Positions 1-64,000 of a stretch of DNA of 64,000 nucleotides are shown piece after piece (within the stretch, counting starts at the first letter, position 1; the number at the start of each line of letters is the position of its first letter). Both the position numbers and the translations under genes were made by a program. Source of the DNA: an uncultured Caulobacterales bacterium (lineage in GTDB: Bacteria > Pseudomonadota > Alphaproteobacteria > Caulobacterales > Maricaulaceae); contig CALFVT010000002.1 in the NCBI GenBank assembly GCA_937928165.1, forward strand, positions 248,001 to 312,000, in the 5' to 3' direction. The notes below the pieces were generated by a model, which ran no database searches, was not told the DNA's origin, and was given only the letters and a program-made list of their open reading frames with translations.

Positions 1-275
1 ATAGCGATGCAGTGCTGCGCGCGAAACCCGCCCCCTTCATTTTGCCATGTTAAGGCCGCTTCATAGGCGTTCTCTGGATTGTCCGATATTTTATCAAGGC
101 AGGCTTCATGGCGAAGATCAAAGGCGGTGGGTAGATTATCTGCTGCATTATTTGGCGCGCTGTTAGGCGGGGCGGCCTCTTGCGCCCTTATAGCAGAGGC
201 GTAAAAAATCATTAGGCCTGCGCTGATTATACAGGCTGGCCGTAGACAGGCGGCGTAAGATAGCTTTAAACTCAT
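1..275 (-). CDS. Exported protein, N-terminal part (runs off window start)
   Basis: An open frame read on the minus strand begins with ATG at 275 and continues to the window edge without a stop, so only the first ~91 residues are present. The N-terminus has a hydrophobic stretch of about 20 residues ending in an Ala-x-Ala-like site (IRAQEA), which suggests a Sec signal peptide. After a short low-complexity linker rich in Pro, Asn and Ala come residues of the type ACLDKISDNPENAYEAAL, which resembles the first helix of a tetratricopeptide repeat. It is divergent from the next gene, with 66 nt between the two likely starts. The TPR reading is inference from a short stretch; the C-terminal part lies outside the window. 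Confidence 0.6.
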   Translation of the reverse strand, partial: MSLKLSYAACLRPACIISAGLMIFYASAIRAQEAAPPNSAPNNAADNLPTAFDLRHEACLDKISDNPENAYEAALTWQNEGGGFRAQHCIA

Positions 276-341
276 AAGGCCGTGTAACCAGAGAGCTGCG
301 CCTTGACAATCACCAACCACATTAAAACTCAGTTAGGCGAT

Positions 342-1523
342 ATGACGCCGCTTCCGAAGAACTGGTTATTTTTGGGGGTGGGTTATTGCGCCAAAGCCCT
401 TATCCACCACCTACCAGACGGTCTAAACCTAGCCGGCACCAGCCGTAATCCCGATGAATGGCCTCAAAGCCTGAAAGCGCGGGTGAAGGGCCTTACCTTT
501 GATGGGGGCAAACCAAAGGGAATATCTCATGATTTGAAACATGCTCTCAGTGAGGCGGAGGTTTTAATTATGTCCCAGCCGCCATCTGCGGCGGGTGATC
601 CCTTTCTCACGGCTATTCATAGTGATATTAAAGATCTCATGCCGCGCGTTAAATGGGCGGGATATTTATCTGCGACCAGTCTATATGGTGAGCGCGCAGG
701 CGGCTGGGCCTATGAGCATGATGGCCCGCGTCCAAAATCGCAGCGAGGGCGGTACCGCGCAGAAGCGGAACTGGCGTGGCTTGAAACCGGCCTGCCTGTT
801 CATATTTTCCGCCTTGCCGGGATTTACGGCGGGGCTTATTTTGGCCAAAGCCGCAGCCCATTTGAACGGATAAGAACGGGGCAGGCCCGCGCCGTAGTTA
901 AGCCCGGCCATGTTGTCAACCGTATCCACGTTGATGATATTGTAAGCGCAGTTTTATCCTCCATTGCGGCTCCGGCCCCTTTGCAAATCTATAACGTCTC
1001 GGACGGGAACCCCGCGCCGCCGCAAGACGTCCTTTGTTTTGCTGCTCGGCTCTGCGGCGCGGACCTGCCGCCGAAGGTGAATGTGGATAGCTCGGAAATC
1101 TCTGAAATGTCCCGTAGTTTTTATGCAGAGACCAAACGTGTCTCGATTGATAAACTTAAAGAACGGCTTGACTGGCGGCCCCAATTTTCTGCCTATCAAA
1201 GCGGTCTTATATCCATTTATAAATCTGAAATGAATTGGCCCGACGTAGTTATATTTGCCGGCCATGTTGACGTACCAAAGGCGCGGCGGCACATCATTGC
1301 GCAGGCTCTCCCGCGCCATATTGAATTATCCCGCCAAGAGCCTGGATGTTTGCGCTTTGATATAGAGGCTGATGAACAGATTGCCGGCCGTTATCATATT
1401 CATGAGGTGTTTAAAACGCCCGCTGATTTTAAGGCGCACCAAAACCGCTGCGATACAAGCCCTTGGGCGGCGGCCATAAAGGGCCTTGACGGATGTTACC
1501 TTATCTTCATGGACGGCGTTTAA
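342..1523 (+). CDS. SDR-type NAD(P)-binding protein fused to ABM-like domain
   Basis: The first ~290 residues look like an extended short-chain dehydrogenase/epimerase of the YeeZ type: a beta strand followed by GVGYCAKAL (dinucleotide-binding glycine motif), later SATSLYGERAGGWAYE, where the Tyr of the active-site region would sit, and VNRIHVDDI, typical of epimerase-fold proteins. From about residue 297 the sequence changes to a ~97-residue dimeric alpha/beta-barrel (antibiotic biosynthesis monooxygenase) type: VVIFAGHVDV, then SRQEPGCLRFDI and YHIHEVFKTPADFKAH. The family with this pattern includes quinol monooxygenase-like enzymes. An ATG at 342 was chosen; a TTG at 303 would add 13 residues. 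No ribosome binding site precedes the internal Met at 1230, so this reads as one fused protein. Substrate unknown. Confidence 0.75.
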   Translation: MTPLPKNWLFLGVGYCAKALIHHLPDGLNLAGTSRNPDEWPQSLKARVKGLTFDGGKPKGISHDLKHALSEAEVLIMSQPPSAAGDPFLTAIHSDIKDLMPRVKWAGYLSATSLYGERAGGWAYEHDGPRPKSQRGRYRAEAELAWLETGLPVHIFRLAGIYGGAYFGQSRSPFERIRTGQARAVVKPGHVVNRIHVDDIVSAVLSSIAAPAPLQIYNVSDGNPAPPQDVLCFAARLCGADLPPKVNVDSSEISEMSRSFYAETKRVSIDKLKERLDWRPQFSAYQSGLISIYKSEMNWPDVVIFAGHVDVPKARRHIIAQALPRHIELSRQEPGCLRFDIEADEQIAGRYHIHEVFKTPADFKAHQNRCDTSPWAAAIKGLDGCYLIFMDGV

Positions 1524-1573
1524 ATAAGGCGCTATAAATAGGCCCAGTAACTCTGCTCTAGCTCTGTGAAAGG

Positions 1574-2407
1574 ATGCGACATGATTTCCCCGCCAAAACC
1601 ATCCATAATCTTGTGATGCGAACAGCGCCTAAAAATTCCTGTCCCAGCTTAAGCGTTATTATCCCGGTTTTTCGCGATGATACGGCTTTGGCAGATTTGC
1701 TCTCCCGCCTTGGTACATTCGGGATTGAGCGGATTTATGTTGTTGACGGTGAAGGCCGTCTATCGCCGCCGCAAAATATCTTGCGGCTTTTAAGCGAGTA
1801 CCCCTGCGCCCATTGGAGCCAAGCGCCGCGTGGGCGCGGCCCGCAGATTGCGCATGGCATTGGGCAAGCCTTAGAACATGGATGTGAAACCCTTTGGGTG
1901 CTCCACGCAGATGCCGTGCCGCATGCTTTTGCCCCCATAGAAATCATGCGAGTTTTGGCGCGCCCCACAACGGCTTTGGGCATGTTCCGGCTTAGCTTTG
2001 ACCGCCGCCGCTGGGCCTATTGGTTATTTGAAAGCTTTGCACGGCTTGATAGCGCCTTGACGAGTTTCGGCGATCAAGGGTTTTTCTTTCGCCGTAAAGA
2101 TATTGCCGCGCTTTGGCCGCAGCTAAAGACCGAGCTAGAAAATGCCCCCATTTTAGAAGATATGATCTTGCGCCGTGCCCTTAAATCAAGGGGCAACGTG
2201 AAAAAGTCGCCGCTTAAAATTGGAAGTTCCCCGCGCCGTTTTGAGCGTTACGGGCTTTGGTCAACACAAATTAGAAATATGCTCATTCTTATACGGGCCT
2301 ATCGTGGTACACCGCCCGCCCAGCTTTATGACAGTTATTACGATCCAGCCCCTTTATTGCCGCGTGACACGGCCGAGCATCCACCCACGGCGCCGATAAG
2401 CTCATGA
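1574..2407 (+). CDS. Glycosyltransferase family 2 (TIGR04283-like)
   Basis: A 277-residue GT-A glycosyltransferase. It starts the catalytic domain with LSVIIPVFRD, has the nucleotide-sugar motif LWVLHADAVP (HAD in place of DxD), a RGRGPQIAHG segment, the acceptor-side FGDQGFFFRRKD and EDMILRRALKSRG near the end. This set matches the compact glycosyltransferases often annotated as rSAM/selenodomain-associated transferase 2; no selenodomain partner is visible here. No membrane segment follows, so it is probably cytosolic. It overlaps the next gene by four bases (ATGA), suggesting translational coupling to the SRPBCC protein. The start at 1574 has an AAGG run directly against it; ATG at 1616 is an alternative that still includes the whole domain. 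Confidence 0.8.
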   Translation: MRHDFPAKTIHNLVMRTAPKNSCPSLSVIIPVFRDDTALADLLSRLGTFGIERIYVVDGEGRLSPPQNILRLLSEYPCAHWSQAPRGRGPQIAHGIGQALEHGCETLWVLHADAVPHAFAPIEIMRVLARPTTALGMFRLSFDRRRWAYWLFESFARLDSALTSFGDQGFFFRRKDIAALWPQLKTELENAPILEDMILRRALKSRGNVKKSPLKIGSSPRRFERYGLWSTQIRNMLILIRAYRGTPPAQLYDSYYDPAPLLPRDTAEHPPTAPISS

Positions 2408-3063
2408 TGCGGCGGCTTGTCTTTACGGGGCTTAGTTTTCTGGCCCTTTTAATTGCGCCCTTTGGTCTTGCAGATGAGGGGCGTGCGCTCACCGTCCCCG
2501 AGATTGAAAGCCTGGAGCGCGGGGAGGTTATCTCTGAAATATGGCGAGATAAATCCCAAAGCGGCGGGCAGCTCGAAGCCTATGCAGCGGTTCATATTAA
2601 TGCCGCACCGCAGCAAATTTGGGCAGTGATGAATAGTTGTGACGCCTCTGTTGAGATTGTAAAAGATATGGCCTCTTGTGAGGTTTTAGAGACGGCGCCA
2701 AATGGGGCATGGGATATTCGCGCGCAAAGCTTTCGTGCGCCTTTTCCTTTGGGAAAATTCCGCACAGAGTTTCGCACGGATTTTACCCCGTTTGAAACCA
2801 TGCATATTACGCGCACGGGCGGGGATATGAAAACCCAAGATGCTATTTGGGTCATTACCCCCCTTAGCAGCGGTCATAGCCGGGTGACCTATAGGGCCAG
2901 CGTGGCGCTTAAAGTGCCTGTGCCGCGATTTATGATGCGCCGCGCTCTGCGTAAAGACACGCCGGAGCTCATGGATAATCTTCGCCGATTCGTAGAAGCA
3001 AGCGCCGTAAGCGGCGTAGATAGTGGAATATTGGCTGAAGATGATGACGCCCCTAAGCCTTAA
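2404..3063 (+). CDS. Exported SRPBCC/START-fold protein
   Basis: A 219-residue protein with an N-terminal signal peptide (hydrophobic residues 5-20, cleavage near GLADEG). The remainder has the layout of a START/polyketide-cyclase-like (SRPBCC) ligand-binding domain: AAVHINAAPQQIWAVMNSCD at the beginning, where family members have the first strand and helix, and RVTYRASVALKVPVPRFMMRRAL near the end. Such folds bind lipids or other hydrophobic ligands. It starts inside the last codon of the preceding glycosyltransferase, so the two are probably made together. A lipid-handling role in the periplasm is inference. Confidence 0.72.
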   Translation: MMRRLVFTGLSFLALLIAPFGLADEGRALTVPEIESLERGEVISEIWRDKSQSGGQLEAYAAVHINAAPQQIWAVMNSCDASVEIVKDMASCEVLETAPNGAWDIRAQSFRAPFPLGKFRTEFRTDFTPFETMHITRTGGDMKTQDAIWVITPLSSGHSRVTYRASVALKVPVPRFMMRRALRKDTPELMDNLRRFVEASAVSGVDSGILAEDDDAPKP

Positions 3064-3205
3064 TGGGGGCTAAAGCGGGCCGAAACATGCCGTTTATCAC
3101 CTATGGTGAGTGTTATATTTTTGGTGAATGTTAAAAAAGGCCTTGGCCTTAGAGGTGATGGGCTTATACTCAAAGATTGATGACGAGTAAAAATGAGATA
3201 TCGCC

Positions 3206-3718
3206 ATGACGAAACGCGAAGAAATTGCAAAAGCCGCCCGTATTTATGGCGAACGTAGCTTTGACAATTATGCGCAAACCCGCTCGGTTGCCGAAAATAT
3301 TCGCGATGGTCTTTGTGCCTATCTTGACCCCAAGGGGCCCTGCGTTTTTCTTGTGCCGCCCCAAGGGGTTTTTGCGGCGCAAAACTACCGATCTGCGGCT
3401 TATTCCGTCTCGGGCAAAGGCTTCTTACCCCTCGAGCCGATTAGTTTCGGTCTGGCTGTGCGTATCTCAGGGGAAGGCGATTATATGCGTCTTGTTCTGA
3501 CCTGCCGCAAAGAAGGGGACTGTATGTATATTAATATTGAGAATAATTATAATTATGAACTTGACCTTCCCGCAACGGACAAAGCTCTCGAGGGTTTGTT
3601 TGAGACAATTTATCAGCATCTATTAACCTGGTTTGAGGAGCGCGTTGAGACCTATGACAATGGTAATTACGGCTCCAATGAAATCGGATTTAACATTTAT
3701 AGGGTAGAGGACGATTAA
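3206..3718 (+). CDS. Conserved-looking hypothetical protein, 170 aa
   Basis: I do not recognise the family. The protein is soluble, acidic towards its C-terminus, lacks a signal peptide and transmembrane segments, and is rich in aromatic residues (for example IENNYNYELDLP and YDNGNYGSNEIGFNIYRVEDD). The codon usage resembles its neighbours and an upstream purine-rich GAG is present before ATG at 3206, so it is likely a real gene. It stands alone: 142 nt separate it from the SRPBCC gene and 72 nt from the antiporter. The general shape (mixed alpha/beta, ~170 residues) recalls YbjN-like chaperone/sensory proteins, but this is only a weak impression. Confidence 0.6.
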   Translation: MTKREEIAKAARIYGERSFDNYAQTRSVAENIRDGLCAYLDPKGPCVFLVPPQGVFAAQNYRSAAYSVSGKGFLPLEPISFGLAVRISGEGDYMRLVLTCRKEGDCMYINIENNYNYELDLPATDKALEGLFETIYQHLLTWFEERVETYDNGNYGSNEIGFNIYRVEDD

Positions 3719-3790
3719 AGCATTGGCCGTCCTTGCCCTTATTCCCTTTGGGCGCCGTATAACTGACATAACAGGATATAGACGCAAATT

Positions 3791-5752
3791 ATGATTTTAG
3801 CTGCAACAGTTGACGGGGCGCATCACGTATCAAATGCCCTTCCGTTTAAAATTGCCCTTATCGGCACACTTGGCATTGGCGCGCAATGGCTCGCATGGCG
3901 TTTGCAAAAGCCTGCGATTGTTCTTATGGCCATTGCCGGATTAATCTTTGGCCCGCTTATTGGGGCTTTATTGGATGTGGCTTCTCTTAAGCCTATGCAC
4001 GGCTTGCTTGAATCTTTACGGTTGAACCCCCAAGAGGACTTTGGCAATCTTTACCGTCCTATGATCGGAATTGCGGTGGCGATAATCCTCTTTGAAGGCG
4101 GGCTTAACCTGCGCTTTAAAGACCTTGGAGATTCGGCCCGCGCTGTGCGGCGAATGGTGTTTCTTGCCGCCCCGATTGCGTGGTTTTTAGGGGCGGGGCT
4201 GACCCATTATGTTGTTGGTTTGTCATGGGATATTTCGGCCATGGTCGGCGGGCTTTTCGTTGTCACGGGACCTACGGTGATTATGCCGCTTCTGCGCCAA
4301 GCCCACCTTAAAAGCCGCCCAGCTAATGTTTTAAAATGGGAAGGTATTGTCAATGACCCGGTCGGCGCGCTTTTCGCCGTGGGAGGGTATGAGTTTATTC
4401 GGTTCTCGCAAATGGGCGCGTCCATACCCCTTGCCATGGCCAAGCTTATTGGCGCGGCGCTATTTGGCGGCATTATCGGGGTCATTTCTGGATATGGGCT
4501 CGCGTGGGCCTTTCGCCGCGGTTATATTCCTGAATATCTAAAGGCTCCGATTGTTTTGGCTTGGGTGCTGCTGATTTATGTATTGGCTAATACTTTAGCC
4601 GAAGAAACAGGGCTGCTGGCGGTGACGGCTTTGGGTATGACCATGGCGAATACGAAATATGCTTCCATGGTCGAAATGCGCCGCTTTAAGGAAAATATCG
4701 CGATTATCTTAGTCTCGGGTATTTTCGTTATATTGACCGCGACGTTGACCCCTGAAGTCCTCAAAGCCTTTGTCACCGATTGGAAAGTGATTGCCTTTGT
4801 TCTTGGCATGATGTTGTTTGTGCGCCCTGTGGCCGTGATGATCTCGACTCTATGGTCGGGGCTGAACTGGCGTGAGAGTGTTCTTGTGAGTTTTATCGCA
4901 CCGCGTGGGGTTGTGGCCGTGGCTGTGGCTGGTCTTTTCGCCGCAGAACTTCAAGTCTTGGGCCGCGGCGATGAAGGGGCTTATTTCATTCCTCTCGCCT
5001 TTGCCCTTGTCTTTGCCACAGTGGGTTTTGCCGGGTTTTTCATCACGCCTCTGGCGAAGGCTTTGGGCCTTGCATCTGGCGGCGGCAATGGTGTGTTAAT
5101 TGTTGGGGCGAACCCGTGGTCGCTTGGTTTGGCCCGGGCGCTTAAAGATATGGATATTAATGTACTTGTGGCGGATACAAATTGGCGGCGTCTTCGCGGC
5201 GCGCGCCTTGAAGGCCATGCTACATTTTACGGGGAAGTCTTGTCGGAAAATGCCGATTATAGCCTTGATCATTCTGCCTTTAATCACCTGATCGCGGCGA
5301 CGCCTAATGATGCTTATAACGCGCTGGTCTGCGTGGAATTTGCCCCAGAACTGGGCCGTCACCGGGTATTTCAAGTCTCTAGCCAAGACGGGGCAGAAGA
5401 AAGAGAAGACGGTATTGCCTTCACGTCGCGCGGGCGAATGCTCTCCACCCGTAGCCGTAGTTTTGATGCACTAACCCGTGATTGGTGGAGCGGCTGGCGG
5501 TTCCGCGTCACGCGCTTAACCGAGGATTACACGCTTAAGGATCTGTATAAGGCGCGGGGCGATGATACGGATATTATCTTGTCTGTTCGCGCCGATGGCT
5601 CCCTGGACTTCCTACAGCCGGGCCAAGAAGGCCGCGCCGAAGGCACAACGGTTTTGACCTATTGCGCCAGTAGCGATCGCCCCGAAGGCCGCGGGCAGGG
5701 GGCTAAAAATGCAGATGGCCTTGCGGGCCCCGCAGCTCCGCTGCCATCATAG
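3791..5752 (+). CDS. CPA1-family Na+/H+ antiporter with C-terminal RCK domain
   Basis: Residues 1-425 are a polytopic membrane domain with about twelve hydrophobic helices and the motifs of the monovalent cation:proton antiporter-1 family, including AIILFEGGLNL, FVVTGPTVIMPLL and WEGIVNDPVGALF (the ND pair is the proposed ion-binding site) and FIAPRGVVAVAVAGLFA. From about residue 430 a Rossmann-type TrkA-N/RCK domain begins (GVLIVGANPWSLGLARAL), followed by residues resembling TrkA-C to the end. The protein should exchange Na+ (or K+) for H+ at the inner membrane, with the cytosolic RCK domain sensing nucleotide or ion state. The start at 3791 has an AGGA upstream. A small minus-strand frame overlaps its last codons. 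Confidence 0.88.
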   Translation: MILAATVDGAHHVSNALPFKIALIGTLGIGAQWLAWRLQKPAIVLMAIAGLIFGPLIGALLDVASLKPMHGLLESLRLNPQEDFGNLYRPMIGIAVAIILFEGGLNLRFKDLGDSARAVRRMVFLAAPIAWFLGAGLTHYVVGLSWDISAMVGGLFVVTGPTVIMPLLRQAHLKSRPANVLKWEGIVNDPVGALFAVGGYEFIRFSQMGASIPLAMAKLIGAALFGGIIGVISGYGLAWAFRRGYIPEYLKAPIVLAWVLLIYVLANTLAEETGLLAVTALGMTMANTKYASMVEMRRFKENIAIILVSGIFVILTATLTPEVLKAFVTDWKVIAFVLGMMLFVRPVAVMISTLWSGLNWRESVLVSFIAPRGVVAVAVAGLFAAELQVLGRGDEGAYFIPLAFALVFATVGFAGFFITPLAKALGLASGGGNGVLIVGANPWSLGLARALKDMDINVLVADTNWRRLRGARLEGHATFYGEVLSENADYSLDHSAFNHLIAATPNDAYNALVCVEFAPELGRHRVFQVSSQDGAEEREDGIAFTSRGRMLSTRSRSFDALTRDWWSGWRFRVTRLTEDYTLKDLYKARGDDTDIILSVRADGSLDFLQPGQEGRAEGTTVLTYCASSDRPEGRGQGAKNADGLAGPAAPLPS

Positions 5753-5815
5753 AGCCCTGCTGCCGCCGTCAATGCTGCGCTCATAAGGGCCGGCGACCTT
5801 AAAGGCTTCTGACAT
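5747..5815 (-). CDS. Possible 22-aa small protein with strong RBS
   Basis: On the minus strand an AGGAGA Shine-Dalgarno sequence sits seven bases before ATG at 5815; the frame encodes 22 residues (MSEAFKVAGPYERSIDGGSR and two more) and stops at 5747, overlapping the antiporter's 3' end by a few bases. The intergenic gap between the antiporter and the penicillin-binding protein otherwise has no function assigned. It could be a leader or regulatory peptide, a remnant of a longer gene, or chance. Only the ribosome binding site supports it. Confidence 0.28.
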   Translation of the reverse strand: MSEAFKVAGPYERSIDGGSRAL

Positions 5816-5907
5816 TTTAATCTCCTCTTAATTAAACCTTTAGAGTTTCTTCACCATAATACTCACTTCAATCTTTGCGCTTTTGGCAAAGCCTAATTTA
5901 AGAGGCC

Positions 5908-7890
5908 GTGGTGGAGACATCCCCCCCAAATCATGACGATATTATCCGTCCTCTGCTCCCGCAGGCGGCGGCGCGCCGCGTTAAACCTATGCGGCGATTT
6001 AAGCCTATGCCTGCCTGGCTAAGTTTTCTGGTAAAGTCCGGATTTATCTTAGGCTATTTTGCCGCCATGGCTATTCTCTGCTGGGTATTTATGGTGGGCC
6101 GTGACCTGCCTAATACAGAGCGGCTGTGGGACCGCAGCCGCCCGGTGAGCGTCCAGTTTATTGATCGTCATGGCCGCGACCTTATGACCCGCGGCGCGAA
6201 AGAGGCCAGTCCCGTTTCCGTTGAGACCTTGCCGCCAGATTTAATCCATGCGGTTCTCGCCATAGAAGACCGCCGGTTTTACCATCATATCGGTATTGAC
6301 CCTTATTCTGTTGGCCGCGCCATTGTTAAAAACATCCAAAATAGAGGCTATAGCGAAGGGGCGTCGACCCTGACCCAGCAATTAGCCAAAAATGTCTTTT
6401 TAACCCAAGACAAAACCTTTTCGCGTAAAATTAAAGAAGCTATCCTAGCCCTTTGGCTTGAGCGGGATTTTACCAAGGATGAGCTCCTAGAGATGTATCT
6501 GGAGCGGGTTTATTTCGGCGCAGGTACATGGGGGGTTGATGCGGCGGCGCGTCATTATTTCCACAAGCCCGTAACCGAGCTGAGCCTGCCTGAATCTGCG
6601 CTTTTGGCGGGGCTGCTTAAAGCGCCGTCTCGCTATAACCCCCGCGCCAATGAAGCGGCCTCGGGCCGCCGCACAGCGCGGGTGTTGCGCGCCATGAAAG
6701 CGGCGGGTTATTTAAACCGCTGGGAGCATTATCAGGCGTTAAATACGCCGCTAGTTTATCGGCCCAATGAAACCGAAGAAACCGGCGCTTATTTTGCCGA
6801 ATGGATTTGGCCGCAAATTGAAGCCCATATCGGTACGCCGACAACTGACCTCGTTGTTACCACCACCCTTGATGCGCGGGCACAAATTTTGGCTGATGCA
6901 GCTTTGGCGGATTACCTGAATACAGACCGCGCGCAGGAGGCACATATCACCCAAGGGGCCGTTGTTACCCTTGATGGGGCCGGCGGCGTTTTGGCCATGA
7001 CCGGCGGGCGCTCCTTTGAAGCTAGCCCGTTTAACCGCGCCGTACAGGCTCGCCGCCAACCAGGCTCGGCCTTTAAACCTTTCGTCTATCTCTCCGCCTT
7101 CGAAGCAGGGGTGTTGCCATGGGATATTCGCGAGGATGCGCCTTTAACCGTCAACCTGCCCAATGGAGATTGGGAACCCCGTAATTTCACCCCGCATTTT
7201 CAAGGCCCCATGCGCCTTGAAACCGCTTTGGCAAAATCTGTGAATACGATTGCGGCCCAGCTCGGCCAAGATATCGGCATGAGCCGTATTTCCCGCCGCG
7301 CCGCCGAATTTGGTCTCTCGGGTCTTGCGCCCCATCCAAGTCTGGCCCTGGGCGCTCAAGAAGTCACGCCGCTCGCTTTGACCCAAAGCTATTTGCCTTT
7401 CGCCAGCTATGGCTATTACGCTCCCGCCTTTGGCCTCCAGAGCATTTCAACAGCAGAGGGTCAAGTGCTCTATGACCGCGCTTTATCGGGTGACGCTTTG
7501 GCCCCTGTTAAAATTATTGACCAAAATAGTCTGGGCTTAATTAACCGCGCCATGAAACAAGTCGTCGACGCCGGCACGGGCCGCGCCGCACGGCTTAGGG
7601 GGCGGGATGTGGCCGGGAAAACTGGAACAACCAATGATTACCGCGATGCGTGGTTCATTGGTTATGTCCCTGATATGGTCAGCACAGTCTGGCTTGGCAA
7701 TGATGATAATTCCCCGATGAAAGCGGTCACAGGGGGCGGCGCCCCCGCTCGTATTTGGAAAGATTATATGCAAGCGCTCTTGAAGGATATGCCGCCGTCC
7801 AAACTTTCTATTGCCCAAGAGCCCATCCTACAAACCAAAGACGACCGCCTCGATATCTTATTATCTGACATAGAAACCGCCCTGCCGTAG
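5908..7890 (+). CDS. Bifunctional penicillin-binding protein 1A-type
   Basis: A class A PBP that polymerises lipid II glycan and crosslinks the peptides on the periplasmic face of the inner membrane. A ~38-residue cytosolic tail precedes one transmembrane anchor (about 39-62). The GT51 transglycosylase domain follows with catalytic Glu120 in AIEDRRFYHH, then GASTLTQQLAKN and the KIKEAILALWLER motif. The transpeptidase domain has the SxxK motif at Ser387 (GSAFKPF), SxN at Ser444 (KSVN) and KTG at Lys571 (GKTGTTNDYRDAW). At 660 residues it is shorter than E. coli PBP1a, lacking the extra OB-like insertion. The start is GTG at 5908. The gene is alone; 311 nt downstream lies tRNA-Ser. Confidence 0.92.
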   Translation: MVETSPPNHDDIIRPLLPQAAARRVKPMRRFKPMPAWLSFLVKSGFILGYFAAMAILCWVFMVGRDLPNTERLWDRSRPVSVQFIDRHGRDLMTRGAKEASPVSVETLPPDLIHAVLAIEDRRFYHHIGIDPYSVGRAIVKNIQNRGYSEGASTLTQQLAKNVFLTQDKTFSRKIKEAILALWLERDFTKDELLEMYLERVYFGAGTWGVDAAARHYFHKPVTELSLPESALLAGLLKAPSRYNPRANEAASGRRTARVLRAMKAAGYLNRWEHYQALNTPLVYRPNETEETGAYFAEWIWPQIEAHIGTPTTDLVVTTTLDARAQILADAALADYLNTDRAQEAHITQGAVVTLDGAGGVLAMTGGRSFEASPFNRAVQARRQPGSAFKPFVYLSAFEAGVLPWDIREDAPLTVNLPNGDWEPRNFTPHFQGPMRLETALAKSVNTIAAQLGQDIGMSRISRRAAEFGLSGLAPHPSLALGAQEVTPLALTQSYLPFASYGYYAPAFGLQSISTAEGQVLYDRALSGDALAPVKIIDQNSLGLINRAMKQVVDAGTGRAARLRGRDVAGKTGTTNDYRDAWFIGYVPDMVSTVWLGNDDNSPMKAVTGGGAPARIWKDYMQALLKDMPPSKLSIAQEPILQTKDDRLDILLSDIETALP

Positions 7891-8015
7891 GAGACGAATT
7901 AAGCTGTATGAGCGGCTATTATTAATTAAAATGTGCCATAGGCGTATCAAGAATAGGGCTTGACCTTTGGCGGCAGATTTTAGATAAGCCGCCATCGTTG
8001 ATACGGCGTACAAAT

Positions 8016-8083
8016 GTAAGCGTGCGCTTATCTGAAACCCCTCGGGTTAACCGCCGAGGCAAGACTGATAAGGTGAGGTGGCC
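8016..8083 (+). repeat. 68-bp direct repeat, upstream copy
   Basis: Bases 8016-8083 are identical to 8146-8213, offset 130 bp. The repeat begins at GTAAGCGTGCGCTTA, contains the CCTCGG/CCGAGG hairpin, and runs into the first 12 bases of tRNA-Ser. The duplication therefore copied the presumed promoter/leader of the tRNA gene with its 5' end. Confidence 0.95.
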
Positions 8084-8112
8084 CAGAGGCTCTTATGGGG
8101 TTTAAGGCGCAC
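8072..8112 (+). pseudogene. tRNA-Ser 5' remnant
   Basis: The sequence starts GGTGAGGTGGCC exactly as the intact tRNA at 8202. It then carries an unrelated D-loop region with a net 11-base insertion and resumes with the 13 identical bases GTTTAAGGCGCAC (8100-8112). After that it diverges into a GC-rich hairpin. The anticodon arm, variable arm, T arm and 3' acceptor strand are missing, so it cannot make a tRNA. Confidence 0.8.
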
Positions 8113-8145
8113 TGCCCGCCGCCCACAGGGCGGCAGACATTTTAG

Positions 8146-8213
8146 GTAAGCGTGCGCTTATCTGAAACCCCTCGGGTTAACCGCCGAGGCAAGACTGATA
8201 AGGTGAGGTGGCC
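8146..8213 (+). repeat. 68-bp direct repeat, downstream copy (tRNA-Ser promoter region)
   Basis: Identical to 8016-8083. Its last 12 bases are the 5' end of the functional tRNA-Ser. The 56 bases before the tRNA presumably include its promoter; I cannot identify clear -35/-10 boxes. Confidence 0.95.
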
Positions 8214-8291
8214 GAGTGGTTTAAGGCGCACGCTTGGAAAGCGTGTTTAGGTTAATCCCTAACGTGGGTTCGAATCCCATCCTCACCTCCA
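8202..8291 (+). tRNA. tRNA-Ser(GGA)
   Basis: A full cloverleaf can be drawn. Acceptor GGTGAGG pairs with CCTCACC (8281-8287). The anticodon stem ACGC/GCGT holds loop TTGGAAA, giving anticodon GGA (reads UCC/UCU). There is a long variable arm, as expected of a class II serine tRNA, and the T arm contains GGTTCGAATCC. The CCA end is encoded (8289-8291). The discriminator base (8288) is T, where serine tRNAs usually have G. The tRNA is preceded by a duplicated copy of its own upstream region. Confidence 0.95.
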
Positions 8292-8329
8292 GCTCTTTTC
8301 AAAACTTTATAGTTTTCACAAAATTGCCG

Positions 8330-8518
8330 TTATGGTTTTTGCCGCGTCCAATATAAAAGACTAAATCCAATTATAAGTAAAATAATTGATAGAGTGATTG
8401 GGATATTAAAAAGCGCCTGATCGTCAATGATTTGAAGAATGATATTGACGGCATTCATAATATTACATGTGTTTATTAAATAGAAAACAGGGCCCTTGAT
8501 AGGTTGTTTTTTAGCCAT
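8330..8518 (-). CDS. Small putative membrane protein, 62 aa
   Basis: An AT-rich minus-strand frame with an AGGGA ribosome binding site eight bases before ATG at 8518. The product has a hydrophobic C-terminal helix (IPITLSIILLIIGFSLLYW) followed by basic residues RQK, as in a single-pass inner-membrane peptide, and a semi-hydrophobic middle. No family is recognised. The lower GC content compared with neighbours may reflect a relaxed or acquired gene, or a spurious frame in AT-rich DNA. Confidence 0.42.
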   Translation of the reverse strand: MAKKQPIKGPVFYLINTCNIMNAVNIILQIIDDQALFNIPITLSIILLIIGFSLLYWTRQKP

Positions 8519-8772
8519 TAAAATTCCCTAGTTGTTATAATTTATATTATGCGCCTTAAAGCCTATCAAAGACGTCTTTATATCTGGCTTGATAAATATG
8601 CTGATTTATTATCAATAACTTTTTCTTATAAATTATTATATCATTATAATCCATGTCTGCGTGGTTTTGTGCTATACGCAGCTTGCTCTGGCGGCTTTGG
8701 CGGCTTAGAAGCGAACCTGTGTCAGAGCCGAGCCCACATATAAAGCCGCAAGCGCCGCCGCTCTCCCGTGTT

Positions 8773-9453
8773 ATGGACGGGCCGGTTTTACGCACGGATA
8801 ATCTGGCGGCAGACGCGGGGCCTTTGCGGCTGTTCTCTGGACTGTCTTTTACCCTGCAGAGCGGTAGCGCCCTTATTTTGCGCGGGGAGAATGGCTCTGG
8901 GAAGACAACTCTTTTGCGGGTGATCGCCGGGCTTTATCCGAAGGTTTCAGGCGCGGTTTTTTTTGAAAACCAAGATGCAAGCGAGACTTATGATGCCGCG
9001 CAAAATTGCCATTTTTTGGGCCATAAAAACGGGTTGAAAACGGCCCAAAGCGTGCGGGAGAACCTTAAGTTCTTTGCCCGTTTTGACGGCCCGCCCGCGC
9101 GTAGCGCTGCCGATATCAATAGCATTATTACCTCCGCCGCAGAGCGGCTAGCCTTGACCCCGCTCCTTGATTTACCTGTGGGTTTATTATCCGCCGGACA
9201 AACGCGGCGGGCGGCCTTTGCGCGGCTGCTGATGAGCCCGCGGCCAATTTGGTGCCTAGACGAGCCCACAGCGGCGCTGGATGTGGCCTCGAGCCAAACT
9301 GCTGAGCGCTTATGCCGGGCCCATTTGGACAGCGGCGGCTTCGTGATTGCCTCGACCCATTTACCCTTTCTGAAAGGTGCAGGGAACGTGCAAGACTTAA
9401 CCCTTGGCGGCGCAGAAAATGGTCATGCGCCCGATTTGGAACCTGCATCATGA
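8773..9453 (+). CDS. ccmA: Haem exporter ATP-binding protein CcmA
   Basis: The ATPase of the CcmABCD complex, which drives release of holo-CcmE during cytochrome c maturation. Walker A is GENGSGKT, the signature is LLSAGQTRRAAFARL and Walker B is PIWCLDEPTAAL, followed by a switch His in IASTHLP. The family segment FSGLSFTLQSGSALILRGENG is intact. The reading frame extends upstream to ATG 8653, but the CcmA family normally begins just before the domain, so ATG 8773 (226 residues) is preferred; neither start has a clear ribosome binding site. It overlaps ccmB by four bases. No ccmC, ccmD or ccmE follows. Confidence 0.88.
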   Translation: MDGPVLRTDNLAADAGPLRLFSGLSFTLQSGSALILRGENGSGKTTLLRVIAGLYPKVSGAVFFENQDASETYDAAQNCHFLGHKNGLKTAQSVRENLKFFARFDGPPARSAADINSIITSAAERLALTPLLDLPVGLLSAGQTRRAAFARLLMSPRPIWCLDEPTAALDVASSQTAERLCRAHLDSGGFVIASTHLPFLKGAGNVQDLTLGGAENGHAPDLEPAS

Positions 9454-10106
9454 CCGCGCTTTGGGCTTTATTCCGCCGAGAGCTGAGCTTGGCTTTTGGG
9501 CGCGGCGCGAGTGTTGGTCTGGGGCTTGTGTTTTATTTATGCCTTGTGATTTTATTCCCCTTTGGTGTTGGGCCAAATATAAACCAGCTGAGCCTCATCA
9601 GTCCGGCGATTATTTGGGCGGGGCCATTGCTTTCGATTTTACTCGGAGTTGAGAAATTATTCCAGCCAGATATGGACGACGGCAGTCTTGATTTATACCG
9701 CCTCTCCGCCCAGCCTCTTGAGATGATAATCTTCACCAAGGCGGCGGCTTTTTGGACAGCGGCGGCGCTGCCGCTCATTGCCGTCTCGCCGTTATTTGCG
9801 ATGATGCTCGGCATGGAGGGGGCGGTTATTATGGGCTGTCTTTTGGGGCTATTTATCGGCTCTCCGGCACTCGTGTTTTTTGGTACGCTTTGCGCGGCTT
9901 TAACGGTGAAGTTAAAACGCTCTGGTGTGTTAATAGTGGTCTTGGCCGTGCCGTTTTTAGTGCCGGTCTTAATTTTTGGAGTTACCGCCTCGCGCGGTTT
10001 TGCCTCCGCTACAGATCCTGTGGCTGCGCCGCTTTATATCTTGGCCGCGCTGTCTATTTTTTCAGCTATTTTATGTAGCTTTGCCGGGGCGCGTATATTG
10101 AAATAG
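9450..10106 (+). CDS. ccmB: Haem exporter permease CcmB
   Basis: A 218-residue integral membrane protein with about six transmembrane helices, the usual CcmB length and arrangement. Family features are FRRELSLAFGRGAS at the N-terminus, VLFPFGVGP-like FPFGVGPN, LSILLGVEKLFQPDMDDGSLD and the SGVLIVVLAVPFLVPVLIFG helix. It pairs with CcmA to form the ABC half-transporter of system I cytochrome c maturation. The start is ATG 9450, overlapping the ccmA stop; an earlier in-frame Met lies inside ccmA and is not credible. The next gene is on the opposite strand, so the usual ccmC neighbour is absent. Confidence 0.9.
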   Translation: MTALWALFRRELSLAFGRGASVGLGLVFYLCLVILFPFGVGPNINQLSLISPAIIWAGPLLSILLGVEKLFQPDMDDGSLDLYRLSAQPLEMIIFTKAAAFWTAAALPLIAVSPLFAMMLGMEGAVIMGCLLGLFIGSPALVFFGTLCAALTVKLKRSGVLIVVLAVPFLVPVLIFGVTASRGFASATDPVAAPLYILAALSIFSAILCSFAGARILK

Positions 10107-10123
10107 CCAAGCAAAATAAGGGC

Positions 10124-11134
10124 TTAATTGGCAGTGATGAACTCTGTAATCGCAACTGTAACAGAATTAGCGATAGGCAGATCAGGATTGGTATAGCTGG
10201 CAAGATTGGCAGCGCGGTCTTTGGGCGTTTCCTTTAGGATGTGATTAACCCCTTTCAAAACCACTAATTTCCCGCCCGTACTGGCCGCGAGGTTTTCGGC
10301 GTCAATCAGCGCTGTTTGCAAATCATGATCCCCTTGCAGAATAAGTGTGTTTTGCCCCGCCTTGGCGGCTATATCGGCAGGGTTTACGGCCATAAGGGAG
10401 ATGAGGTAGTCTTGAACCTGCGGCGCAAATAGACCTTGTAGCGCCGGATGCATGGCTGAAACATCAACGGTTTTCCCGGCCTCTATTTGATTAATCGCGC
10501 CAAGGGCTTGATCTAAAACCGGGGCATTGGCGGGATTGGCTTTTAATTGCGTGCGCAATAAATCGCCAAATCTTCGGCCCGGCCCCGCAATGAGAATAAG
10601 CCCGCACACATCATCTCGGCCCATAGCGGCGGCGCTGACCATAAGTGCCCCTTCCGAATGGCCCAAAAGGTAAAGACAATCCTGCCCCATTTGCGCTGTG
10701 AGCGTGTCAATCCAGGCGCGGTAATCCGCAGCGTAAATATCAACAGAAACGTCATTAGCATTGCCTGCGGCCGCGCTTGAAAACATGCCGCGTTTATCGA
10801 CCCGGGTGGTGGAAATACCGTTTAAAGCGAGCTGTTCGGCGAGGTATTTATAACTATTGGCCGTGACGCCTTGGGGGTTATTGCCGTTAAGATCCGTTGG
10901 GCCAGAGCCGGGAACGATCAAGACATGAGGGCTGTCTGTCCCAGCGTTAATCATCATGCCCGATAAAAGCCCTGCGGATATAGGGTTGGCGGTTATGGAT
11001 TTGGCCTTGCGGCTATCTTGGGCCTGAGAACTATCTTGCGAAGTTTGACTTGGGGCCTCAAGTTTATCGTCTGCGCTGCACGCGGCTAAAATAAGGGGCA
11101 AAAACAACGCTAAACCTGTTTTTATAATATGCAT
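10124..11134 (-). CDS. Alpha/beta hydrolase, predicted lipoprotein
   Basis: A serine hydrolase of 336 residues. The N-terminus has a lipobox (LAAC, Cys19), so the protein is probably lipid-anchored in the envelope, followed by a Ser/Gln-rich linker. The nucleophile elbow is GHSEG with Ser160, the oxyanion region is PGSGPTDLNG near residue 75, the acid is probably Asp269 or Asp271 (LQGDHD) and the catalytic His is His298 (GVNHIL). The DLNGNNP stretch is typical of the family often called alpha/beta fold hydrolases or EstX-like esterases. It is divergent from an ArsR-type regulator only 66 nt away, which suggests control by that regulator. Substrate unknown. Confidence 0.82.
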   Translation of the reverse strand: MHIIKTGLALFLPLILAACSADDKLEAPSQTSQDSSQAQDSRKAKSITANPISAGLLSGMMINAGTDSPHVLIVPGSGPTDLNGNNPQGVTANSYKYLAEQLALNGISTTRVDKRGMFSSAAAGNANDVSVDIYAADYRAWIDTLTAQMGQDCLYLLGHSEGALMVSAAAMGRDDVCGLILIAGPGRRFGDLLRTQLKANPANAPVLDQALGAINQIEAGKTVDVSAMHPALQGLFAPQVQDYLISLMAVNPADIAAKAGQNTLILQGDHDLQTALIDAENLAASTGGKLVVLKGVNHILKETPKDRAANLASYTNPDLPIANSVTVAITEFITAN

Positions 11135-11165
11135 ATTGTCTCTCCCTCATGATTAAAGCCTATGC

Positions 11166-11194
11166 TTGACATTTATTTTGGTTTTTAGCAAAAT
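11166..11194 (+). promoter_or_regulatory. Putative promoter of a leaderless transcript
   Basis: A perfect -35 TTGACA (11166-11171) is followed after 17 bases by CAAAAT (11189-11194, four of six matches to TATAAT). The regulator's ATG lies only six bases beyond the -10 box and has no ribosome binding site, so transcription may begin at or next to the start codon. Confidence 0.4.
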
Positions 11195-11200
11195 AACAAA

Positions 11201-11509
11201 ATGAAAGTCAAGTCCCACGCCATTTATATGGCTCTCTCGAGTGAAACTCGCCGCGAGATTTTAACCCTGCTGCGGCAAAGGGCCATGCTCGCGGGTGAGC
11301 TTGCTGATCATGTGGCTGTATCTAAACCGACCCTTTCAGGCCACTTAAATATTTTAAAACAGGCGGAACTAATTACTGCTGAGCGGCAAGGAGCGCGGCT
11401 GTTATACCGCATTAACCTCTCCGTTGCGGAAGAGGCTTTGGTGGGCCTTGCAGAGCTTTTGGAGCTTGTGCATTTACTTCATAAAAATACGCCGCAAAAC
11501 GGCGCTTAA
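11201..11509 (+). CDS. ArsR-family transcriptional regulator
   Basis: A 102-residue winged helix-turn-helix repressor. The family pattern is clear: YMALSSETRREILTLLRQ, then ELADHVAVSKPTLSGHLNILKQAELITAERQGARLLYRIN, i.e. recognition helix and wing. There are no metal-binding cysteine motifs (no CxC), so it belongs to the SdpR-like, non-metal or unknown-ligand group. It is transcribed away from the lipoprotein hydrolase with 66 nt between them, so it likely controls itself and that gene. No ribosome binding site is visible before ATG 11201; the promoter spacing suggests a leaderless message. Confidence 0.85.
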   Translation: MKVKSHAIYMALSSETRREILTLLRQRAMLAGELADHVAVSKPTLSGHLNILKQAELITAERQGARLLYRINLSVAEEALVGLAELLELVHLLHKNTPQNGA

Positions 11510-11532
11510 ATGAAATAGGCTTTAAGGGCAGT

Positions 11533-12756
11533 TTAGACTTTTGAGAAAATCACGCTGCCATTTGTCCCGCCAAAGCCAAAGCTATTGGACATAAAGGCCT
11601 TGATCGGCGTTTCGCGCGTATTGCGTATGATATTAAGCGGCGGCAGGTCCGGGTCGAGGTTTTCGATATTAATCGACGGGGCGACAAAGCCGCGGTTCAT
11701 CATAATCAGGCTATAAATGGATTCCTGCACACCGGCGGCGCCCAGGCTATGGCCGGTCATGGATTTTGTTGCCGAGATCATCGGGCTGTCACTGCCAAAG
11801 ACCCGGTGGATCGCGCCCGTCTCGGCGATATCGCCTACAGGGGTGGAGGTGGCATGAGGGTTGATATAATCAATTTTTGTTACCCCGCGCGTGGCGGCAT
11901 CTTCAAGGGCAAGGCGCATAGCGCGCTCGGCCCCTTCACCGCTTGGAGCGACCATATCATAACCATCAGACGTCGCTGCATAGCCTGTGATTTCTGCCAA
12001 AATATTGGCTCCGCGCCCGCGCGCATGGTCATAGCTTTCCAGCACCACCATGCCCGCGCCGCCGGCAATCACAAACCCGTCCCGGTCTTTATCAAAGGCG
12101 CGGGAGGCTTTGGTTGGGGTCTCATTATATTTGCTGCTCATAGCGCCCATGGCATCAAATAAAGAGGTAAGCGGCCATTCGACTTCTTCGCCGCCGCCCG
12201 CAAACATCACGTCTTGTTTGCCCCATTGAATTTGCTCTACCGCTGCACCGATACAATGCAGTGATGTGGTACAGGCGGAGGTAATCGAATAATTCACCCC
12301 TTTGACCTGATATTGCGTGGCCAAAGTCGCCGATACAGTAGAGGACATAGCCTTGGGCACAGCAAAGGGGCCAATGCGTTTCGGGCTGGTATTTTTACGG
12401 GTGATATCTGCGGCGCGGACGATCTCGAGGGCGGAGGGCCCGCCTGAGCCGGCAATAATGCCCGTGCGCGGGTTGGAAATCATCTCCTCAGAGAGGCCCG
12501 ACATTTCAAGGGCTTCGGCGAGGCTCATAGAAGCCCAGCCCGCCGTATCAGCCATAAAGCGCATAGAGCGTTTAGCTACATGCTCTTTAGCGATGGCTTT
12601 GGGGCGGGCGGAAATTTGTGAGCGAAAGCCATATTCCGTTTGCTTTTCATCACGGGCAATCCCGCTGCGGCCAGATTTTAGGCTCTCTGCAACTTCGTCA
12701 ATATTGTCTCCGATACAGGAGACGATTCCCATTCCTGTGACAACAACACGGCGCAT
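11533..12756 (-). CDS. fabB: Beta-ketoacyl-ACP synthase I FabB
   Basis: A condensing enzyme of type II fatty acid synthesis that elongates unsaturated intermediates. Cys162 (ITSACTTSLHC), His301 (INPHATSTPVGD), Lys331 and His336 (ATKSMTGHSLGAAG) form the KAS active site. The length (407) matches FabB. It follows fabA with a one-base TAATG overlap, the arrangement in which FabA isomerises the 10-carbon intermediate and FabB extends it. The active site is complete. Convergent with the ArsR gene at its 3' end. Confidence 0.95.
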   Translation of the reverse strand: MRRVVVTGMGIVSCIGDNIDEVAESLKSGRSGIARDEKQTEYGFRSQISARPKAIAKEHVAKRSMRFMADTAGWASMSLAEALEMSGLSEEMISNPRTGIIAGSGGPSALEIVRAADITRKNTSPKRIGPFAVPKAMSSTVSATLATQYQVKGVNYSITSACTTSLHCIGAAVEQIQWGKQDVMFAGGGEEVEWPLTSLFDAMGAMSSKYNETPTKASRAFDKDRDGFVIAGGAGMVVLESYDHARGRGANILAEITGYAATSDGYDMVAPSGEGAERAMRLALEDAATRGVTKIDYINPHATSTPVGDIAETGAIHRVFGSDSPMISATKSMTGHSLGAAGVQESIYSLIMMNRGFVAPSINIENLDPDLPPLNIIRNTRETPIKAFMSNSFGFGGTNGSVIFSKV

Positions 12757-13283
12757 TAGGCAGCTCCTTCATTTTTGTCTTGCATAAATAAGCCGACGCG
12801 AAGGTCTTTGGCTTTATAGATCACTTCGCCGTCTGCTTCGACGGTTCCATCCGCAATGCCGAGGATAAGGCGGCGGCGGATAATACGTTTCATATGTATG
12901 CGGTAGGTAACTTTCTTAACGTCTTGCGTGACTTGGCCCGAGAATTTAACATCGCCGACACCAAGCGCACGGCCCCGCCCCGGAGATCCAGACCAGCCGA
13001 GATAAAAGCCAACAAGCTGCCACATAGCGTCAAGACCCAGACAGCCCGGCATGACCGGATCACCTCTAAAATGGCAGTCAAAAAACCAAAGATCAGGGTG
13101 AATATCTAATTCTGCGTGGATAAAGCCTTTTTCATAATCCCCGCCGTCATCATTAATGGTGACGATACGGTCGAGCATGAGCATGGGCGGCAGGGGCAAT
13201 TTGGCATTTCCTTCGCCGAAAACGCCCGTCTCGCCGCTCTCTATAAGCTCATCATAACTATAGCTGGGTTGAATCTTAATCAT
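12756..13283 (-). CDS. fabA: 3-hydroxydecanoyl-ACP dehydratase/isomerase FabA
   Basis: The hot-dog-fold enzyme that dehydrates 3-hydroxydecanoyl-ACP and isomerises trans-2 to cis-3-decenoyl-ACP, the branch point to unsaturated fatty acids. With ATG at 13283 it has 175 residues (E. coli 172). Active-site His71 and Asp85 lie in [20 protein letters not shown], matching E. coli His70/Asp84. An upstream in-frame Met at 13316 would add 11 unconserved residues. It is the first gene of the fabA-fabB operon. The divergent irr gene and downstream fabI seen beside fabAB in many alphaproteobacteria are not present here. Confidence 0.95.
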
Positions 13284-13427
13284 CGCTCTACTCTTAAGTC
13301 TTATAAGTGGACGCACCCTAACGGTCTTATATTTTATCTCAAGTGGAAAGGGGCAGCAAAGATGAAATTATTTGTAATATAAGGTGAGTAGCATGCCTAA
13401 GCGGCGTTTAGATGAATGTGAGGAGGC

Positions 13428-14042
13428 TTAAAATTGTTCTACGCCCCATATAGCGCGGCGCTCAACATAGCCTTTGGGCCCTTTTTTTTGACCCGCTTTC
13501 AGTTCTGGGTCGATCTCAACAGCGCAGTAATGTTCAGAACAGGTTTTTATTTTAAGCAAAACATTTGGACTTAAATTAGCCAGAATAAACCCATCTGTAT
13601 TGGGTTTTTTTAAAAGCGGCGTTACAGTCGTAATGATCCCCATAGATTGACCGGATAAGGCGACGCTACGCACCCAGCTTTCACCGCCTTCTATGTCGCG
13701 AATTTTGCGCCAATTATCCATTTCATTAATAACAATAACGGGCATGCCTTGTCGGCGAAATGTCCATAAATGAGTAAAATTTTTACCGGGCCCCTTACGG
13801 CCATTTATATTATTATGCTTAAGGCTGACCCAGCGCGGGAGCTTAAGACCTGAATGAGTGTCTTGCGCGGAAAGGGTCATAGCCGGCGTAAACTTAGCAG
13901 GGCTATGGGGCTGTGTTTCAGCTTGACCTATCGCGTCACTGGATAATTTATCCATAGTTTCATTGGCCGATGCATTAGCGCAAGCCATGAGCTCTGACAT
14001 GGTTGAAAGGCTGATGAGTAGAAATACACGGATTATCAACAT
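13428..14042 (-). CDS. Exported SH3-domain protein
   Basis: A 204-residue protein with a hydrophobic N-terminus (LIIRVFLLISLS) that looks like a signal peptide. From about residue 70 it matches the bacterial SH3 family common in alphaproteobacteria: LPRWVSLKHNNINGRKGPG (start of SH3), then VIVINEMDNWRKIRDIEGGESWV and a second SH3-like copy around LLKKPNTDGFILANLSPNV. Such proteins usually bind cell-wall peptides. No enzyme domain accompanies it. The start Met has no clear ribosome binding site; ATG 14000 is an alternative, but it would cut the signal peptide. Confidence 0.75.
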   Translation of the reverse strand: MLIIRVFLLISLSTMSELMACANASANETMDKLSSDAIGQAETQPHSPAKFTPAMTLSAQDTHSGLKLPRWVSLKHNNINGRKGPGKNFTHLWTFRRQGMPVIVINEMDNWRKIRDIEGGESWVRSVALSGQSMGIITTVTPLLKKPNTDGFILANLSPNVLLKIKTCSEHYCAVEIDPELKAGQKKGPKGYVERRAIWGVEQF

Positions 14043-14365
14043 TAATAGTGCCGTTCCTAATTAACCCATGACTGTGACGAGATAATTTTAAGTAAACGTT
14101 AATGATAACAAGATGAAGGCGATAAAATAGGCATTAATCTACGTGATCAGCCGCCAAGACAACAGCTTTGCCTCAATAAACCTTAGATTAAGCTGGTTTT
14201 GGCTTATGATATGTTGCGGATTTGAATCGGCACGGTTTCTAAAATTATTACATTATTTTCAATACTTTAAGAGTTTTTATACAATTTTAGAGTACAACTT
14301 TAAAAATCACATAGATTTTAAAAAATAAAAATAATTTATAATATAAGTGCATGTAGGATGATGTA
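14043..14365. other. AT-rich intergenic region
   Basis: A 323-base region, strongly AT-rich after about 14220, between the divergent SH3 and TadG-like genes. A 61-codon frame on the plus strand (14143-14328) has no ribosome binding site and a composition typical of AT-rich non-coding DNA. I see no terminator, RNA or repeat. It probably holds divergent promoters. Confidence 0.5.
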
Positions 14366-15658
14366 ATGTATAATTTTGGCCAGCTTGGGCGCTATATAAA
14401 AGATAACAAAGGAAGCTTTTCGACGTCATTCGCTTTGATTATCGTTCCGCTATTACTTGGGGTTGGCCTCGCTGTTGATTCGAAACGAGGGTATAATTAC
14501 CAAAAGGAGCTTCAAGGCGCTGCAGATATAGCTGCCGTAACGGCCGCCCAAGCCTATGTCACAGATGGTGAAGACGGTATGAAAAAAAGCGGCGCGGATT
14601 CTTTTATGGATAATGCGGCACTTATACATGGTTCTAAGGTTAACATCCCTATTGTTGAAAGAGTGGATAGTAATGTTATTATTAGGGCAAGCGGGTCTTT
14701 TGTACCTATGTTTCCAAGACTATTTGGCTATCCGCAGTTGGATTATTCCGTAATTTCCAAAGCCTCAATCGTACAGACTGAAGGCCTTGAAATTGTTATC
14801 GCCTTTGATAGCACAAATTCTCTAAACTTTGGAAATCGGTGGCAGACGGCACTCAATGTTATGCAAACAGCGCTGAATGATATGCAGTCATTATCATCAC
14901 AAAATAATTTTTATATATCATTACTACCTTTTTCGGACCGTGTGAATATTGGTAAATCTAATGCCCATATGGTTCAAAAGCCAATTCCGCCGACTTGGGA
15001 AGGTTGCGTCGAACCTCGGGAAGAAAATTCAGGCGGTTCAAAACGGGCTTTAGATGATGATCGTGCTGCGTTAGAGCCATTTACAGCGTCAATTCCGGGG
15101 ACAAGGTTCCCTTTTGCCCAGCAACATACAGTCATGTGTTCGAAAGTCGAACTTATTGGGCCTACGGCGTCGATCTCTCAAATCATTGCGGGTATGAATC
15201 AGCTAAGCCCGAGTGGTACAGGGCGCTTTGGACAAGCTATGGCATGGGCATGGCGATTATTATCTCCGAAGTGGCATGGAGATTGGGGCGTGAGCGGTTA
15301 TCCGTCCCAAAACCTTTCGGGAAAACCCTCCCAACAAAGAGCCAAGAAGATTGTTTTTTTAACTGATGGAAATTCTGAGATTTCTTTTGCAGAAATGGAT
15401 AATGAACGGAGTTGGGGCTATAATCAAGGTTCAGTGAATCAATTTAATGATTTCGTTAATGTCTGTAATGATGTCAAAAAAAGCGGCATTGAAATTTACA
15501 TGGTCAATATTGACGGTAATCCACATGCTGTGCCCTTTTTAAGACAATGCGCATCATCACTCGATCATTATTACTTTGTGACAGATGAAGCTGATATTAG
15601 TCTTGCGTTGGTCAATATCCGTAATGAGCTTGTAGAAAACATAAGATTGTTAAACTAA
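14366..15658 (+). CDS. TadG-like pilus-assembly protein with vWA domain
   Basis: The N-terminus has the Tad/Flp pseudopilin-like segment GSFSTSFALIIVPLLLGVGLAVDSKRGYNYQ, i.e. a transmembrane helix followed by LQGAADIAAVTAAQAY, characteristic of TadE/TadG proteins. A von Willebrand A-like domain follows from about residue 145 (IVIAFDSTNSLNF gives a MIDAS-type DxTxS in place of DxSxS) and includes VFLTDGNSEISF. TadG proteins are thought to act at the outer surface during Flp pilus assembly. No other tad genes (cpaF, tadBC, rcpA, flp) lie in the window. The gene is visibly more AT-rich than its neighbours, which hints at transfer. Ribosome binding site AGGA is present. Confidence 0.82.
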   Translation: MYNFGQLGRYIKDNKGSFSTSFALIIVPLLLGVGLAVDSKRGYNYQKELQGAADIAAVTAAQAYVTDGEDGMKKSGADSFMDNAALIHGSKVNIPIVERVDSNVIIRASGSFVPMFPRLFGYPQLDYSVISKASIVQTEGLEIVIAFDSTNSLNFGNRWQTALNVMQTALNDMQSLSSQNNFYISLLPFSDRVNIGKSNAHMVQKPIPPTWEGCVEPREENSGGSKRALDDDRAALEPFTASIPGTRFPFAQQHTVMCSKVELIGPTASISQIIAGMNQLSPSGTGRFGQAMAWAWRLLSPKWHGDWGVSGYPSQNLSGKPSQQRAKKIVFLTDGNSEISFAEMDNERSWGYNQGSVNQFNDFVNVCNDVKKSGIEIYMVNIDGNPHAVPFLRQCASSLDHYYFVTDEADISLALVNIRNELVENIRLLN

Positions 15659-15851
15659 GCGAAAAATTATCATTTTAACTGCGATTCTAAGTCATTATTA
15701 TAACCGGTTAAGGTTTATAAATATATTTTGATCTGGCCTAATACTGCGCAGGCCAGTTTCTATGTAAAGTCTTTGTGTTTACCGTCCATAATATTTTGTG
15801 GTATGAGCCAACACATATTCCATCATGACCTTACGGACCGGAGACTTTATA

Positions 15852-16844
15852 ATGAAACAATATTTTGCTTATATATTACCGCTTGCTATGCTGGCTGCTT
15901 GTAGCCAAGCGGGCCTTGACGCGGATGATCACGGTCATAGTCATAGACAGGCCGAGCTTGCTGATCATAGCCATAGTCACGACAATAAAATTATTAGCTC
16001 TGCCCATGCCCAAGATGATGCCCCCAAGGGCGTTATCGGAACCGAATCCCTTGGCGGCGGTTTTTATATGCTGACAGGGCCCGGCGGGAATATTGGCGTC
16101 TCAACCGGAGATGACGGAGTGTTTGTGATTGATGACAAATTTGCCCGTAACGGTGATGAGATTATTAAGGTTATTAAAACCCTGTCAAATGAACCTATTC
16201 GTTATGTGGTTAATACCCATTATCACGGCGATCATTCCGGCGGAAACAGTAAGATGAAAACGACCGGCGCAACGATTGTGGCCCATGAGAATGTACGCGC
16301 GCGCATGGGAATCGATTTTGAAAATAAACTCTTTGGCCGCACGGTTAAAGCTGTCCCCGAAGGACAATGGCCGACCTTGACCTTCTCGGAAAATACAACC
16401 TTTTATATGAACGGACAAACTGTCCATGTGATCTATACGCCAAATGCGCATACGGATGGGGATTCGATTGTCTATTTCAAAGAAGCTAATATTCTCCACA
16501 TGGGTGATAACTTCTTTAATGGTCTTTTTCCTTATGTCGACGTGGATAGCGGCGGGAGCTTACAAGGCATGATTGCATCTCACCAAACCGCCCTTGATCT
16601 CATTGATGATGAGACTCAAATTATCCCTGGTCACGGCCCTATGGCGACAAAAACAGACCTAAAAATGACACAAAATATGTTGATTGATGTGCAAAGCCGT
16701 GTCAAAAAACGCCTAGAAGCAGGAGAGAGTTTAGAACAGATAACGGCGGGAAAGCCGATTTCTGATTACGCTCAATTCTCCAGCTTTATAGATGAAGACA
16801 CCATGGTGAAAATTGCTTATATATCCTTGGCTAAGGCGAAATAG
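15852..16844 (+). CDS. Metallo-beta-lactamase-fold lipoprotein with His-rich N-terminus
   Basis: A 330-residue MBL-fold hydrolase exported as a lipoprotein (LAAC, Cys17). Metal ligands are all present: His123, His125, Asp127, His128 (NTHYHGDHSGG), His200 (NAHTDGDS), Asp219 (HMGDNFFNG) and His261 (PGHGPM), so a binuclear zinc site is expected. The family resembles periplasmic MBL hydrolases such as quinoprotein-relay zinc hydrolases. Between the lipid anchor and the enzyme are alternating HxHxH clusters (His27/29/31 and His39/41/43), as in zinc chaperone segments. ATG 15852 with GGAGAC upstream is preferred over 15825. A strong terminator follows. Substrate unknown; beta-lactamase activity is not implied. 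Confidence 0.85.
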   Translation: MKQYFAYILPLAMLAACSQAGLDADDHGHSHRQAELADHSHSHDNKIISSAHAQDDAPKGVIGTESLGGGFYMLTGPGGNIGVSTGDDGVFVIDDKFARNGDEIIKVIKTLSNEPIRYVVNTHYHGDHSGGNSKMKTTGATIVAHENVRARMGIDFENKLFGRTVKAVPEGQWPTLTFSENTTFYMNGQTVHVIYTPNAHTDGDSIVYFKEANILHMGDNFFNGLFPYVDVDSGGSLQGMIASHQTALDLIDDETQIIPGHGPMATKTDLKMTQNMLIDVQSRVKKRLEAGESLEQITAGKPISDYAQFSSFIDEDTMVKIAYISLAKAK

Positions 16845-16941
16845 CCCTCGAAATATAATATAAGCCTTACATCATGAGACCGGGGCGCTCGAGTGAAGAA
16901 GTAACTTCCCCCAATTGTGACCTTTTTCATTCGTTCGTTGA

Positions 16942-16970
16942 CCCCCTCTGCTTTGCAGAGGGGGTTCATT
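16942..16970 (+). terminator. Strong rho-independent terminator
   Basis: A 10-bp perfect stem CCCCCTCTGC / GCAGAGGGGG with a TTT loop, flanked by an A-T pair and followed by TTCATTTTT. It would end transcription of the MBL gene, or of a short RNA starting near 16865. Confidence 0.85.
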
Positions 16971-17095
16971 TTTGCCCCTTATTATATTTATAAAACCCTG
17001 CGGTTAATGAGGGCCATTTATGGGAACGGAATTTTTAATTTCGCCTCTTCCGCGAAGGAGTTGGCGGGCGCGTTCATTCGGGGGTAAAAGCTTAT

Positions 17096-17638
17096 ATGAA
17101 AAAATATATATTACCGAGTTTATTAGCCGTGATAGCCCTTTCGACCGCAATCCCTGCGGCGGCCTGCCATGATATTGCAGGGGCAAGTTCAACAGTTCAG
17201 TCTTGCGAAAGCGGCGTTAAAGTTTACCGCGGCCAGCAAAGCGGCCCAGATTTTCGCTATGCGGCACTTGAGCAAAACCGCAATATCGCCGAAGCTCGCG
17301 CCCGCGAAGCTGAGGCCCGCGCCCGTATTGCCGAAGCGAGAGCCGAGCAAGCGCGTTTATCCAACCGCCGAGGTTTCGCACAAAATAGCTTTGGGCAAAA
17401 TAATTTCCCCTCTAACGGCGCTTTTCGCCGGGCGTTTCTTGTGCCGCAAGTGGGGTTTGGGTTTCGTAATTTATCAACGCCGTTAAATTTATCATCCCCT
17501 GTGGTTGGCGGTGATTTTACCCGTGGCCGATTGGCGGGACGGGGGCTTAGTAATCAAACGGGACTTACAGCAGGCATTCGTCTTGGTACGACACGGTTTA
17601 TTCCCGGCGCAACATCGCGCCCACCTGCTGGGCGTTAA
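17096..17638 (+). CDS. Secreted Ala/Glu/Arg-rich coiled-coil protein, unknown
   Basis: A 180-residue protein with a typical signal peptide (KKYILPSLLAVIALSTAIPAAA). Residues 60-88 form a strongly charged helix with the repeated pattern ARxAEARA, most likely a coiled coil. The C-terminal half is low-complexity, rich in Gly, Arg, Ser, Asn and Phe, ending SRPPAGR. Two cysteines (in AACHDI and QSCESG) could be linked after export. No enzyme motif is seen. It is followed by a terminator, so it is transcribed alone. Function unknown; a structural role in the envelope is inference. Confidence 0.65.
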   Translation: MKKYILPSLLAVIALSTAIPAAACHDIAGASSTVQSCESGVKVYRGQQSGPDFRYAALEQNRNIAEARAREAEARARIAEARAEQARLSNRRGFAQNSFGQNNFPSNGAFRRAFLVPQVGFGFRNLSTPLNLSSPVVGGDFTRGRLAGRGLSNQTGLTAGIRLGTTRFIPGATSRPPAGR

Positions 17639-17669
17639 CCCGGTGATTATAGGCTAGATTTTTAAAGCT

Positions 17670-17697
17670 GGCCTGTTTTAAAAGACAGGCCGTTTTA
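17670..17697 (+). terminator. Rho-independent terminator
   Basis: A 7-bp stem GGCCTGT / ACAGGCC around an 8-base loop, followed by GTTTTAA. It lies between convergent genes and can end transcription of the secreted coiled-coil protein; the A-rich stretch on the other side is weak. Confidence 0.7.
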
Positions 17698-17708
17698 ACG
17701 TGATCTGT

Positions 17709-18461
17709 TTACTTGCTTTGGCGCTGCGCACAAAATGGGCAATTTGGATCTTTAGGGAGGGCAATCTTGCGGCTACCCCCGCTTAGCCCGTCATAAAGAA
17801 AGAGTGAGCCCGCAAGGCTGTCCCCTGCATTCGTTAGATATTTAACCGCTTCAAGAGCCATCATAGACCCAATGACCCCCGCGAGGGCGCCAATGATTCC
17901 GGCTTGCGCGCAGCTTTGTTCATCAGGCGGGATGTCCGGTACAAAGCATCGGTAACAAGGGGCGGAATTTTCCGTATTAAATAATCCGATCTGGCCATTA
18001 AACCGCCCTACCGCGCCCGATAGCAGGGGAATCCCATGGGCATAAGAGGCCTGATTAACCGCAAAACGCGCCGTAAAACTATCTGTGCCGTCCAAAATAA
18101 GGTCGTGACCCTTTAAAAGCCTAGGAGCATTGGCGTGCGTGAGGCGATCTTTTACGGCGTCAATATCAAGGGCTGAATTAAGCGCGGTCAACTGCTGCGC
18201 TAATATATCCGCTTTGGGCCGGCCAATATGATCTTGGGTGAACTGAATTTGCCGCTGCAGGTTGGATATATCCACATGATCATCGTCGATAATGGTTATC
18301 TGGCCAATTCCGGCGGCGGCGGCATATAGCGCCGCGGGCCCGCCAAGCCCACCTGCACCGATAATCACAATGCGAGAGGATAAAAGCTTATTTTGCCCCG
18401 GCCCGCCAATTTCTTTCAAAACGAGATGACGCGCATATCGCTGAACTTGCTCGGGGGTCAT
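17709..18461 (-). CDS. moeB: MoeB/ThiF-type adenylyltransferase
   Basis: A 250-residue E1-like enzyme that adenylates the C-terminal Gly-Gly of a sulfur-carrier protein (MoaD or ThiS). The ATP site begins with IGAGGLGGPAALYAA (about 35-48), followed by DDDHVDISNLQRQ with the conserved Asp, Asn and Arg. Two CxxC pairs (Cys169/172 and Cys241/244) bind zinc; Cys184 sits in EQSCAQAGI at the usual active-site cysteine position. No rhodanese domain is fused, so it is the short MoeB/ThiF class; which carrier it serves cannot be told from the window because no moa or thi genes are near. Confidence 0.9.
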   Translation of the reverse strand: MTPEQVQRYARHLVLKEIGGPGQNKLLSSRIVIIGAGGLGGPAALYAAAAGIGQITIIDDDHVDISNLQRQIQFTQDHIGRPKADILAQQLTALNSALDIDAVKDRLTHANAPRLLKGHDLILDGTDSFTARFAVNQASYAHGIPLLSGAVGRFNGQIGLFNTENSAPCYRCFVPDIPPDEQSCAQAGIIGALAGVIGSMMALEAVKYLTNAGDSLAGSLFLYDGLSGGSRKIALPKDPNCPFCAQRQSK

Positions 18462-18479
18462 AAGCTATGTTTAAAGCCT

Positions 18480-19460
18480 TTACGCGGGTTTAATAAATTT
18501 AAGGGTCATGCGGTTTGATTCCCCAATAGCCTGCATTTTAGAGCGGAGCTCTGGGTTCTCGCGGCTTGTCCCTAGAGTGGGCGGCAGACGCCAGACATTA
18601 TCGTCCGTGGTGGGAATATCGCGCGGATTGGCGTTTATATCCGACTCAGCAGCCAATTCAAACCCGGCCTTCTCCATTTGCGCAATTACATATGAGGCCT
18701 TTAAATAGCCATTATTACCATCCGCCCAGTTATCTTCAATATTCTCGGGGGCTTGATGCTGAACAATGCCAACAATCCCGCCCGGTTTTAACAGGCCGTG
18801 AAGCTGCGATAGGGCCGCGTCCATATAGCCGCCTTTGTCATTAAACCGCGCCAGATTATGTAGGGCGCGTACCATTATTACCATATCTACTTGGCCGTTA
18901 TAATTGGCTGGGATTTGGTTAAAGCTATGGCCTGATAGGTGGCTCATGGGGCCGTCCGTACTGGCGGCCATATCAGTTTCCCACTTTTTCGCCCAACCCT
19001 TGCGGTCTTCGATAAATTTAGGGGTCGCAAAACCGCCAAATTCAGCCCACATACCAATATTATAATCAATGCCGATAATATGCCCTTCTGTGCCAAGGTA
19101 AGGGCCCATGATTTTTGTATACCAACCACCGCCGGGCAGAATCTCGGCCACGGCCATGCCGGGTTTCACGCCGAAGAACTCGAGGGTGTCTTTTGGGCGG
19201 CGCGCATTATAACGGGCTTTCACCGTGTCGGGCTGGGCCGCTAATATCTCTGTTAAAGGGGTAAAAGCCGCGGCCTTTGATGTTGCCCTCGTTGCCACGG
19301 CGGTTTGCTGGGCGGCCTCTTGGGCTTGGTCAGCGGCATTATTTGCTGCGGTGCCCACAGTCTGCGCTGCATTTTTCGCCGAATTGACGGCGCTATCTTT
19401 TGCGCCAGAGCAGGCGGCCAAACTTATGACGGCGGCAGTGATAAGGAAAGAACGGATCAT
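18480..19460 (-). CDS. Exported class I methyltransferase-like lipoprotein
   Basis: The ATG at 19460 has GGAG upstream and gives 326 residues beginning with a signal peptide and lipobox (SLAAC, Cys17). A 45-residue Ala/Gln/Asn-rich spacer follows. From about residue 90 there is a Rossmann methyltransferase fold: VKPGMAVAEILPGGGWYTKIM (motif I), IIGIDYN (motif II) and VDMVIMVRALHNL (motif IV). This resembles the COG4798 predicted methyltransferases, which also carry signal peptides. S-adenosylmethionine is not known in the periplasm, so activity there is unclear. The 3' end is 18 nt from moeB. Confidence 0.82.
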   Translation of the reverse strand: MIRSFLITAAVISLAACSGAKDSAVNSAKNAAQTVGTAANNAADQAQEAAQQTAVATRATSKAAAFTPLTEILAAQPDTVKARYNARRPKDTLEFFGVKPGMAVAEILPGGGWYTKIMGPYLGTEGHIIGIDYNIGMWAEFGGFATPKFIEDRKGWAKKWETDMAASTDGPMSHLSGHSFNQIPANYNGQVDMVIMVRALHNLARFNDKGGYMDAALSQLHGLLKPGGIVGIVQHQAPENIEDNWADGNNGYLKASYVIAQMEKAGFELAAESDINANPRDIPTTDDNVWRLPPTLGTSRENPELRSKMQAIGESNRMTLKFIKPA

Positions 19461-19482
19461 GTCAGGCTCCATGATGAAAGGC

Positions 19483-20466
19483 TTATGATGTTTGCGTAGT
19501 GTCGTGAAACTGCCCGTGATGACGGTAGCGTACGAGGTATTTGGGCACGATAGACGCGATAGTTTCAAGTTGAAGTCCAAGGTCTTGAGCGGTTTTAACG
19601 CCGCTTTCGGGGACAATATTATCACGCTTTAATAAGGCGACTTGATCGCGGGTTAAAATGGGAGTGACGAAAGGTAGTTTTCCAGATACCTCCCCAAAAA
19701 GGCCAATCATATCGGCGGCAAACCACGGCAGGGGCAGCAAGAGGCGGCGGCGGTCAATATGTTTAAGGATAAACTCCATAAGCTCTTTGAAGCTGTATAT
19801 TTCCGGCCCGCCAAGGGCATAGGTGTCTCCCCCAAAGCTTTTACCTTCAGAACTAGTCCGTAGACATTGAGCCACGGCTTCGGCCACATCACCGGCGTAG
19901 ATCGGCTGGAACTTTGTTTGCCCGCCGCCAATTAAAGGCAGGGCAGGGCTAAGCTGGCTCATGGCGGCAAATTGATTAAAGAAATTATCTTCAGGCCCAA
20001 ATACAATAGAGGGGCGCAAAATGTTGGCGCTCGGGATATACGCCCGCAAAAGCTCCTCGCCTTTAGCCTTTGTGCGCGCATAATCCGAATCGGCATTGAT
20101 ATCTGCACCAAGAGCAGAGATGTGAACGCAATTTTTAATTCCCGCGTCTTCGCAGGCCTTGCCCAGAATGTCACTGCCTTGAACGTGAATGGCTTCAAAA
20201 CTCTGTTGACCCGTTTCAAATAATAGGGCGGCGAGGTTAACCACCGCATCTGCGCCGTTTACCGCCCGCGCGACAGAGTCTGCAAAGCGTAGATTGGCCT
20301 GCACAAGCTGGACTTGGCCGACATTGCCGATAACTTTAAGGTCAAGCCCTGTATGGGGGCGGCGCATAGCCACCCGTACACGCCATCCATCTTGCACAAG
20401 GGCGCGAACAACATATTTTCCAATGAAGCCGGAGCCGCCAAAGACTGTGACCAAACCTTTATTCAT
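19483..20466 (-). CDS. NDUFA9-like SDR (complex I accessory-type)
   Basis: A 327-residue atypical short-chain dehydrogenase with the N-terminal NAD(P) motif VTVFGGSGFIGKYVVRAL and VHISALGADINADSDYARTKAKGE, the region holding the Tyr/Lys active-site positions. The YAGDVAEAVAQCL stretch and the C-terminal arrangement match alphaproteobacterial complex I NDUFA9 subunit family proteins, which bind NADPH and help assemble or stabilise NADH:quinone oxidoreductase. It is 22 nt upstream of the methyltransferase. No nuo genes are in the window, so involvement in complex I is an extrapolation from the family. Confidence 0.85.
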   Translation of the reverse strand: MNKGLVTVFGGSGFIGKYVVRALVQDGWRVRVAMRRPHTGLDLKVIGNVGQVQLVQANLRFADSVARAVNGADAVVNLAALLFETGQQSFEAIHVQGSDILGKACEDAGIKNCVHISALGADINADSDYARTKAKGEELLRAYIPSANILRPSIVFGPEDNFFNQFAAMSQLSPALPLIGGGQTKFQPIYAGDVAEAVAQCLRTSSEGKSFGGDTYALGGPEIYSFKELMEFILKHIDRRRLLLPLPWFAADMIGLFGEVSGKLPFVTPILTRDQVALLKRDNIVPESGVKTAQDLGLQLETIASIVPKYLVRYRHHGQFHDTTQTS

Positions 20467-20532
20467 GACTGAATGTCCTTTTGTTTACAGCCGGTGGATT
20501 AGCGGGAAATCGGTGTAAAGTCTATCCCGATT

Positions 20533-21009
20533 TTAATCTGGGTGGCTGCGCTGTAAATGATGTATAAGCCCGCTGCTGGCCATTTCAATGAGACCAATTA
20601 CCGTTTGAAATCCGTCTGCCCCGCCGTAATAAGGATCGGGCACATCCTGAGCAGCGGCCTTGGGCGCAAAATCAAGAAAGCGCGATAAATGGCCAGAATA
20701 ACCCGGCGGGCATAAATCCCGTAGATCAGATAAATTACGGCTATCCATGGCCAAGATATAATCAAAGCGGCTGAAATCGGACTTTATGACTTTCCGGGCC
20801 GCTTGGCCGGAAAAATCATAGCCGCGCTGAGTGCCGTAATCAACGCTACGGATATCAGGGGGCTCGCCAATATGCCACGCGCCTGTTCCGGCGCTATCAA
20901 TGATACAGCTCAGCCCCGCTTGCTGGGAATAGCGGCGAAATACGGCTTCGGCGGTGGGAGAGCGGCAAATATTACCAAGACAGACAAATAAGATAGCGGG
21001 CGGGTTCAT
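20533..21009 (-). CDS. Low-molecular-weight protein tyrosine phosphatase
   Basis: A 158-residue cytosolic phosphatase. The P-loop CLGNICRSP places the nucleophile Cys10 and Arg16, and the general acid Asp is in VPDPYYGG. It dephosphorylates phosphotyrosine in proteins; in many bacteria the partner is a tyrosine kinase of exopolysaccharide export, but none is adjacent here. ATG 21009 is preferred; an upstream TTG at 21024 adds five residues. Confidence 0.93.
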   Translation of the reverse strand: MNPPAILFVCLGNICRSPTAEAVFRRYSQQAGLSCIIDSAGTGAWHIGEPPDIRSVDYGTQRGYDFSGQAARKVIKSDFSRFDYILAMDSRNLSDLRDLCPPGYSGHLSRFLDFAPKAAAQDVPDPYYGGADGFQTVIGLIEMASSGLIHHLQRSHPD

Positions 21010-21177
21010 AGGCTCACTTACCAAGACTAGGGACGAAAGTCACTTATCCATTGAGATAGGCCTTTAGCATCTTGTAGCATAACGCCTTAGATTTAAGTTC
21101 AAAGCCGTGCTTATCAAGATTATGTTAGCTCTGTGCGCAAAGCTTGCGCTTTATCCCTTGAGGGTTAGAAGCGCCTT

Positions 21178-21933
21178 ATGTCTAGATTTATCACGCTTTT
21201 TATGACCGCCATTTTTTTTCTGGCTTTTAATACTCCCCTTAGCGCTTTTGCGCAAGCCGGCCCTCCACCAGCCTCTTCCCCCTCTGGCCCAACAGTTGCA
21301 GACCCTGTGCAGGCGGCTTTTGAGAAACAGCTTGCAAGCCCGCTATTTTCTCCGGCGATTGATTATGAGGCGATACCGCGCCTTGAAAATTGCCGCGATG
21401 AAGTGCCGCGCAACTTACGCTATCATAATTGCCGCGATAGCCGCGCGGTCTACACGGCGGCCCTCAAAGCGGCTAAGGCAAGAAATCGTCCATTGGCGGT
21501 GTTTTTTGGCTTTAATAAATGTCCCTATTGCGCCGTTTTGCATAAGCAGATTTTTGATCCGGCGCGGCCCATGCGCGACGGCAACCTTGTTCGTTACCTA
21601 AGTTCTGAAGCGATTGAGGATTATGGCCGTAGTGGGCAACCGTTAAATTTGCCTTATGTGAATATCCATGCCCGCGTGCCGCACGGGGTTAAGCTTGCCG
21701 ATGATATTGGCGCAACGGCTCTGGCGAAAACCCGTGGGTGGCACCGCGTCTGGTCGCCCTTTATCGTTTTTATTGATCCTGAAACAGAACAGCTCGTGAG
21801 CCAAAGCTATTGGGAAGCGCCGGAAACTCATTGCGACCCTATTGCGGATTTTGCGGTGAACCTCGAAGAACTCGGCACCGTTAAAACCGGCAAGCCCGTA
21901 ACGGTGCGAAAGCGCTGTAAACGTAAAACCTAG
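21178..21933 (+). CDS. Exported thioredoxin-fold protein, CPYC motif
   Basis: A 251-residue protein with a signal peptide (to about AFAQA, residue 27) and a Pro/Ser linker. The thioredoxin-like domain carries GFNKCPYCAVLHKQ, where Cys115 and Cys118 form the redox pair; CPYC is typical of glutaredoxin and DsbA/C-like oxidoreductases. Two more cysteines at 72 and 85 lie before the active site and two near the C-terminus (Cys in THCDP and KRCKR). It probably makes, breaks or isomerises disulfides in the periplasm. It converges with the DUF188 gene, overlapping its 3' end by four bases. Confidence 0.78.
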   Translation: MSRFITLFMTAIFFLAFNTPLSAFAQAGPPPASSPSGPTVADPVQAAFEKQLASPLFSPAIDYEAIPRLENCRDEVPRNLRYHNCRDSRAVYTAALKAAKARNRPLAVFFGFNKCPYCAVLHKQIFDPARPMRDGNLVRYLSSEAIEDYGRSGQPLNLPYVNIHARVPHGVKLADDIGATALAKTRGWHRVWSPFIVFIDPETEQLVSQSYWEAPETHCDPIADFAVNLEELGTVKTGKPVTVRKRCKRKT

Positions 21934-22388
21934 TTGCGTTTTAACTGCTCGCAGGCCAGATGTAGGGCCTCTAAAAAGCGCGAGCGGTCTTTATGAGTAA
22001 AGGGCGGCGGCCCGCCGATATTGGGCATATCCGCCCCGGCGCGAAGGTCTGCCATAATCGCGCGGGTCGCAATGGCCCCGCCAATAGAGTCTTTATCAAA
22101 TCGGCGTCCATTGGGCCGTATGACCACGGCGGCCTTATCCAAGCACCTCTCCGCGAGGAGTATATCGGCTGTGATGACAATACTCACCGGGCCGCATTGC
22201 TCTGCAATATAATCATCGGCGGCGTCGAAATTATCGGTAACGGTTATGCTGCGAATGAGCGGTTCACGGGGGACACGTAGAAAGCTATTACTGACCACGC
22301 TCACGGAGATGTTGTGCCGCCTTGCAACCTTATAACATTCCTCGCGGACAGGGCAGGCATCGGCGTCGATATAAATATGTAGTGTCAT
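21930..22388 (-). CDS. YaiI/YqxD family (DUF188) protein
   Basis: A 152-residue protein with the signature of the YaiI/YqxD family: IYIDADACPVREECYKVARR at the N-terminus, VITADILLAERCLDKAAVVIRPNGR in the middle and TRAIMADLRAGAD near the end. The fold is PIN-like and nuclease activity has been proposed, with the N-terminal Asp residues as metal ligands. Function is not established. It is probably transcribed after the sirtuin gene, 46 nt upstream. Confidence 0.92.
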   Translation of the reverse strand: MTLHIYIDADACPVREECYKVARRHNISVSVVSNSFLRVPREPLIRSITVTDNFDAADDYIAEQCGPVSIVITADILLAERCLDKAAVVIRPNGRRFDKDSIGGAIATRAIMADLRAGADMPNIGGPPPFTHKDRSRFLEALHLACEQLKRN

Positions 22389-22434
22389 GAATATGGGCGG
22401 CCTTAAAGATTTGAAGTCAACGACTTATACCGTC

Positions 22435-23136
22435 TTAAAGCCCTTGTAAAATTTCTGTACACCATTGGGGCACAAGCTCTCCGGCTTTACCGAGGCGGGT
22501 TTGATTAAAATAATTTGAGCCTTCTGAAGGCTCAAGATTTATTTCAAGGGTGTCTTTATTGAGGCTTTGCGCCATATTGACAAAACCTGCCGCCGGATAA
22601 ACGGCCCCGCTTGTCCCAATGGAAACGAAAAGATCACATGTGGTCAGGGCTGCCTCAATCTCTTCCATGAAAAAGGGCGTTTCTCCGAACCAGACAATAT
22701 CCGGACGCATGACGCCATGATGACATATCTCGCAGGCCATATCCACAGAGGTTTTGCTTGTAAAAACTCTGCGCTCATTGCAGTGAGTGCAGCGGATAGA
22801 ATTAAGCTCTCCGTGCATATGTAAAATGTTTTTTTGGCCGGCCCGCTCATGTAAATCATCGACATTTTGCGTCACAAGTGTGAACTGTCCGCCCTTAGCC
22901 GTCAGGGCCGTTTCAAGGGCGGCGAGGGCTTTATGGGCTGGATTGGGGATAACCGTTTTTAGGGCCGTGCGCCGCTCATTATAAAAGCGGTGCACAAGGG
23001 CAGGGTTTTTGGCAAAAGCTTCGGGAGTTGCGATCTGCTGAACGGGATAATGATCCCATAACCCGCCATTAGCGCGAAAGGTTGAGAGCCCGCTTTCAGC
23101 AGATATGCCTGCGCCGGTGAGGATAAGAATGTTCAT
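22435..23136 (-). CDS. cobB: NAD-dependent protein deacylase CobB (sirtuin)
   Basis: A 233-residue class III sirtuin. The NAD site begins with ILTGAGISAESGLSTFR, and TQNVDDLHERAG and HMHGE (catalytic His108) follow. The zinc site is Cys116/119 and Cys135/138. Tyr52 and Arg55 (FYNERR) are the pair that favours succinyl/malonyl-lysine substrates in this class, so desuccinylation is expected as well as deacetylation. Length is normal. It removes acyl groups from metabolic enzymes at the cost of NAD. Confidence 0.94.
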   Translation of the reverse strand: MNILILTGAGISAESGLSTFRANGGLWDHYPVQQIATPEAFAKNPALVHRFYNERRTALKTVIPNPAHKALAALETALTAKGGQFTLVTQNVDDLHERAGQKNILHMHGELNSIRCTHCNERRVFTSKTSVDMACEICHHGVMRPDIVWFGETPFFMEEIEAALTTCDLFVSIGTSGAVYPAAGFVNMAQSLNKDTLEINLEPSEGSNYFNQTRLGKAGELVPQWCTEILQGL

Positions 23137-23194
23137 AAGCAGTCTTAGGCGGCTCCGGGCCTATAGACAAGACGGCTTAAGGGTTTGCTGTAAA

Positions 23195-25054
23195 TTATGC
23201 AGAGTTTTTTTGTGCTGGTTTAGGGTTCTGTACTGCTGACTGCGGCGCGGTGGTGTCCTTATCAATTTGGCGTAAGATTTCAGTTAAATCTTGGACGCCA
23301 TTAAATATGTCATTATGATTTAAGTGAGGCGGCGCGGCACTATTAATTTGCGGTGCGCTATCTGTTTGTAATGTGTTGTCTATTGCCGCCAAGTCTTCGC
23401 GGTCATCGCTCATGGCTTCGATCAGGCTGGATAAATCATTAAGGTGGGCTAATGGCTCGCTCGGTGTAGGTGGTGGCTGCGGTGTCGGGAGCTTTGGCGA
23501 GTCTGGAGGCTTTGGCGCTTCTGTGGATGATAAAGCCGGTAATATAATAGGCGGGCTTTGGGGCGGCATTAGCCCGCTTAGTTTTGCCTCCTCGGCGTGA
23601 ATTTTTAAACCGTCCACATCTTTACGGAGGTCATCCGGGGCGGACCATGTCATATCAAAGCTAAAGCTTGTCCCTTTGCCAAGGGTAGAGGTGAGCTTAA
23701 GCGTTGTGTCCATTGCCTGCATTAATTTTTGCACTAGAGATAAGCCAATGCCCATGCCGCCATAAGCCCGGGTTTTAGAGGTGTCGGCCTGTGAGAAGGC
23801 TTGAAAAATAGCCACACGGTCAGCCTCTGACATGCCAATGCCCGTGTCTTGGAGCGTAATGCCAATCGTGCTGCGGCCCTGCTTTATATCAACGGCGCTT
23901 GTTTTATCTTCGATATGCAGCCGAATATAACCATGATTCGTAAATTTAACGGCGTTGGAGCTAAGTTTTTCAATAATCAAAGCCGTATAATGATCATCAC
24001 CATATATAATTTCAGGGCAATGTGGATCAATCTGAATAAAGAACTCAAGTCCCTTTGCCTGCGCGTCTTTCAAAGGAATTTTAACCGCGTCTTCGACCAT
24101 GGTTTTAAGGGTAAAGGGTTCCGACTTTAGGGTGACGTGATTCCCGTTAAGGGTTGCAAAGTCTAAAATATCTTGGATAATTTTTAGCATGGCCTCACTG
24201 GATTTATCCATAACGCTTAACATATAGCGTTGTTTGTCTGTCAGCTCCGTTTGCTCCAAGACTTGTATCATGCCCATTACCCCGTTCATCGGCGTGCGCA
24301 TTTCATGGCTCATGGTATCAAGAAAATCTGATTTAATCTGTGATGTTTTTTTGGCTTCCTCTAATTGCACTCGTGCAAGGCTGGCTTGATGATTAATTTC
24401 GGTGACTTGCATTTCCATCTCTTTTTCATAGGCCATGAGGCGGTCTGCCCGTAATGCGCCAATCGCCAGAAATCCTGCAAATGTTAGAAGTGCGATCATA
24501 CGTTCGACTTCTGCGCCAAGTAGAAGTTTTGAGCTTGTTATAAATTCACTATAGCTATGGGTTGTTTCTGCGCCGCCCATTTTAAAACTGGCAATTATAA
24601 TCCCCCAAGACAGCGCGGCAGTAATGCCGCATAAGATGGTTTGTCTGGGATTAAACCGCATAGAATGTAGAGCGATCATGACAAAATAAAAAGAAAACGT
24701 CGGCGCTTTATATGAGGCTGCAATCTCGCCATATTGCCAGCTAAAGGCATAAATAATTATGCTGAGGATAATGATGTCAATCGTCGGCGAGGCCCATCCG
24801 AACCACGGGGCCGGGTTTTGTGATTTTACATAGCCCAAACGTACAAGACAAATGACCGGAAAGGTAAAAATAAGTGATTGGACAAATATAACAGGCTTGG
24901 AACTGCTAGATATTTCAACCCCGCCCTTATAAAGTAGTAAAATTGCGATTGAAAACATAACAGAGATGGTGGCAATCATAAGTTCGGTGTTATGCCGCCA
25001 AACATCCTTATGGGGCAATGCCCCGTTAGGGTCTATGTTGAAATATTGCCGCAT
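23195..25054 (-). CDS. Membrane sensor histidine kinase with Pro-rich tail
   Basis: About six transmembrane helices (residues 25-205) form an unidentified membrane sensor. A short coiled coil then leads to a HisKA domain with phosphoacceptor His250 (SHEMRTPMNG), and a HATPase domain: Asn367 in SSNAVKFT, DTGIG at 403 and GGMGIGL at 432. From 471 to the end (619) there is a proline-rich, disordered-looking tail ending with a short acidic helical part; there is no receiver domain, unlike most kinases with this H-box. No response regulator lies nearby, so it is an orphan whose partner is unknown. Convergent/independent: 58 nt separate it from cobB. Confidence 0.86.
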   Translation of the reverse strand: MRQYFNIDPNGALPHKDVWRHNTELMIATISVMFSIAILLLYKGGVEISSSSKPVIFVQSLIFTFPVICLVRLGYVKSQNPAPWFGWASPTIDIIILSIIIYAFSWQYGEIAASYKAPTFSFYFVMIALHSMRFNPRQTILCGITAALSWGIIIASFKMGGAETTHSYSEFITSSKLLLGAEVERMIALLTFAGFLAIGALRADRLMAYEKEMEMQVTEINHQASLARVQLEEAKKTSQIKSDFLDTMSHEMRTPMNGVMGMIQVLEQTELTDKQRYMLSVMDKSSEAMLKIIQDILDFATLNGNHVTLKSEPFTLKTMVEDAVKIPLKDAQAKGLEFFIQIDPHCPEIIYGDDHYTALIIEKLSSNAVKFTNHGYIRLHIEDKTSAVDIKQGRSTIGITLQDTGIGMSEADRVAIFQAFSQADTSKTRAYGGMGIGLSLVQKLMQAMDTTLKLTSTLGKGTSFSFDMTWSAPDDLRKDVDGLKIHAEEAKLSGLMPPQSPPIILPALSSTEAPKPPDSPKLPTPQPPPTPSEPLAHLNDLSSLIEAMSDDREDLAAIDNTLQTDSAPQINSAAPPHLNHNDIFNGVQDLTEILRQIDKDTTAPQSAVQNPKPAQKNSA

Positions 25055-25155
25055 TCACCGCCTACCCTTTTACACCTCAAGGTAGCTTAGGACAAAAAAA
25101 TTAATATGTTTTAAATATTTAAATAATTTTGCAGTGAAGTTTTTTATTTAAATAA

Positions 25156-27825
25156 TTAGGGAATGCGCGCGCGAAAAGTAATCGAAAATGAGGGGGCTGG
25201 GCTTCCCGCTTGCAGACTGCCTTTCGGGTTAAAACAGATAAAATTAATGTCCGGATTAACTCCGGTCGCCACGCTATCACTACAATCTGCAAATGAACTG
25301 GGCGGCGTCGTCCCCTCTGAAAACCCGACATCATTGGCTGGATTAAATGTAAGCCCTGTCGCGGTGATTTCATTAAAGATAACTTCGGCCGTAGCAGGGC
25401 CGCTACCATCCGCATCATCAAAGACATATTGTAAATCACTTGGAAAATTATCGACTAAAAATAGGCTGTCTGTATCCACAGGGCCTGCGCCTATATTCCT
25501 GACGGTGATCGTATAGCTGACGTCATTTCCAGGAATTGAATAGCTATTATTAATGGGCGCAACCGTCTTCACTGCTTCGAGGGCCGCATCCCCAAGGGTT
25601 AGGCTTATACTGTAATCTTCGACCTCACCATCGCCGGCCGCTTCTCCGGGGGATAGGCCGCTTGATGTTGACCAGCGTAGCCGGATAAAACTATCGCCGG
25701 TGTTTAGGTTAATAGGCGCCGTAATATTAACTGTTATAACACCGTTATTATCCTCGTCTTGGGCATTAATGATAACGGCCTCATTGGCATCATCAAAATC
25801 GCCGTCAATATTCCAGTCTATCCAGATTTGTAAAAATCCACCGCCACCCGAGACACTAACGTCAAAACTCACGCTATTGCCACCGGTGAAATCAGGCGGT
25901 GCTGCGCCGTCGTCGCCCGAATCGCCACTAGCATTGGGGCTATTAAACCCGTCTGTATCAGCGGTATTACTGCCGCCAAGTTGTATGCCTGCGGTAATTG
26001 TATGAACCGGATTACCATAATTTGAAACCGGCGCATCACCAAAATCTTCATCAATCACAGGATTAGAGACTGCTGTGCCAATATTGGGGCAATCAAAAGC
26101 CATGGAGGTTAACCGCCCATTAAAAGTGCCTGTGGCTCCAAGGCTGACAGTAAAGCTTGAGGTGTCGGTATAAAATACAGTCACAATGTTATTTACGGCG
26201 CTGCGGTCAACCCCGGGGGCGGCATTAAAGTCTGTGCTTTGAAACCGGGTTTCATTGGCGTTATTAGGGCTTGGGTTAATCTCCGTTAGTACAGTCGTGC
26301 TGCTAAAAAGCGATTCAACAAATGTATTTTGATAATCAACATATTCTACAATGTCATTGCCATTGCCGTCAACGTCAATGGAGCTTGCGGCAAAATCAAG
26401 AGAGGCTGGGAGTCCCGAGTCGGTGAAGAAAAACTCAAATTCAAATTCAACGGCGCTATTGCCATTTGTATTTAAAACTGGCTGAAAGCTGCCGATTAAT
26501 TCCGCGCTATCAGGGTTTCCTGTAAATGGGCCGTCGTCATCAATTTGGTTTAAGGCGGCTCCGCCTGCGCTGCCGGTTACGCTGACATTGGCGCTAATGC
26601 TGGAGGTGACATTATCATAACGATAGACAGAGTTAATTTGATTGGCGGCACCAGAAATTAGTGTTGGGCTTTCAAACGATAAGCTTTGAATAAGCCGCCC
26701 ATTACAGCTGAGCATGGGATTGCTGGCCCGCGGGGAAAGGGTAACACTGTCTGTATCGTCTTCATTAGGGTTTGAAAGGCGGTTATTAGGCGTTGAATCC
26801 GGATCGCCTGTATCGCTGTTTTGCACTTCGGCGGTAAATATATAAGGCCCTGTTTCTTGAACGGTGGATGTAATATCAAGGCTAATAGTTTGCCCTGCCG
26901 CAAGGGTCCCGATTGTCCAAAGCCCTGACGCCGAATTATAGTCACCGCCGCTATTATCGGAGTCATAAGCCAGTCCTGCGGGAAGGGGGATATCTATAAC
27001 AAGCCCTGTTGTGGTATCGGGCCCTTGATTGGTGATACTTACATTATTTGTGACTAAATTGCCGGTAAAGGGAATAAAACTTGATGTGCTGACTTGGGTT
27101 TCAATATCTGCCCCGCCGTCAACCCAGCTAATATCCCCAAGCCCCGCGAATAAAATAGACGGATTAAGCGGGGCATCATCGGCGTGGTAAACCTCAATTC
27201 TTACCCGCTGTACCGCTTGGCCTCCAAAGTTGATATTTAGGTTTGATGTGGTTGTCCCAAACCCTGAGGAGCCGTTCCCTTCCCATCCTGTAACGCCGGG
27301 AATATTATCGGGAATAATAAGGTTTCCGCCAAGATTAAAAAAGGCAGGATTATTCAAAAGTGTTTGCTGCGGGCCAGTATTATCATCATCAAAAAAGATT
27401 TGCAATCCGTCATCAACCGTTGCCGTTTGGTTGAAATTTAACATATCAAAACTTAAGTTGAAAACGGGCTGATTAAATTCGAGATTGATAATAATACGAT
27501 CATCTTGATCCGCGCGGGTGTTATCATAAGCGATCAAAGCAATACCATCTTCACCGGCAAAGGTGAACTGATTAAAATAAGTTAGAAAATCACCAAATCC
27601 GCCCGAGTTTTGCGTCCCGCCATCTGTGATGCTGTTATAACTTAATGTGGCTTGTACGCCGCCGCTATTCACGACAAGATTACGCGGAATGACTTGACCT
27701 TCGCCAAACCCTTCATTTTCCCATGTAATGTTTCCGCTTGTTTGTGCTGTAGCAGGCATTGCCATAAGGCTGGCCATAATTACCCACATCCATAAGCGCG
27801 CAGAATATGCACGAAAAATGTCCAC
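25156..27825 (-). CDS. Large secreted protein, DUF11 and GEVED domains
   Basis: An 889-residue secreted protein with a signal peptide (to about MPATAQ). An N-terminal ~200-residue beta domain (NITWENEGFGEGQVIPRNLV) of the kind seen in extracellular adhesins is followed by a DUF11-like repeat (residues ~236-345, VSITNQGPDTTTGLVIDIPL), a second unidentified domain, a GEVED domain (GDGEVEDYSISLT near 732) and a C-terminal DUF11 repeat (TVRNIGAGPVDTDSLFLVD) that closes the protein. It lacks a sorting signal or autotransporter barrel. It probably acts on the cell surface or is released. The start is GTG 27825; Met codons further in would also keep the signal peptide. Stands alone. Confidence 0.8.
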   Translation of the reverse strand: MDIFRAYSARLWMWVIMASLMAMPATAQTSGNITWENEGFGEGQVIPRNLVVNSGGVQATLSYNSITDGGTQNSGGFGDFLTYFNQFTFAGEDGIALIAYDNTRADQDDRIIINLEFNQPVFNLSFDMLNFNQTATVDDGLQIFFDDDNTGPQQTLLNNPAFFNLGGNLIIPDNIPGVTGWEGNGSSGFGTTTSNLNINFGGQAVQRVRIEVYHADDAPLNPSILFAGLGDISWVDGGADIETQVSTSSFIPFTGNLVTNNVSITNQGPDTTTGLVIDIPLPAGLAYDSDNSGGDYNSASGLWTIGTLAAGQTISLDITSTVQETGPYIFTAEVQNSDTGDPDSTPNNRLSNPNEDDTDSVTLSPRASNPMLSCNGRLIQSLSFESPTLISGAANQINSVYRYDNVTSSISANVSVTGSAGGAALNQIDDDGPFTGNPDSAELIGSFQPVLNTNGNSAVEFEFEFFFTDSGLPASLDFAASSIDVDGNGNDIVEYVDYQNTFVESLFSSTTVLTEINPSPNNANETRFQSTDFNAAPGVDRSAVNNIVTVFYTDTSSFTVSLGATGTFNGRLTSMAFDCPNIGTAVSNPVIDEDFGDAPVSNYGNPVHTITAGIQLGGSNTADTDGFNSPNASGDSGDDGAAPPDFTGGNSVSFDVSVSGGGGFLQIWIDWNIDGDFDDANEAVIINAQDEDNNGVITVNITAPINLNTGDSFIRLRWSTSSGLSPGEAAGDGEVEDYSISLTLGDAALEAVKTVAPINNSYSIPGNDVSYTITVRNIGAGPVDTDSLFLVDNFPSDLQYVFDDADGSGPATAEVIFNEITATGLTFNPANDVGFSEGTTPPSSFADCSDSVATGVNPDINFICFNPKGSLQAGSPAPSFSITFRARIP

Positions 27826-27968
27826 AACCCATACCTATACTTACTCATAACCTTGGCCAATTTGGCCGCAATTATGATGTTCTCATCCGCGCGTAATATA
27901 GGCTGAAGGGATTTAAATTAACGTTAAATCGTATCACGCAGATAAATTTATGATTAATAAATTACAAA

Positions 27969-28658
27969 TTATGCGAGGGGAGTTGAAGTGGCCGAATGAA
28001 TAGGCCCAAAAAGATTTTCAAAGTATGTCTTTAATGCTCTATCCATATCATCCATTTTGGCGTATTTCCCAAGCGCTTTTAGGCTCGTCACCCCATGGTC
28101 AGATATACCGCAGGGAACAATACCGCCAAAGTGTGACAGATCAGGATTAATGTTAATCGCAATACCGTGAAAGCTTACCCAGCGCCGAAGGCGCACGCCA
28201 ATGGCGGCAATTTTCTCTTCGCGCCCATCCGCATGCGCCACCCATACCCCGACCCGGCCGCAGCGGCGCTCGGTGGTCACATTAAATTCGGCAAGGCTGT
28301 CAATAATCCACTGCTCAAGTGTGCGTACAAAAGCGGCCACGTCTCGGCCTCTTTGGCGTAAATCTAGCATCACATAGGCGACCCGCTGCCCCGGGCCGTG
28401 ATAGGTATATTGCCCGCCCCGCCCCGCTGGATAAACGGGAAAACGGCCAGGGGTAATGAGGTCCCTATCTTGGGCGCTTGTGCCGGCGGTATAAAGCGGT
28501 GGATGTTCCAGCAGCCAAACTTCTTCAGGGACCTCTCCCGCAATGATTTTTGCGGCGCGGTCTTCCATATAGCTAAGCGCTTCGGGATAAGGCGTTAACC
28601 CGCGGCTGACCCGCCACTGCACCGTTTGGGGTGACCAAATCTTGGGTTTATCTGACAT
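27969..28658 (-). CDS. lipB: Octanoyltransferase LipB
   Basis: Transfers octanoate from ACP to the lipoyl domains of pyruvate and 2-oxoglutarate dehydrogenases and the glycine cleavage H protein, the first step of lipoate assembly. With ATG at 28658 the protein has 229 residues. The acyl-thioester Cys183 lies in [16 protein letters not shown] and Lys149 in [13 protein letters not shown], as in E. coli (Cys169/Lys135). The [15 protein letters not shown] loop is conserved. A longer frame from 28700 is not supported by the family. lipA is not next to it. On the same strand as, but separated by 75 nt from, the ABC-transporter operon upstream. Confidence 0.93.
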
Positions 28659-28733
28659 AGGGGCTATATGTCGACGGCAGAGGCGGAGTTCAAGAGGCAA
28701 TATATCCCACTATGCCTTATATTTAAGGCCGCG

Positions 28734-29531
28734 TTATATAATACGGCCGCGCAGTAAAATATCCGTACCGTTTACCTGTGCGTTAATACCGTAAACCTCC
28801 GCCAGCCGCGCGGCGGTGAGGCTTGTCTGCGGCGGCCCGTCAGTGATTAACTTTCCGTCTTTCATCCACAATAGGCGGTCTGCATAGCGCGCGGCGAGGC
28901 TGATGTCGTGCAAGATGACAAGGGCGCTGCCGCCGCTACCCACGAATTTACGTATCAAATCTAAAATGCGAAATTGGTGCTGCGGGTCTAGGCTGGCGAC
29001 TGGTTCATCGGCAAGTAATATCGGGGCCTGCGCGGCAAAGGCGCGGGCGCAATGAAGCCGCGCAAGTTCTCCGCCGGATAAGCTATCGGCGCGGCGGGTT
29101 TTCAAATGTAAGAGATCACAATCCGCCATCGCTCCGTCAACGATCGCCTGATCAGAAGAGCCGAGCTTTGCGAGATTAACCCCATAAGCAAAGCGGCCAA
29201 GACTGACGATATCACTGACGCGGGCGGGCCAAGCGAGGCGGCGCATTTGTGGTAAATAGGCGATGCGCCGCGCGCGGGCTATGGGCGGCATATCGGCGAT
29301 AATCTCCGAGCCGAGCATAGCGGTTCCTGCTGCGGCAGGCTCCAGCCCTAAAATCGCCCGCAGTAACGTTGTTTTTCCCGCCCCGTTCGGCCCTAAAACC
29401 ACGCAAAGCTCACCGGGATTAAGCATGAAGGATATATCATCTACAAGCCTGCTGCCGTCTTTAATAACGCTGAGGCCGTCAACTCTAAGAGGAAACGGGG
29501 CAAAGTCTTTATCTTGGCTGTCCTGCTTCAT
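28734..29531 (-). CDS. BtuD/FecE-type ABC transporter ATP-binding protein
   Basis: The cytosolic ATPase of a type II importer for metal chelates or cobalamin. Walker A GPNGAGKT (47-54), Q-loop, signature DSLSGGELARLHCARAF, Walker B ILLADEPVASLD and the switch His in VILHDISLAARYADR are all present. The 265-residue length is usual. It overlaps the permease stop by four bases (29528-29531) and is the last gene of a binding protein-permease-ATPase operon. Substrate not determined by sequence; iron siderophore, haem or vitamin B12 are all possible. Confidence 0.88.
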   Translation of the reverse strand: MKQDSQDKDFAPFPLRVDGLSVIKDGSRLVDDISFMLNPGELCVVLGPNGAGKTTLLRAILGLEPAAAGTAMLGSEIIADMPPIARARRIAYLPQMRRLAWPARVSDIVSLGRFAYGVNLAKLGSSDQAIVDGAMADCDLLHLKTRRADSLSGGELARLHCARAFAAQAPILLADEPVASLDPQHQFRILDLIRKFVGSGGSALVILHDISLAARYADRLLWMKDGKLITDGPPQTSLTAARLAEVYGINAQVNGTDILLRGRII

Positions 29532-30514
29532 GATGTCTGCCTCTGGGCGGCAATCCAGATAAAGACAGGCGCGCCGATTAAGGCAATCGCGACCCCAAGC
29601 TTAAGCTCATTCGTCGTCGGAATTAGGCGAATAGCTATATCAGCCACGACTAAACATAGGCCTGCGAAAATAGCTGACGGAATAAGGGCGCGCGCGGGGT
29701 CATGCCCGGTTAAGGGCCGTATAATATGCGGCGCTATAATGCCGATAAAGCCGATGGCCCCCGCTAAGGCAACCGCTCCGCCTGTAGCGAGCCCTGCACC
29801 GAGCACAGTTAAAACTCGCTGCCGCGTTAGGTTTAGCCCCATGCCCTGCGCCGCTTCTTCGCCAAGGGTCAGGGCGGATAACCCTCGCCCGCTTAAAAGG
29901 AGCAATCCTATCCCTATCCCTATAAAGGGGGCGGAAAAACCAATATCCGTAAAGCTGCGGTTGGCTACAGACCCTAGCATCCAGTTCATCACATCAGAGA
30001 GCGTAAAGGGGTTTGGAGCGAAATTAATTAACAGGCTCATCAATGCGCCGGCAAAACTTGATAGGCCGATCCCGATCAAAATCAGTGTCACAATCGATGA
30101 TATCCGAAGGGCGGCCATAGTAATAAGAGCGGTGGCCAATAGCGCGCCGATTATGGCGGCGGCGGGTAAGACCCACGGAGAGAGCGCCGCGAGGCCGTAA
30201 TAAATAGACAAGCTGGCAATCAGCGAGGCGCTGGCGGAGACCCCTAAAACGCCGGGCTCCGCGAGGGGGTTTCGCAGCAAGCCTTGCAGGGCTGCGCCGC
30301 TGATGCCCAAGGCTGCGCCGACGCAAAAAGCCGCCAGTGCGCGGGGCAGGCGGATTGACCAAATAATGATTTGATCACTTTGCGGGCCGCTCCCGAAAAG
30401 GGCGGCAATAATCCGCCCGCCGCTCATCGGCGTAGACCCAAGCCAGCAGGCGGCAAAAAGCGCTAAGAGGCTTGTAGTCATAAGCAGAATAATTAAGCGG
30501 CGGTCAGACATCAT
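29528..30514 (-). CDS. FecCD/BtuC-type ABC permease
   Basis: A 328-residue polytopic permease with the FecCD pattern: PRALAAFCVGAALGISGAALQGLLRNPLAEPGVLGVSASASL, GxxSxxG-like helices and the cytosolic coupling segment near GEEAAQGMGLNLTRQR. ATG at 30514 overlaps the upstream binding-protein stop by four bases (ATGA), so a longer frame reaching into that gene is rejected. About ten transmembrane helices. It should form a dimer with two copies of the ATPase. Middle gene of the importer operon. Confidence 0.9.
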   Translation of the reverse strand: MMSDRRLIILLMTTSLLALFAACWLGSTPMSGGRIIAALFGSGPQSDQIIIWSIRLPRALAAFCVGAALGISGAALQGLLRNPLAEPGVLGVSASASLIASLSIYYGLAALSPWVLPAAAIIGALLATALITMAALRISSIVTLILIGIGLSSFAGALMSLLINFAPNPFTLSDVMNWMLGSVANRSFTDIGFSAPFIGIGIGLLLLSGRGLSALTLGEEAAQGMGLNLTRQRVLTVLGAGLATGGAVALAGAIGFIGIIAPHIIRPLTGHDPARALIPSAIFAGLCLVVADIAIRLIPTTNELKLGVAIALIGAPVFIWIAAQRQTS

Positions 30515-31389
30515 AAGTCGCCTTCGCCGTGGTTGTCGACGCCTTGCGACAAGGCCTCTGCAGCGTCCATTAAAAACCACGCCCCGCAGCTCGTCCAAGC
30601 CCCTTTAAGCGGCAAAGTGTTTTTCCCGCTTAAAGCGCGGCGGGCGACGGGGTGGCGCATGGCTGACCAATTCGCGGTGATCTGGTCATGGCTATCAAAA
30701 AAACTCGTAATCACATGATCGGGCGTTTCGCCCGTCAGCCGCTCAAGGGGGATCGGATGCCAGCCCGCTTGGGTTTGAAAATTATTATATCCCGCCAAGG
30801 TGATTAATTGATCGACCAAAGACCCTGGCCCTGTGGTGACGCCGTAAGGGGTCATATATAGCGCGGATTTATCGGCCGTGCCTTTGACCGCAAGGCGCTG
30901 AAGGCGGCTTTGATAGGTTTTAATTAAGTCCGCGCCTTTCTCGGCTTGTCCTAGTGCTTGGGCGGTTTGCTGCATGACGCTGATAACGCTGCCCGCGCTG
31001 TCACCGCTTAATTGGCTGGCCCAGCCGATATTAACCACAGGAATACCCGCCGCTTCGAACATCTTTGCCGCCCTCGGCCCGCCGCCGTAAGAGCGGATAA
31101 TAAGATCAGGCTTTAACGCCAGAATATCCTCAGCGCGCGGGCGAACAGTCGGAATATTTTGAGCGCGGTCTTTATGGTAAGAAAATTTCGCCTGCGCATC
31201 GGGAGATAAGGCTAAAATTTGGCTACGGGGTAATAACTCTAGCGCATATTGGTCGGCGCAAAAATCAAGGCTAACAATTTTAGGGGCGGGGTTAATAGGG
31301 CGCGTCGCATTTACGGCGGGAGCTTCGCACCCTAAGGCGCAAAATAGCGCCGCTAATCCTGTGGCCGCATATGTCAGGGATTTCATCAC
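30511..31389 (-). CDS. BtuF/FecB-type substrate-binding protein
   Basis: A 292-residue exported helical-backbone metal-receptor type binding protein. The signal peptide ends near LGCEAP, where a possible lipidation Cys lies. KIVSLDFCADQYALELL and LKPDLIIRSYGGGP begin the first lobe; a long central helix follows; the second lobe includes GVTTGPGSLVDQLITLAGY. These proteins deliver cobalamin or iron-chelates from the periplasm to the FecCD permease. First gene of the operon. No TonB-dependent receptor, cobalamin riboswitch or Fur/Irr box that I can recognise lies upstream, so substrate is open. Confidence 0.82.
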   Translation of the reverse strand: MMKSLTYAATGLAALFCALGCEAPAVNATRPINPAPKIVSLDFCADQYALELLPRSQILALSPDAQAKFSYHKDRAQNIPTVRPRAEDILALKPDLIIRSYGGGPRAAKMFEAAGIPVVNIGWASQLSGDSAGSVISVMQQTAQALGQAEKGADLIKTYQSRLQRLAVKGTADKSALYMTPYGVTTGPGSLVDQLITLAGYNNFQTQAGWHPIPLERLTGETPDHVITSFFDSHDQITANWSAMRHPVARRALSGKNTLPLKGAWTSCGAWFLMDAAEALSQGVDNHGEGDL

Positions 31390-31539
31390 ACCGCTTCATA
31401 AGCCGCCCATGCCGCTAGCGCAATTTATAATCTCGCCGTGATGATGAACGCGAGAAAGTTTATCGCCTTATCTCTATTTCTATAGGCCGTGCGCAAATTA
31501 CGCATATATTTTTAAACCTTGCGCCGCTATAGGGACGGA

Positions 31540-33123
31540 ATGAAGCTTGTAATGACATTTTTCCGTATGCTGCGCACAGGCTGGGTATTAGTGCGTCATG
31601 ACGCTTTGGTGCCAGAAGAGTATGAAACATCTGTGCCGTTTTTTATTCGCTGGGTCGGGGCGGTCTCGCGTATATTTGCAATTAAAAACCGCGCAGAAAA
31701 CCCCGGAGAACGTTTTGCGAATGCGCTAGAAAAACTCGGCCCGGCCTATATAAAATTTGGGCAAATTTTGGCGACCCGCGCAGATATGCTCGACCCAGTT
31801 TTTGTTAAAGGCCTCTCGCGGCTTAAAGACAAAGTCCCCGCCTTTGACCAAGATAAAGCCGAAGCGATGTTAGCGGCGGAATGGGGCGCGCCGTGGCAAG
31901 ATAAGCTTGCGAGCCTATCGGAGCCGATTGCTGCTGCTTCTGTGGCGCAAGTGCATAAGGGCGTTTTAAAAACGGGCGAAGTCGTAGCGGTAAAAATCCT
32001 GCGCCCCGATATTCGCGCGCGTATGACGAAGGATATGGACGTGCTGTCCATGGTGGCCGCCTTTGCTGATAAATTTGCCAAAGACCTTGAGCGTTTGCGG
32101 CCCAAGGTCTTTATTGAAACCGCCCGCCGTGCGGTTATGCTCGAGCTTGATCTGCGCCTTGAAGCGGCGGCAGCGTCTGAAATTAGCGAGATTGCCAAAG
32201 ACACAGGCTTTTTCAAAGTGCCCGAGATTTACTGGGACCTTGGCGGTAAAGACGTGATGGTCACCGATTGGGTTGAGGGTATGGCCGTGTCTGATGATAA
32301 AATTCTTACCGATCCCGCTTTTAACCCAAAAGAAATTGCCCGCAATGTCATGCACGGCTTCCTTGCGAGCTCTTTTGATTACGGCGTTTTTCACGCGGAT
32401 ATGCATGAAGGCAATATGATTGTAACGCCCAAGGTGACGGGCGAGGACGGGCAAGATAGCGGCGGTGATTTATACCTGATTGATTTTGGTATTTTAGGAC
32501 GGCTCGCCCCGAAAGAGCAGCGTTTTCATGCAGAGATTCTCTACGGCTTTTTGATGCGGGATTATCAGCGCATTGCCGAAGTGCACTTTGAAGCGGGCTA
32601 TGTGCCCCGCCATCACGCCACCGAAGATTTCGCCAGCGCCTTACGAAGTGTTGGGGAGCCGATTTTTGGCAAAAATGCCAATGATGTTTCCATGAGTAAG
32701 GTGCTTTTACAATTATTTGAGATCACAGATATTTTCGATATGAAAATGCAGCCGCAGCTGATTATGCTGCAAAAAACGATGATGCAAAGCGAAGGGGTCT
32801 GCCGCCGCCTTGATGCTGATTTTGATATGTGGGAGACCTCCCGCCCGATTGTCGAAGCGTCTATGCGCCGCGAACTTGGGATAGAAGGACGGGTCAATGA
32901 TGTTCTGGATGGCCTTGACCGCGCCTGTGCCGTTCTTGATAAACTCCCTGATGCGGTAGAAGATATTGCGGCGCTGGCGAAGGCATGGAACAAAGGTGAT
33001 ATTGATTTATCTGGTGCTGCGCCGCAAAGCCCGCGTGCTGTGCCGCGTAAATATGCCGCTTTTTGGCTCGGCCTCGGCGTAGCAGCGGCTCTTGGGGGAG
33101 CGTGGGTGTTTGGTGCGTTTTAA
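31540..33123 (+). CDS. ubiB: Ubiquinone biosynthesis kinase-like protein UbiB
   Basis: An atypical ADCK/ABC1-family kinase-like ATPase needed for ubiquinone biosynthesis, held at the inner membrane by C-terminal hydrophobic helices (residues ~505-527, AFWLGLGVAAALGGAW). The KxGQ motif is in YIKFGQILATRADMLD, the Ala-rich nucleotide loop in AAASVAQVHKG, the Lys in VAVKILRP, and HADMHEGNM and LIDFGILGRL form the metal-binding catalytic motifs. ATG 31540 was chosen because AGGGACGG lies directly upstream; a TTG at 31519 is weaker. ubiE, its common neighbour, is absent. Confidence 0.93.
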   Translation: MKLVMTFFRMLRTGWVLVRHDALVPEEYETSVPFFIRWVGAVSRIFAIKNRAENPGERFANALEKLGPAYIKFGQILATRADMLDPVFVKGLSRLKDKVPAFDQDKAEAMLAAEWGAPWQDKLASLSEPIAAASVAQVHKGVLKTGEVVAVKILRPDIRARMTKDMDVLSMVAAFADKFAKDLERLRPKVFIETARRAVMLELDLRLEAAAASEISEIAKDTGFFKVPEIYWDLGGKDVMVTDWVEGMAVSDDKILTDPAFNPKEIARNVMHGFLASSFDYGVFHADMHEGNMIVTPKVTGEDGQDSGGDLYLIDFGILGRLAPKEQRFHAEILYGFLMRDYQRIAEVHFEAGYVPRHHATEDFASALRSVGEPIFGKNANDVSMSKVLLQLFEITDIFDMKMQPQLIMLQKTMMQSEGVCRRLDADFDMWETSRPIVEASMRRELGIEGRVNDVLDGLDRACAVLDKLPDAVEDIAALAKAWNKGDIDLSGAAPQSPRAVPRKYAAFWLGLGVAAALGGAWVFGAF

Positions 33124-33201
33124 CTGTTGCTGATTTCATCAAGAGGCATGACAGGCGGTTAAAAAACCGCTAGGAGCCAGAGATTATGTATAAGGCAGAT
33201 C

Positions 33202-34410
33202 ATGAATAAACGTGTACTTCTGATTATTGGCGGCGGCATTGCAGCTTATAAATCCCTTTTTCTTATTCGGGAACTGGCCCGGCGAGGGGTTCAGTCTCGC
33301 GTGATTATCACCAAAGGCGGGACGGAATTTGTCACCCCTTTATCGGCGGGAGCTTTGTCGGGGGATAAAGTCTTTACGGATTTATTTGACCTCACGGATG
33401 AGGCGGAGATGGGCCATATTGAGCTTTCCCGCGCTGCAGACCTTGTGGTGGTGGCGCCGGCTACGGCAGACCTGCTCGCTAAAGCGGCTCACGGGATTGC
33501 TAATGATCTGGCGACGACCACGCTGATGGCGACGGATAAGCGGGTATTGTTTGCGCCGGCGATGAATGTGCGCATGTGGGAGGCGGCCTCGACCCAGCGT
33601 AATGTGCAGCAGCTTTTGGATGATGGGGCCTATTTTATCGGGCCTGATGCGGGGGATATGGCTTGCGGGGAATTTGGCCCCGGACGCATGGCGGAGCCGC
33701 CAGTGATCGCCGATCATATTTTAGGACTGCTGCAAGGGGATACAAGTCTTGACGGACTGCGTGCACCCAAACCCCTTAAAGGGCGGCATATGTTGATAAC
33801 GGCCGGCCCCACAAGGGAGCCCATTGACCCAGTACGCTATTTATCAAACCATTCGTCCGGCAAGCAGGGCTACGCTATTGCGGCGGCGCTCTCGGGCCTT
33901 GGGGCGAAGGTGACGCTTGTGTCGGGCCCTGTGAACTTACAGCCGCCTGAAGGGGTGGACTGCGTGAGAATTGAAACCGCGCGGGAGATGTTGGCGGCCT
34001 GCGAAGCGGCTTTGCCGGCGGATTGTTTTATCTCTGTCGCGGCCGTGGCGGATTGGCGGCCCAAAGCCTGCGGGGATAAAAAAATCAAAAAAGATAAAGA
34101 CGGCATTCCGCCGCTTAACTTGACTGAGAATCCTGATATATTGCGCACATTATCTAAAGCGGAAAATAGGCCGCAATTAGTTATCGGTTTTGCCGCAGAG
34201 ACGAATGATGTGATTAACCATGCCAAGGCCAAGCGAGCGAAAAAAAAATGTGACTGGATTGTCGCTAATGATGTATCAGGGGACGTGATGGGCGGCGATC
34301 ATAATGAAATGATTTTAGTCACGCCGGACGGCGAAACGACATGGCCGCGCCAGAGTAAAACAGGGGCGGCGCGGCAATTAGCTCTTAAAATTGCGCAGGC
34401 TTTGTTATGA
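33202..34410 (+). CDS. coaBC: Phosphopantothenoylcysteine decarboxylase/synthase CoaBC
   Basis: The bifunctional coenzyme A enzyme. The N-terminal CoaC (FMN) domain has GGGIAAYKSL, the HIELSRAADLVVVAPATADLLAK catalytic-His region, PAMNVRMWE and the active-site Cys in DMACGEFGPGRMAEP. The C-terminal CoaB domain begins with ITAGPTREPIDPVRYLSNHSSG, binds CTP, and contains ISVAAVADWRP and LTENPDIL. Length 402 is normal. The stop overlaps the start of the next gene by four bases, forming a coaBC-unknown-dut operon, as coaBC and dut are also adjacent in many bacteria. Confidence 0.95.
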   Translation: MNKRVLLIIGGGIAAYKSLFLIRELARRGVQSRVIITKGGTEFVTPLSAGALSGDKVFTDLFDLTDEAEMGHIELSRAADLVVVAPATADLLAKAAHGIANDLATTTLMATDKRVLFAPAMNVRMWEAASTQRNVQQLLDDGAYFIGPDAGDMACGEFGPGRMAEPPVIADHILGLLQGDTSLDGLRAPKPLKGRHMLITAGPTREPIDPVRYLSNHSSGKQGYAIAAALSGLGAKVTLVSGPVNLQPPEGVDCVRIETAREMLAACEAALPADCFISVAAVADWRPKACGDKKIKKDKDGIPPLNLTENPDILRTLSKAENRPQLVIGFAAETNDVINHAKAKRAKKKCDWIVANDVSGDVMGGDHNEMILVTPDGETTWPRQSKTGAARQLALKIAQALL

Positions 34411-35675
34411 AAATAGTAAAAACAACCTTGGCGCTTTTTCTTTTGGGGCTAAGCGGCCTCACCGCGCCTTTGGCGGCGGCGGATAATATTGCAGCCTGCG
34501 AAGTGTTGATAGCTGAACGGATTGAAGACGAAGGAACGGGCGGTTCTGCGCTTATATCCAGTTACCGCCCTGCGGGGGCGTTTATAAGCTCTGTTTATGA
34601 TGATGAGCCGGGTCATATTCGCGAAGTTGACGGCCATAATATTCGCGCCGTTTTATGTGAGCGCCGCAGCGCCGTGCCGAGCCTGCGTGATTATCCGATT
34701 ATTGAGACAGGCATACCTTTAACTTTGTCGCAAAATTTCGATTCGGCCAAAAGTGATGTGGTGATAATCCGGTTTAAAGATGGCGCTTTTCAGGCTAGCT
34801 ATACAGGCCCTGGCCTCACCCCGCAGGCCCAAGCGGAGCTGGATGACGTTGTGGCTGTGTTTAACCTACAGCCTAATGATCTTGCGCAGCGCGAGGCAGC
34901 GCAAACGGTGGAAACCGACGCGGAGTCAAAAGGGGCTTCTGAACCGAATGAAACGAGCGTGCCGTTAAAGGCGCAAGCGCCAGATATTAATATTGTTACG
35001 CTGAGTGCGTCTGAGGACGGGCTTAATGGGAGCGCTTTTACTGATGAAGTTGCAGAGGAAAAAGCGGTTCAAGCCGATATCGTCAGCGCAGCGGCGGAGC
35101 CAGAAATCTTACTGGAAACTGTCTTGACGGATACCCCTATTACCGAAGCGGCCCCGCCTGATACGGCAATAGATGAAATTATTACGATTGAGACAACGAA
35201 TGATAAAGCAAACACGGTGCAAGAGGCCTCTGCTTCGCCGCTTGCGGGTCCGCCCATAGAGGCAGAAGCGCCGCCTCCTGAGACATGCCAAATTATTGCT
35301 CGAGATGGTTTGGGGCAAATTCAAGAACTGCCTGTTTCCACCGAAGCCCTATATAAAATTATTAATGATGCGCCTGTGTTTATTTTACCTGTTCCGCCGG
35401 GGCTGAACCTTCGCGCCCTTCGCTGCATACGGCTGAGTCTAACCCCGCGCGCTAATGATTATAAAGTAGCGCGGGCGGGTTATGCATTTTTCTATCAAGT
35501 GGAAGGGACTGATGAACGCGCTGCGGCCCTTGAATTTGCCAGAGGTAAATTTCGTATGAACCTTGTAGAGGGTGATTTTACGGCGCAGGAGTTAATTGAT
35601 GCCAAAGCGCGTATTTTATCCTTTAATGACCAACATCTTAAAGTTATTCAAGCGCAAAGAAAAGATGTCAAATGA
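34407..35675 (+). CDS. Unknown exported protein with two duplicated domains
   Basis: A 422-residue protein with a signal peptide (to about LAAAD, residue 26). I do not recognise the family. Two segments resemble each other: residues ~30-155 (two cysteines, 31 and 84; [18 protein letters not shown] then [21 protein letters not shown]...DDVVAVFN) and residues ~293-408 (Cys294 and Cys340; [18 protein letters not shown] then [20 protein letters not shown]...AKARILSFN). They are separated by a ~135-residue acidic Glu/Ala/Thr/Asp-rich linker, probably disordered. Each copy carries one Cys pair, which could form a disulfide after export. It is coupled by four-base overlaps to coaBC upstream and dut downstream. 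Confidence 0.75.
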
Positions 35676-36127
35676 GCCTAATAATTGAATTAAAACCTCT
35701 TGAGCACTTTGCCGGCTTAGAGTTTCCGAAATATGAAACTAAATTAGCGGCGGGAGCAGATTTGCGCGCCGCTGTTCCGGCTCAGCAGCCAGTTGTACTT
35801 GAACCAGGTGAGCGGGCTTTGGTGCCAACGGGCCTCGCTATGGCTCTGCCGGCGGGATATGAAGCGCAGATACGCCCGCGTTCGGGACTGGCTTATAAGC
35901 ACGGTATTACCTGCCTGAATACGCCCGGAACGATTGACGCTGATTACCGCGGGGAAGTGAAAGTTCTACTTATTAACCTTGGAGAGGCCATCTTTGAAAT
36001 TCACCGTGGGGAAAGGATTGCACAAATGATTATAGCCCCGATTATTCAGCCCGCGTTTAAGTCTGTTGAGGTTTTATCTGAAACGGCGCGCGGGAGCGGC
36101 GGCTTTGGCAGTACCGGAACGGCCTAG
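35672..36127 (+). CDS. dut: dUTP diphosphatase Dut
   Basis: The trimeric dUTPase that hydrolyses dUTP to dUMP, keeping uracil out of DNA and supplying thymidylate synthesis. All five motifs are seen: AGADLRA (1), [11 protein letters not shown] (2), [13 protein letters not shown] (3, catalytic Asp), RGERIAQMI (4) and GSGGFGSTG (5, C-terminal arm). 151 residues is usual. The ATG overlaps the previous stop by four bases, so it is the last gene of the coaBC operon. Confidence 0.96.
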
Positions 36128-36133
36128 CTTGGT

Positions 36134-36571
36134 TTAGGGGCGTAAAAGCGGCCTAAGCGCGGCTTTAAAGTTATCCGTAAGGGGCTTTGGCCTGCGGTTA
36201 TATGCGTCCACATAAACATGAACAAAATGTCCAGCGGCGGCGGCGCTCTCTTGGCCCGGTGCAAAAAGCCCAATGCGGTAGGTCACGCTGGATGTTCCGA
36301 TATTTTGCACAGATAGTCCGGCCTCAATGTTATGGGGATAGGTGAGCGGCGCAAAATATTGGCATAAAGTTTCCGCAACAAGACCAATTATTGGGCTGTC
36401 TTCTATATGTAAAAGCTTGTGCTTAATCAGGTAATTATTGACCAAGGTATCAAAGAAGAAATAATAAACTGCATTATTCACATGGCCGTAAAGATCATTA
36501 TCATTCCACCGAGTTTGAAGCGTTTCAAAATGTAGAAAGGCTTCACGATTTGGAGCCATTGGGCGCGGCAT
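36134..36571 (-). CDS. Hot-dog thioesterase (4HBT/YbgC-like)
   Basis: A 145-residue acyl-CoA thioesterase. The pattern RWNDNDLYGHVNNAVYYFFFDT includes the catalytic Asp of the 4-hydroxybenzoyl-CoA thioesterase family (xDxxGHVNNxxY) and GTSSVTYRIGLF matches the central strand. It probably hydrolyses a short- or medium-chain acyl-CoA; substrate is unknown. Met5 (MAPNRE) is an alternative start. It faces dut tail-to-tail with six bases between. Confidence 0.85.
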   Translation of the reverse strand: MPRPMAPNREAFLHFETLQTRWNDNDLYGHVNNAVYYFFFDTLVNNYLIKHKLLHIEDSPIIGLVAETLCQYFAPLTYPHNIEAGLSVQNIGTSSVTYRIGLFAPGQESAAAAGHFVHVYVDAYNRRPKPLTDNFKAALRPLLRP

Positions 36572-36643
36572 ATATAATCCTTAGTTTAAAGCAGGATTAA
36601 AGAATTATATAACGCGCAGCAATGGTTAACTCACCAGCTAGGC

Positions 36644-37681
36644 CTATATGCGGCGCAAACTTTGCGGTGTTAGGTCTAGGCCGCTGCTGTTCTCATGGCT
36701 GCGGCGCTCATGCAGGCGGGCGGCGCTATGGCTAAAGCCTTCCCCGCGGGCGGGAGCAATCGATAGATAGTGGATGCGTTTTTGCTCTGCGCGGCCTCGG
36801 GCGACAGAGTCTAAAATCATGCCGGACATAAAACACATCATAGACGCCATCAATAAGGTCATGGCCAAGACCCAAGTTGGCATGCGCGAGACAAGACCCG
36901 TTTGAACATATTCAATCAAAACAGGGGCCATAAAGGCGGCCGAAACCCCCATTAGGCCAAGAGCGAGAAGGCCGAAAAATGCAAAGGGCCGCGTTTCTTT
37001 CATTAACATGCTCATCATGCGTAAGATTTTAAACCCATCCCGAAAAGTTGATAATTTACTTTCAGAGCCTTCTTCGCGGCGGCCATAGGCGGTTGGGACC
37101 TCGGCGGTAGGAAGGCGAAGCACAGAGGCATGTACTGACATTTCGGTTTCGATCTCAAACCCCGGGCTTACGGCGGGAAAGCTTTTAGCAAACCGGCGGG
37201 TAAACACACGGTAGCCTGAGAAGATATCGTTAAAATCACGGCCAAATAAAAGCCGGTAAACCACGTTAAAAATTTTATTACCAAAGGCATGGCCTTTGCG
37301 CCCGGCGTCAATCGTTACGTCTTGGCGGGTGCCGACAACCATATCTAGGCGGCCTTCGAGTAAGTGATTAACAAGTTCTGGTGCTTTGGCAGCGTCATAG
37401 GTTCCGTCGCCGTCCGCCATAATGTAAAGATCGGCGTCAATATCGGCAAACATTTGACGCACGACATTACCTTTGCCCTGCCGCCGAGATGGAATGACAA
37501 CGGCGCCGGCCCGGGCCGCCTGTTCAGATGTATTATCGGAGGAGTTATTATCATAAACATAAATTCGGGCCTGCGGCAGAGCGCGGCGAAAGTCTAAGAC
37601 AACCTGCGCAATAGATTGGCCTTCATTATAGCAGGGTAAAAGTACCGCAAGGTCATGATTTGGAAAATGTAAGTTTTGCAT
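36644..37681 (-). CDS. GtrB/DPM-like polyprenyl-phosphate glycosyltransferase
   Basis: A 345-residue GT2 enzyme. The catalytic domain begins VLLPCYNEGQSIAQVV, has the metal-binding MADGDG (Asp90/Asp92) and FNDIFSGYRVF, then FEIETEMSVHA. Two transmembrane helices follow (~residues 235-300), as in GtrB and other dolichol-phosphate mannose synthase relatives that load a sugar onto a polyprenyl carrier at the cytosolic face. The last ~45 residues are a charged, variable tail. It is divergent from the GT-C-like gene; together they could build and then use a lipid-linked sugar. Which sugar is moved is unknown. Confidence 0.86.
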   Translation of the reverse strand: MQNLHFPNHDLAVLLPCYNEGQSIAQVVLDFRRALPQARIYVYDNNSSDNTSEQAARAGAVVIPSRRQGKGNVVRQMFADIDADLYIMADGDGTYDAAKAPELVNHLLEGRLDMVVGTRQDVTIDAGRKGHAFGNKIFNVVYRLLFGRDFNDIFSGYRVFTRRFAKSFPAVSPGFEIETEMSVHASVLRLPTAEVPTAYGRREEGSESKLSTFRDGFKILRMMSMLMKETRPFAFFGLLALGLMGVSAAFMAPVLIEYVQTGLVSRMPTWVLAMTLLMASMMCFMSGMILDSVARGRAEQKRIHYLSIAPARGEGFSHSAARLHERRSHENSSGLDLTPQSLRRI

Positions 37682-37775
37682 AATTCACCCAGATATTTAT
37701 TTTTATTTTGTCTTTAATTAACTCATGATGGTTAAAACTTAGTTTGCACCATGCGAATTAATTTATGGATAAATT

Positions 37776-39638
37776 GTGATAGACCGAATTTTAAGATTAA
37801 ATGTCTTACAGGCCGCTGGATTTATAGGTCTTGTTTTAATGATTGTTTTTACGGTGGCCGGGCAATTAGGACAAATTGGCGGCGATAATGATGATGTTAT
37901 GCGCTTGGTTCAAATCCGTGATGTATTAGCGGGGCAAAACTGGTATGATCATCATCAATACCGTATGGGCCCTAGCGCGGCCGGAACCCTTATGCATTGG
38001 TCACGGTTAATAGATCTCCCTGTTATTATGTTGATCTTATTTTTTGATCTCTTTTTACCTTATGAATGGGCAGAAGCGGCGGCTATATCTATTTGGCCCG
38101 TTGCAACGGGTTTTGGTCTTATTTTGGCCGTTCGGTTTTTGAGCCAAGATAATGACCGCTTTATTGTGGCCGAAGGTGATTTGCAGCGGGCCATTTGGGG
38201 GTTTGGCATTTTAATAATGGGGTTGTTTTTGCTGACCTATTACCGGTTTCACCCGGGCAGTCTTGACCACCATAATATACAGCTTGTTGCTTTAGGTTTA
38301 TCTTTTGCAGCTTTGTGTGACCCTAACGTGAGGCCAAAACGCTTTGCATTGGCCGGGGCCATGACGGGATTATCATTAGTGATTGGTACGGAAGCCTTGC
38401 CTTTTCTTGCGGTTAACTGCGGCTTTGCGGCTTTGCTTTGGGCCTATAAAGGGGCCGTTGTTTCCCGCGCGGTTGGGGCCTTTGGTGTGTGTTTTGCGGT
38501 TGTATTATTGATGGGATTTTTAATAGATACGCCGCCCGCTGCTTATGGGCAAATTTACTGCGATATTCTTGCGGTTAATTACCTCGTGTTAGGCAGCCTT
38601 GGTGGTTTGGGGCTTTTTGCCCTAACCCGCATACAGGGCTTGGACGGCAACGTAAAACGCTGGGCCGGGCTGGCTGTTTTGGGCGGCCTATGTGCCTTAG
38701 TTCTAATTTTAATGTCGCCGCAATGTTTATCAAACCCTCTTGGGGAGCTACCTGAAAATGCGCAGAGCCTATGGCTTGACCATGTGACAGAGGCGCAGCC
38801 GTTGATATCAAAAGAAACCATCATATCGGGGAGTATTTTATATTATATTGGGCTTATTTTCACCGCATGGATTGTGACCTTACAGTGCGGGCTACGCTTA
38901 GGCTTCACTCCGTCGCGGCTTTACGGCCTCGCCTTAAGCAGCGCAATAATTATCATGACCCTTTATCAGCTTCGCTATTCGGCATTTGGATTTGTGATTG
39001 GAACTTTGCTATTAATCCCTTGGGCCGCGGAATGTTATGTGGGCGGCAAAGCAAAATCAAAAGATAGCATAGCCTATATTTTTGCGGTGGCCCTTAGTGC
39101 TTCATCATTATGGCATTTACCAAGCCTTTTAATCGGTGATGATGATGTTAATCCCAAAACGGGTATAAGCACTCATCAAGCGGGGTTAGAAATCTCCCCA
39201 AACTCATCCCCTCAGAGCGGCGCAGAAAAAGATGAGCTAGAGGATGTTTGTCTGCCAGATGAATTATTTGATTTTTTAAATGCGCTTCCACCAGTTCATA
39301 TTTTAGCGGAGCCGAATATCACGTCTAGCTTTTTATATCACACCCAACATAGAGCAGTGAACGGGAATTATCACCGTAATGGTGACGGCATAGATAAGGC
39401 GACCGAAATGTTCAAACAGCCTCCAGCCCGTGCGGCTAATATGATGCGTGCGCAAAATATTGAGCTCTTATATTATTGTAAGCCGCGCGGTGCGTATCAT
39501 ATCTATGCTAAGGCTGCCCCGCAGGGCTTGGCCGCAGCCTTACTTGAAGGTAAAGATATGAATGGTTTTACGAAAATCCCATTAGAGTTACAACCCGCAT
39601 CAGAGGCGGAACTCTCTCTCTGGCGGCTCGCAGATTAG
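37776..39638 (+). CDS. GT-C-like polytopic membrane protein
   Basis: A 620-residue membrane protein with about 12 transmembrane helices and a soluble C-terminal domain (~residues 465-620). In the first periplasmic loop, GGDNDDVMRLVQIRDVLAGQNWYDHHQYRM followed by MHWSRLIDLP recalls the acidic-residue loop of GT-C/STT3-like glycosyltransferases, and the later SLDHHNIQLVALG resembles the conserved DHH of these enzymes. Such proteins use polyprenyl-linked sugars to glycosylate lipids, proteins or glycans in the periplasm. The start is GTG 37776. It is divergent from a GtrB-like enzyme, a plausible donor supplier. Assignment to GT-C is inference from motifs. Confidence 0.65.
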   Translation: MIDRILRLNVLQAAGFIGLVLMIVFTVAGQLGQIGGDNDDVMRLVQIRDVLAGQNWYDHHQYRMGPSAAGTLMHWSRLIDLPVIMLILFFDLFLPYEWAEAAAISIWPVATGFGLILAVRFLSQDNDRFIVAEGDLQRAIWGFGILIMGLFLLTYYRFHPGSLDHHNIQLVALGLSFAALCDPNVRPKRFALAGAMTGLSLVIGTEALPFLAVNCGFAALLWAYKGAVVSRAVGAFGVCFAVVLLMGFLIDTPPAAYGQIYCDILAVNYLVLGSLGGLGLFALTRIQGLDGNVKRWAGLAVLGGLCALVLILMSPQCLSNPLGELPENAQSLWLDHVTEAQPLISKETIISGSILYYIGLIFTAWIVTLQCGLRLGFTPSRLYGLALSSAIIIMTLYQLRYSAFGFVIGTLLLIPWAAECYVGGKAKSKDSIAYIFAVALSASSLWHLPSLLIGDDDVNPKTGISTHQAGLEISPNSSPQSGAEKDELEDVCLPDELFDFLNALPPVHILAEPNITSSFLYHTQHRAVNGNYHRNGDGIDKATEMFKQPPARAANMMRAQNIELLYYCKPRGAYHIYAKAAPQGLAAALLEGKDMNGFTKIPLELQPASEAELSLWRLAD

Positions 39639-39661
39639 GCCTTAACGTTTATGGTTTCTGT

Positions 39662-40669
39662 TTAAGCACTCTCTTGTTTTAGCTCACGGGCAAGCAAAGC
39701 CGTTAGGGCCGCCGTCATTTCGACTTTGCCGGATAAAATATCGGCCATAGCACTGCATATAGGCATATCAACGCCCCGGCTCTCAGCGAGGGTTTTTAAG
39801 ACAGGGGCGGTGGCGACCCCTTCAGTGACGGCGTCTCGCCCGGCCATAATTTGTGAAAGGCTCTGGCCTTGGCCCAGAGCAAGGCCGCAGGACATATTGC
39901 GCGATGTTTCCGACGAGCAAGTCAAGACAAGATCTCCAAGCCCGCAAAGGCCAGATAGGGTTTCAGGTTCGGCCCCAAGGGCGCGCCCCAACCGCCCCAT
40001 TTCTGCAAAACCTCTTGCAATAATTGCGGCATGAGCGGAGCGCCCCAACCCAAGACCAAGTACAAGCCCGCAGGCAATGGCTAAAACATTTTTGACCGCT
40101 CCGCCAATTTCTGCGCCGAGAACATCCCCAGTTAGATAAGGCCGAAACTGCGGGGCGGCAATCATGCGGCAAAGCGCATGTCCGGCCTTTTGGTTCTCGC
40201 AGGCAATGGTCACGGCAGCGGGCAGCCCCTTAGCGACATCTATAGCAAAGCTAGGGCCGGATAAAACGGCAGTTTCAACCTGCGGCGCTATATCGCTAAG
40301 GACTTCGCTCATAAATTTACCTGTTGAAATCTCTATGCCTTTTGAGCATAGCATGACGGGTAGTCCCGCCGGGAGCTTGGCGGCAATCGGCGCAAGGCTT
40401 TGGCGCATATGTTGGGCGGGGGTGACGACTAAGAGGGCGTCACAGCCAAGAAGGCCTTCTAACTCTGTCACGGCCTTAATCTGTTTGGATAATGTCACCC
40501 CTTTAAGATAGATAATGTTCTCATGCTGATGGTTTATGGCGTTGACGCAGTCCGCTTCATACCCCCAAAGGGTGACATCACGTCCAGCGGCGGCTAATGT
40601 TTGTGCGAGGGCTGTGCCCCATGCACCTGCGCCGATAACGCCGATGTTTTGGTAATGTATTTGCGTCAT
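39662..40669 (-). CDS. gpsA: NAD(P)H-dependent glycerol-3-phosphate dehydrogenase GpsA
   Basis: Makes sn-glycerol-3-phosphate from dihydroxyacetone phosphate for phospholipid synthesis. The N-terminal Rossmann motif is IGVIGAGAWGTALAQTL; later LVVTPAQHMRQ, CSKGIEISTGKFMSEV, LSGPSFAIDVAKGLP and the catalytic Lys in GAVKNVLAIACGL are conserved. 335 residues is usual. It overlaps tsaD by four bases, the classic alphaproteobacterial tsaD-gpsA arrangement. Confidence 0.95.
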   Translation of the reverse strand: MTQIHYQNIGVIGAGAWGTALAQTLAAAGRDVTLWGYEADCVNAINHQHENIIYLKGVTLSKQIKAVTELEGLLGCDALLVVTPAQHMRQSLAPIAAKLPAGLPVMLCSKGIEISTGKFMSEVLSDIAPQVETAVLSGPSFAIDVAKGLPAAVTIACENQKAGHALCRMIAAPQFRPYLTGDVLGAEIGGAVKNVLAIACGLVLGLGLGRSAHAAIIARGFAEMGRLGRALGAEPETLSGLCGLGDLVLTCSSETSRNMSCGLALGQGQSLSQIMAGRDAVTEGVATAPVLKTLAESRGVDMPICSAMADILSGKVEMTAALTALLARELKQESA

Positions 40670-41826
40670 GACTTGGGTCCCTTTTTGCCAAAGCCGCTGG
40701 CGGGGTTTTGCGCTGCTGCGGCGGCGTCAAGCGGCCAGCGCGGGCGGGCATTTATTCCAAGTTCGCTTTGCACGGTGGGCTCGCTTTGAAGCCGGGTTAA
40801 TCCGGCCAAAGCAATCATCGCCGCATTATCAGTGCAGTAACGCAGGGGCGGGGCGAGAAATTCCATATTATGCCGGGCGGCCAATGCGGTTAACTCCGCC
40901 CGTATTAACTGATTAGCGGCAACCCCGCCAGCGACAACAAAATACGGGCGCCTAGCTGTTTCAAAATATTGACGATGGCGGGATTTAAACATCTCTACAG
41001 CACGGGCGCAGCGGTCAGATAAAGTCTTGCAGACGGCGCGCTGAAAACTGGCGGCAATATTGGCCTGTGCGCTTGCGGATTTATCACTGGCGTCAAAGGC
41101 GCGGGCGACAGCGGTTTTAAGCCCGGCAAAGGAAAAATCTGCATGGGATTTGCCTTTAAATGGACGGGGGAATTTATAACTCGTTTCATCGCCGTTAGCG
41201 GCGAGTTTTTCCACCTTTGGCCCCCCCGGAAAGCCAAGGCCCATATGTTTGGCGGTTTTATCAAAGGCTTCTCCGGCGGCGTCATCAACTGTGCTGCCAA
41301 GGCGGTGATAATCCCCAAACCCGTCAACAGAGATTAATTGTGTATGCCCCCCTGAAATCAGTAAAAGTAAATAGGGAAAAGGACAAGGCGCAGCAAGGCG
41401 AGGGGAGAGCGCATGGCCTTCAAGGTGATTAACGCCCATAAACGGCACGCCCAATGACAAAGCCGTGCCTTTGCCGGCCATAAGCCCGGTTATTACCCCG
41501 CCGACAAGGCCAGGGCCTGCGGTGGCGGCAACGGCTGAAATATCATCATAGTGAAGACCCGCTGCGCTAACAGCTTGGCTGATAACGGATTTAATCTTGC
41601 CCATGTGGGCGCGGGCGGCAATCTCAGGTACGACCCCGCCGTAGGGGGCGTGTTCGCTGTCTTGGGAGGCAATAATAGAGGAAAGGATATCTGGCTTGCC
41701 ACGTGTATCTAATGTGATAATGGCCGCTGCCGTTTCATCACAGCTCGATTCAATCCCCAAAACGACAGGCCCCAAGACCACAGGACGAGTTTGAGGCGTT
41801 TTGGTCTGTGCAAGATGGTTCGCCAT
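40666..41826 (-). CDS. tsaD: tRNA N6-threonylcarbamoyltransferase TsaD
   Basis: The catalytic subunit of the TsaBDE complex that places threonylcarbamoyl on A37 of ANN-decoding tRNAs. GIESSCDETAAAII starts the ASKHA domain, the iron/zinc-binding His pair is in NHLEGHALSPRL, and LISGGHTQL, STVDDAAGEAFDK and VVAGGVAANQ match the ATP-binding core. 386 residues include a ~20-residue N-terminal extension and a short C-terminal tail. First gene of the tsaD-gpsA operon, divergent from hemC by about 100 nt. Confidence 0.95.
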   Translation of the reverse strand: MANHLAQTKTPQTRPVVLGPVVLGIESSCDETAAAIITLDTRGKPDILSSIIASQDSEHAPYGGVVPEIAARAHMGKIKSVISQAVSAAGLHYDDISAVAATAGPGLVGGVITGLMAGKGTALSLGVPFMGVNHLEGHALSPRLAAPCPFPYLLLLISGGHTQLISVDGFGDYHRLGSTVDDAAGEAFDKTAKHMGLGFPGGPKVEKLAANGDETSYKFPRPFKGKSHADFSFAGLKTAVARAFDASDKSASAQANIAASFQRAVCKTLSDRCARAVEMFKSRHRQYFETARRPYFVVAGGVAANQLIRAELTALAARHNMEFLAPPLRYCTDNAAMIALAGLTRLQSEPTVQSELGINARPRWPLDAAAAAQNPASGFGKKGPKS

Positions 41827-41955
41827 AAGCTTTCGTCCACAGGGTTAAAGGTGACTTTATGTCAGCATATATTATGGCGGCTTGACCCGCCTCTATAAGC
41901 TCACATATAGGGGGTGTAATTATGAATGGATAGGGGCTTTGCCCTTAAAGGCGTT

Positions 41956-42894
41956 ATGAATAAAGCTTTTATTATTGGAACCCGTAGCTCCCCCTTGGCG
42001 CTCTGGCAGGCTCATTGGGTACAAAGCCTTTTGGCGGGTGAGGATAGTGCCAACAAAGATGCGCGCTTTCCGATCCGGCAATTCACAACATCCGGCGACA
42101 CCCTTAAAGGGGAGTTAAAAGACTTTGGCGGCAAAGGTTTATTTACGAAAGAGCTGGAACTTGCGTTAATGAACGGCGAAATTGATATGGCAGTTCATTC
42201 AATGAAAGATGTCCCGACCCGTAGTCAAGAGGGCTTGCAAATCAGCGCTGTTTTAAAACGGGCCGATCATCGAGACGGGTTTATTTCTAAAAAATATAAA
42301 ACCATAAATGATCTCCCCAAAGGTGCATTAATTGGTACGGCCTCTATTCGCCGCCGCGCACAGCTTGCATCCCTAAGGCCGGATGTTCGGTTTGGCCTTT
42401 TGCGGGGAAATGTCGGAACGCGGTTGGCGAAATTACAAGCCGGAGAGTGCGACGCGACATTTCTCGCTTGCGCGGGGCTGAAACGGCTTGGGCAAGGCCA
42501 TATTATCACCCAAGAAATTGATAGCGGGGTGATGCTCAATGCGCCGGCCCAAGGGGCAGTGGGGGTGGAAACCCGCGTGGGTAATAACGAGATTATTCGC
42601 CTTTTGGCCCAGATTAATCATAGCGCAAGTGAGATCACTGTGCGGGCAGAGCGGGGCTTTCTGGAAGGGCTTGACGGGTCTTGCCGCACGCCCATTGCGG
42701 CGCTGGCTTATATTGATGCGGGCGGGCTTCATCTGAAAGGTGAAGTTTTATCTCTGAGTGGTGATAGACGGTTTACGGCCACCATAACCGCGCAGGATTA
42801 CAACCCCGAAAGCGCACGCCGCTTAGGGCTTGAACTGGCTGAAAATATTCGCGGTGATATTGGGGATATTAAACGGTTATTCGCAGGCTTATAG
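41956..42894 (+). CDS. hemC: Porphobilinogen deaminase HemC
   Basis: Polymerises four porphobilinogens into hydroxymethylbilane. The start ATG 41956 (AAAGG upstream) gives the usual N-terminus MNKAFIIGTRSSPLALWQ; an earlier ATG at 41926 adds ten unconserved residues. GGKGLFTKELE, VHSMKDVPT, IGTASIRRRAQL and the dipyrromethane-cofactor cysteine in DGSCRTPIAAL are present. It is divergent from tsaD, and followed immediately by hemD (two nt after the stop), as in most alphaproteobacteria. Confidence 0.96.
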   Translation: MNKAFIIGTRSSPLALWQAHWVQSLLAGEDSANKDARFPIRQFTTSGDTLKGELKDFGGKGLFTKELELALMNGEIDMAVHSMKDVPTRSQEGLQISAVLKRADHRDGFISKKYKTINDLPKGALIGTASIRRRAQLASLRPDVRFGLLRGNVGTRLAKLQAGECDATFLACAGLKRLGQGHIITQEIDSGVMLNAPAQGAVGVETRVGNNEIIRLLAQINHSASEITVRAERGFLEGLDGSCRTPIAALAYIDAGGLHLKGEVLSLSGDRRFTATITAQDYNPESARRLGLELAENIRGDIGDIKRLFAGL

Positions 42895-42896
42895 CC

Positions 42897-43583
42897 GTGG
42901 CGCGGATTTGGATTACCCGTAGCGAACCTTTTGCCAGTGTTAGCGCAGCGCAGCTTTGCGCAAAGGGGTATGAGGCTTTTGCCGCTCCGCTCTTGACTAT
43001 TACAGCGCGCCCCAACCCACCCTTGCCCGGTGGTGATGACCATCTTATTTTCACATCCCGTCATGGGGTGTTGGCCCTTGCGGCGCAAACATTTCGGCGC
43101 CACTGGCCCGTTATTTGTGTCGGTGACGCAACGGCGAAGGCGGCGCGGGATATGGGATTTTCAAAGGTGCAGTCTTCATCGGGTGTGGCGCGGGACGTAA
43201 TAAATTGGGTGCGTGGACATTGGTCTTTGTCATCCCATATTACGCATATATCCGGCGCCCATCAACGGGGAGATATTATTGAGGCCCTTGAGTTCTTTGG
43301 GTATAAATCGGTCCAACGTCATGTGTATTATGACAGCCTTGCGGCTAAGATTGACCCACGATTGCAAAATGGTTTGGCGGCAAATAAGGATGATTATGTT
43401 TTACTATATTCTCCGCGCGGTGCGGCGGTTTTTGCCGCGCTGGATATTTATACGGCGCAAATGACAACCTTATCTCTCAGCCCCGCTATTGATAGAGCTT
43501 TGGGAGATATAGCCTGCAGGCGGCGGTTCATTGCAAAGAAACCAAACGAGTCTTCACTCTTTGCTCATCTTCCGCCTTTATAA
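42897..43583 (+). CDS. hemD: Uroporphyrinogen-III synthase HemD
   Basis: Cyclises hydroxymethylbilane to uroporphyrinogen III. The 228-residue protein has the weak but typical HemD pattern: RIWITRSEPFASVSAAQL, HLIFTSRHGVLALAAQ, VICVGDATAKAARDMGF, then THISGAHQRGDIIEAL and YVLLYSPRGAAVFAAL. The start is GTG 42897, nearly touching hemC. Its position between hemC and the mitofilin-like gene supports the call. Confidence 0.88.
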   Translation: MARIWITRSEPFASVSAAQLCAKGYEAFAAPLLTITARPNPPLPGGDDHLIFTSRHGVLALAAQTFRRHWPVICVGDATAKAARDMGFSKVQSSSGVARDVINWVRGHWSLSSHITHISGAHQRGDIIEALEFFGYKSVQRHVYYDSLAAKIDPRLQNGLAANKDDYVLLYSPRGAAVFAALDIYTAQMTTLSLSPAIDRALGDIACRRRFIAKKPNESSLFAHLPPL

Positions 43584-43632
43584 TGGCGGGATGATGATTG
43601 CGGAGATAAAGTTTAAATCTGACTTATGACTT

Positions 43633-44553
43633 ATGACTGATGATGAAACCATAAGTAATGCCGCAGTAAAGGCTGAAACGGCGCTGCCCGAAGCGGAAAG
43701 GACTGAGGCGGACTTGCACGATATCGCAGAGCGGCAAGATATGTCTGGGCCGCGTAAGGGCTTAGGCATTGCCGCCATATGTCTGGGATTTATGATAGCC
43801 TTATGTGCGGGCGGATTAGGCGGGTTTGCGGCGCATGAATATTTCAAAACTCCGCTCCCTGATATCCCAGATTTTTCTCAAGATATTAAAACGCTTGAAG
43901 AAACTATAAGCGAACAGGCCGCGCAGCTTAAGCAGCTGGAGGCGCGCCGCAAAGCGCAAACCACGAAAACGGTGCGGAATTTGAAAGCCGTAGAGGATAA
44001 ATGGCAAGAAGAGCTGCGGGCTTTGGACAATAAAATTAAGACGGCCAGCTTATCTGCTGCGGTTCCGGTGCATGAAAACCCTATTGATGAGCCGGCCACA
44101 AGTAGATGTGATGAAAATGAGATGCCTATTGAAGCGTTGACGGATCCACGCCCGGAGCTTTTAGCTGCCGTAGACCGTGTTCGCCGCCGCCTTAATGAAG
44201 ATATGGCGGCTATTAAAACCCGGCTTGAGCGCCTTGAAGCCCAAGCCCAAAGAGGAATTGATAATGCTTCTGGCAACGTCCTTGCGCCGCAAGAACCTTT
44301 CCCTTTGCAAGAGATTATAGATAGTCTTGATGATGCGGACATGCCGGCTACGGCGCAGAATTGGTGGAATAAACTCTTGCGTAAACATATCTCCGTGAAG
44401 CGCATAGATCGCACCCAAGCAGCGGCCCGCCTTCGGGATATTGAGGCCGCTATTTTAATACAGGATTGGGAGCAAGCGCAAAGCCTGTCGTCCGCCCTAC
44501 CCGAGCCCGCCCGTCAGGCCGTGCAAGAATGGATTGCGAGAGCGCGCCGCTAA
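43633..44553 (+). CDS. Mitofilin (Mic60)-like inner-membrane protein
   Basis: A 306-residue protein with one transmembrane helix (~44-68, GIAAICLGFMIALCAGGLGG), a coiled coil (~80-150, EETISEQAAQLKQLEARRKAQ) and a C-terminal domain (~175-306) ending DWEQAQSLSSALPEPARQAVQEW, the place of the mitofilin signature. Alphaproteobacterial Mic60 homologues occupy exactly this hemC-hemD-x-hemY locus and shape intracytoplasmic or inner membranes in some species. The sequence is shorter than the usual 350-450 residues. The membrane-shaping role is extrapolated from the family. Confidence 0.72.
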   Translation: MTDDETISNAAVKAETALPEAERTEADLHDIAERQDMSGPRKGLGIAAICLGFMIALCAGGLGGFAAHEYFKTPLPDIPDFSQDIKTLEETISEQAAQLKQLEARRKAQTTKTVRNLKAVEDKWQEELRALDNKIKTASLSAAVPVHENPIDEPATSRCDENEMPIEALTDPRPELLAAVDRVRRRLNEDMAAIKTRLERLEAQAQRGIDNASGNVLAPQEPFPLQEIIDSLDDADMPATAQNWWNKLLRKHISVKRIDRTQAAARLRDIEAAILIQDWEQAQSLSSALPEPARQAVQEWIARARR

Positions 44554-44598
44554 GCCTATATCATAAGCAGCCTTAAAACCCATTAGGGAGGATATCAC

Positions 44599-46128
44599 AT
44601 GATGAAATATGTCATTGCTGTATTAGTATTTGTTGCTGCACTCGCGGGGGTGCTGCTTTTTATCGGTGATGACCCGTCTGTGAGCATAAGTTCTGTCGGG
44701 GCGGCGAGTGGGCTGAAAGCCAAACTTAATTTTGAAGCCCAATTTAGCTGGCAGGCCGTGATTGTTATGGCAACGCTTTTTGTTATTGGCTTACTTATTT
44801 TTTGGTCATTTTTGACATGGCTCTGGCGCTTGCCTGGCCGCTTTAAAACGGGCCAAGGCCTGCGCCGGGGGGCACGGGCGATTGACGCTATTGAAGAGGC
44901 GCTTTTGGCCGGTGCAGATGGTGATGCGGATAACGCCCGTAAAAAAGCCGCCAAAGCGCAGAGCCTTATAAAGAGCCCTATTTTGGGTCATTTAATTGGA
45001 GCCCAGACGGCGGAAGCGGCGGGAGATATTGACCAAGCGGCCGTGCATTACGAAGCTTTGCGGACAACGCCTCGTACCCGCGCGATTGCGGAAAAGGGTC
45101 TTGTGCGGCAATCTATGGCCCGCGGAAAACTTGCGGATGTGATTACGCGGGCCGGGGCGGCTTTTAACCAAGATAAACCTGCCACATGGGCGTTTGATCC
45201 GCTGTTTCGCGCGCGGGTGATGAACGGTGATTGGCAAGAGGCCAGCGAGGTTTTATCCAAAGCGGTCAAGCGCGGCCTTATTGAAAAAGACCCTGCCCGC
45301 CGCCGCCGGGCCGTGTTGATGACCGCCGAAGCCCAGCGTATTTTGCGCATGGAGGATTTAGGCCGCAGCGATCATAAGGATAAAATGCGCGGTTTGGCGA
45401 TTGGCGCTGCTAATGAAAGCCCTGATTTCGCCCCGGCGATAGCTCTGGCCACGCAAATATTATCGGAGCAAAAAGAGGTTAAACAAGCTTCAAAACTCAT
45501 TGAAAAAGCATGGGCAAAATCGCCGCATCCGGCATTGGCACTGGCCTATCGTGATCTTTATCAAAAAGCCTCTGCGCGGGAGAAGGCTAAACGGGTGGCC
45601 TCTTTAATTAAGCAAAACCCAGACCACCGAGAAAGTACCATACTCCAAGTCGAAGCGGCGCTAGATAAGGGTGATTTTGTCCAAGGCTGGTCTTTACTGA
45701 ACCCCCTTGTGAGCGAAAACCCAACGGCGCGGCTCTGTGCTTTGGCGGCGCGAGCAGAGGACGGCCTATCTAACCCGGCGGATGCGCGCATGTGGCTGGA
45801 GCGCGGGGTGAGCGCGCCGAGCGAGGCGGATTGGTCAGACCTTGATCCTGAAGGTAGCGGCTTTGATTACACCGTGCGTGACTGGCAGCGCCTTGTCTTT
45901 ACCTTTGGCGATACGGGGGAGTTGATACATCCGCGCCTTGAAGCGGGGGCCGCAAAGAAAACTTTGCACGGTGCGGCGGTACTGGCCGGGGCGGCGGACG
46001 CATCTCAACTAAGTGATAAGGATATAGGCGAAAGTGAGGGCCTTCAAAAAGAGCCTTTAATCGAGCCTGACCTTGCGGACCGTCTTGATAATTTACTCGA
46101 AAGTGCCAAGCAGCCAAAAGAGTCTTAA
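44599..46128 (+). CDS. hemY: HemY-family TPR membrane protein
   Basis: A 509-residue inner-membrane protein of the alphaproteobacterial HemY type (not the haem-synthesis oxidase of Bacillus). Two transmembrane helices (~2-22 and ~52-75) are followed by TPR-like helices, including LLAGADGDADNARKKAAKAQSLI, PILGHLIGAQTAEAAGDIDQAAVHYEAL and KASKLIEKAWAKSPHPALALAYRDL, and a C-terminal low-complexity acidic tail. It usually follows the haem genes, and its exact role remains unknown. A GGAGG ribosome binding site precedes ATG 44599. Confidence 0.9.
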   Translation: MMKYVIAVLVFVAALAGVLLFIGDDPSVSISSVGAASGLKAKLNFEAQFSWQAVIVMATLFVIGLLIFWSFLTWLWRLPGRFKTGQGLRRGARAIDAIEEALLAGADGDADNARKKAAKAQSLIKSPILGHLIGAQTAEAAGDIDQAAVHYEALRTTPRTRAIAEKGLVRQSMARGKLADVITRAGAAFNQDKPATWAFDPLFRARVMNGDWQEASEVLSKAVKRGLIEKDPARRRRAVLMTAEAQRILRMEDLGRSDHKDKMRGLAIGAANESPDFAPAIALATQILSEQKEVKQASKLIEKAWAKSPHPALALAYRDLYQKASAREKAKRVASLIKQNPDHRESTILQVEAALDKGDFVQGWSLLNPLVSENPTARLCALAARAEDGLSNPADARMWLERGVSAPSEADWSDLDPEGSGFDYTVRDWQRLVFTFGDTGELIHPRLEAGAAKKTLHGAAVLAGAADASQLSDKDIGESEGLQKEPLIEPDLADRLDNLLESAKQPKES

Positions 46129-46217
46129 AACATTTATAAGTGCTATTGAGTTTATTTTTATTTGTGCGAAAGCGAAAACTCCAAGATGTTGCACGATGGC
46201 CTTATGGGGTTAGGAGC

Positions 46218-46682
46218 CTAGTAAGGTTCACCATTTCGGCGGGCAAAGTTCCGTTTAGCTGTGCCGTTAGCCGTAATTTTAAGATCAATATCGGGATAAA
46301 TGACATTATCATTTTCAGGCCTACGGCTGCCGATTACAAGAAATATGACGTCCGTTGAGCTGTTATTCACAAGATGATGGGCGTTTCCATCTCCCGCCTT
46401 ATGAGTCATAATGCTTCCCGGATTAAGGCTATGCTCACCGTCATCATCAATCAGGGTTGGATGGCCTGCGAGGATATAGCAGAACTCATCTTCCGCGCTA
46501 TGGGTATGTCTTTGAGAAGCCCATGCGCCGGGGGGTAATGTCACCAGATTAGCCCCAAATTGCGTAAGCCCGCCTGCATCTCCAAGGGCAGCGACATGGC
46601 GGCTTGCGCATTGTTTTTGATAAGGGGCTGGATAGCTGGCCCCGATTTTCTGCGGGGCCGCCTTGGGGTCAATGATAGGCAT
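46218..46682 (-). CDS. Cupin-domain protein
   Basis: A 154-residue small-barrel protein with the cupin motif 1 pattern GAWASQRHTHSAEDEFCYILAGHP (His and Glu metal ligands) and motif 2 NPGSIMTHKAGDGNAHHLVNNS. Function could be metal-dependent catalysis or sensing; no substrate evident. It is coupled to terC (TAATG overlap of one base), so the two are co-transcribed. Confidence 0.85.
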   Translation of the reverse strand: MPIIDPKAAPQKIGASYPAPYQKQCASRHVAALGDAGGLTQFGANLVTLPPGAWASQRHTHSAEDEFCYILAGHPTLIDDDGEHSLNPGSIMTHKAGDGNAHHLVNNSSTDVIFLVIGSRRPENDNVIYPDIDLKITANGTAKRNFARRNGEPY

Positions 46683-47557
46683 TAATGGCCCATATGTTTA
46701 TCAACGGCGGCGAGGCCGGCATCTGCTGCATTATTAGAAACAAGTTCCGCCTCGCGCTGTTTCCACAGGCGCTTTTGATATTTATTGGATAGAATATCTG
46801 TGACCACTAGAACGAAAATTACAAGATAGAATGTCGATTTACTCATGGCGTCGATCTTAAAGCCGAAGAGTTTAAGATGGGCGAGATGTGCTCCTTCTGT
46901 AACCAAAAGCACCCCAACAAGAAAAAGAATAAACAAGCCTAAAACTTGATACATGCGGTTCTTCTTTAGGAAATCGGTCACGGCGTCTGCGAGTAAAATC
47001 ATCGCAATACCAGAGGCGATAATGGCAATAACCATCAGCGGCACTTGGTAGGACACCATGCCTGTCACCTCGTCTTTGACGCTGGCAATGGCCATGGCGG
47101 AGAGTATAGAGTCAAAAGAGAACACAAGGTTCATCATCACAATCAAAGCAATCGCACCGGTGACGCTACGTGAGCCGGAGCCTTCGCTATGTTCAATATG
47201 GTCGACGACTAACAGGTGATTAATCTCTTTAATCGCAGTGTAGATAATAAAGGCGCCGCCAAATAGGGTTACAAGGGCCTGCATGGTAAACTCGCCGTGG
47301 ATGATATTGCCAATATGTAGGTTAAATAGCGGTTTTGCGAGGGCGCCAAACAAGGCGACAATAATGAAGAGTAAGACAATACGGAACACAACCGCAAGGC
47401 CAATACCCCATTGGCGTACTTTACGGGCGTCTTTGGTATTGCCAACCTTATTACTTTCAATCGCAATATAGAGCAGATTATCAAAGCCTAAGACAGCTTG
47501 TAATAAGATAAGCATAAACAGCGTAAATAACGCCTCAAGTGTTAATAATTCCGCCAT
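46682..47557 (-). CDS. TerC-family membrane protein
   Basis: A 291-residue TerC-type integral membrane protein with about seven helices. AVLGFDNLLYIAIESNKV carries the family's acidic/Asn cluster in the first helix, and GAIALIVMMNLVFSFDSILSAMAIA the second FDS motif; ADAVTDFLKKNRMYQVLGLFILFLVG is typical. TerC proteins are linked to metal (manganese) export during protein secretion, and to tellurite resistance. The start at 47557 has GGAGGAC upstream; an ATG at 47569 overlaps that site. No yybP-ykoY manganese riboswitch is apparent. Upstream of, and coupled to, the cupin gene. Confidence 0.9.
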   Translation of the reverse strand: MAELLTLEALFTLFMLILLQAVLGFDNLLYIAIESNKVGNTKDARKVRQWGIGLAVVFRIVLLFIIVALFGALAKPLFNLHIGNIIHGEFTMQALVTLFGGAFIIYTAIKEINHLLVVDHIEHSEGSGSRSVTGAIALIVMMNLVFSFDSILSAMAIASVKDEVTGMVSYQVPLMVIAIIASGIAMILLADAVTDFLKKNRMYQVLGLFILFLVGVLLVTEGAHLAHLKLFGFKIDAMSKSTFYLVIFVLVVTDILSNKYQKRLWKQREAELVSNNAADAGLAAVDKHMGH

Positions 47558-47735
47558 GATGTCCTCCATATTTATGCCTTAATGACGCATGTTAGGTGAT
47601 TTGAAAAGAGGGGAGGACAGGGAAGGCCTCCATTATTGGGGCCCAAGCCAGTATTTATTGGCTTTAACCTTGCGCCCTATTGACCTATCGGCGTAAGACT
47701 GGCCCATAATTCGGGTTTGATAAAAGGATATACCC

Positions 47736-48521
47736 ATGAAACTTAATTCTGATATAGCTGCGATTGTGACAGGCGGCGCATCGGGGCTTGGCGAAGCGGC
47801 CGCGCGGCTGCTGGCCTCAAAAGGCGTTAAAACAGGTATTTTTGATTTTAATAAAGAACGTGGCCAAGCTGTAGCCGATGAAATCGGCGCGATTTTTGCC
47901 CATGTGAATGTAGCCGATGAAAAAATGGTTCGCGCGGGCTTTGATATGATACGTGCTGCCAATGGCCAAGAACGTATTATGATTAATGCGGCAGGGATTG
48001 GCCTAGGTATGAAAACCGCATCGCGTAACCGCAATAGCGGGGAGGTTATGGCCCATGATATCGAAGCCTTTCGGCGGGTTCTGGATATAAATCTTTTTGG
48101 TACGTTTTTATGTGCCTCTCAATCGGCGGCAGGTATGATGTTGATTGACCCGCTGGAGCCCGACGGGGAACGCGGGGTAATTATCAACACAGCCTCTGTG
48201 GCGGCGCAGGACGGGCAAATTGGGCAGCTCGCTTATGCGGCGTCAAAAGGCGGCATATTATCTATGGCCCTGCCTATGGCGCGGGATTTGGCGCGGGAAG
48301 GTATTCGGGCTAATACGATCCTACCAGGCTTTTTTGAAACGCCTATTTATGAGCAGATGAAACCCGAAGTGAAAGATAATCTGCGGGCCCATCTTCAATT
48401 TCCAACCCGTTTCGGGGAGCCCCGTGAATATGCAGAGTTGGCAGAGTTTTTAATTAATCAAAGCTATATGAACGCGGAATATATCCGAATGGATGCCGGC
48501 GCGAGAATGCCGCCGCGCTAA
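47736..48521 (+). CDS. SDR family oxidoreductase
   Basis: A classical short-chain dehydrogenase, 261 residues. NAD site VTGGASGLGEAAARLLAS, NAAGIG, catalytic Ser in INTASVAAQ, and YAASKGG with the Tyr/Lys pair are intact. DFNKERGQA after the first strand favours NAD. It is close to the 3-hydroxyacyl-CoA dehydrogenase type 2 (HSD10) group, so beta-oxidation or keto-acyl reduction is likely but unproven. Convergent with the PiT gene, with a terminator between. Confidence 0.9.
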   Translation: MKLNSDIAAIVTGGASGLGEAAARLLASKGVKTGIFDFNKERGQAVADEIGAIFAHVNVADEKMVRAGFDMIRAANGQERIMINAAGIGLGMKTASRNRNSGEVMAHDIEAFRRVLDINLFGTFLCASQSAAGMMLIDPLEPDGERGVIINTASVAAQDGQIGQLAYAASKGGILSMALPMARDLAREGIRANTILPGFFETPIYEQMKPEVKDNLRAHLQFPTRFGEPREYAELAEFLINQSYMNAEYIRMDAGARMPPR

Positions 48522-48544
48522 GGCTTTCTATTTAAAAACAAAAT

Positions 48545-48572
48545 AAAAGCCGCCTCAATGGGCGGCTTTTTT
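48545..48572 (+). terminator. Bidirectional terminator
   Basis: Ten-base stem AAAAGCCGCC / GGCGGCTTTT with a loop of six bases, then TTTT; the A-run on the other strand makes it work in both directions, ending the SDR and PiT transcripts. Confidence 0.85.
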
Positions 48573-48592
48573 ATGAGGTGATGGGGTTTATT

Positions 48593-49975
48593 TTAGGCTG
48601 AGGGCGGCATTACAAAGAAGACAACCGCTGCGATAAATAATATCCCGCCGGTGGCTGCGGTGCGAATTTTCGAATCTTGCTTCATGAGGAAGAAAGCAAC
48701 TGGCACAAGTAGTAAATTCGCTGTCAAAATAAAGATTTGATAAGATGAGGACAATGCCGCGCTCTCTTTCCCGGACAATGCCTCTGCAAGGCGCGGTAGA
48801 CCAACGGCCATATCGATTGAAATTACCAGACCGATAAAAGCTTTGGCCGCATCAGAGACAGTTAGGCGCGTGGTCTTGATGATATCCATCCCCCGGTCAA
48901 GCAAGGTAAAGCCATATTCACGGCCCGCCATTAATCCGAGGAACACAAATGTTGTACTCATGGGGATGGCAGAGACCTCTTTGAAGAAGAATAATAAGCA
49001 GGCATAGGTGAAGTCAATTAATGTCGCAGAGCGAATATCAGTCACGGCCGTTTTAGCTTTTAAGATTTTTTGAACGGGACCGCCTTTATTCCAAAAGGTA
49101 TAGGCGAGCAGACCAAGGATGGCGATCATGCCAATAAAGCTCTCGACCGCAGATAGTTGGCGCGGTAAGAAAACAAAGATATTGGCGAAGTCTTGAATAA
49201 GCCAAACAGACCAAAGATAACCCGTTGTGACCCACTGCAAGATGACCCAATATGAGGCATTGCCGAATTTACGCGACACCGCGTAGATAATGCCTTCAAT
49301 GATAAAGCCGCTTAGGGCAATATAAGGGGCATAAGCTTTATATTTAGCAATTACGCCGAGGCCTTTATTACAAGCTTTAATTTCTTTGGCGTCGCTTAGA
49401 GCGGCTGGATCACAGTTAATCAGCATATCAGGGATGAAATAAACCCCGATGGCAATGATTATCCCCATTATAGAGGCCAGTCCCCAAGGAGCGCGGCTGG
49501 CGGGGTCAGACTCTTTAAAATACTTTTCAAGGGTGCGGGATAAAATCAGGTAGAGCCCAAGGCCAACAACAAAGGCAAGAGCGTAGCCCGTTAAAGATTT
49601 CTGCAACATGGATGTCATGCCGCCGACCGTGGCAAAAACGGTGAGAACCATGAAAGATGTGGAGACCGGAATGCCAAAGCGCGTGATGACGACAAGAGCG
49701 AGCGGCGGCAGGGTATGATACCACTGTATCCCCCCCTCGGGCCAAGGGTATTTCTTAGCATTTGACAGGCGGCCCCAAGATGGATCGCCCTCATATATAA
49801 TCCAGCCATAAGTAAAGGTTAAAACTAAAATAGAGCCAGCAAAAAGGAAGAGCCAGAACCAATGTAGTTTTGAGTTTGAATTTATGAATGTGCCCAAAGT
49901 TTGAAGAGCGTCATTTCCAACAACGGCATAAGCCGCAAAGAAAAAGCCTAAAGCGGCAAAAATGGAGATTTCCAT
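48593..49975 (-). CDS. PiT-family inorganic phosphate transporter-like protein
   Basis: A 460-residue membrane protein with about ten helices. GNDALQTLGTFI at residue ~20 and KEVSAIPMSTTFVFLGLMAG in the second half correspond to the PiT signatures (GxNDxxNxxGT-type and the inverted-repeat partner), so low-affinity phosphate or cation-phosphate uptake is expected. A PHO-box-like sequence (16 of 18 matches) lies 93 bases upstream. It belongs to a group of porin, small protein and transporter on the minus strand, though they may have separate promoters. Confidence 0.8.
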   Translation of the reverse strand: MEISIFAALGFFFAAYAVVGNDALQTLGTFINSNSKLHWFWLFLFAGSILVLTFTYGWIIYEGDPSWGRLSNAKKYPWPEGGIQWYHTLPPLALVVITRFGIPVSTSFMVLTVFATVGGMTSMLQKSLTGYALAFVVGLGLYLILSRTLEKYFKESDPASRAPWGLASIMGIIIAIGVYFIPDMLINCDPAALSDAKEIKACNKGLGVIAKYKAYAPYIALSGFIIEGIIYAVSRKFGNASYWVILQWVTTGYLWSVWLIQDFANIFVFLPRQLSAVESFIGMIAILGLLAYTFWNKGGPVQKILKAKTAVTDIRSATLIDFTYACLLFFFKEVSAIPMSTTFVFLGLMAGREYGFTLLDRGMDIIKTTRLTVSDAAKAFIGLVISIDMAVGLPRLAEALSGKESAALSSSYQIFILTANLLLVPVAFFLMKQDSKIRTAATGGILFIAAVVFFVMPPSA

Positions 49976-50067
49976 GATAAGTCTAACCTCAATGTAATAA
50001 TAGAGGCGGCTTATCTATAAAATAAGACAGTTTTTGTTATATTATTTGAAGGAATATTGAATAATTT

Positions 50068-50085
50068 ATGTCAGATATATGACGG
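50068..50085 (-). promoter_or_regulatory. PHO-box-like site upstream of PiT
   Basis: On the minus strand the sequence CCGTCATATATCTGACAT matches the E. coli PHO box CTGTCATAWAWCTGTCAY at 16 of 18 positions, two 7-bp half-sites spaced by four bases. It lies upstream of the transporter and suggests PhoB-controlled expression. It partly overlaps a hairpin at 50077-50101. Confidence 0.55.
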
Positions 50086-50101
50086 GGAAGCCCCGCCATA
50101 T
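50077..50101 (-). terminator. Hairpin after small ORF
   Basis: An interrupted stem of 10 pairs (ATATG-A-CGGGG / CCCCG-C-CATAT with one A-C mismatch) and an AAG loop. It has no T-run on the minus side, so termination is only possible; it may also be a regulatory structure since it overlaps the PHO-box-like site. Confidence 0.4.
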
Positions 50102-50121
50102 TTGTGTTAAGTTATGAACCC

Positions 50122-50265
50122 CTATAGGCTTTGGGTCAAAAGCGTGCTGCCAATGACAACTGCCGAGATAAGGCCTGTGATAATATAACGCCCAAGTTTT
50201 TGCGGCGCTTCGTTTTGTGTTTCGTTTGTCATGCCTTTTAGCAAGATACGTTCTGAAATATACAT
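50122..50265 (-). CDS. Small single-pass membrane protein, 47 aa
   Basis: The start is ATG 50265, with an AAAGGAG ribosome binding site eight bases before it. The product has a polar N-terminal part (MYISERILLKGMTNETQNEA) and one predicted helix, YIITGLISAVVIGSTLLT, near the C-terminus. An internal ATG at 50232 would give 36 residues. It sits between an OprO/P-type porin and a PiT transporter with PHO-box-like sites around it. No family is recognised. It may be a phosphate-responsive small protein; a chance ORF cannot be excluded. Confidence 0.5.
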   Translation of the reverse strand: MYISERILLKGMTNETQNEAPQKLGRYIITGLISAVVIGSTLLTQSL

Positions 50266-50278
50266 CGACATCTCCTTT

Positions 50279-50296
50279 GTGAAATATTTATGACAA
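50279..50296 (-). promoter_or_regulatory. PHO-box-like site upstream of small protein
   Basis: On the minus strand TTGTCATAAATATTTCAC matches the PHO consensus at 15 of 18 positions. It is only 13 bases before the small ORF's start, close for a promoter box, so the transcript start or the ORF start may differ. On the plus strand CTGTCACAAAACTGTAGC (50298-50315, also 15 of 18) lies alongside. Confidence 0.4.
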
Positions 50297-50366
50297 TCTG
50301 TCACAAAACTGTAGCATTGTCAAGAAATAGTCACATAAGTGAAATATTAATGTCGTAAAAACATAA

Positions 50367-50399
50367 AAAACGGCCTGGAAAGGGTAGGAGGGCCGTTTT
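50367..50399 (-). terminator. Porin terminator
   Basis: Nine-base stem AAAACGGCC / GGCCGTTTT with a 15-base loop; read on the minus strand it ends in TTTTTTATG. It follows the OprO/P-type porin directly. Confidence 0.75.
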
Positions 50400-50428
50400 G
50401 ATGTTGATGTTAGGTGTAAAGATTAAGC

Positions 50429-51562
50429 TTAGAAATCGAGCTGTAAGCGGGTGACAAGGCCTTGTCCGCCCTCGCGGCTTCCGTTTTCTGCATCAAGGTT
50501 AAAATAATTCAGCGCAAGGCGCGTATTATTGCTCATCCACCAATTCACACCCGCCACATAGGTGTCGAGTTCTCCGCCGATAATACCGTTATCATTTTGG
50601 TCAATTCTATCAAAGCGCGCAACAAAAGAGACGGCGCCGTAGCCGCCTTCTCCAAGGGATTTGTTAACTTTGGTACGTTTAAATACACCGTCTTTATAGG
50701 GCTGCTTGCCGCCAACAATATAACCAACTTCGGCTGAAAAAGCGTCAAAAGTCGCGTCTGGATTGCCTGTGCTGCCATTGGCATCAAGGACGGCATATTC
50801 ACCGGCAGCCCAAAAGCCTTTATGTATAGCAGCAAGCTCAAAGCCGTAAAAACTATCATTATCAATAAAGCGTGGGGTTTCAATAATGCGCTCTGATGTC
50901 ACATGGGTAAAGGGGCGTTGACGCAGGCGGATGTCTTGCTCCGTGCCGCCAATTTCCCGGTAACGCCATGATGCACCGAGGTGAACAACTGTATCTTTGG
51001 TTTTAATCGGGTTAAATGCCCCGCGCGCGGCAAAGGCGCGGCCTTCGTCAATTCCGCCGTCTGCATTGGCATTGGTCGTAAACGCGCCGACTTGGACAAT
51101 ATAGTTCTTGCCTTTATTTTGAATTTCAACACCGACGCGGCGGTTAAGCTCCCACGCATCTGTAAAGGCGGCGCGCTCAATGGTATGCAGGGTATTGGAT
51201 GAGGCGGCCTCTTCGAGGGAGTTTTGGGTTTTAAAATGACCAATTTTGACCCGCCAGCGCGAATCTGGCAAAGCGTAAGAGACATAGGCATCTTCGATAT
51301 CGATGCCGCCGCCGGATGTATGGTTAAACTCAAGCTTATATTTAGTTTGCGAATTGACATTACCATGAGCCTTGAGACGGGCCCGGCGAATTTCTGTGGC
51401 GTCGATTGTATCATCGGGGCCGTCAAGGTCGGCGAGAGTATATTCAATATGAAGACGTCCGCCAAGCTTGATAGTTAAATCGTCGGACTGAGCCAAAGCA
51501 TGATTTGAAACAGCAAAAAAAGATAAGGCACTGGCTGTACCCAAAAGACATAAACGCTTCAC
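50429..51562 (-). CDS. OprO/OprP-type phosphate-selective porin
   Basis: A 377-residue outer-membrane beta-barrel protein with a signal peptide (to about NHALAQ). The pattern KLGGRLHIEYTLADLDG, EIRRARLKAHGNVNSQTKYKLEFN, IEDAYVSYALPDSRWRVKIGHFKTQNSLEEAAS and the final strand GLVTRLQLDF with terminal Phe are those of the OprO/OprP family. These porins form trimers selective for phosphate or polyphosphate. GTG at 51562 follows AGAGG. A PHO-box-like site lies 51 bases before the start. It likely feeds the PiT-like transporter downstream. Confidence 0.88.
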   Translation of the reverse strand: MKRLCLLGTASALSFFAVSNHALAQSDDLTIKLGGRLHIEYTLADLDGPDDTIDATEIRRARLKAHGNVNSQTKYKLEFNHTSGGGIDIEDAYVSYALPDSRWRVKIGHFKTQNSLEEAASSNTLHTIERAAFTDAWELNRRVGVEIQNKGKNYIVQVGAFTTNANADGGIDEGRAFAARGAFNPIKTKDTVVHLGASWRYREIGGTEQDIRLRQRPFTHVTSERIIETPRFIDNDSFYGFELAAIHKGFWAAGEYAVLDANGSTGNPDATFDAFSAEVGYIVGGKQPYKDGVFKRTKVNKSLGEGGYGAVSFVARFDRIDQNDNGIIGGELDTYVAGVNWWMSNNTRLALNYFNLDAENGSREGGQGLVTRLQLDF

Positions 51563-51612
51563 AACTAACCTCTTAAATTTGTGAATATTTCATATGCCTG
51601 TCTTGCAAGTTT

Positions 51613-51630
51613 GCGACAAAGTCGTGACAG
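51613..51630 (-). promoter_or_regulatory. PHO-box-like site upstream of porin
   Basis: On the minus strand CTGTCACGACTTTGTCGC shows two half-sites with exact 11-bp spacing (13 of 18 matches to the PHO consensus). The spacing and position just upstream of the porin make it a reasonable PhoB site. Confidence 0.4.
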
Positions 51631-51725
51631 CTGCGAAAATTTTATGTGACAGGCAGCGTAATAAAACTGTAAAACTGGTGGCTGTAAGAATTTTTTCAAA
51701 AGGTAATTTGCGTTTGGATATAAAA

Positions 51726-51748
51726 AAACCCGCCTATAAAGCGGGTTT
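51726..51748 (-). terminator. BI-1 gene terminator
   Basis: Eight-base stem AAACCCGC / GCGGGTTT, seven-base loop, then TTTTTTTA on the minus strand. It ends the Bax-inhibitor-1-family transcript before the porin promoter region. Confidence 0.85.
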
Positions 51749-51770
51749 AAAATAAGATTGTTTTTTGAAC

Positions 51771-52496
51771 TTATTCGCGCCCAAAAAGGCTAAGAAGAAT
51801 TTGGAACAAATTGTAGAAAGACAATAGCAAGCTCGCTGCGCCGTAAACCGATAGTTTTTCTAGCATAGCCGCGTCATTTGAACTGCCGTAATAAATTTGT
51901 TTAAGGGCTTGTGTCTCCCATGAGATAATCACAGCCAACAGCACAAGCATAACAAGTAACATGCCGATTTCTAGCGGGCCTGTAAATTGTAGCGCCGGGA
52001 TCGCCATGCCCAATATGCCAAGAAAGACAATACCGATGAAGGCGGGTATAGCAAATTTGGCAATCGACCATAGATTAAATTTGGTTGTGTAACCAAACAG
52101 GCTTAATCCGGCAAAAACCGCAACTGTCATAAAAAATATTTTAGCCAGAACGAGTGGTGATGTGAACAATACGCTTGGCGCGGCGAGCACGCCGAGGAAA
52201 GCTGCCATTGCAAATAAAAATGTCAGCATTGCGCCGTAGCTCATGGTTGCGAGCTTGCGGCCAACCGTGCCAAATCCAATCATGATAACTGCAAAGGCAC
52301 CAAGAGTCATAAAGATATTGCCAAAGAGCATTCTTAGAACTTGTGGATTCGCCTCAAGATAATTCGCAAACATATAGGCAACAATGCCTGTTACAGCCAT
52401 GGCCATAGCCATATAACGGTAAGTGCCGAGCATAAAGCTCTTAAGGCCGAGGTCGGTGTTCGCCTGAACGCCGACGGCTTGGTTAAAATTATTCAT
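51771..52496 (-). CDS. Bax inhibitor-1 (YccA/YetJ) family membrane protein
   Basis: A 241-residue membrane protein with seven hydrophobic helices. The family pattern begins FMLGTYRYMAMAMAVTGIVAYM and includes LSLFGYTTKFNLWSIAKFAIPAFIG and ILLSLFGRE at the C-terminus with the usual acidic residue. Bacterial BI-1 proteins (YetJ-type) form a pH-sensitive calcium leak; in others they interact with membrane protease FtsH. ATG 52496 has GGAG six bases upstream; the ATG at 52508 overlaps that site. Expected to act in the inner membrane. Confidence 0.9.
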   Translation of the reverse strand: MNNFNQAVGVQANTDLGLKSFMLGTYRYMAMAMAVTGIVAYMFANYLEANPQVLRMLFGNIFMTLGAFAVIMIGFGTVGRKLATMSYGAMLTFLFAMAAFLGVLAAPSVLFTSPLVLAKIFFMTVAVFAGLSLFGYTTKFNLWSIAKFAIPAFIGIVFLGILGMAIPALQFTGPLEIGMLLVMLVLLAVIISWETQALKQIYYGSSNDAAMLEKLSVYGAASLLLSFYNLFQILLSLFGRE

Positions 52497-52646
52497 ATAA
52501 AACTCCATAATTGGGGTTTAGGATACCCCATAGCCCGTATTATAATATGATATAGGGTGTTTTCGTGATAAAACCAATATATATTCCTGTAGAATTAGCT
52601 TAAGATTTATTATAAATTATCAATAAGCTTTACTCTTTACTATTTT

Positions 52647-53243
52647 ATGCGTCTTTTTACCGCTTTAAAACCCTCAGCTCATACATGCCGTGCGCTTGCC
52701 CGCTTGAAAAAAGGCGTCTCCGGTGCGCGTTGGCATGATCCTGATAACCTCCATATCACGCTTGCCTTCTACGGCGATGTTAGCCTTGATCAAGCCGAAC
52801 TACTCGATCATGAACTTGGAGGTATTCGCTGCCCCGGTTTTGATCTTGCCTATAAAGGGGTAGGACACTTCGGCAATTTACGGCCCCATAATTTACATGT
52901 AGGCGTTGTGCCGTCTGAGTCTTTGCTACGGCTACATACGGCGAGCCTTAAGGCTGCGCGGCGCGCCCATATAAATACTGAGCGGCGCAATTATCATCCA
53001 CATGTAACTTTGGCCTATATTCGCGGAGAGCCGCGCTTTGACCGTATTAAAGCGTGGGAAAAAAATTATAACGGGTTTAAACTGCGCCCGGACCTTATGG
53101 ATGAATTTTGCCTTTATTCAACTTGGCCGAAGCGCAGGGGCGGGCATGTTTACCGCTTAGAAGCGAGCTATCCGCTGCGCGGGCAGATGCGGCCAGCTGC
53201 GGCTTATAAGACATTAACCCGGCCCAGTGCGGGGCCGAATTAA
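52647..53243 (+). CDS. thpR: RNA 2',3'-cyclic phosphodiesterase ThpR
   Basis: A 2H phosphoesterase of 198 residues. The two HxTx motifs are His37 (LHITLAFYGD) and the second His in YHPHVTLAYIRG, with a Pro-rich surface loop between. It opens 2',3'-cyclic phosphates on RNA to 2'-phosphates. Length is slightly above average because of a basic C-terminal tail. Confidence 0.92.
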   Translation: MRLFTALKPSAHTCRALARLKKGVSGARWHDPDNLHITLAFYGDVSLDQAELLDHELGGIRCPGFDLAYKGVGHFGNLRPHNLHVGVVPSESLLRLHTASLKAARRAHINTERRNYHPHVTLAYIRGEPRFDRIKAWEKNYNGFKLRPDLMDEFCLYSTWPKRRGGHVYRLEASYPLRGQMRPAAAYKTLTRPSAGPN

Positions 53244-53249
53244 ACCAGC

Positions 53250-54080
53250 TTAAAAATGCCTCGCAAGACCAAGAGCGAAGGTCAACCCACTATTATCAAT
53301 AGACAGCGGGCTATCCTTTGCGTCCTCTTGAAGAACGGAATAATTCAAAACGCCGATGAGCTGAAAGTCATTTGGAAGTTCATAATAAGCGGCTGTATGC
53401 GCGCCAAGGGCCATTAATCCGCCGCCCGCGTCGAAACTCTCAACACCTGTAATATTATTCGCAATCTCCGCATCAATATTATAAAGCGTTCCCGCCCAGC
53501 CCGCTGTGCCAAATGTCGCCCGAACACCCGGGGTTAAGCGTAAGCCTTTGAACGGTTTGATCTCAGTCGTTAAAAGCGTATCAAAACGGGTCCCGTCAAA
53601 ATCACCCGTGAAGGGAATTGTCGCAATGGCGTCAAATGCGGCAAAGGGCAAATAATAGCGAAGCGCATTGGTCATAGCAAGAGAGCTGGTTATATCGCCG
53701 GCTTCGCCAATTAACGGCGTATCTTCACCATCGCGGCCAACAGAATAATTTAAAGATGTTGAAAGCCGCATATTTTCCGTGTGCCGCCAATAAACCCCCG
53801 CGCCGTGGGTAGGATTAATGAACAGCCTGCCTTTATAATCAGCGCGGGCAAAGGGCAAAACCCGAGTTTCATTATCTTCGGAGCCCACATAAGGCGCGCG
53901 GCTTACAAAAGCCGTACCTGCGTCCAAGAATGTCCGTTCGCGAGAGTCTGAAATAGCAAATAATCCGCCTTGTGCGCCAAAAAAACTCTTGGAATCTTTT
54001 GCATCCGCCGCTGGCACCATAGAACAGACACTAAGTGTCAGAATGCCCGTAAAAAGAAAAGATGAGAATCGCCTGATCAT
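53250..54080 (-). CDS. MipA/OmpV-family outer-membrane protein
   Basis: A 276-residue beta-barrel protein with signal peptide (MIRRFSSFLFTGILTLSVC...). SRAPYVGSEDNETRVLPFARADYKGRLFINP and GAGVYWRHT match the MipA/OmpV family, and the sequence ends in a terminal Phe (LGLARHF), typical for barrel insertion. In E. coli MipA scaffolds PBP1b with MltA. ATG 54080 follows GGAGGG; the longer frame from 54125 is rejected. Confidence 0.85.
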   Translation of the reverse strand: MIRRFSSFLFTGILTLSVCSMVPAADAKDSKSFFGAQGGLFAISDSRERTFLDAGTAFVSRAPYVGSEDNETRVLPFARADYKGRLFINPTHGAGVYWRHTENMRLSTSLNYSVGRDGEDTPLIGEAGDITSSLAMTNALRYYLPFAAFDAIATIPFTGDFDGTRFDTLLTTEIKPFKGLRLTPGVRATFGTAGWAGTLYNIDAEIANNITGVESFDAGGGLMALGAHTAAYYELPNDFQLIGVLNYSVLQEDAKDSPLSIDNSGLTFALGLARHF

Positions 54081-54202
54081 ATGCCCTCCAATATTATAAA
54101 TGAAGGCCTTGTCGCCAAACTGCAAGTCACAAAATAATAATCTTACCGTAATAGTTAAATGTTTTTGAATGAACTGAGGATAGCGTGTTTAACGGGCATA
54201 AA

Positions 54203-54227
54203 AAAGCCGCAGACAAGCCGCGGCTTT
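54203..54227 (-). terminator. Terminator
   Basis: Eight-base stem AAAGCCGC / GCGGCTTT; on the minus strand it is followed by TTTTTATG. It ends the transcript of the small exported protein upstream. Confidence 0.7.
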
Positions 54228-54250
54228 GATGACTTGAAGCCTAGAAGGCG

Positions 54251-54820
54251 TTAATTCTTGATTGTCTCACTGGCACTCATAATAGCAATGGTTTGGCCGC
54301 TGCTATCATCAAGCGTAATTCCGTTGTTTACGGGCTTTGCAACGCCGCTGCCGACTTTGACAGGCATGGTAATAACGCGGCTTTGTTTGAAATCGGCGTC
54401 ATAAAACACATCAATAAAGGCGTTCACGTAGTAAACGCCATCTTCTTGGGCGCGGAACTGTAGATATTGCGGCGCCATAGGTGCATTATTTGGATCCACA
54501 AATGCAGACTTGCTTAACACGGTTGTACGTTTATCACCGCCAGATAAAAGCTCTAACCCGTTTGTTGCCGAAAAACTCACTTCAACGCGGCCATCGGTCG
54601 GGGGCATAATGAAATTAACGGTCATATCGCCAAGCTGGCCTGCATTAAGTTTGCCGCTGAAGTTATGGCTAAGCCGGACATTGGCGCCAGGCTTGGAATA
54701 GCCTTGGCTATTTTCTGCCGCGACGATGGTTTCGCTTTTAACCTGCGTGGCGGATGCGTAATTTGCGCTCCCTAGTAATGCAATGGATAGGCTAAGCGTT
54801 ATTTTGGTCATATTTTTCAT
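54251..54820 (-). CDS. Small exported protein, unknown family
   Basis: A 189-residue protein with a signal peptide (MKNMTKITLSLSIALLGSANYASA). The mature part is beta-strand-like: SKPGANVRLSHNFSGKLNAGQLGDMTV, then VYYVNAFIDVFYDADFKQSRVITMPVKVG. The pattern recalls immunoglobulin-like periplasmic chaperone-type domains but I recognise no family. It lies eight bases after the metalloprotease gene stop and is probably in the same transcript. It may accompany that protease. Confidence 0.7.
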   Translation of the reverse strand: MKNMTKITLSLSIALLGSANYASATQVKSETIVAAENSQGYSKPGANVRLSHNFSGKLNAGQLGDMTVNFIMPPTDGRVEVSFSATNGLELLSGGDKRTTVLSKSAFVDPNNAPMAPQYLQFRAQEDGVYYVNAFIDVFYDADFKQSRVITMPVKVGSGVAKPVNNGITLDDSSGQTIAIMSASETIKN

Positions 54821-54828
54821 AAAACCTC

Positions 54829-56592
54829 CTAATTTTCATCAATGGAGAGATTGAAACAAACATCTCCGTTATTCGCGGTATTGTTATCGATATTTAAGAA
54901 ATCAAAAAACTCGAGTACATGTTCACCGGCTTGTAGCGTCGCATTTCCAGTTTCAGAATCGACTACGCCAGAATCAAGTTGCGTCACAAATATTGGTCCG
55001 CGGAAGATATTAATATCCGGATCCCGGCCTGTTGCGCCAGACGTTCGTACAGCGCTTATGGCGTAAGAATCGGTTGTTGGGATATCAACACGAGCATAGA
55101 TGCGGTTACCAAGTTTGTTAAACTCGCCCTCATCATCAACTGAGCAGACCTCAACATTTGTTCCATCAGGGGTCAACTGATGATAAACGGGCAAAGCTGT
55201 TGATATGTTGCCATCATTGGTCTCGCCCGTGCCTTCGAAGCCGCGTCCGCTAATAGATTGTCCATTTAAGAGATTATCCAGCTCCGCAGAGCTTGCCGGA
55301 GCTTCAATGCGAACTTGTTCAATAAATGAGAAGATTGTCGTAAATGTAGGTTGATTAATATAATTTGGCGCCGTTAAGGCGGCAACAATAGGGCCAAGGC
55401 CAAGGGTTAAATTATCATTACCATCATCTACGCTATCAAAGATGTCATAAATAATAGACTGCACAGAGCCTTCGTTAAACCAGCCGGATACATCACCCAA
55501 ACCGTTAAAGACAAAACGGTTGTTTTCAACGTCAAAGCTAAAGCCGGTAGATTGCTGATTCCCGCTACTGTCGCGGTAAATGGAATCGTCAAGGATAATA
55601 CCGGAGAGTGCATTGCCCCAACCTTCCCCCATGGCGACGCGGGCATCAAGCCGGTCCCCCAGAGAATGTGGTCCCCCGACGGAGTCAGAGCGTGAGAGAC
55701 GGTCTTCAAAATAATGGCCCCATTCATGGGTAACTACATGGCGGTCATATTCGTCCGTATCAGCATTATCATCACCTAAGATAAAGACCATGCCCGTTTG
55801 GCCATTACCAACATAGGAAGATGTTCCGATGTCGCCATTGGCACGGTCACCCGAGACAGATCTGTTTTGCGGACTCCAACCGATATCAAGCTCTGGGAAA
55901 TTTGTCCCTGGCGCAGCAGCCAGAAAATCTGTAACGGTTTCAAAAATAGGGTCAAGCACAGCAAAAGGCCCCGCGGCGCGGGGGCTGCTATAGGCGCTTC
56001 CGTCCCAGCCCGAATCTGCATTCAAATCACGGACTGAATCTGCGGCTCCTGTATTTACAAGATTACCTTGAACCGCATATACGGCATTGCCGTTTGTATT
56101 GTCGACCACGCTGACATCAAAACTTCCGCCTTGTGTGCTTGTGATCTCAGATAAAACCCGAATGCGTATGTCTGTATTGTTATTAACGCTTAAGCTGTAA
56201 TTCCCGCTAGCGTCCGATTGAGTTGTTTCAACAACTGTCCCGGCGGCGTTAACGGCTTGAACCGTGGCCCCGCGAATAGGCGCTTGGGTAATCGCGTTAT
56301 AATTTAGTCCATTCGTTGCAGTGTTTAATGGCACTAAATCAAATGTCACGCTCCCGCTAACGGTGACCGATCCTGATACCGGCGGCGGAGGAGGAGGTGG
56401 CGGCGGCGGAGGTGGCGGCGGAGGTGGCGGCGGAGGAGGTGGCGGAGGAGGTGGCGGAGGAGGAGGTGGCGGCGGAGGAGGGGGCGGTAAATCTGCCACT
56501 GCTGTGGGCGCATTTGAGCCGCCGCCGCCGCAGGCAGATAGCCCGGCAATACAAAACGCAGCGATACTTGCTGTCATCAAAAGGTGTCTCAT
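54829..56592 (-). CDS. Metalloprotease-like lipoprotein with 36-proline tract
   Basis: A 587-residue lipoprotein (LSAC, Cys21). A run of 36 consecutive prolines (residues 36-71), then a carboxypeptidase regulatory-like beta domain (GSVTFDLVP to about 150), then a peptidase-like domain with VVTHEWGHYFEDRL: His289, Glu290 and His293 form HExxH, and MGEGWGNALSG supplies a likely third acidic ligand. This fits the gluzincin-type proteases. The tract may act as a rigid stalk from the membrane. The opposite strand encodes a long poly-Gly frame, a shadow. It is eight bases upstream of the small exported protein. Confidence 0.85.
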   Translation of the reverse strand: MRHLLMTASIAAFCIAGLSACGGGGSNAPTAVADLPPPPPPPPPPPPPPPPPPPPPPPPPPPPPPPPPPPPVSGSVTVSGSVTFDLVPLNTATNGLNYNAITQAPIRGATVQAVNAAGTVVETTQSDASGNYSLSVNNNTDIRIRVLSEITSTQGGSFDVSVVDNTNGNAVYAVQGNLVNTGAADSVRDLNADSGWDGSAYSSPRAAGPFAVLDPIFETVTDFLAAAPGTNFPELDIGWSPQNRSVSGDRANGDIGTSSYVGNGQTGMVFILGDDNADTDEYDRHVVTHEWGHYFEDRLSRSDSVGGPHSLGDRLDARVAMGEGWGNALSGIILDDSIYRDSSGNQQSTGFSFDVENNRFVFNGLGDVSGWFNEGSVQSIIYDIFDSVDDGNDNLTLGLGPIVAALTAPNYINQPTFTTIFSFIEQVRIEAPASSAELDNLLNGQSISGRGFEGTGETNDGNISTALPVYHQLTPDGTNVEVCSVDDEGEFNKLGNRIYARVDIPTTDSYAISAVRTSGATGRDPDINIFRGPIFVTQLDSGVVDSETGNATLQAGEHVLEFFDFLNIDNNTANNGDVCFNLSIDEN

Positions 56593-56754
56593 TATAGTTA
56601 TCCTTATTTTATTGCTTCAACCATGCCCATCTTTGCATATTTTCACTCTATACATATTCGTTAAACTTTTTTTAAAAAAGCCCAAAATGATGAATAATCA
56701 GCCATAAAGCTAAATAACTATGGTAAAAAATGACAAAAGCGTCATTAACAGGGC

Positions 56755-58002
56755 ATGAATGTAGACATTGTCATTATTGGGGCCGGGGCCGCCGGCATGA
56801 TGTGCGCTGCGCAGGCAGGCACTAAGGGCCGCCGGATTCTATTGATTGACCATGCGGATAAACCTGGCGAGAAAATCCGTATATCTGGTGGTGGACGGTG
56901 TAATTTTACCAATCAATTTTGCACGCCTAAGAACTTTTTATCAAATAACCCGCATTTTTGTAAGTCCGCTTTATCGCGCTATAGCCCGCAAGATTTTATA
57001 GACCTTGTAAACCGCTATAATATTGCTTGGCATGAAAAGTCTAAAGGCCAACTTTTTTGTGATGGAAAATCACAACAGATCGTCGATATGCTTGTAAATG
57101 AAGCTGAAAAGGCAGGAGTGCAAATTTGGCTGGGAACGGATGTTCTGGATATCCACTGCCCACAAAATAGTCCCAAAAACCGTGTAGACACTTGTATAGA
57201 AAGCGGTTCCGAAAACCATATGGCAGAGGGAAATGCGCGGAGCGGCTTTATTGTTACCACATCACGTCAGTCCATTAACTGCGAAAAACTTGTTATCGCT
57301 TGCGGCGGCCCGTCTATCCCAAAAATGGGAGCGACAAATTTTGGCTATAAAATCGCGGCGCAATTTGGCCTAAACATCATAGAGCCTGTGCCCGCGCTTG
57401 TGCCGCTCACTTTCACGGATAAACTGAAAGAGCCGCTGAAATCTCTGGCAGGGGTGAGCCTTGATTGTAAAGTCTCTCATGAAGCTGTGGATTTCGAAGA
57501 AGCGCTTTTATTTACTCACCGCGGCTTATCGGGCCCAGCAGTGCTGCAAATTAGTTCTTATTGGTCGGCGGGAGATATGATTACCCTTGATTTGGCCCCG
57601 AGGACTCCCATGTTTGAACGGCTTAAAACCGCTCGTGAGCTGTCCCCGCGTCAAAGCCCGCAAAGCTTTTTATCAAATTATCTTCCCGCGCGCCTGGCCC
57701 AAATGATTGCGGCGGGTCAAAAATTTGATCGGCTCGCAGATATGAGCGATAAGGCCCTGTGTAATTTGGCTTTGATGATTAATAGCTGGATGGTCAAACC
57801 TGCAGGCAGTGAAGGCTTTCGCACCGCAGAGGTGACCAAGGGCGGCGTTGATACACAAGCGTTATCATCAAAAACAATGGAGGCAAAAGCAGCTCCCGGC
57901 CTTTATTTTATCGGTGAAGTTGTCGACGTAACCGGTCACTTGGGCGGGCATAATTTTCAATGGGCCTGGGCGAGCGGCGTGGCCTGCGCGCAAGATTTAT
58001 AA
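56755..58002 (+). CDS. HI0933/YhiN-family FAD-dependent oxidoreductase
   Basis: A 415-residue flavoprotein. It begins IVIIGAGAAGMMCAAQAG (FAD-binding), followed by IRISGGGRCNFTN, the signature of the HI0933/YhiN family, then IACGGPSIPKMGATNFGYKIAAQFG and at the C-terminus GLYFIGEVVDVTGHLGGHNFQWAWASG. Function is not certain; family members include BaiN-like reductases. It is a cytosolic protein without neighbours on its operon. Confidence 0.93.
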   Translation: MNVDIVIIGAGAAGMMCAAQAGTKGRRILLIDHADKPGEKIRISGGGRCNFTNQFCTPKNFLSNNPHFCKSALSRYSPQDFIDLVNRYNIAWHEKSKGQLFCDGKSQQIVDMLVNEAEKAGVQIWLGTDVLDIHCPQNSPKNRVDTCIESGSENHMAEGNARSGFIVTTSRQSINCEKLVIACGGPSIPKMGATNFGYKIAAQFGLNIIEPVPALVPLTFTDKLKEPLKSLAGVSLDCKVSHEAVDFEEALLFTHRGLSGPAVLQISSYWSAGDMITLDLAPRTPMFERLKTARELSPRQSPQSFLSNYLPARLAQMIAAGQKFDRLADMSDKALCNLALMINSWMVKPAGSEGFRTAEVTKGGVDTQALSSKTMEAKAAPGLYFIGEVVDVTGHLGGHNFQWAWASGVACAQDL

Positions 58003-58116
58003 GGCGGCTTTATCGCGGCCTATTTGATTATAAGATAAAACGGCCCGTTACAGAGTTTTGATGTAATTTGCAAAATTTACTTTTCTTTTTCCGCGTAAGT
58101 TTGCTTAAAAGGTCTT

Positions 58117-58881
58117 ATGATGAGAATGATTGACCTTAATGCTGATATTGGCGAGGCGAGCACGCCCGAATGGGCTGCGAGTGAGGCGGCGATATTAACC
58201 CACATTAGCTCGGCTAATATTGCCTGCGGCGGCCACGCAGGGGATGAAGATAGAATGCGCCTAACGGTTCACGGCGCGCGGGCTAACGGCGTGAGTATTG
58301 GGGCTCATCCCGGTTATCCTGATCGTAAAAACTTTGGCCGGCTAGAGCTTGAACTTGGCCGCGATATTGAACCCAACACCCTCTCTGAAAGTCTTTATGT
58401 TCAAATTAGTACGCTTTTAGATATTGCTGACGGGGAGGTGAAATATGTTAAGCCTCATGGGGCGCTGTATAATCAAGCGGTTCGCCAAGAAAAATTGGCG
58501 GCGCTAATAGGTGATGTTTTGATCCGCCTTAATATGGGCCTAACATGGCTCGGCGGGCCAAAGTCTGAAATGATGACGGCGGCAAAGGCGCGGAATATTC
58601 CTTTTGTGTTTGAAGCCTTTATTGACCGGCAATATGATGACCACGGCCATTTGGTTCCCCGCAGCTTAGACGGGGCCGTCATAGACGGTAATGATGCACG
58701 TATAATGCAAGCTTTGTCTTTGGCCAAAGACCAACGGGTTACAACACGCTCTGGGGGTGATTTGTCAATTTCGCCGGGGTCTTTATGTGTTCACGGCGAC
58801 AGCGCCGGCGCGGTCGAAACCGCCCGCCTCGCCCGGACCGCCATAGAACAAGCTGGCCTTAATATTTGCGCCTTTGTCTAA
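58117..58881 (+). CDS. pxpA: 5-oxoprolinase subunit PxpA
   Basis: First subunit of the prokaryotic ATP-dependent 5-oxoprolinase PxpABC (LamB/YcsF family), which opens 5-oxoproline to glutamate. IDLNADIGEASTPEW, SANIACGGHAGDEDRM, GAHPGYPDRKNFGR, VKPHGALYN and ADRQYDDHGHLVPRS-type DRQYDDHGHLVPRS are family hallmarks. 254 residues is usual. It is followed directly by pxpB and pxpC with minimal gaps. Confidence 0.94.
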   Translation: MMRMIDLNADIGEASTPEWAASEAAILTHISSANIACGGHAGDEDRMRLTVHGARANGVSIGAHPGYPDRKNFGRLELELGRDIEPNTLSESLYVQISTLLDIADGEVKYVKPHGALYNQAVRQEKLAALIGDVLIRLNMGLTWLGGPKSEMMTAAKARNIPFVFEAFIDRQYDDHGHLVPRSLDGAVIDGNDARIMQALSLAKDQRVTTRSGGDLSISPGSLCVHGDSAGAVETARLARTAIEQAGLNICAFV

Positions 58882-58901
58882 GGCCGTTTAGGGCGGGCCT
58901 T

Positions 58902-59558
58902 ATGGATTATAAGCTAGAAAATTACGGTCATGAGGCGTGGCTGATAAGATTCGGGCAAACAGGGTTTTCCAAGGCCTTATGCCTGAACATACTCCGCCTT
59001 GCGGAGCGGTTTCGCGCGGATGGTTATAAGTGGCGTGAAATTGTGCCGGCCTATGATAGCTTACTCGTTAAATCCCCATATGATTTTGACAATACGCGCT
59101 GCGAAGTGATTATTCACGAACATCTCGCAAATTTCACGCCGCAGTCTAAAGCATCGCCGCCAAAGAATATTATAGACATTCCATTGCGTTACGGCGGAGA
59201 TTACGGCCCTGACTTAAATGATGTGGCCCGTCATGCGGGTTTGACGGCAGATGAAGTGATAAGCGTCCATAGCCGGGCGCCTTATTTAGTCTGTCTTATG
59301 GGCTTTATTCCAGGCTTTGCCTTTATGTCGGAGACGGATAAGCGGTTACATATTCCGCGCCGCACCCAGCCCCGCGCCCATATCCCCGCAGGCTCCGTGG
59401 GATTGGCGGGGTGGCAAACGGGCATTTACGGCCTCTCAAGCCCCGGCGGCTGGCAAATTATTGGCCGCACAGATATAAAATTATTTGACCCGCAGCGCCA
59501 TGCGCCGTTTTGGCTTAAAGCCGGGGACTGGGTGCAATTTATCCCAGAAGAAACCTGA
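58902..59558 (+). CDS. pxpB: 5-oxoprolinase subunit PxpB
   Basis: A 218-residue KipI-like subunit. DYDSLLVKSPYD-like YDSLLVKSPYDF, IPLRYGGDYGPDLNDVARHAGL, YLVCLMGFIPGFAFMSETD and the final ISSPGGWQIIGRT-type SSPGGWQIIGRT motifs match. The true start is ATG 58902; the longer frame from 58866 overlaps pxpA. It overlaps pxpC by one base. Confidence 0.93.
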   Translation: MDYKLENYGHEAWLIRFGQTGFSKALCLNILRLAERFRADGYKWREIVPAYDSLLVKSPYDFDNTRCEVIIHEHLANFTPQSKASPPKNIIDIPLRYGGDYGPDLNDVARHAGLTADEVISVHSRAPYLVCLMGFIPGFAFMSETDKRLHIPRRTQPRAHIPAGSVGLAGWQTGIYGLSSPGGWQIIGRTDIKLFDPQRHAPFWLKAGDWVQFIPEET

Positions 59559-60514
59559 TGCTAAAAATTATAAAACCCGGCATTGAAACGACGGTACAAG
59601 ACGGTGGCCGGCCCGGGCAACGCGCGCTGGGTATCCCTCAAAGCGGGGCGGCGGACCGCCTCCATTTTGCGGTTGCTAATGTTTTGGTGGGGAATAAATG
59701 GGCCGCTCCAGCCCTTGAGGTTGCCATGGGTGGACTTGAGATAACGGCGCAAGAAGACCTTCGCCTCGCCCTTAGCGGCGCAAATATGAGAGCCGACATT
59801 GACGGGCGGGCCATCACCAATCATAGCGCGTTTACGCTTAAGGCCGGGGCGAGGTTGTCTTTTGGTTTTGTGCAAAATGGTGCGCGGGCTTACCTTGCGG
59901 TAGCGGGTGGATTGGACGGTGATATATTTGCGGGCTCGCGCTCCACCTATAGCCCCGCCGGAATTGGTGGCCATAAAGGCCGGGCGCTTAAGGCCGGGGA
60001 TGTGTTAACCGGGCTCGGCCTTGAGCAGCAGGTTGGAGCCGCATTTCCAAAATATTTGTGCCCTATATTGTCAAAGTCTATTGTTTTGCGGGTGCAAAAG
60101 GGGCCGGAATTTTTAAGCCATATTAATGGAGACAGTCGCCGCCGTCTTTTCACAAATGAGTTTACGGCCCATTCCCGCTCTAACCGTATGGGCGCGCAAT
60201 TATCACTGAGCAGGGCCGATCAACCGCCTCTGAGCCTCTCGCAAGACGAGTCTTTAATCAGTAGTCCGCTCCTGCCCGGCACGTTGCAAATAACGCCGAA
60301 CGGCATGCCGATCTTATCAGGTATCGATTCTCATTGCACCGGTGGATATGCCCGCGCCCTAACGGTGATAGCGGCGGATCATTGGCTCATGGGACAAATT
60401 GCGCCGGGCACGCAGATTTATTTCCGCCGGGTCACGAGCGCAGCGGCGCAGCAGGCTTTATCGCTGCGAAATAAAATATATGGGCAGTATATCCCCGCTT
60501 TCCGCTTTGATTAA
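59558..60514 (+). CDS. pxpC: 5-oxoprolinase subunit PxpC
   Basis: A 318-residue KipA-like subunit. IETTVQDGGRPGQRALGIPQSGAAD begins the protein, followed by NVLVGNKWAAPALEVAMGG and RAYLAVAGGLDG, then NRMGAQL and the GTLQITPNGMPILS motif. It completes the PxpABC set, and together they recycle the spontaneous glutamine/glutamate by-product 5-oxoproline. Stop/start overlap TGATG with pxpB. Confidence 0.94.
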   Translation: MLKIIKPGIETTVQDGGRPGQRALGIPQSGAADRLHFAVANVLVGNKWAAPALEVAMGGLEITAQEDLRLALSGANMRADIDGRAITNHSAFTLKAGARLSFGFVQNGARAYLAVAGGLDGDIFAGSRSTYSPAGIGGHKGRALKAGDVLTGLGLEQQVGAAFPKYLCPILSKSIVLRVQKGPEFLSHINGDSRRRLFTNEFTAHSRSNRMGAQLSLSRADQPPLSLSQDESLISSPLLPGTLQITPNGMPILSGIDSHCTGGYARALTVIAADHWLMGQIAPGTQIYFRRVTSAAAQQALSLRNKIYGQYIPAFRFD

Positions 60515-60540
60515 ACGCTGATAGCCGCTAGTTAGCTGCC

Positions 60541-62316
60541 ATGATATCGCCGACGCCATATGATAAACTCTTGCCCCCTGATGCCGCTTTTGTCTTCTTG
60601 GATGACAGCGTCACTCCGGCGCCGCGGTTCTATGATGCGCCACAAGAGATTATCCGCGCAGATGATCCGAGTGAACTTGCGGCGGCCTTTGCCGCACTTC
60701 GGCAGGCCCATGAGGCCGGGTTATATCTCGCAGGCTATGTGAGCTATGATTTGGGGTTGTGGCTGGAGCCAAAACTAGCCGCGCATTTACCCCAAAACCG
60801 CGCGCAGCCTTTACTTTGTTTTGGGGCTTTTCGTCATTATAGTGAGGATATTGCGCCGGAACTTTTATATACATCCACCGCGCCGCAGATCAAGCTTAAG
60901 CCGGAATGGAGTGAGGCAGACTATTTACAGCGTTTTGAAGCGGTGCAGGCTTACTTGCGCGCGGGGGATTGCTATCAAATTAATCTGACCTTCCCCATGA
61001 CTGGGGAATTTACAGGGGATGCTTTGGCGCTTTATGCGGGGCTGCGTCATCGCCAACAGGCAAAATATGGCGGGTTTATTCGGCTAGGTGGGCCGGATAT
61101 ATTGTCTTTATCTCCGGAATTGTTTTTTAAAAAATCCGGCGAAGCTATGTCCATGCGGCCGATGAAAGGCACGCTGAAACGTGACACTGACCCGCAAGCA
61201 GATAGGCGCGCTCGCCGCGCCATGGCAAAGGATAGTAAATCTCGCGCAGAGAATCTAATGATTGTGGATTTACTGCGCAATGATCTTTCGCGCTTATCAA
61301 AACCGGGCAGCGTTAAAGTGCCGGAGCTTTTTGCCCTTGAGACCTATCCGACCTTGCACCAAATGACGTCCCGCGTGACGAGTGAGTTAAAATCTGGGAC
61401 GGGGTTTGAAGATTTATTTAAAAGCCTTTTTCCCTGCGGTTCTGTGACGGGCGCGCCGAAAATAAGAGCCATGGAAATTATAGACGAGTTAGAAAGTGGC
61501 CCGCGCGGGGCCTATTGCGGGGCTATGGGCTATATCGACCCTGATGGAGACGCTTGTTTTAATGTTGCCATCCGCAGCCTAACGTTAGACCAAGGACAGG
61601 CTCAATATCATGTCGGCAGCGGTATTGTCCTCGATAGTGACGGCCCCGACGAATATGCAGAATGCTTGTTGAAAGCTGATGTGCTGCGCGCGCCAAAGCC
61701 GCATTTTATTGAAACATTTTACTGGGATGTGCAGAGTGGTTATCGCCATATCGGCTATCATTTAAACCGGTTATCATTTGCGGTAAATAATCCAGACATC
61801 ATGGATGAAGCCCTTGCTGCATTGGCCCGCTATACGCCGCCTCATAATCCGGCGCGGGTGAAATTAATAATTGATGACAGCGGGGGTGTGCAAATTGAAG
61901 ACACGGCTTTTACGCGGCTCCCCGTTCCGCTGTCTTTATCACTCTCGAAATATGCTCTCGGACCGCAGGTGCAAAGGATCAATAATAAAACCTCCCGCCG
62001 TGATTTTTATGACGGAGAGCGAGCGCGGCTTAAGGCCTCCCAAGGCTGTGATGAGGTGGTGTTTTTAAACAAAAACCGGCAACTCTGTGAAGGCTCTTTT
62101 ACAAGTCTGTTTATTGAAAAAGGCGGGCAGCTTTTTACCCCGCCGCTCAGTGCGGGTCTTTTACCCGGGGTGCTGCGGGCGGTTATGTTGGCGCGCGGAC
62201 AGGCGCAGGCCAAGGCTTTGGACTATGATGATCTTTTACAGGCTGATAACATTTATATGGGTAATTCCCTACGCGGCTTAATGCTTGCGCGGCTTTTAAG
62301 TCCTGCGCGGCTATAG
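60541..62316 (+). CDS. pabB: PabB-PabC fusion: aminodeoxychorismate synthase/lyase
   Basis: A 591-residue fusion of two folate-pathway enzymes. The PabB part (~1-390) has the chorismate-binding motifs GDCYQINLTFP, LSPELFF, MRPMKGT, DLLRNDLSR, PCGSVTGAPKIRAMEII, GPRGAYCGAMGYI and VGSGIVLDSD. The PabC part (~400-591) is a fold-type IV PLP enzyme with Lys in NNKTSRRDFYDGER and the GSFTSLF and PLSAGLLPGVLR motifs. It makes 4-amino-4-deoxychorismate and then 4-aminobenzoate. The glutaminase PabA is not in the window. It lies 26 bases after pxpC but is unrelated in function. Confidence 0.94.
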   Translation: MISPTPYDKLLPPDAAFVFLDDSVTPAPRFYDAPQEIIRADDPSELAAAFAALRQAHEAGLYLAGYVSYDLGLWLEPKLAAHLPQNRAQPLLCFGAFRHYSEDIAPELLYTSTAPQIKLKPEWSEADYLQRFEAVQAYLRAGDCYQINLTFPMTGEFTGDALALYAGLRHRQQAKYGGFIRLGGPDILSLSPELFFKKSGEAMSMRPMKGTLKRDTDPQADRRARRAMAKDSKSRAENLMIVDLLRNDLSRLSKPGSVKVPELFALETYPTLHQMTSRVTSELKSGTGFEDLFKSLFPCGSVTGAPKIRAMEIIDELESGPRGAYCGAMGYIDPDGDACFNVAIRSLTLDQGQAQYHVGSGIVLDSDGPDEYAECLLKADVLRAPKPHFIETFYWDVQSGYRHIGYHLNRLSFAVNNPDIMDEALAALARYTPPHNPARVKLIIDDSGGVQIEDTAFTRLPVPLSLSLSKYALGPQVQRINNKTSRRDFYDGERARLKASQGCDEVVFLNKNRQLCEGSFTSLFIEKGGQLFTPPLSAGLLPGVLRAVMLARGQAQAKALDYDDLLQADNIYMGNSLRGLMLARLLSPARL

Positions 62317-62442
62317 AGGCTATTATTCATACCCTATAATTTGCTCATATATGTAATTTATTTAGTAATTGTCCCGCGCCGCCAAACGAGCACCCGAATA
62401 AGTGGACGCCGTAGCGGGGGTTTAAAGCTGGCGGCAGATTTT

Positions 62443-62469
62443 AAGGCGGCCTTTATAGCCGCCTTTTAA
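62443..62469. terminator. Terminator between convergent genes
   Basis: Eight-base stem AAGGCGGC / GCCGCCTT, seven-base loop, with TTTTAAG on one side and TTAAAATC on the other. It lies between pabBC and the DUF481 gene. The stretch 62430-62444 also carries the GGCGGCAGATTTTAA element seen near the tRNA. Confidence 0.7.
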
Positions 62470-62483
62470 GTTGAGCTTGGGTT

Positions 62484-63230
62484 TTATTTAAGGGTATAAA
62501 CAAGACCAAAGCGCGTGATTGTATCGGTTTTCTCGCGGCCTTCAGGAACATCTGTATGATGGTCAACGCGAAACGAGGCCCGCGCCGCAAGATTTCCAGC
62601 AAGGGTCGCCGTAATGCCGACATCATTCCAAATATAAGTATCGCTAGAAGACCATAAAATTTCTGTGTCATTAAAAAACGACACATTATCGTTAAATTTA
62701 TAATCAAAATCAGAAGAGGCCCGTAACGCGATTTCATTCTCTGTAACGGGTGCGGGTAGAAAATTTGGTAGGACAGGGCCTTGCGTTTCTTGGGAGCGGA
62801 AACCTGCGCCGCCTTCAACGTCCCATGTAACGCTATCGGAGACAATGGCTTTATATCCAAGGCCGCCGCCGGCGAAATAGCCCTCTTGGAAAGCGCCAAA
62901 ATCATCGCTGAAATAATCAGCATTACCAAAAATATAAACGCGGTCAGTGAGGTTGCGGTCAAGTTGATAACCGATTTGGTAGCGGCGGCGATTTACTTCG
63001 CCGTTTGCACGGCCAAGGTCGCCTAAGGCGTCAAACTTATGACGCCATGTACCAGTGTCTTTTTCAAGCTTAAGCCCCAGACCAATATCTGTTGTTTCCG
63101 TGTTACCCGTTGTAACGGCACCGGTAAGAGACGATTCGCCGCTCCACCCTTGCCAAAAGCCGGTTTGGGCCTGCGCTGATGTCGCCGTGAGTACAAAAGC
63201 ACAAGCGGTGATAAGATAGGTTTTTTTCAT
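62484..63230 (-). CDS. DUF481 outer-membrane protein
   Basis: A 248-residue YdiY-like beta-barrel with signal peptide (MKKTYLITACAFVLTATSAQA). GWSGESSLTGAVTTGNTETTDIGLGLKLEKDTGTW and the alternating strands ending in TRFGLVYTLK match DUF481. Function unknown; probably a small outer-membrane barrel. ATG 63230 follows GGAGAG. Confidence 0.88.
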   Translation of the reverse strand: MKKTYLITACAFVLTATSAQAQTGFWQGWSGESSLTGAVTTGNTETTDIGLGLKLEKDTGTWRHKFDALGDLGRANGEVNRRRYQIGYQLDRNLTDRVYIFGNADYFSDDFGAFQEGYFAGGGLGYKAIVSDSVTWDVEGGAGFRSQETQGPVLPNFLPAPVTENEIALRASSDFDYKFNDNVSFFNDTEILWSSSDTYIWNDVGITATLAGNLAARASFRVDHHTDVPEGREKTDTITRFGLVYTLK

Positions 63231-63499
63231 TATACTCTCCATAAGATTTAAGGGGCTATAAACCATGAAATCTATATGAAAAATGAACAGATAATCGCTT
63301 TATAGGGCGGGCTGACTCTTTCTCTCGATTTTAATATGATACGTGTTATGGTTGTTTCGGTCATCAAGCTTTTTCATTCCACATCTAAAGTTTGATGGCC
63401 GCTTTTATTTAGCGATTAAATAACAGTTAGGCTTTGTATTTTCCTTTGACCTTTGCGGTGAAATCAGGTGATTAGGAGGGAGATTCATAAGAGGCCTAT

Positions 63500-64000
63500 A
63501 TGCGTATCCCCCGCTCTGTTGCAATTCCTAAAACCTTTAAAAGCTTTAGTTGGGGGACGGCCTTTGCAGCCTTTATATACCCGGCCCTTGGGGTTGCCGT
63601 TGTCATTACTATGGTCGTGTTGGGTGTGGTTTTAAGGGATATAGAGCTTCGCGGCTATTACGTGCCTTTGGCGCTGGGAATGGTTGTTTTATCCATTATT
63701 ATTTGTAATGGCGGCATCGGCCCGCTTCACCGAATAATGCAGCACAGAGCCGGCACATTAAGTACGCCTGCGCAAATTATCACAATGATAAATCTGATGA
63801 TTGCCATGCAGGGCACAGTGCGTGAATGGGTGAATTATCACAGTCAACATCACCGTTTTGCCGATCAGGCCGGGGACCCCCATAATCCCTTTGAGAGTAA
63901 AGCATGGGCTTGGGTGGGTTGGATTTTATTTCGTGATGAAAAGGATGGTCGCCGGCCCATGGCGATGTGGCTAAAACAAAGTCCTGTAATTGTATGGATG
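63500..64000 (+). CDS. Fatty acid desaturase, N-terminal part (runs off window end)
   Basis: The frame opens at ATG 63500 and continues to the window edge, giving 167 residues. Two transmembrane segments (~20-45 and ~55-72) are followed by histidine motifs: HRIMQH (HxxxxH) in IGPLHRIMQHRAG and HSQHH (HxxHH) in NYHSQHHRFADQAGDPHNP, which are the di-iron ligands of membrane acyl-CoA/acyl-lipid desaturases. It probably introduces a double bond into membrane fatty acids in addition to the FabA/FabB route. The third His box lies outside the window. Confidence 0.78.
   Translation, partial: MRIPRSVAIPKTFKSFSWGTAFAAFIYPALGVAVVITMVVLGVVLRDIELRGYYVPLALGMVVLSIIICNGGIGPLHRIMQHRAGTLSTPAQIITMINLMIAMQGTVREWVNYHSQHHRFADQAGDPHNPFESKAWAWVGWILFRDEKDGRRPMAMWLKQSPVIVWM

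Follow-up and report, generated by a model that had tools for sequence, protein, structure and literature searches.

Among described domains, those that invite comparison with the protein studied here belong to the JAB-type toxins, and an excerpt of the published description of Tox-JAB-2 (DUF4329) lists the residues E, H[ST]H, S and D (PMC3482391). The likeness is at the motif level only: the tips of two RHS proteins carry an HxH motif followed by D, an order recalling the CxR...D of our protein (protein X), compared here with that same excerpt (PMC3482391). Protein X differs from Tox-JAB-2 in that it lacks the histidines and shows no significant profile similarity. Searches of a limited literature set turned up no paper on gene X. 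Its nearest counterparts are single-domain genes of the family of Hellea balneolensis DSM 19091 (NCBI family Robiginitomaculaceae), the sole match in a single-protein contig scan. These genes share with X the position between coaBC and dut, a signal peptide judged by eye, a cysteine pair and the CxR...D signature, but encode one domain rather than two. The H. balneolensis domain shares 22% identity with the second domain (domain C) of protein X.

Gene X lies in the window, by which we mean the whole 64,000-nucleotide stretch of DNA analysed, from an uncultured Caulobacterales bacterium (Table 1). As the initial annotation had described, the gene overlaps both neighbours by four bases: an ATGA is shared by the coaBC stop and the X start (coaBC ends at 34410), and another by the X stop and the dut start (dut starts at 35672). 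A Pfam-confirmed gene for a ubiB-type (ABC1) kinase lies upstream. Residues 1–25 look by eye like a type I signal peptide, and X is apparently exported. The cysteines at 31/84 and 294/340 were found where that annotation had placed them, and X has exactly these four. Its description of the linker as acidic was equally accurate, with 28 D/E against 5 K/R and one aromatic residue in 157–291; by its composition, the linker is probably disordered. Elsewhere in the window, the reverse strand (54829–56592) encodes a lipoprotein-like protein with a long proline run close to the N-terminus.

Table 1. Features of the coaBC–X–dut locus in the window, and positions of related domains in other loci
Feature	Location	Strand	Basis
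coaBC (phosphopantothenoylcysteine decarboxylase/synthase), upstream partner	33202..34410	+	Pfam DFP 2.4e-71, Flavoprotein 9.1e-30
Two-domain protein X, 422 aa	34407..35675	+	ORF, ambiguous bases absent
X putative signal peptide, residues 1–25, no lipobox cysteine	34407..34481	+	By eye; relatives' N-termini similar
X domain N, residues 29–156; C31, C84, CxR...P...D	34491..34874	+	Alignment and profiles
X linker, residues 157–291, acidic, cysteine-free	34875..35279	+	Composition
X domain C, residues 292–410; C294, C340; diverged homologue of domain N	35280..35636	+	Alignments, profiles, tree, AU test
dut (dUTPase)	35672..36127	+	Pfam dUTPase 6.6e-33
f4 family domains	L032 5713-6168; L067 2890-3336; L069 2610-3044		
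RHS protein tips with HTHP/HSHP	L071 2639-2980 (G017); L101 1504-1863 (G248)		Pfam matches none

To compare the two halves of X, we used pairwise alignments, profiles and structure models. The halves align as had been claimed, with a BLASTP E value of 8e-6 (a single comparison), 24% identity and 97 columns, and their Smith–Waterman score was 65, compared with a maximum of 52 in 1,000 shuffles. The profile of 16 N-type relatives, from which the window was left out, gave the C half 20.1 bits, compared with a top score of 4.6 among 2,000 shuffles. Built from ten single-domain relatives and never including the window, a second profile (A2) gave 44.5 bits to domain C and 39.4 bits to domain N (best of 2,000 shuffles, 7.9). 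In profile–profile comparisons, each a single comparison, domain C together with the L032 domain matched the N-type profile at E 4.9e-9 and the ten-member A2 profile at E 2.6e-15. The 29-row family profile (A4) matched the two domains at 2.6e-43 and 1.5e-24, the window being one of its own members. AlphaFold models of the halves, built from three rows each (window N, window C and the Hellea domain L031), reached a pLDDT of 49.6 and 49.3, at which the cysteines cannot be placed; the order of strands and helices was alike in these low-confidence models (pLDDT 49). The alignments and profiles indicate that domains N and C are homologous and that the duplication is real.

The domain is approximately 115–130 residues long. 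Two cysteines are invariant in all 29 aligned domains, the second lying in the CxR motif, of which the arginine is invariant too, as is an aspartate. Outside the signal-peptide region, this pair represents the only cysteines in the 30 sequences listed; its members lie 41–59 residues apart, and the thioredoxin-like redox motif CxxC is thus absent from the pair in these sequences. The 16 aligned N-type relatives share 32–55% identity with the window N domain. Several relatives carry acidic tails, and one (L010) an acidic stretch ahead of the domain. We compared relatives in 12 pairs, none of which included the window: the dN/dS ratio ranged from 0.03 to 0.17 in 10 of them, two were saturated, and the five pairs with dS below 1 gave 0.07 to 0.17. 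The domain is under purifying selection in the relatives.

Searches of Pfam, NCBIfam and PHROGs with the 29 domains returned single-member rows only (best E 0.0058), and the Pfam scan of these members gave no significant match to JAB or DUF4329. Neither half of X was named by Pfam or NCBIfam, in line with the lack of a family name noted at the outset, and profile searches of the same two databases found no known family covering one half only. In sequence searches of the PDB, the best E values were 0.86–2 with the A2, A4 and A7 profiles, and nothing was found up to E 10 with the window protein. PADLOC returned nothing for the window protein or for two RHS proteins, the plasmid search matched neither the window protein nor an RHS tip (that of G017), and one scan of viral contigs with A2 found no relatives. 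The domain family is lineage-restricted and without a name.

Based on a single-protein search, 37 of 99 relatives were matched at E <= 1, with strong matches on the N half; those on the C half were weaker. Some single-domain proteins matched both. At the level of the order, the A4 profile matched 51 of 299 genomes, and in the class sample one of 385, the window's own. Within the family, A4 matched 76 of 137 genomes, one of these matches (G017) being an RHS protein, and gave no match in the other 61, some of which are incomplete. The absence of X from many family genomes suggests that its role may be dispensable. One frame in G059 (E 0.003), with neither coaBC nor dut nearby and missed by A4, was dropped as a chance match.

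The survey of coaBC–dut loci in relatives, proposed as a check in the initial annotation, found the slot of X kept and its coupling to coaBC and dut present outside the window genome as well. In 73 of the 75 X-bearing family genomes (excluding G017), dut followed X on the same strand at a distance of at most 2 kb, a count that concerns dut alone and not coaBC. Among the 41 loci read (28 + 8 + 5), X was flanked by both genes in 40; in the exception (G705), it follows coaBC and dut lies on a separate contig. In G709, X is at a contig end and a dut match is absent. Among 28 loci, 14 showed the four-base overlap with coaBC and 4 that with dut, with X starts set by script and dut starts by alignment. 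Compared with the window, which matches the profile, carries the invariant cysteine pair and occupies the coaBC–dut slot like the rest of the coaBC–X–dut family, the other members differ in having one domain per protein. We also fetched 13 of the 51 X-less genomes that have a dut match, and in all 13 the aligned ends of coaBC and dut were separated by 14–181 bases. Since coaBC and dut abut where X is missing, X would represent either an insertion into the coaBC–dut operon or a gene repeatedly lost from it. In G730, a CAAX-protease-like (Rce1-like) frame (L091 3095-3781; 22.3 bits at a cut-off of 22.4) lies between X and dut, suggesting that this gap admits other genes too.

Two domains in one frame were detected, at the threshold of the profile, only in the window among the 137 family genomes; a second domain too degenerate to be recognized may exist in other long members. 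It is possible that the fused form, seen in one genome, is an assembly oddity, yet its frame is open and free of ambiguous bases. The genome G293 offers an unfused parallel: there, coaBC and dut enclose two single-domain X genes in tandem (L066 2843-3334 and 3468-3956), neither matched by Pfam.

Finally, we analysed the origin of domain C with a tree of 54 domains, from which matches above 1e-5 and near-duplicates were left out. Window N fell inside a clade of 26 rows (98/97). Domain C fell outside this N-type clade, on a branch of 2.36 changes per column, weakly placed beside it (86/48), in a tree for which the tool warned of long-branch joins and the bootstrap had not settled. The AU test, with groups named once the tree had been seen, rejected N and C as sisters (p 0.006) and N and C together with three g12 relatives (p 0.034), and did not reject C with four sequences of another family, f4 (p 0.44). 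One alternative is that N was duplicated recently within the window's lineage and that the C copy then diverged so fast that the tree misplaces it. The very long branch of C, with the warning and unsettled bootstrap just mentioned, would fit such a history, as would the weak position of C beside the whole N-type clade rather than among other types, and the tandem copies in G293 show that neighbouring copies occur. We nevertheless regard a recent duplication as rather unlikely: both groupings of N with C were rejected whereas that of C with the f4 sequences was not, C scored higher with the other-type profile (44.5 bits) than with the N-type profile (20.1–20.7 bits), and C has NDYKV-like and G-F/L-T-xxE features of the other type, which may be ancestral. 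The GC3 of C (0.356) differs from that of N (0.477) and of the linker (0.481), which is suggestive but no proof. Taken together, C is probably an anciently diverged copy, a reading favoured over that of a recent copy with fast drift; its separate ancestry is supported but model-dependent. The claim that X contains two copies of one domain therefore stands as homology, but C appears to have diverged from N anciently rather than recently (AU p 0.006, with the long-branch caveat).

The A4 profile also matched 12 genomes of f4, and we read the neighbourhoods in three. The domain was located near frmA in all three loci and adjoined fghA in two; in L069, a gene for a GFA-domain protein sits between frmA and X. 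In one genome of f5 (G224), the domain is placed elsewhere. The X family therefore has a second home close to formaldehyde-detoxification genes, which raises the alternative that X acts in thiol or cofactor chemistry tied to its neighbours, that is, CoA synthesis here and glutathione-dependent formaldehyde removal in f4. Such a role would account for a domain found again beside thiol-cofactor enzymes and for its invariant cysteine pair. It is, nevertheless, very improbable, as the neighbouring enzymes are cytoplasmic while the X domain looks exported, the cysteines are 41–59 residues apart with no CxxC, and coaBC and dut remain adjacent where X is missing.

Another alternative concerns the RHS proteins. 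According to this proposal, the domain descends from an RHS polymorphic toxin tip (JAB-like, HxH...D), has been disarmed and exported, and now serves as a binding domain or an antagonist of such tips. The A4 profile found the tip of the G017 RHS protein at E 6.7e-4, a value at which about 0.2 false matches are expected in 299 genomes. Conversely, the G017 tip as query matched five of 249 genomes: itself, the RHS tip of G248, X of G006 (1.2e-4), X of G023 (8.8e-4) and one rejected frame. The latter, in G003, was a chance match, with an internal stop and an overlap on the same strand with a frame that by eye is transporter-like. With hhalign, the two tips scored 53.7 against A2 and 43.3 against A4, far above 300 column shuffles each (at most 17.3 and 19.7) and 138 pieces of 51 window frames (at most 17.7 and 18.3); the G248 tip alone scored 29.1 and 26.5. 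The HTHP/HSHP motifs of the tips fall close to the CxR position of X, with a conserved D after each. In contrast, the match is limited to approximately the last 65 residues, from about CxR to the end, and the tips differ from X in their HxHP motifs, the lack of X's cysteines and their terminal position in RHS proteins. The N-type profile gave a weaker score, 25.7, a value without a control. X itself has no such histidines, and the JAB/DUF4329 residue set is absent from it, C and R being invariant at CxR in all 29 domains. Against eight of the nine DUF4329 matches (L111 was left out), both X (14–17) and the tips (12.2) scored at the shuffle level, and X and the tips match no Pfam family except RHS repeats. 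A joint profile run on 254 genomes found no further intermediate but a weak row in G119 (E 0.007), and the two-tip profile matched none of 308 class genomes. On balance, descent from an RHS tip is unlikely. From the motif order and the excerpt describing Tox-JAB-2 (PMC3482391), we hypothesize that the RHS tips may be related to JAB. The family genomes also contain DUF4329 (JAB) proteins with HTHG motifs (L105 and L107–L111), which by eye resemble stand-alone lipoproteins. In its full form, slightly less probable still, the proposal of descent from RHS tips makes the X family a domesticated, catalytically dead offshoot of them: HxH would have become CxR, with the new cysteine pairing with an N-terminal one, and the domain, once exported, would have come to be carried in a housekeeping operon, perhaps as a tip antagonist, before the window species joined two diverged copies. 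If this link were true, a toxin domain would have been disarmed and then reused.

The reading we prefer, to which we give about an even chance, is that X represents an exported, probably disulfide-stabilized, non-enzymatic binding domain carried in a housekeeping operon and bivalent in the window. The invariant cysteines would most likely form a structural disulfide in the periplasm, and since a catalytic set is not evident, we take the domain to bind or to serve as a scaffold and not to act as an enzyme. The coaBC–X–dut operon would supply steady, translationally coupled expression, and a pathway link to the neighbours would not be necessary. The lineage of the window would have fused the domain, via the long acidic linker, to a second copy that had diverged from it long ago, and one polypeptide with two tethered heads may allow bivalent or two-ligand binding. 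We infer export, the disulfide, the non-enzymatic binding role, bivalency and fusion after duplication from the sequences and their arrangement.

The X family is new and real but modest, with one member unusual in having two domains, and it opens no new class of system. These results define a domain family that is under selection, is apparently exported and occupies a fixed slot of a housekeeping operon in marine bacteria of the family of Hellea, and the window genome provides one case in which this domain has turned two-headed.
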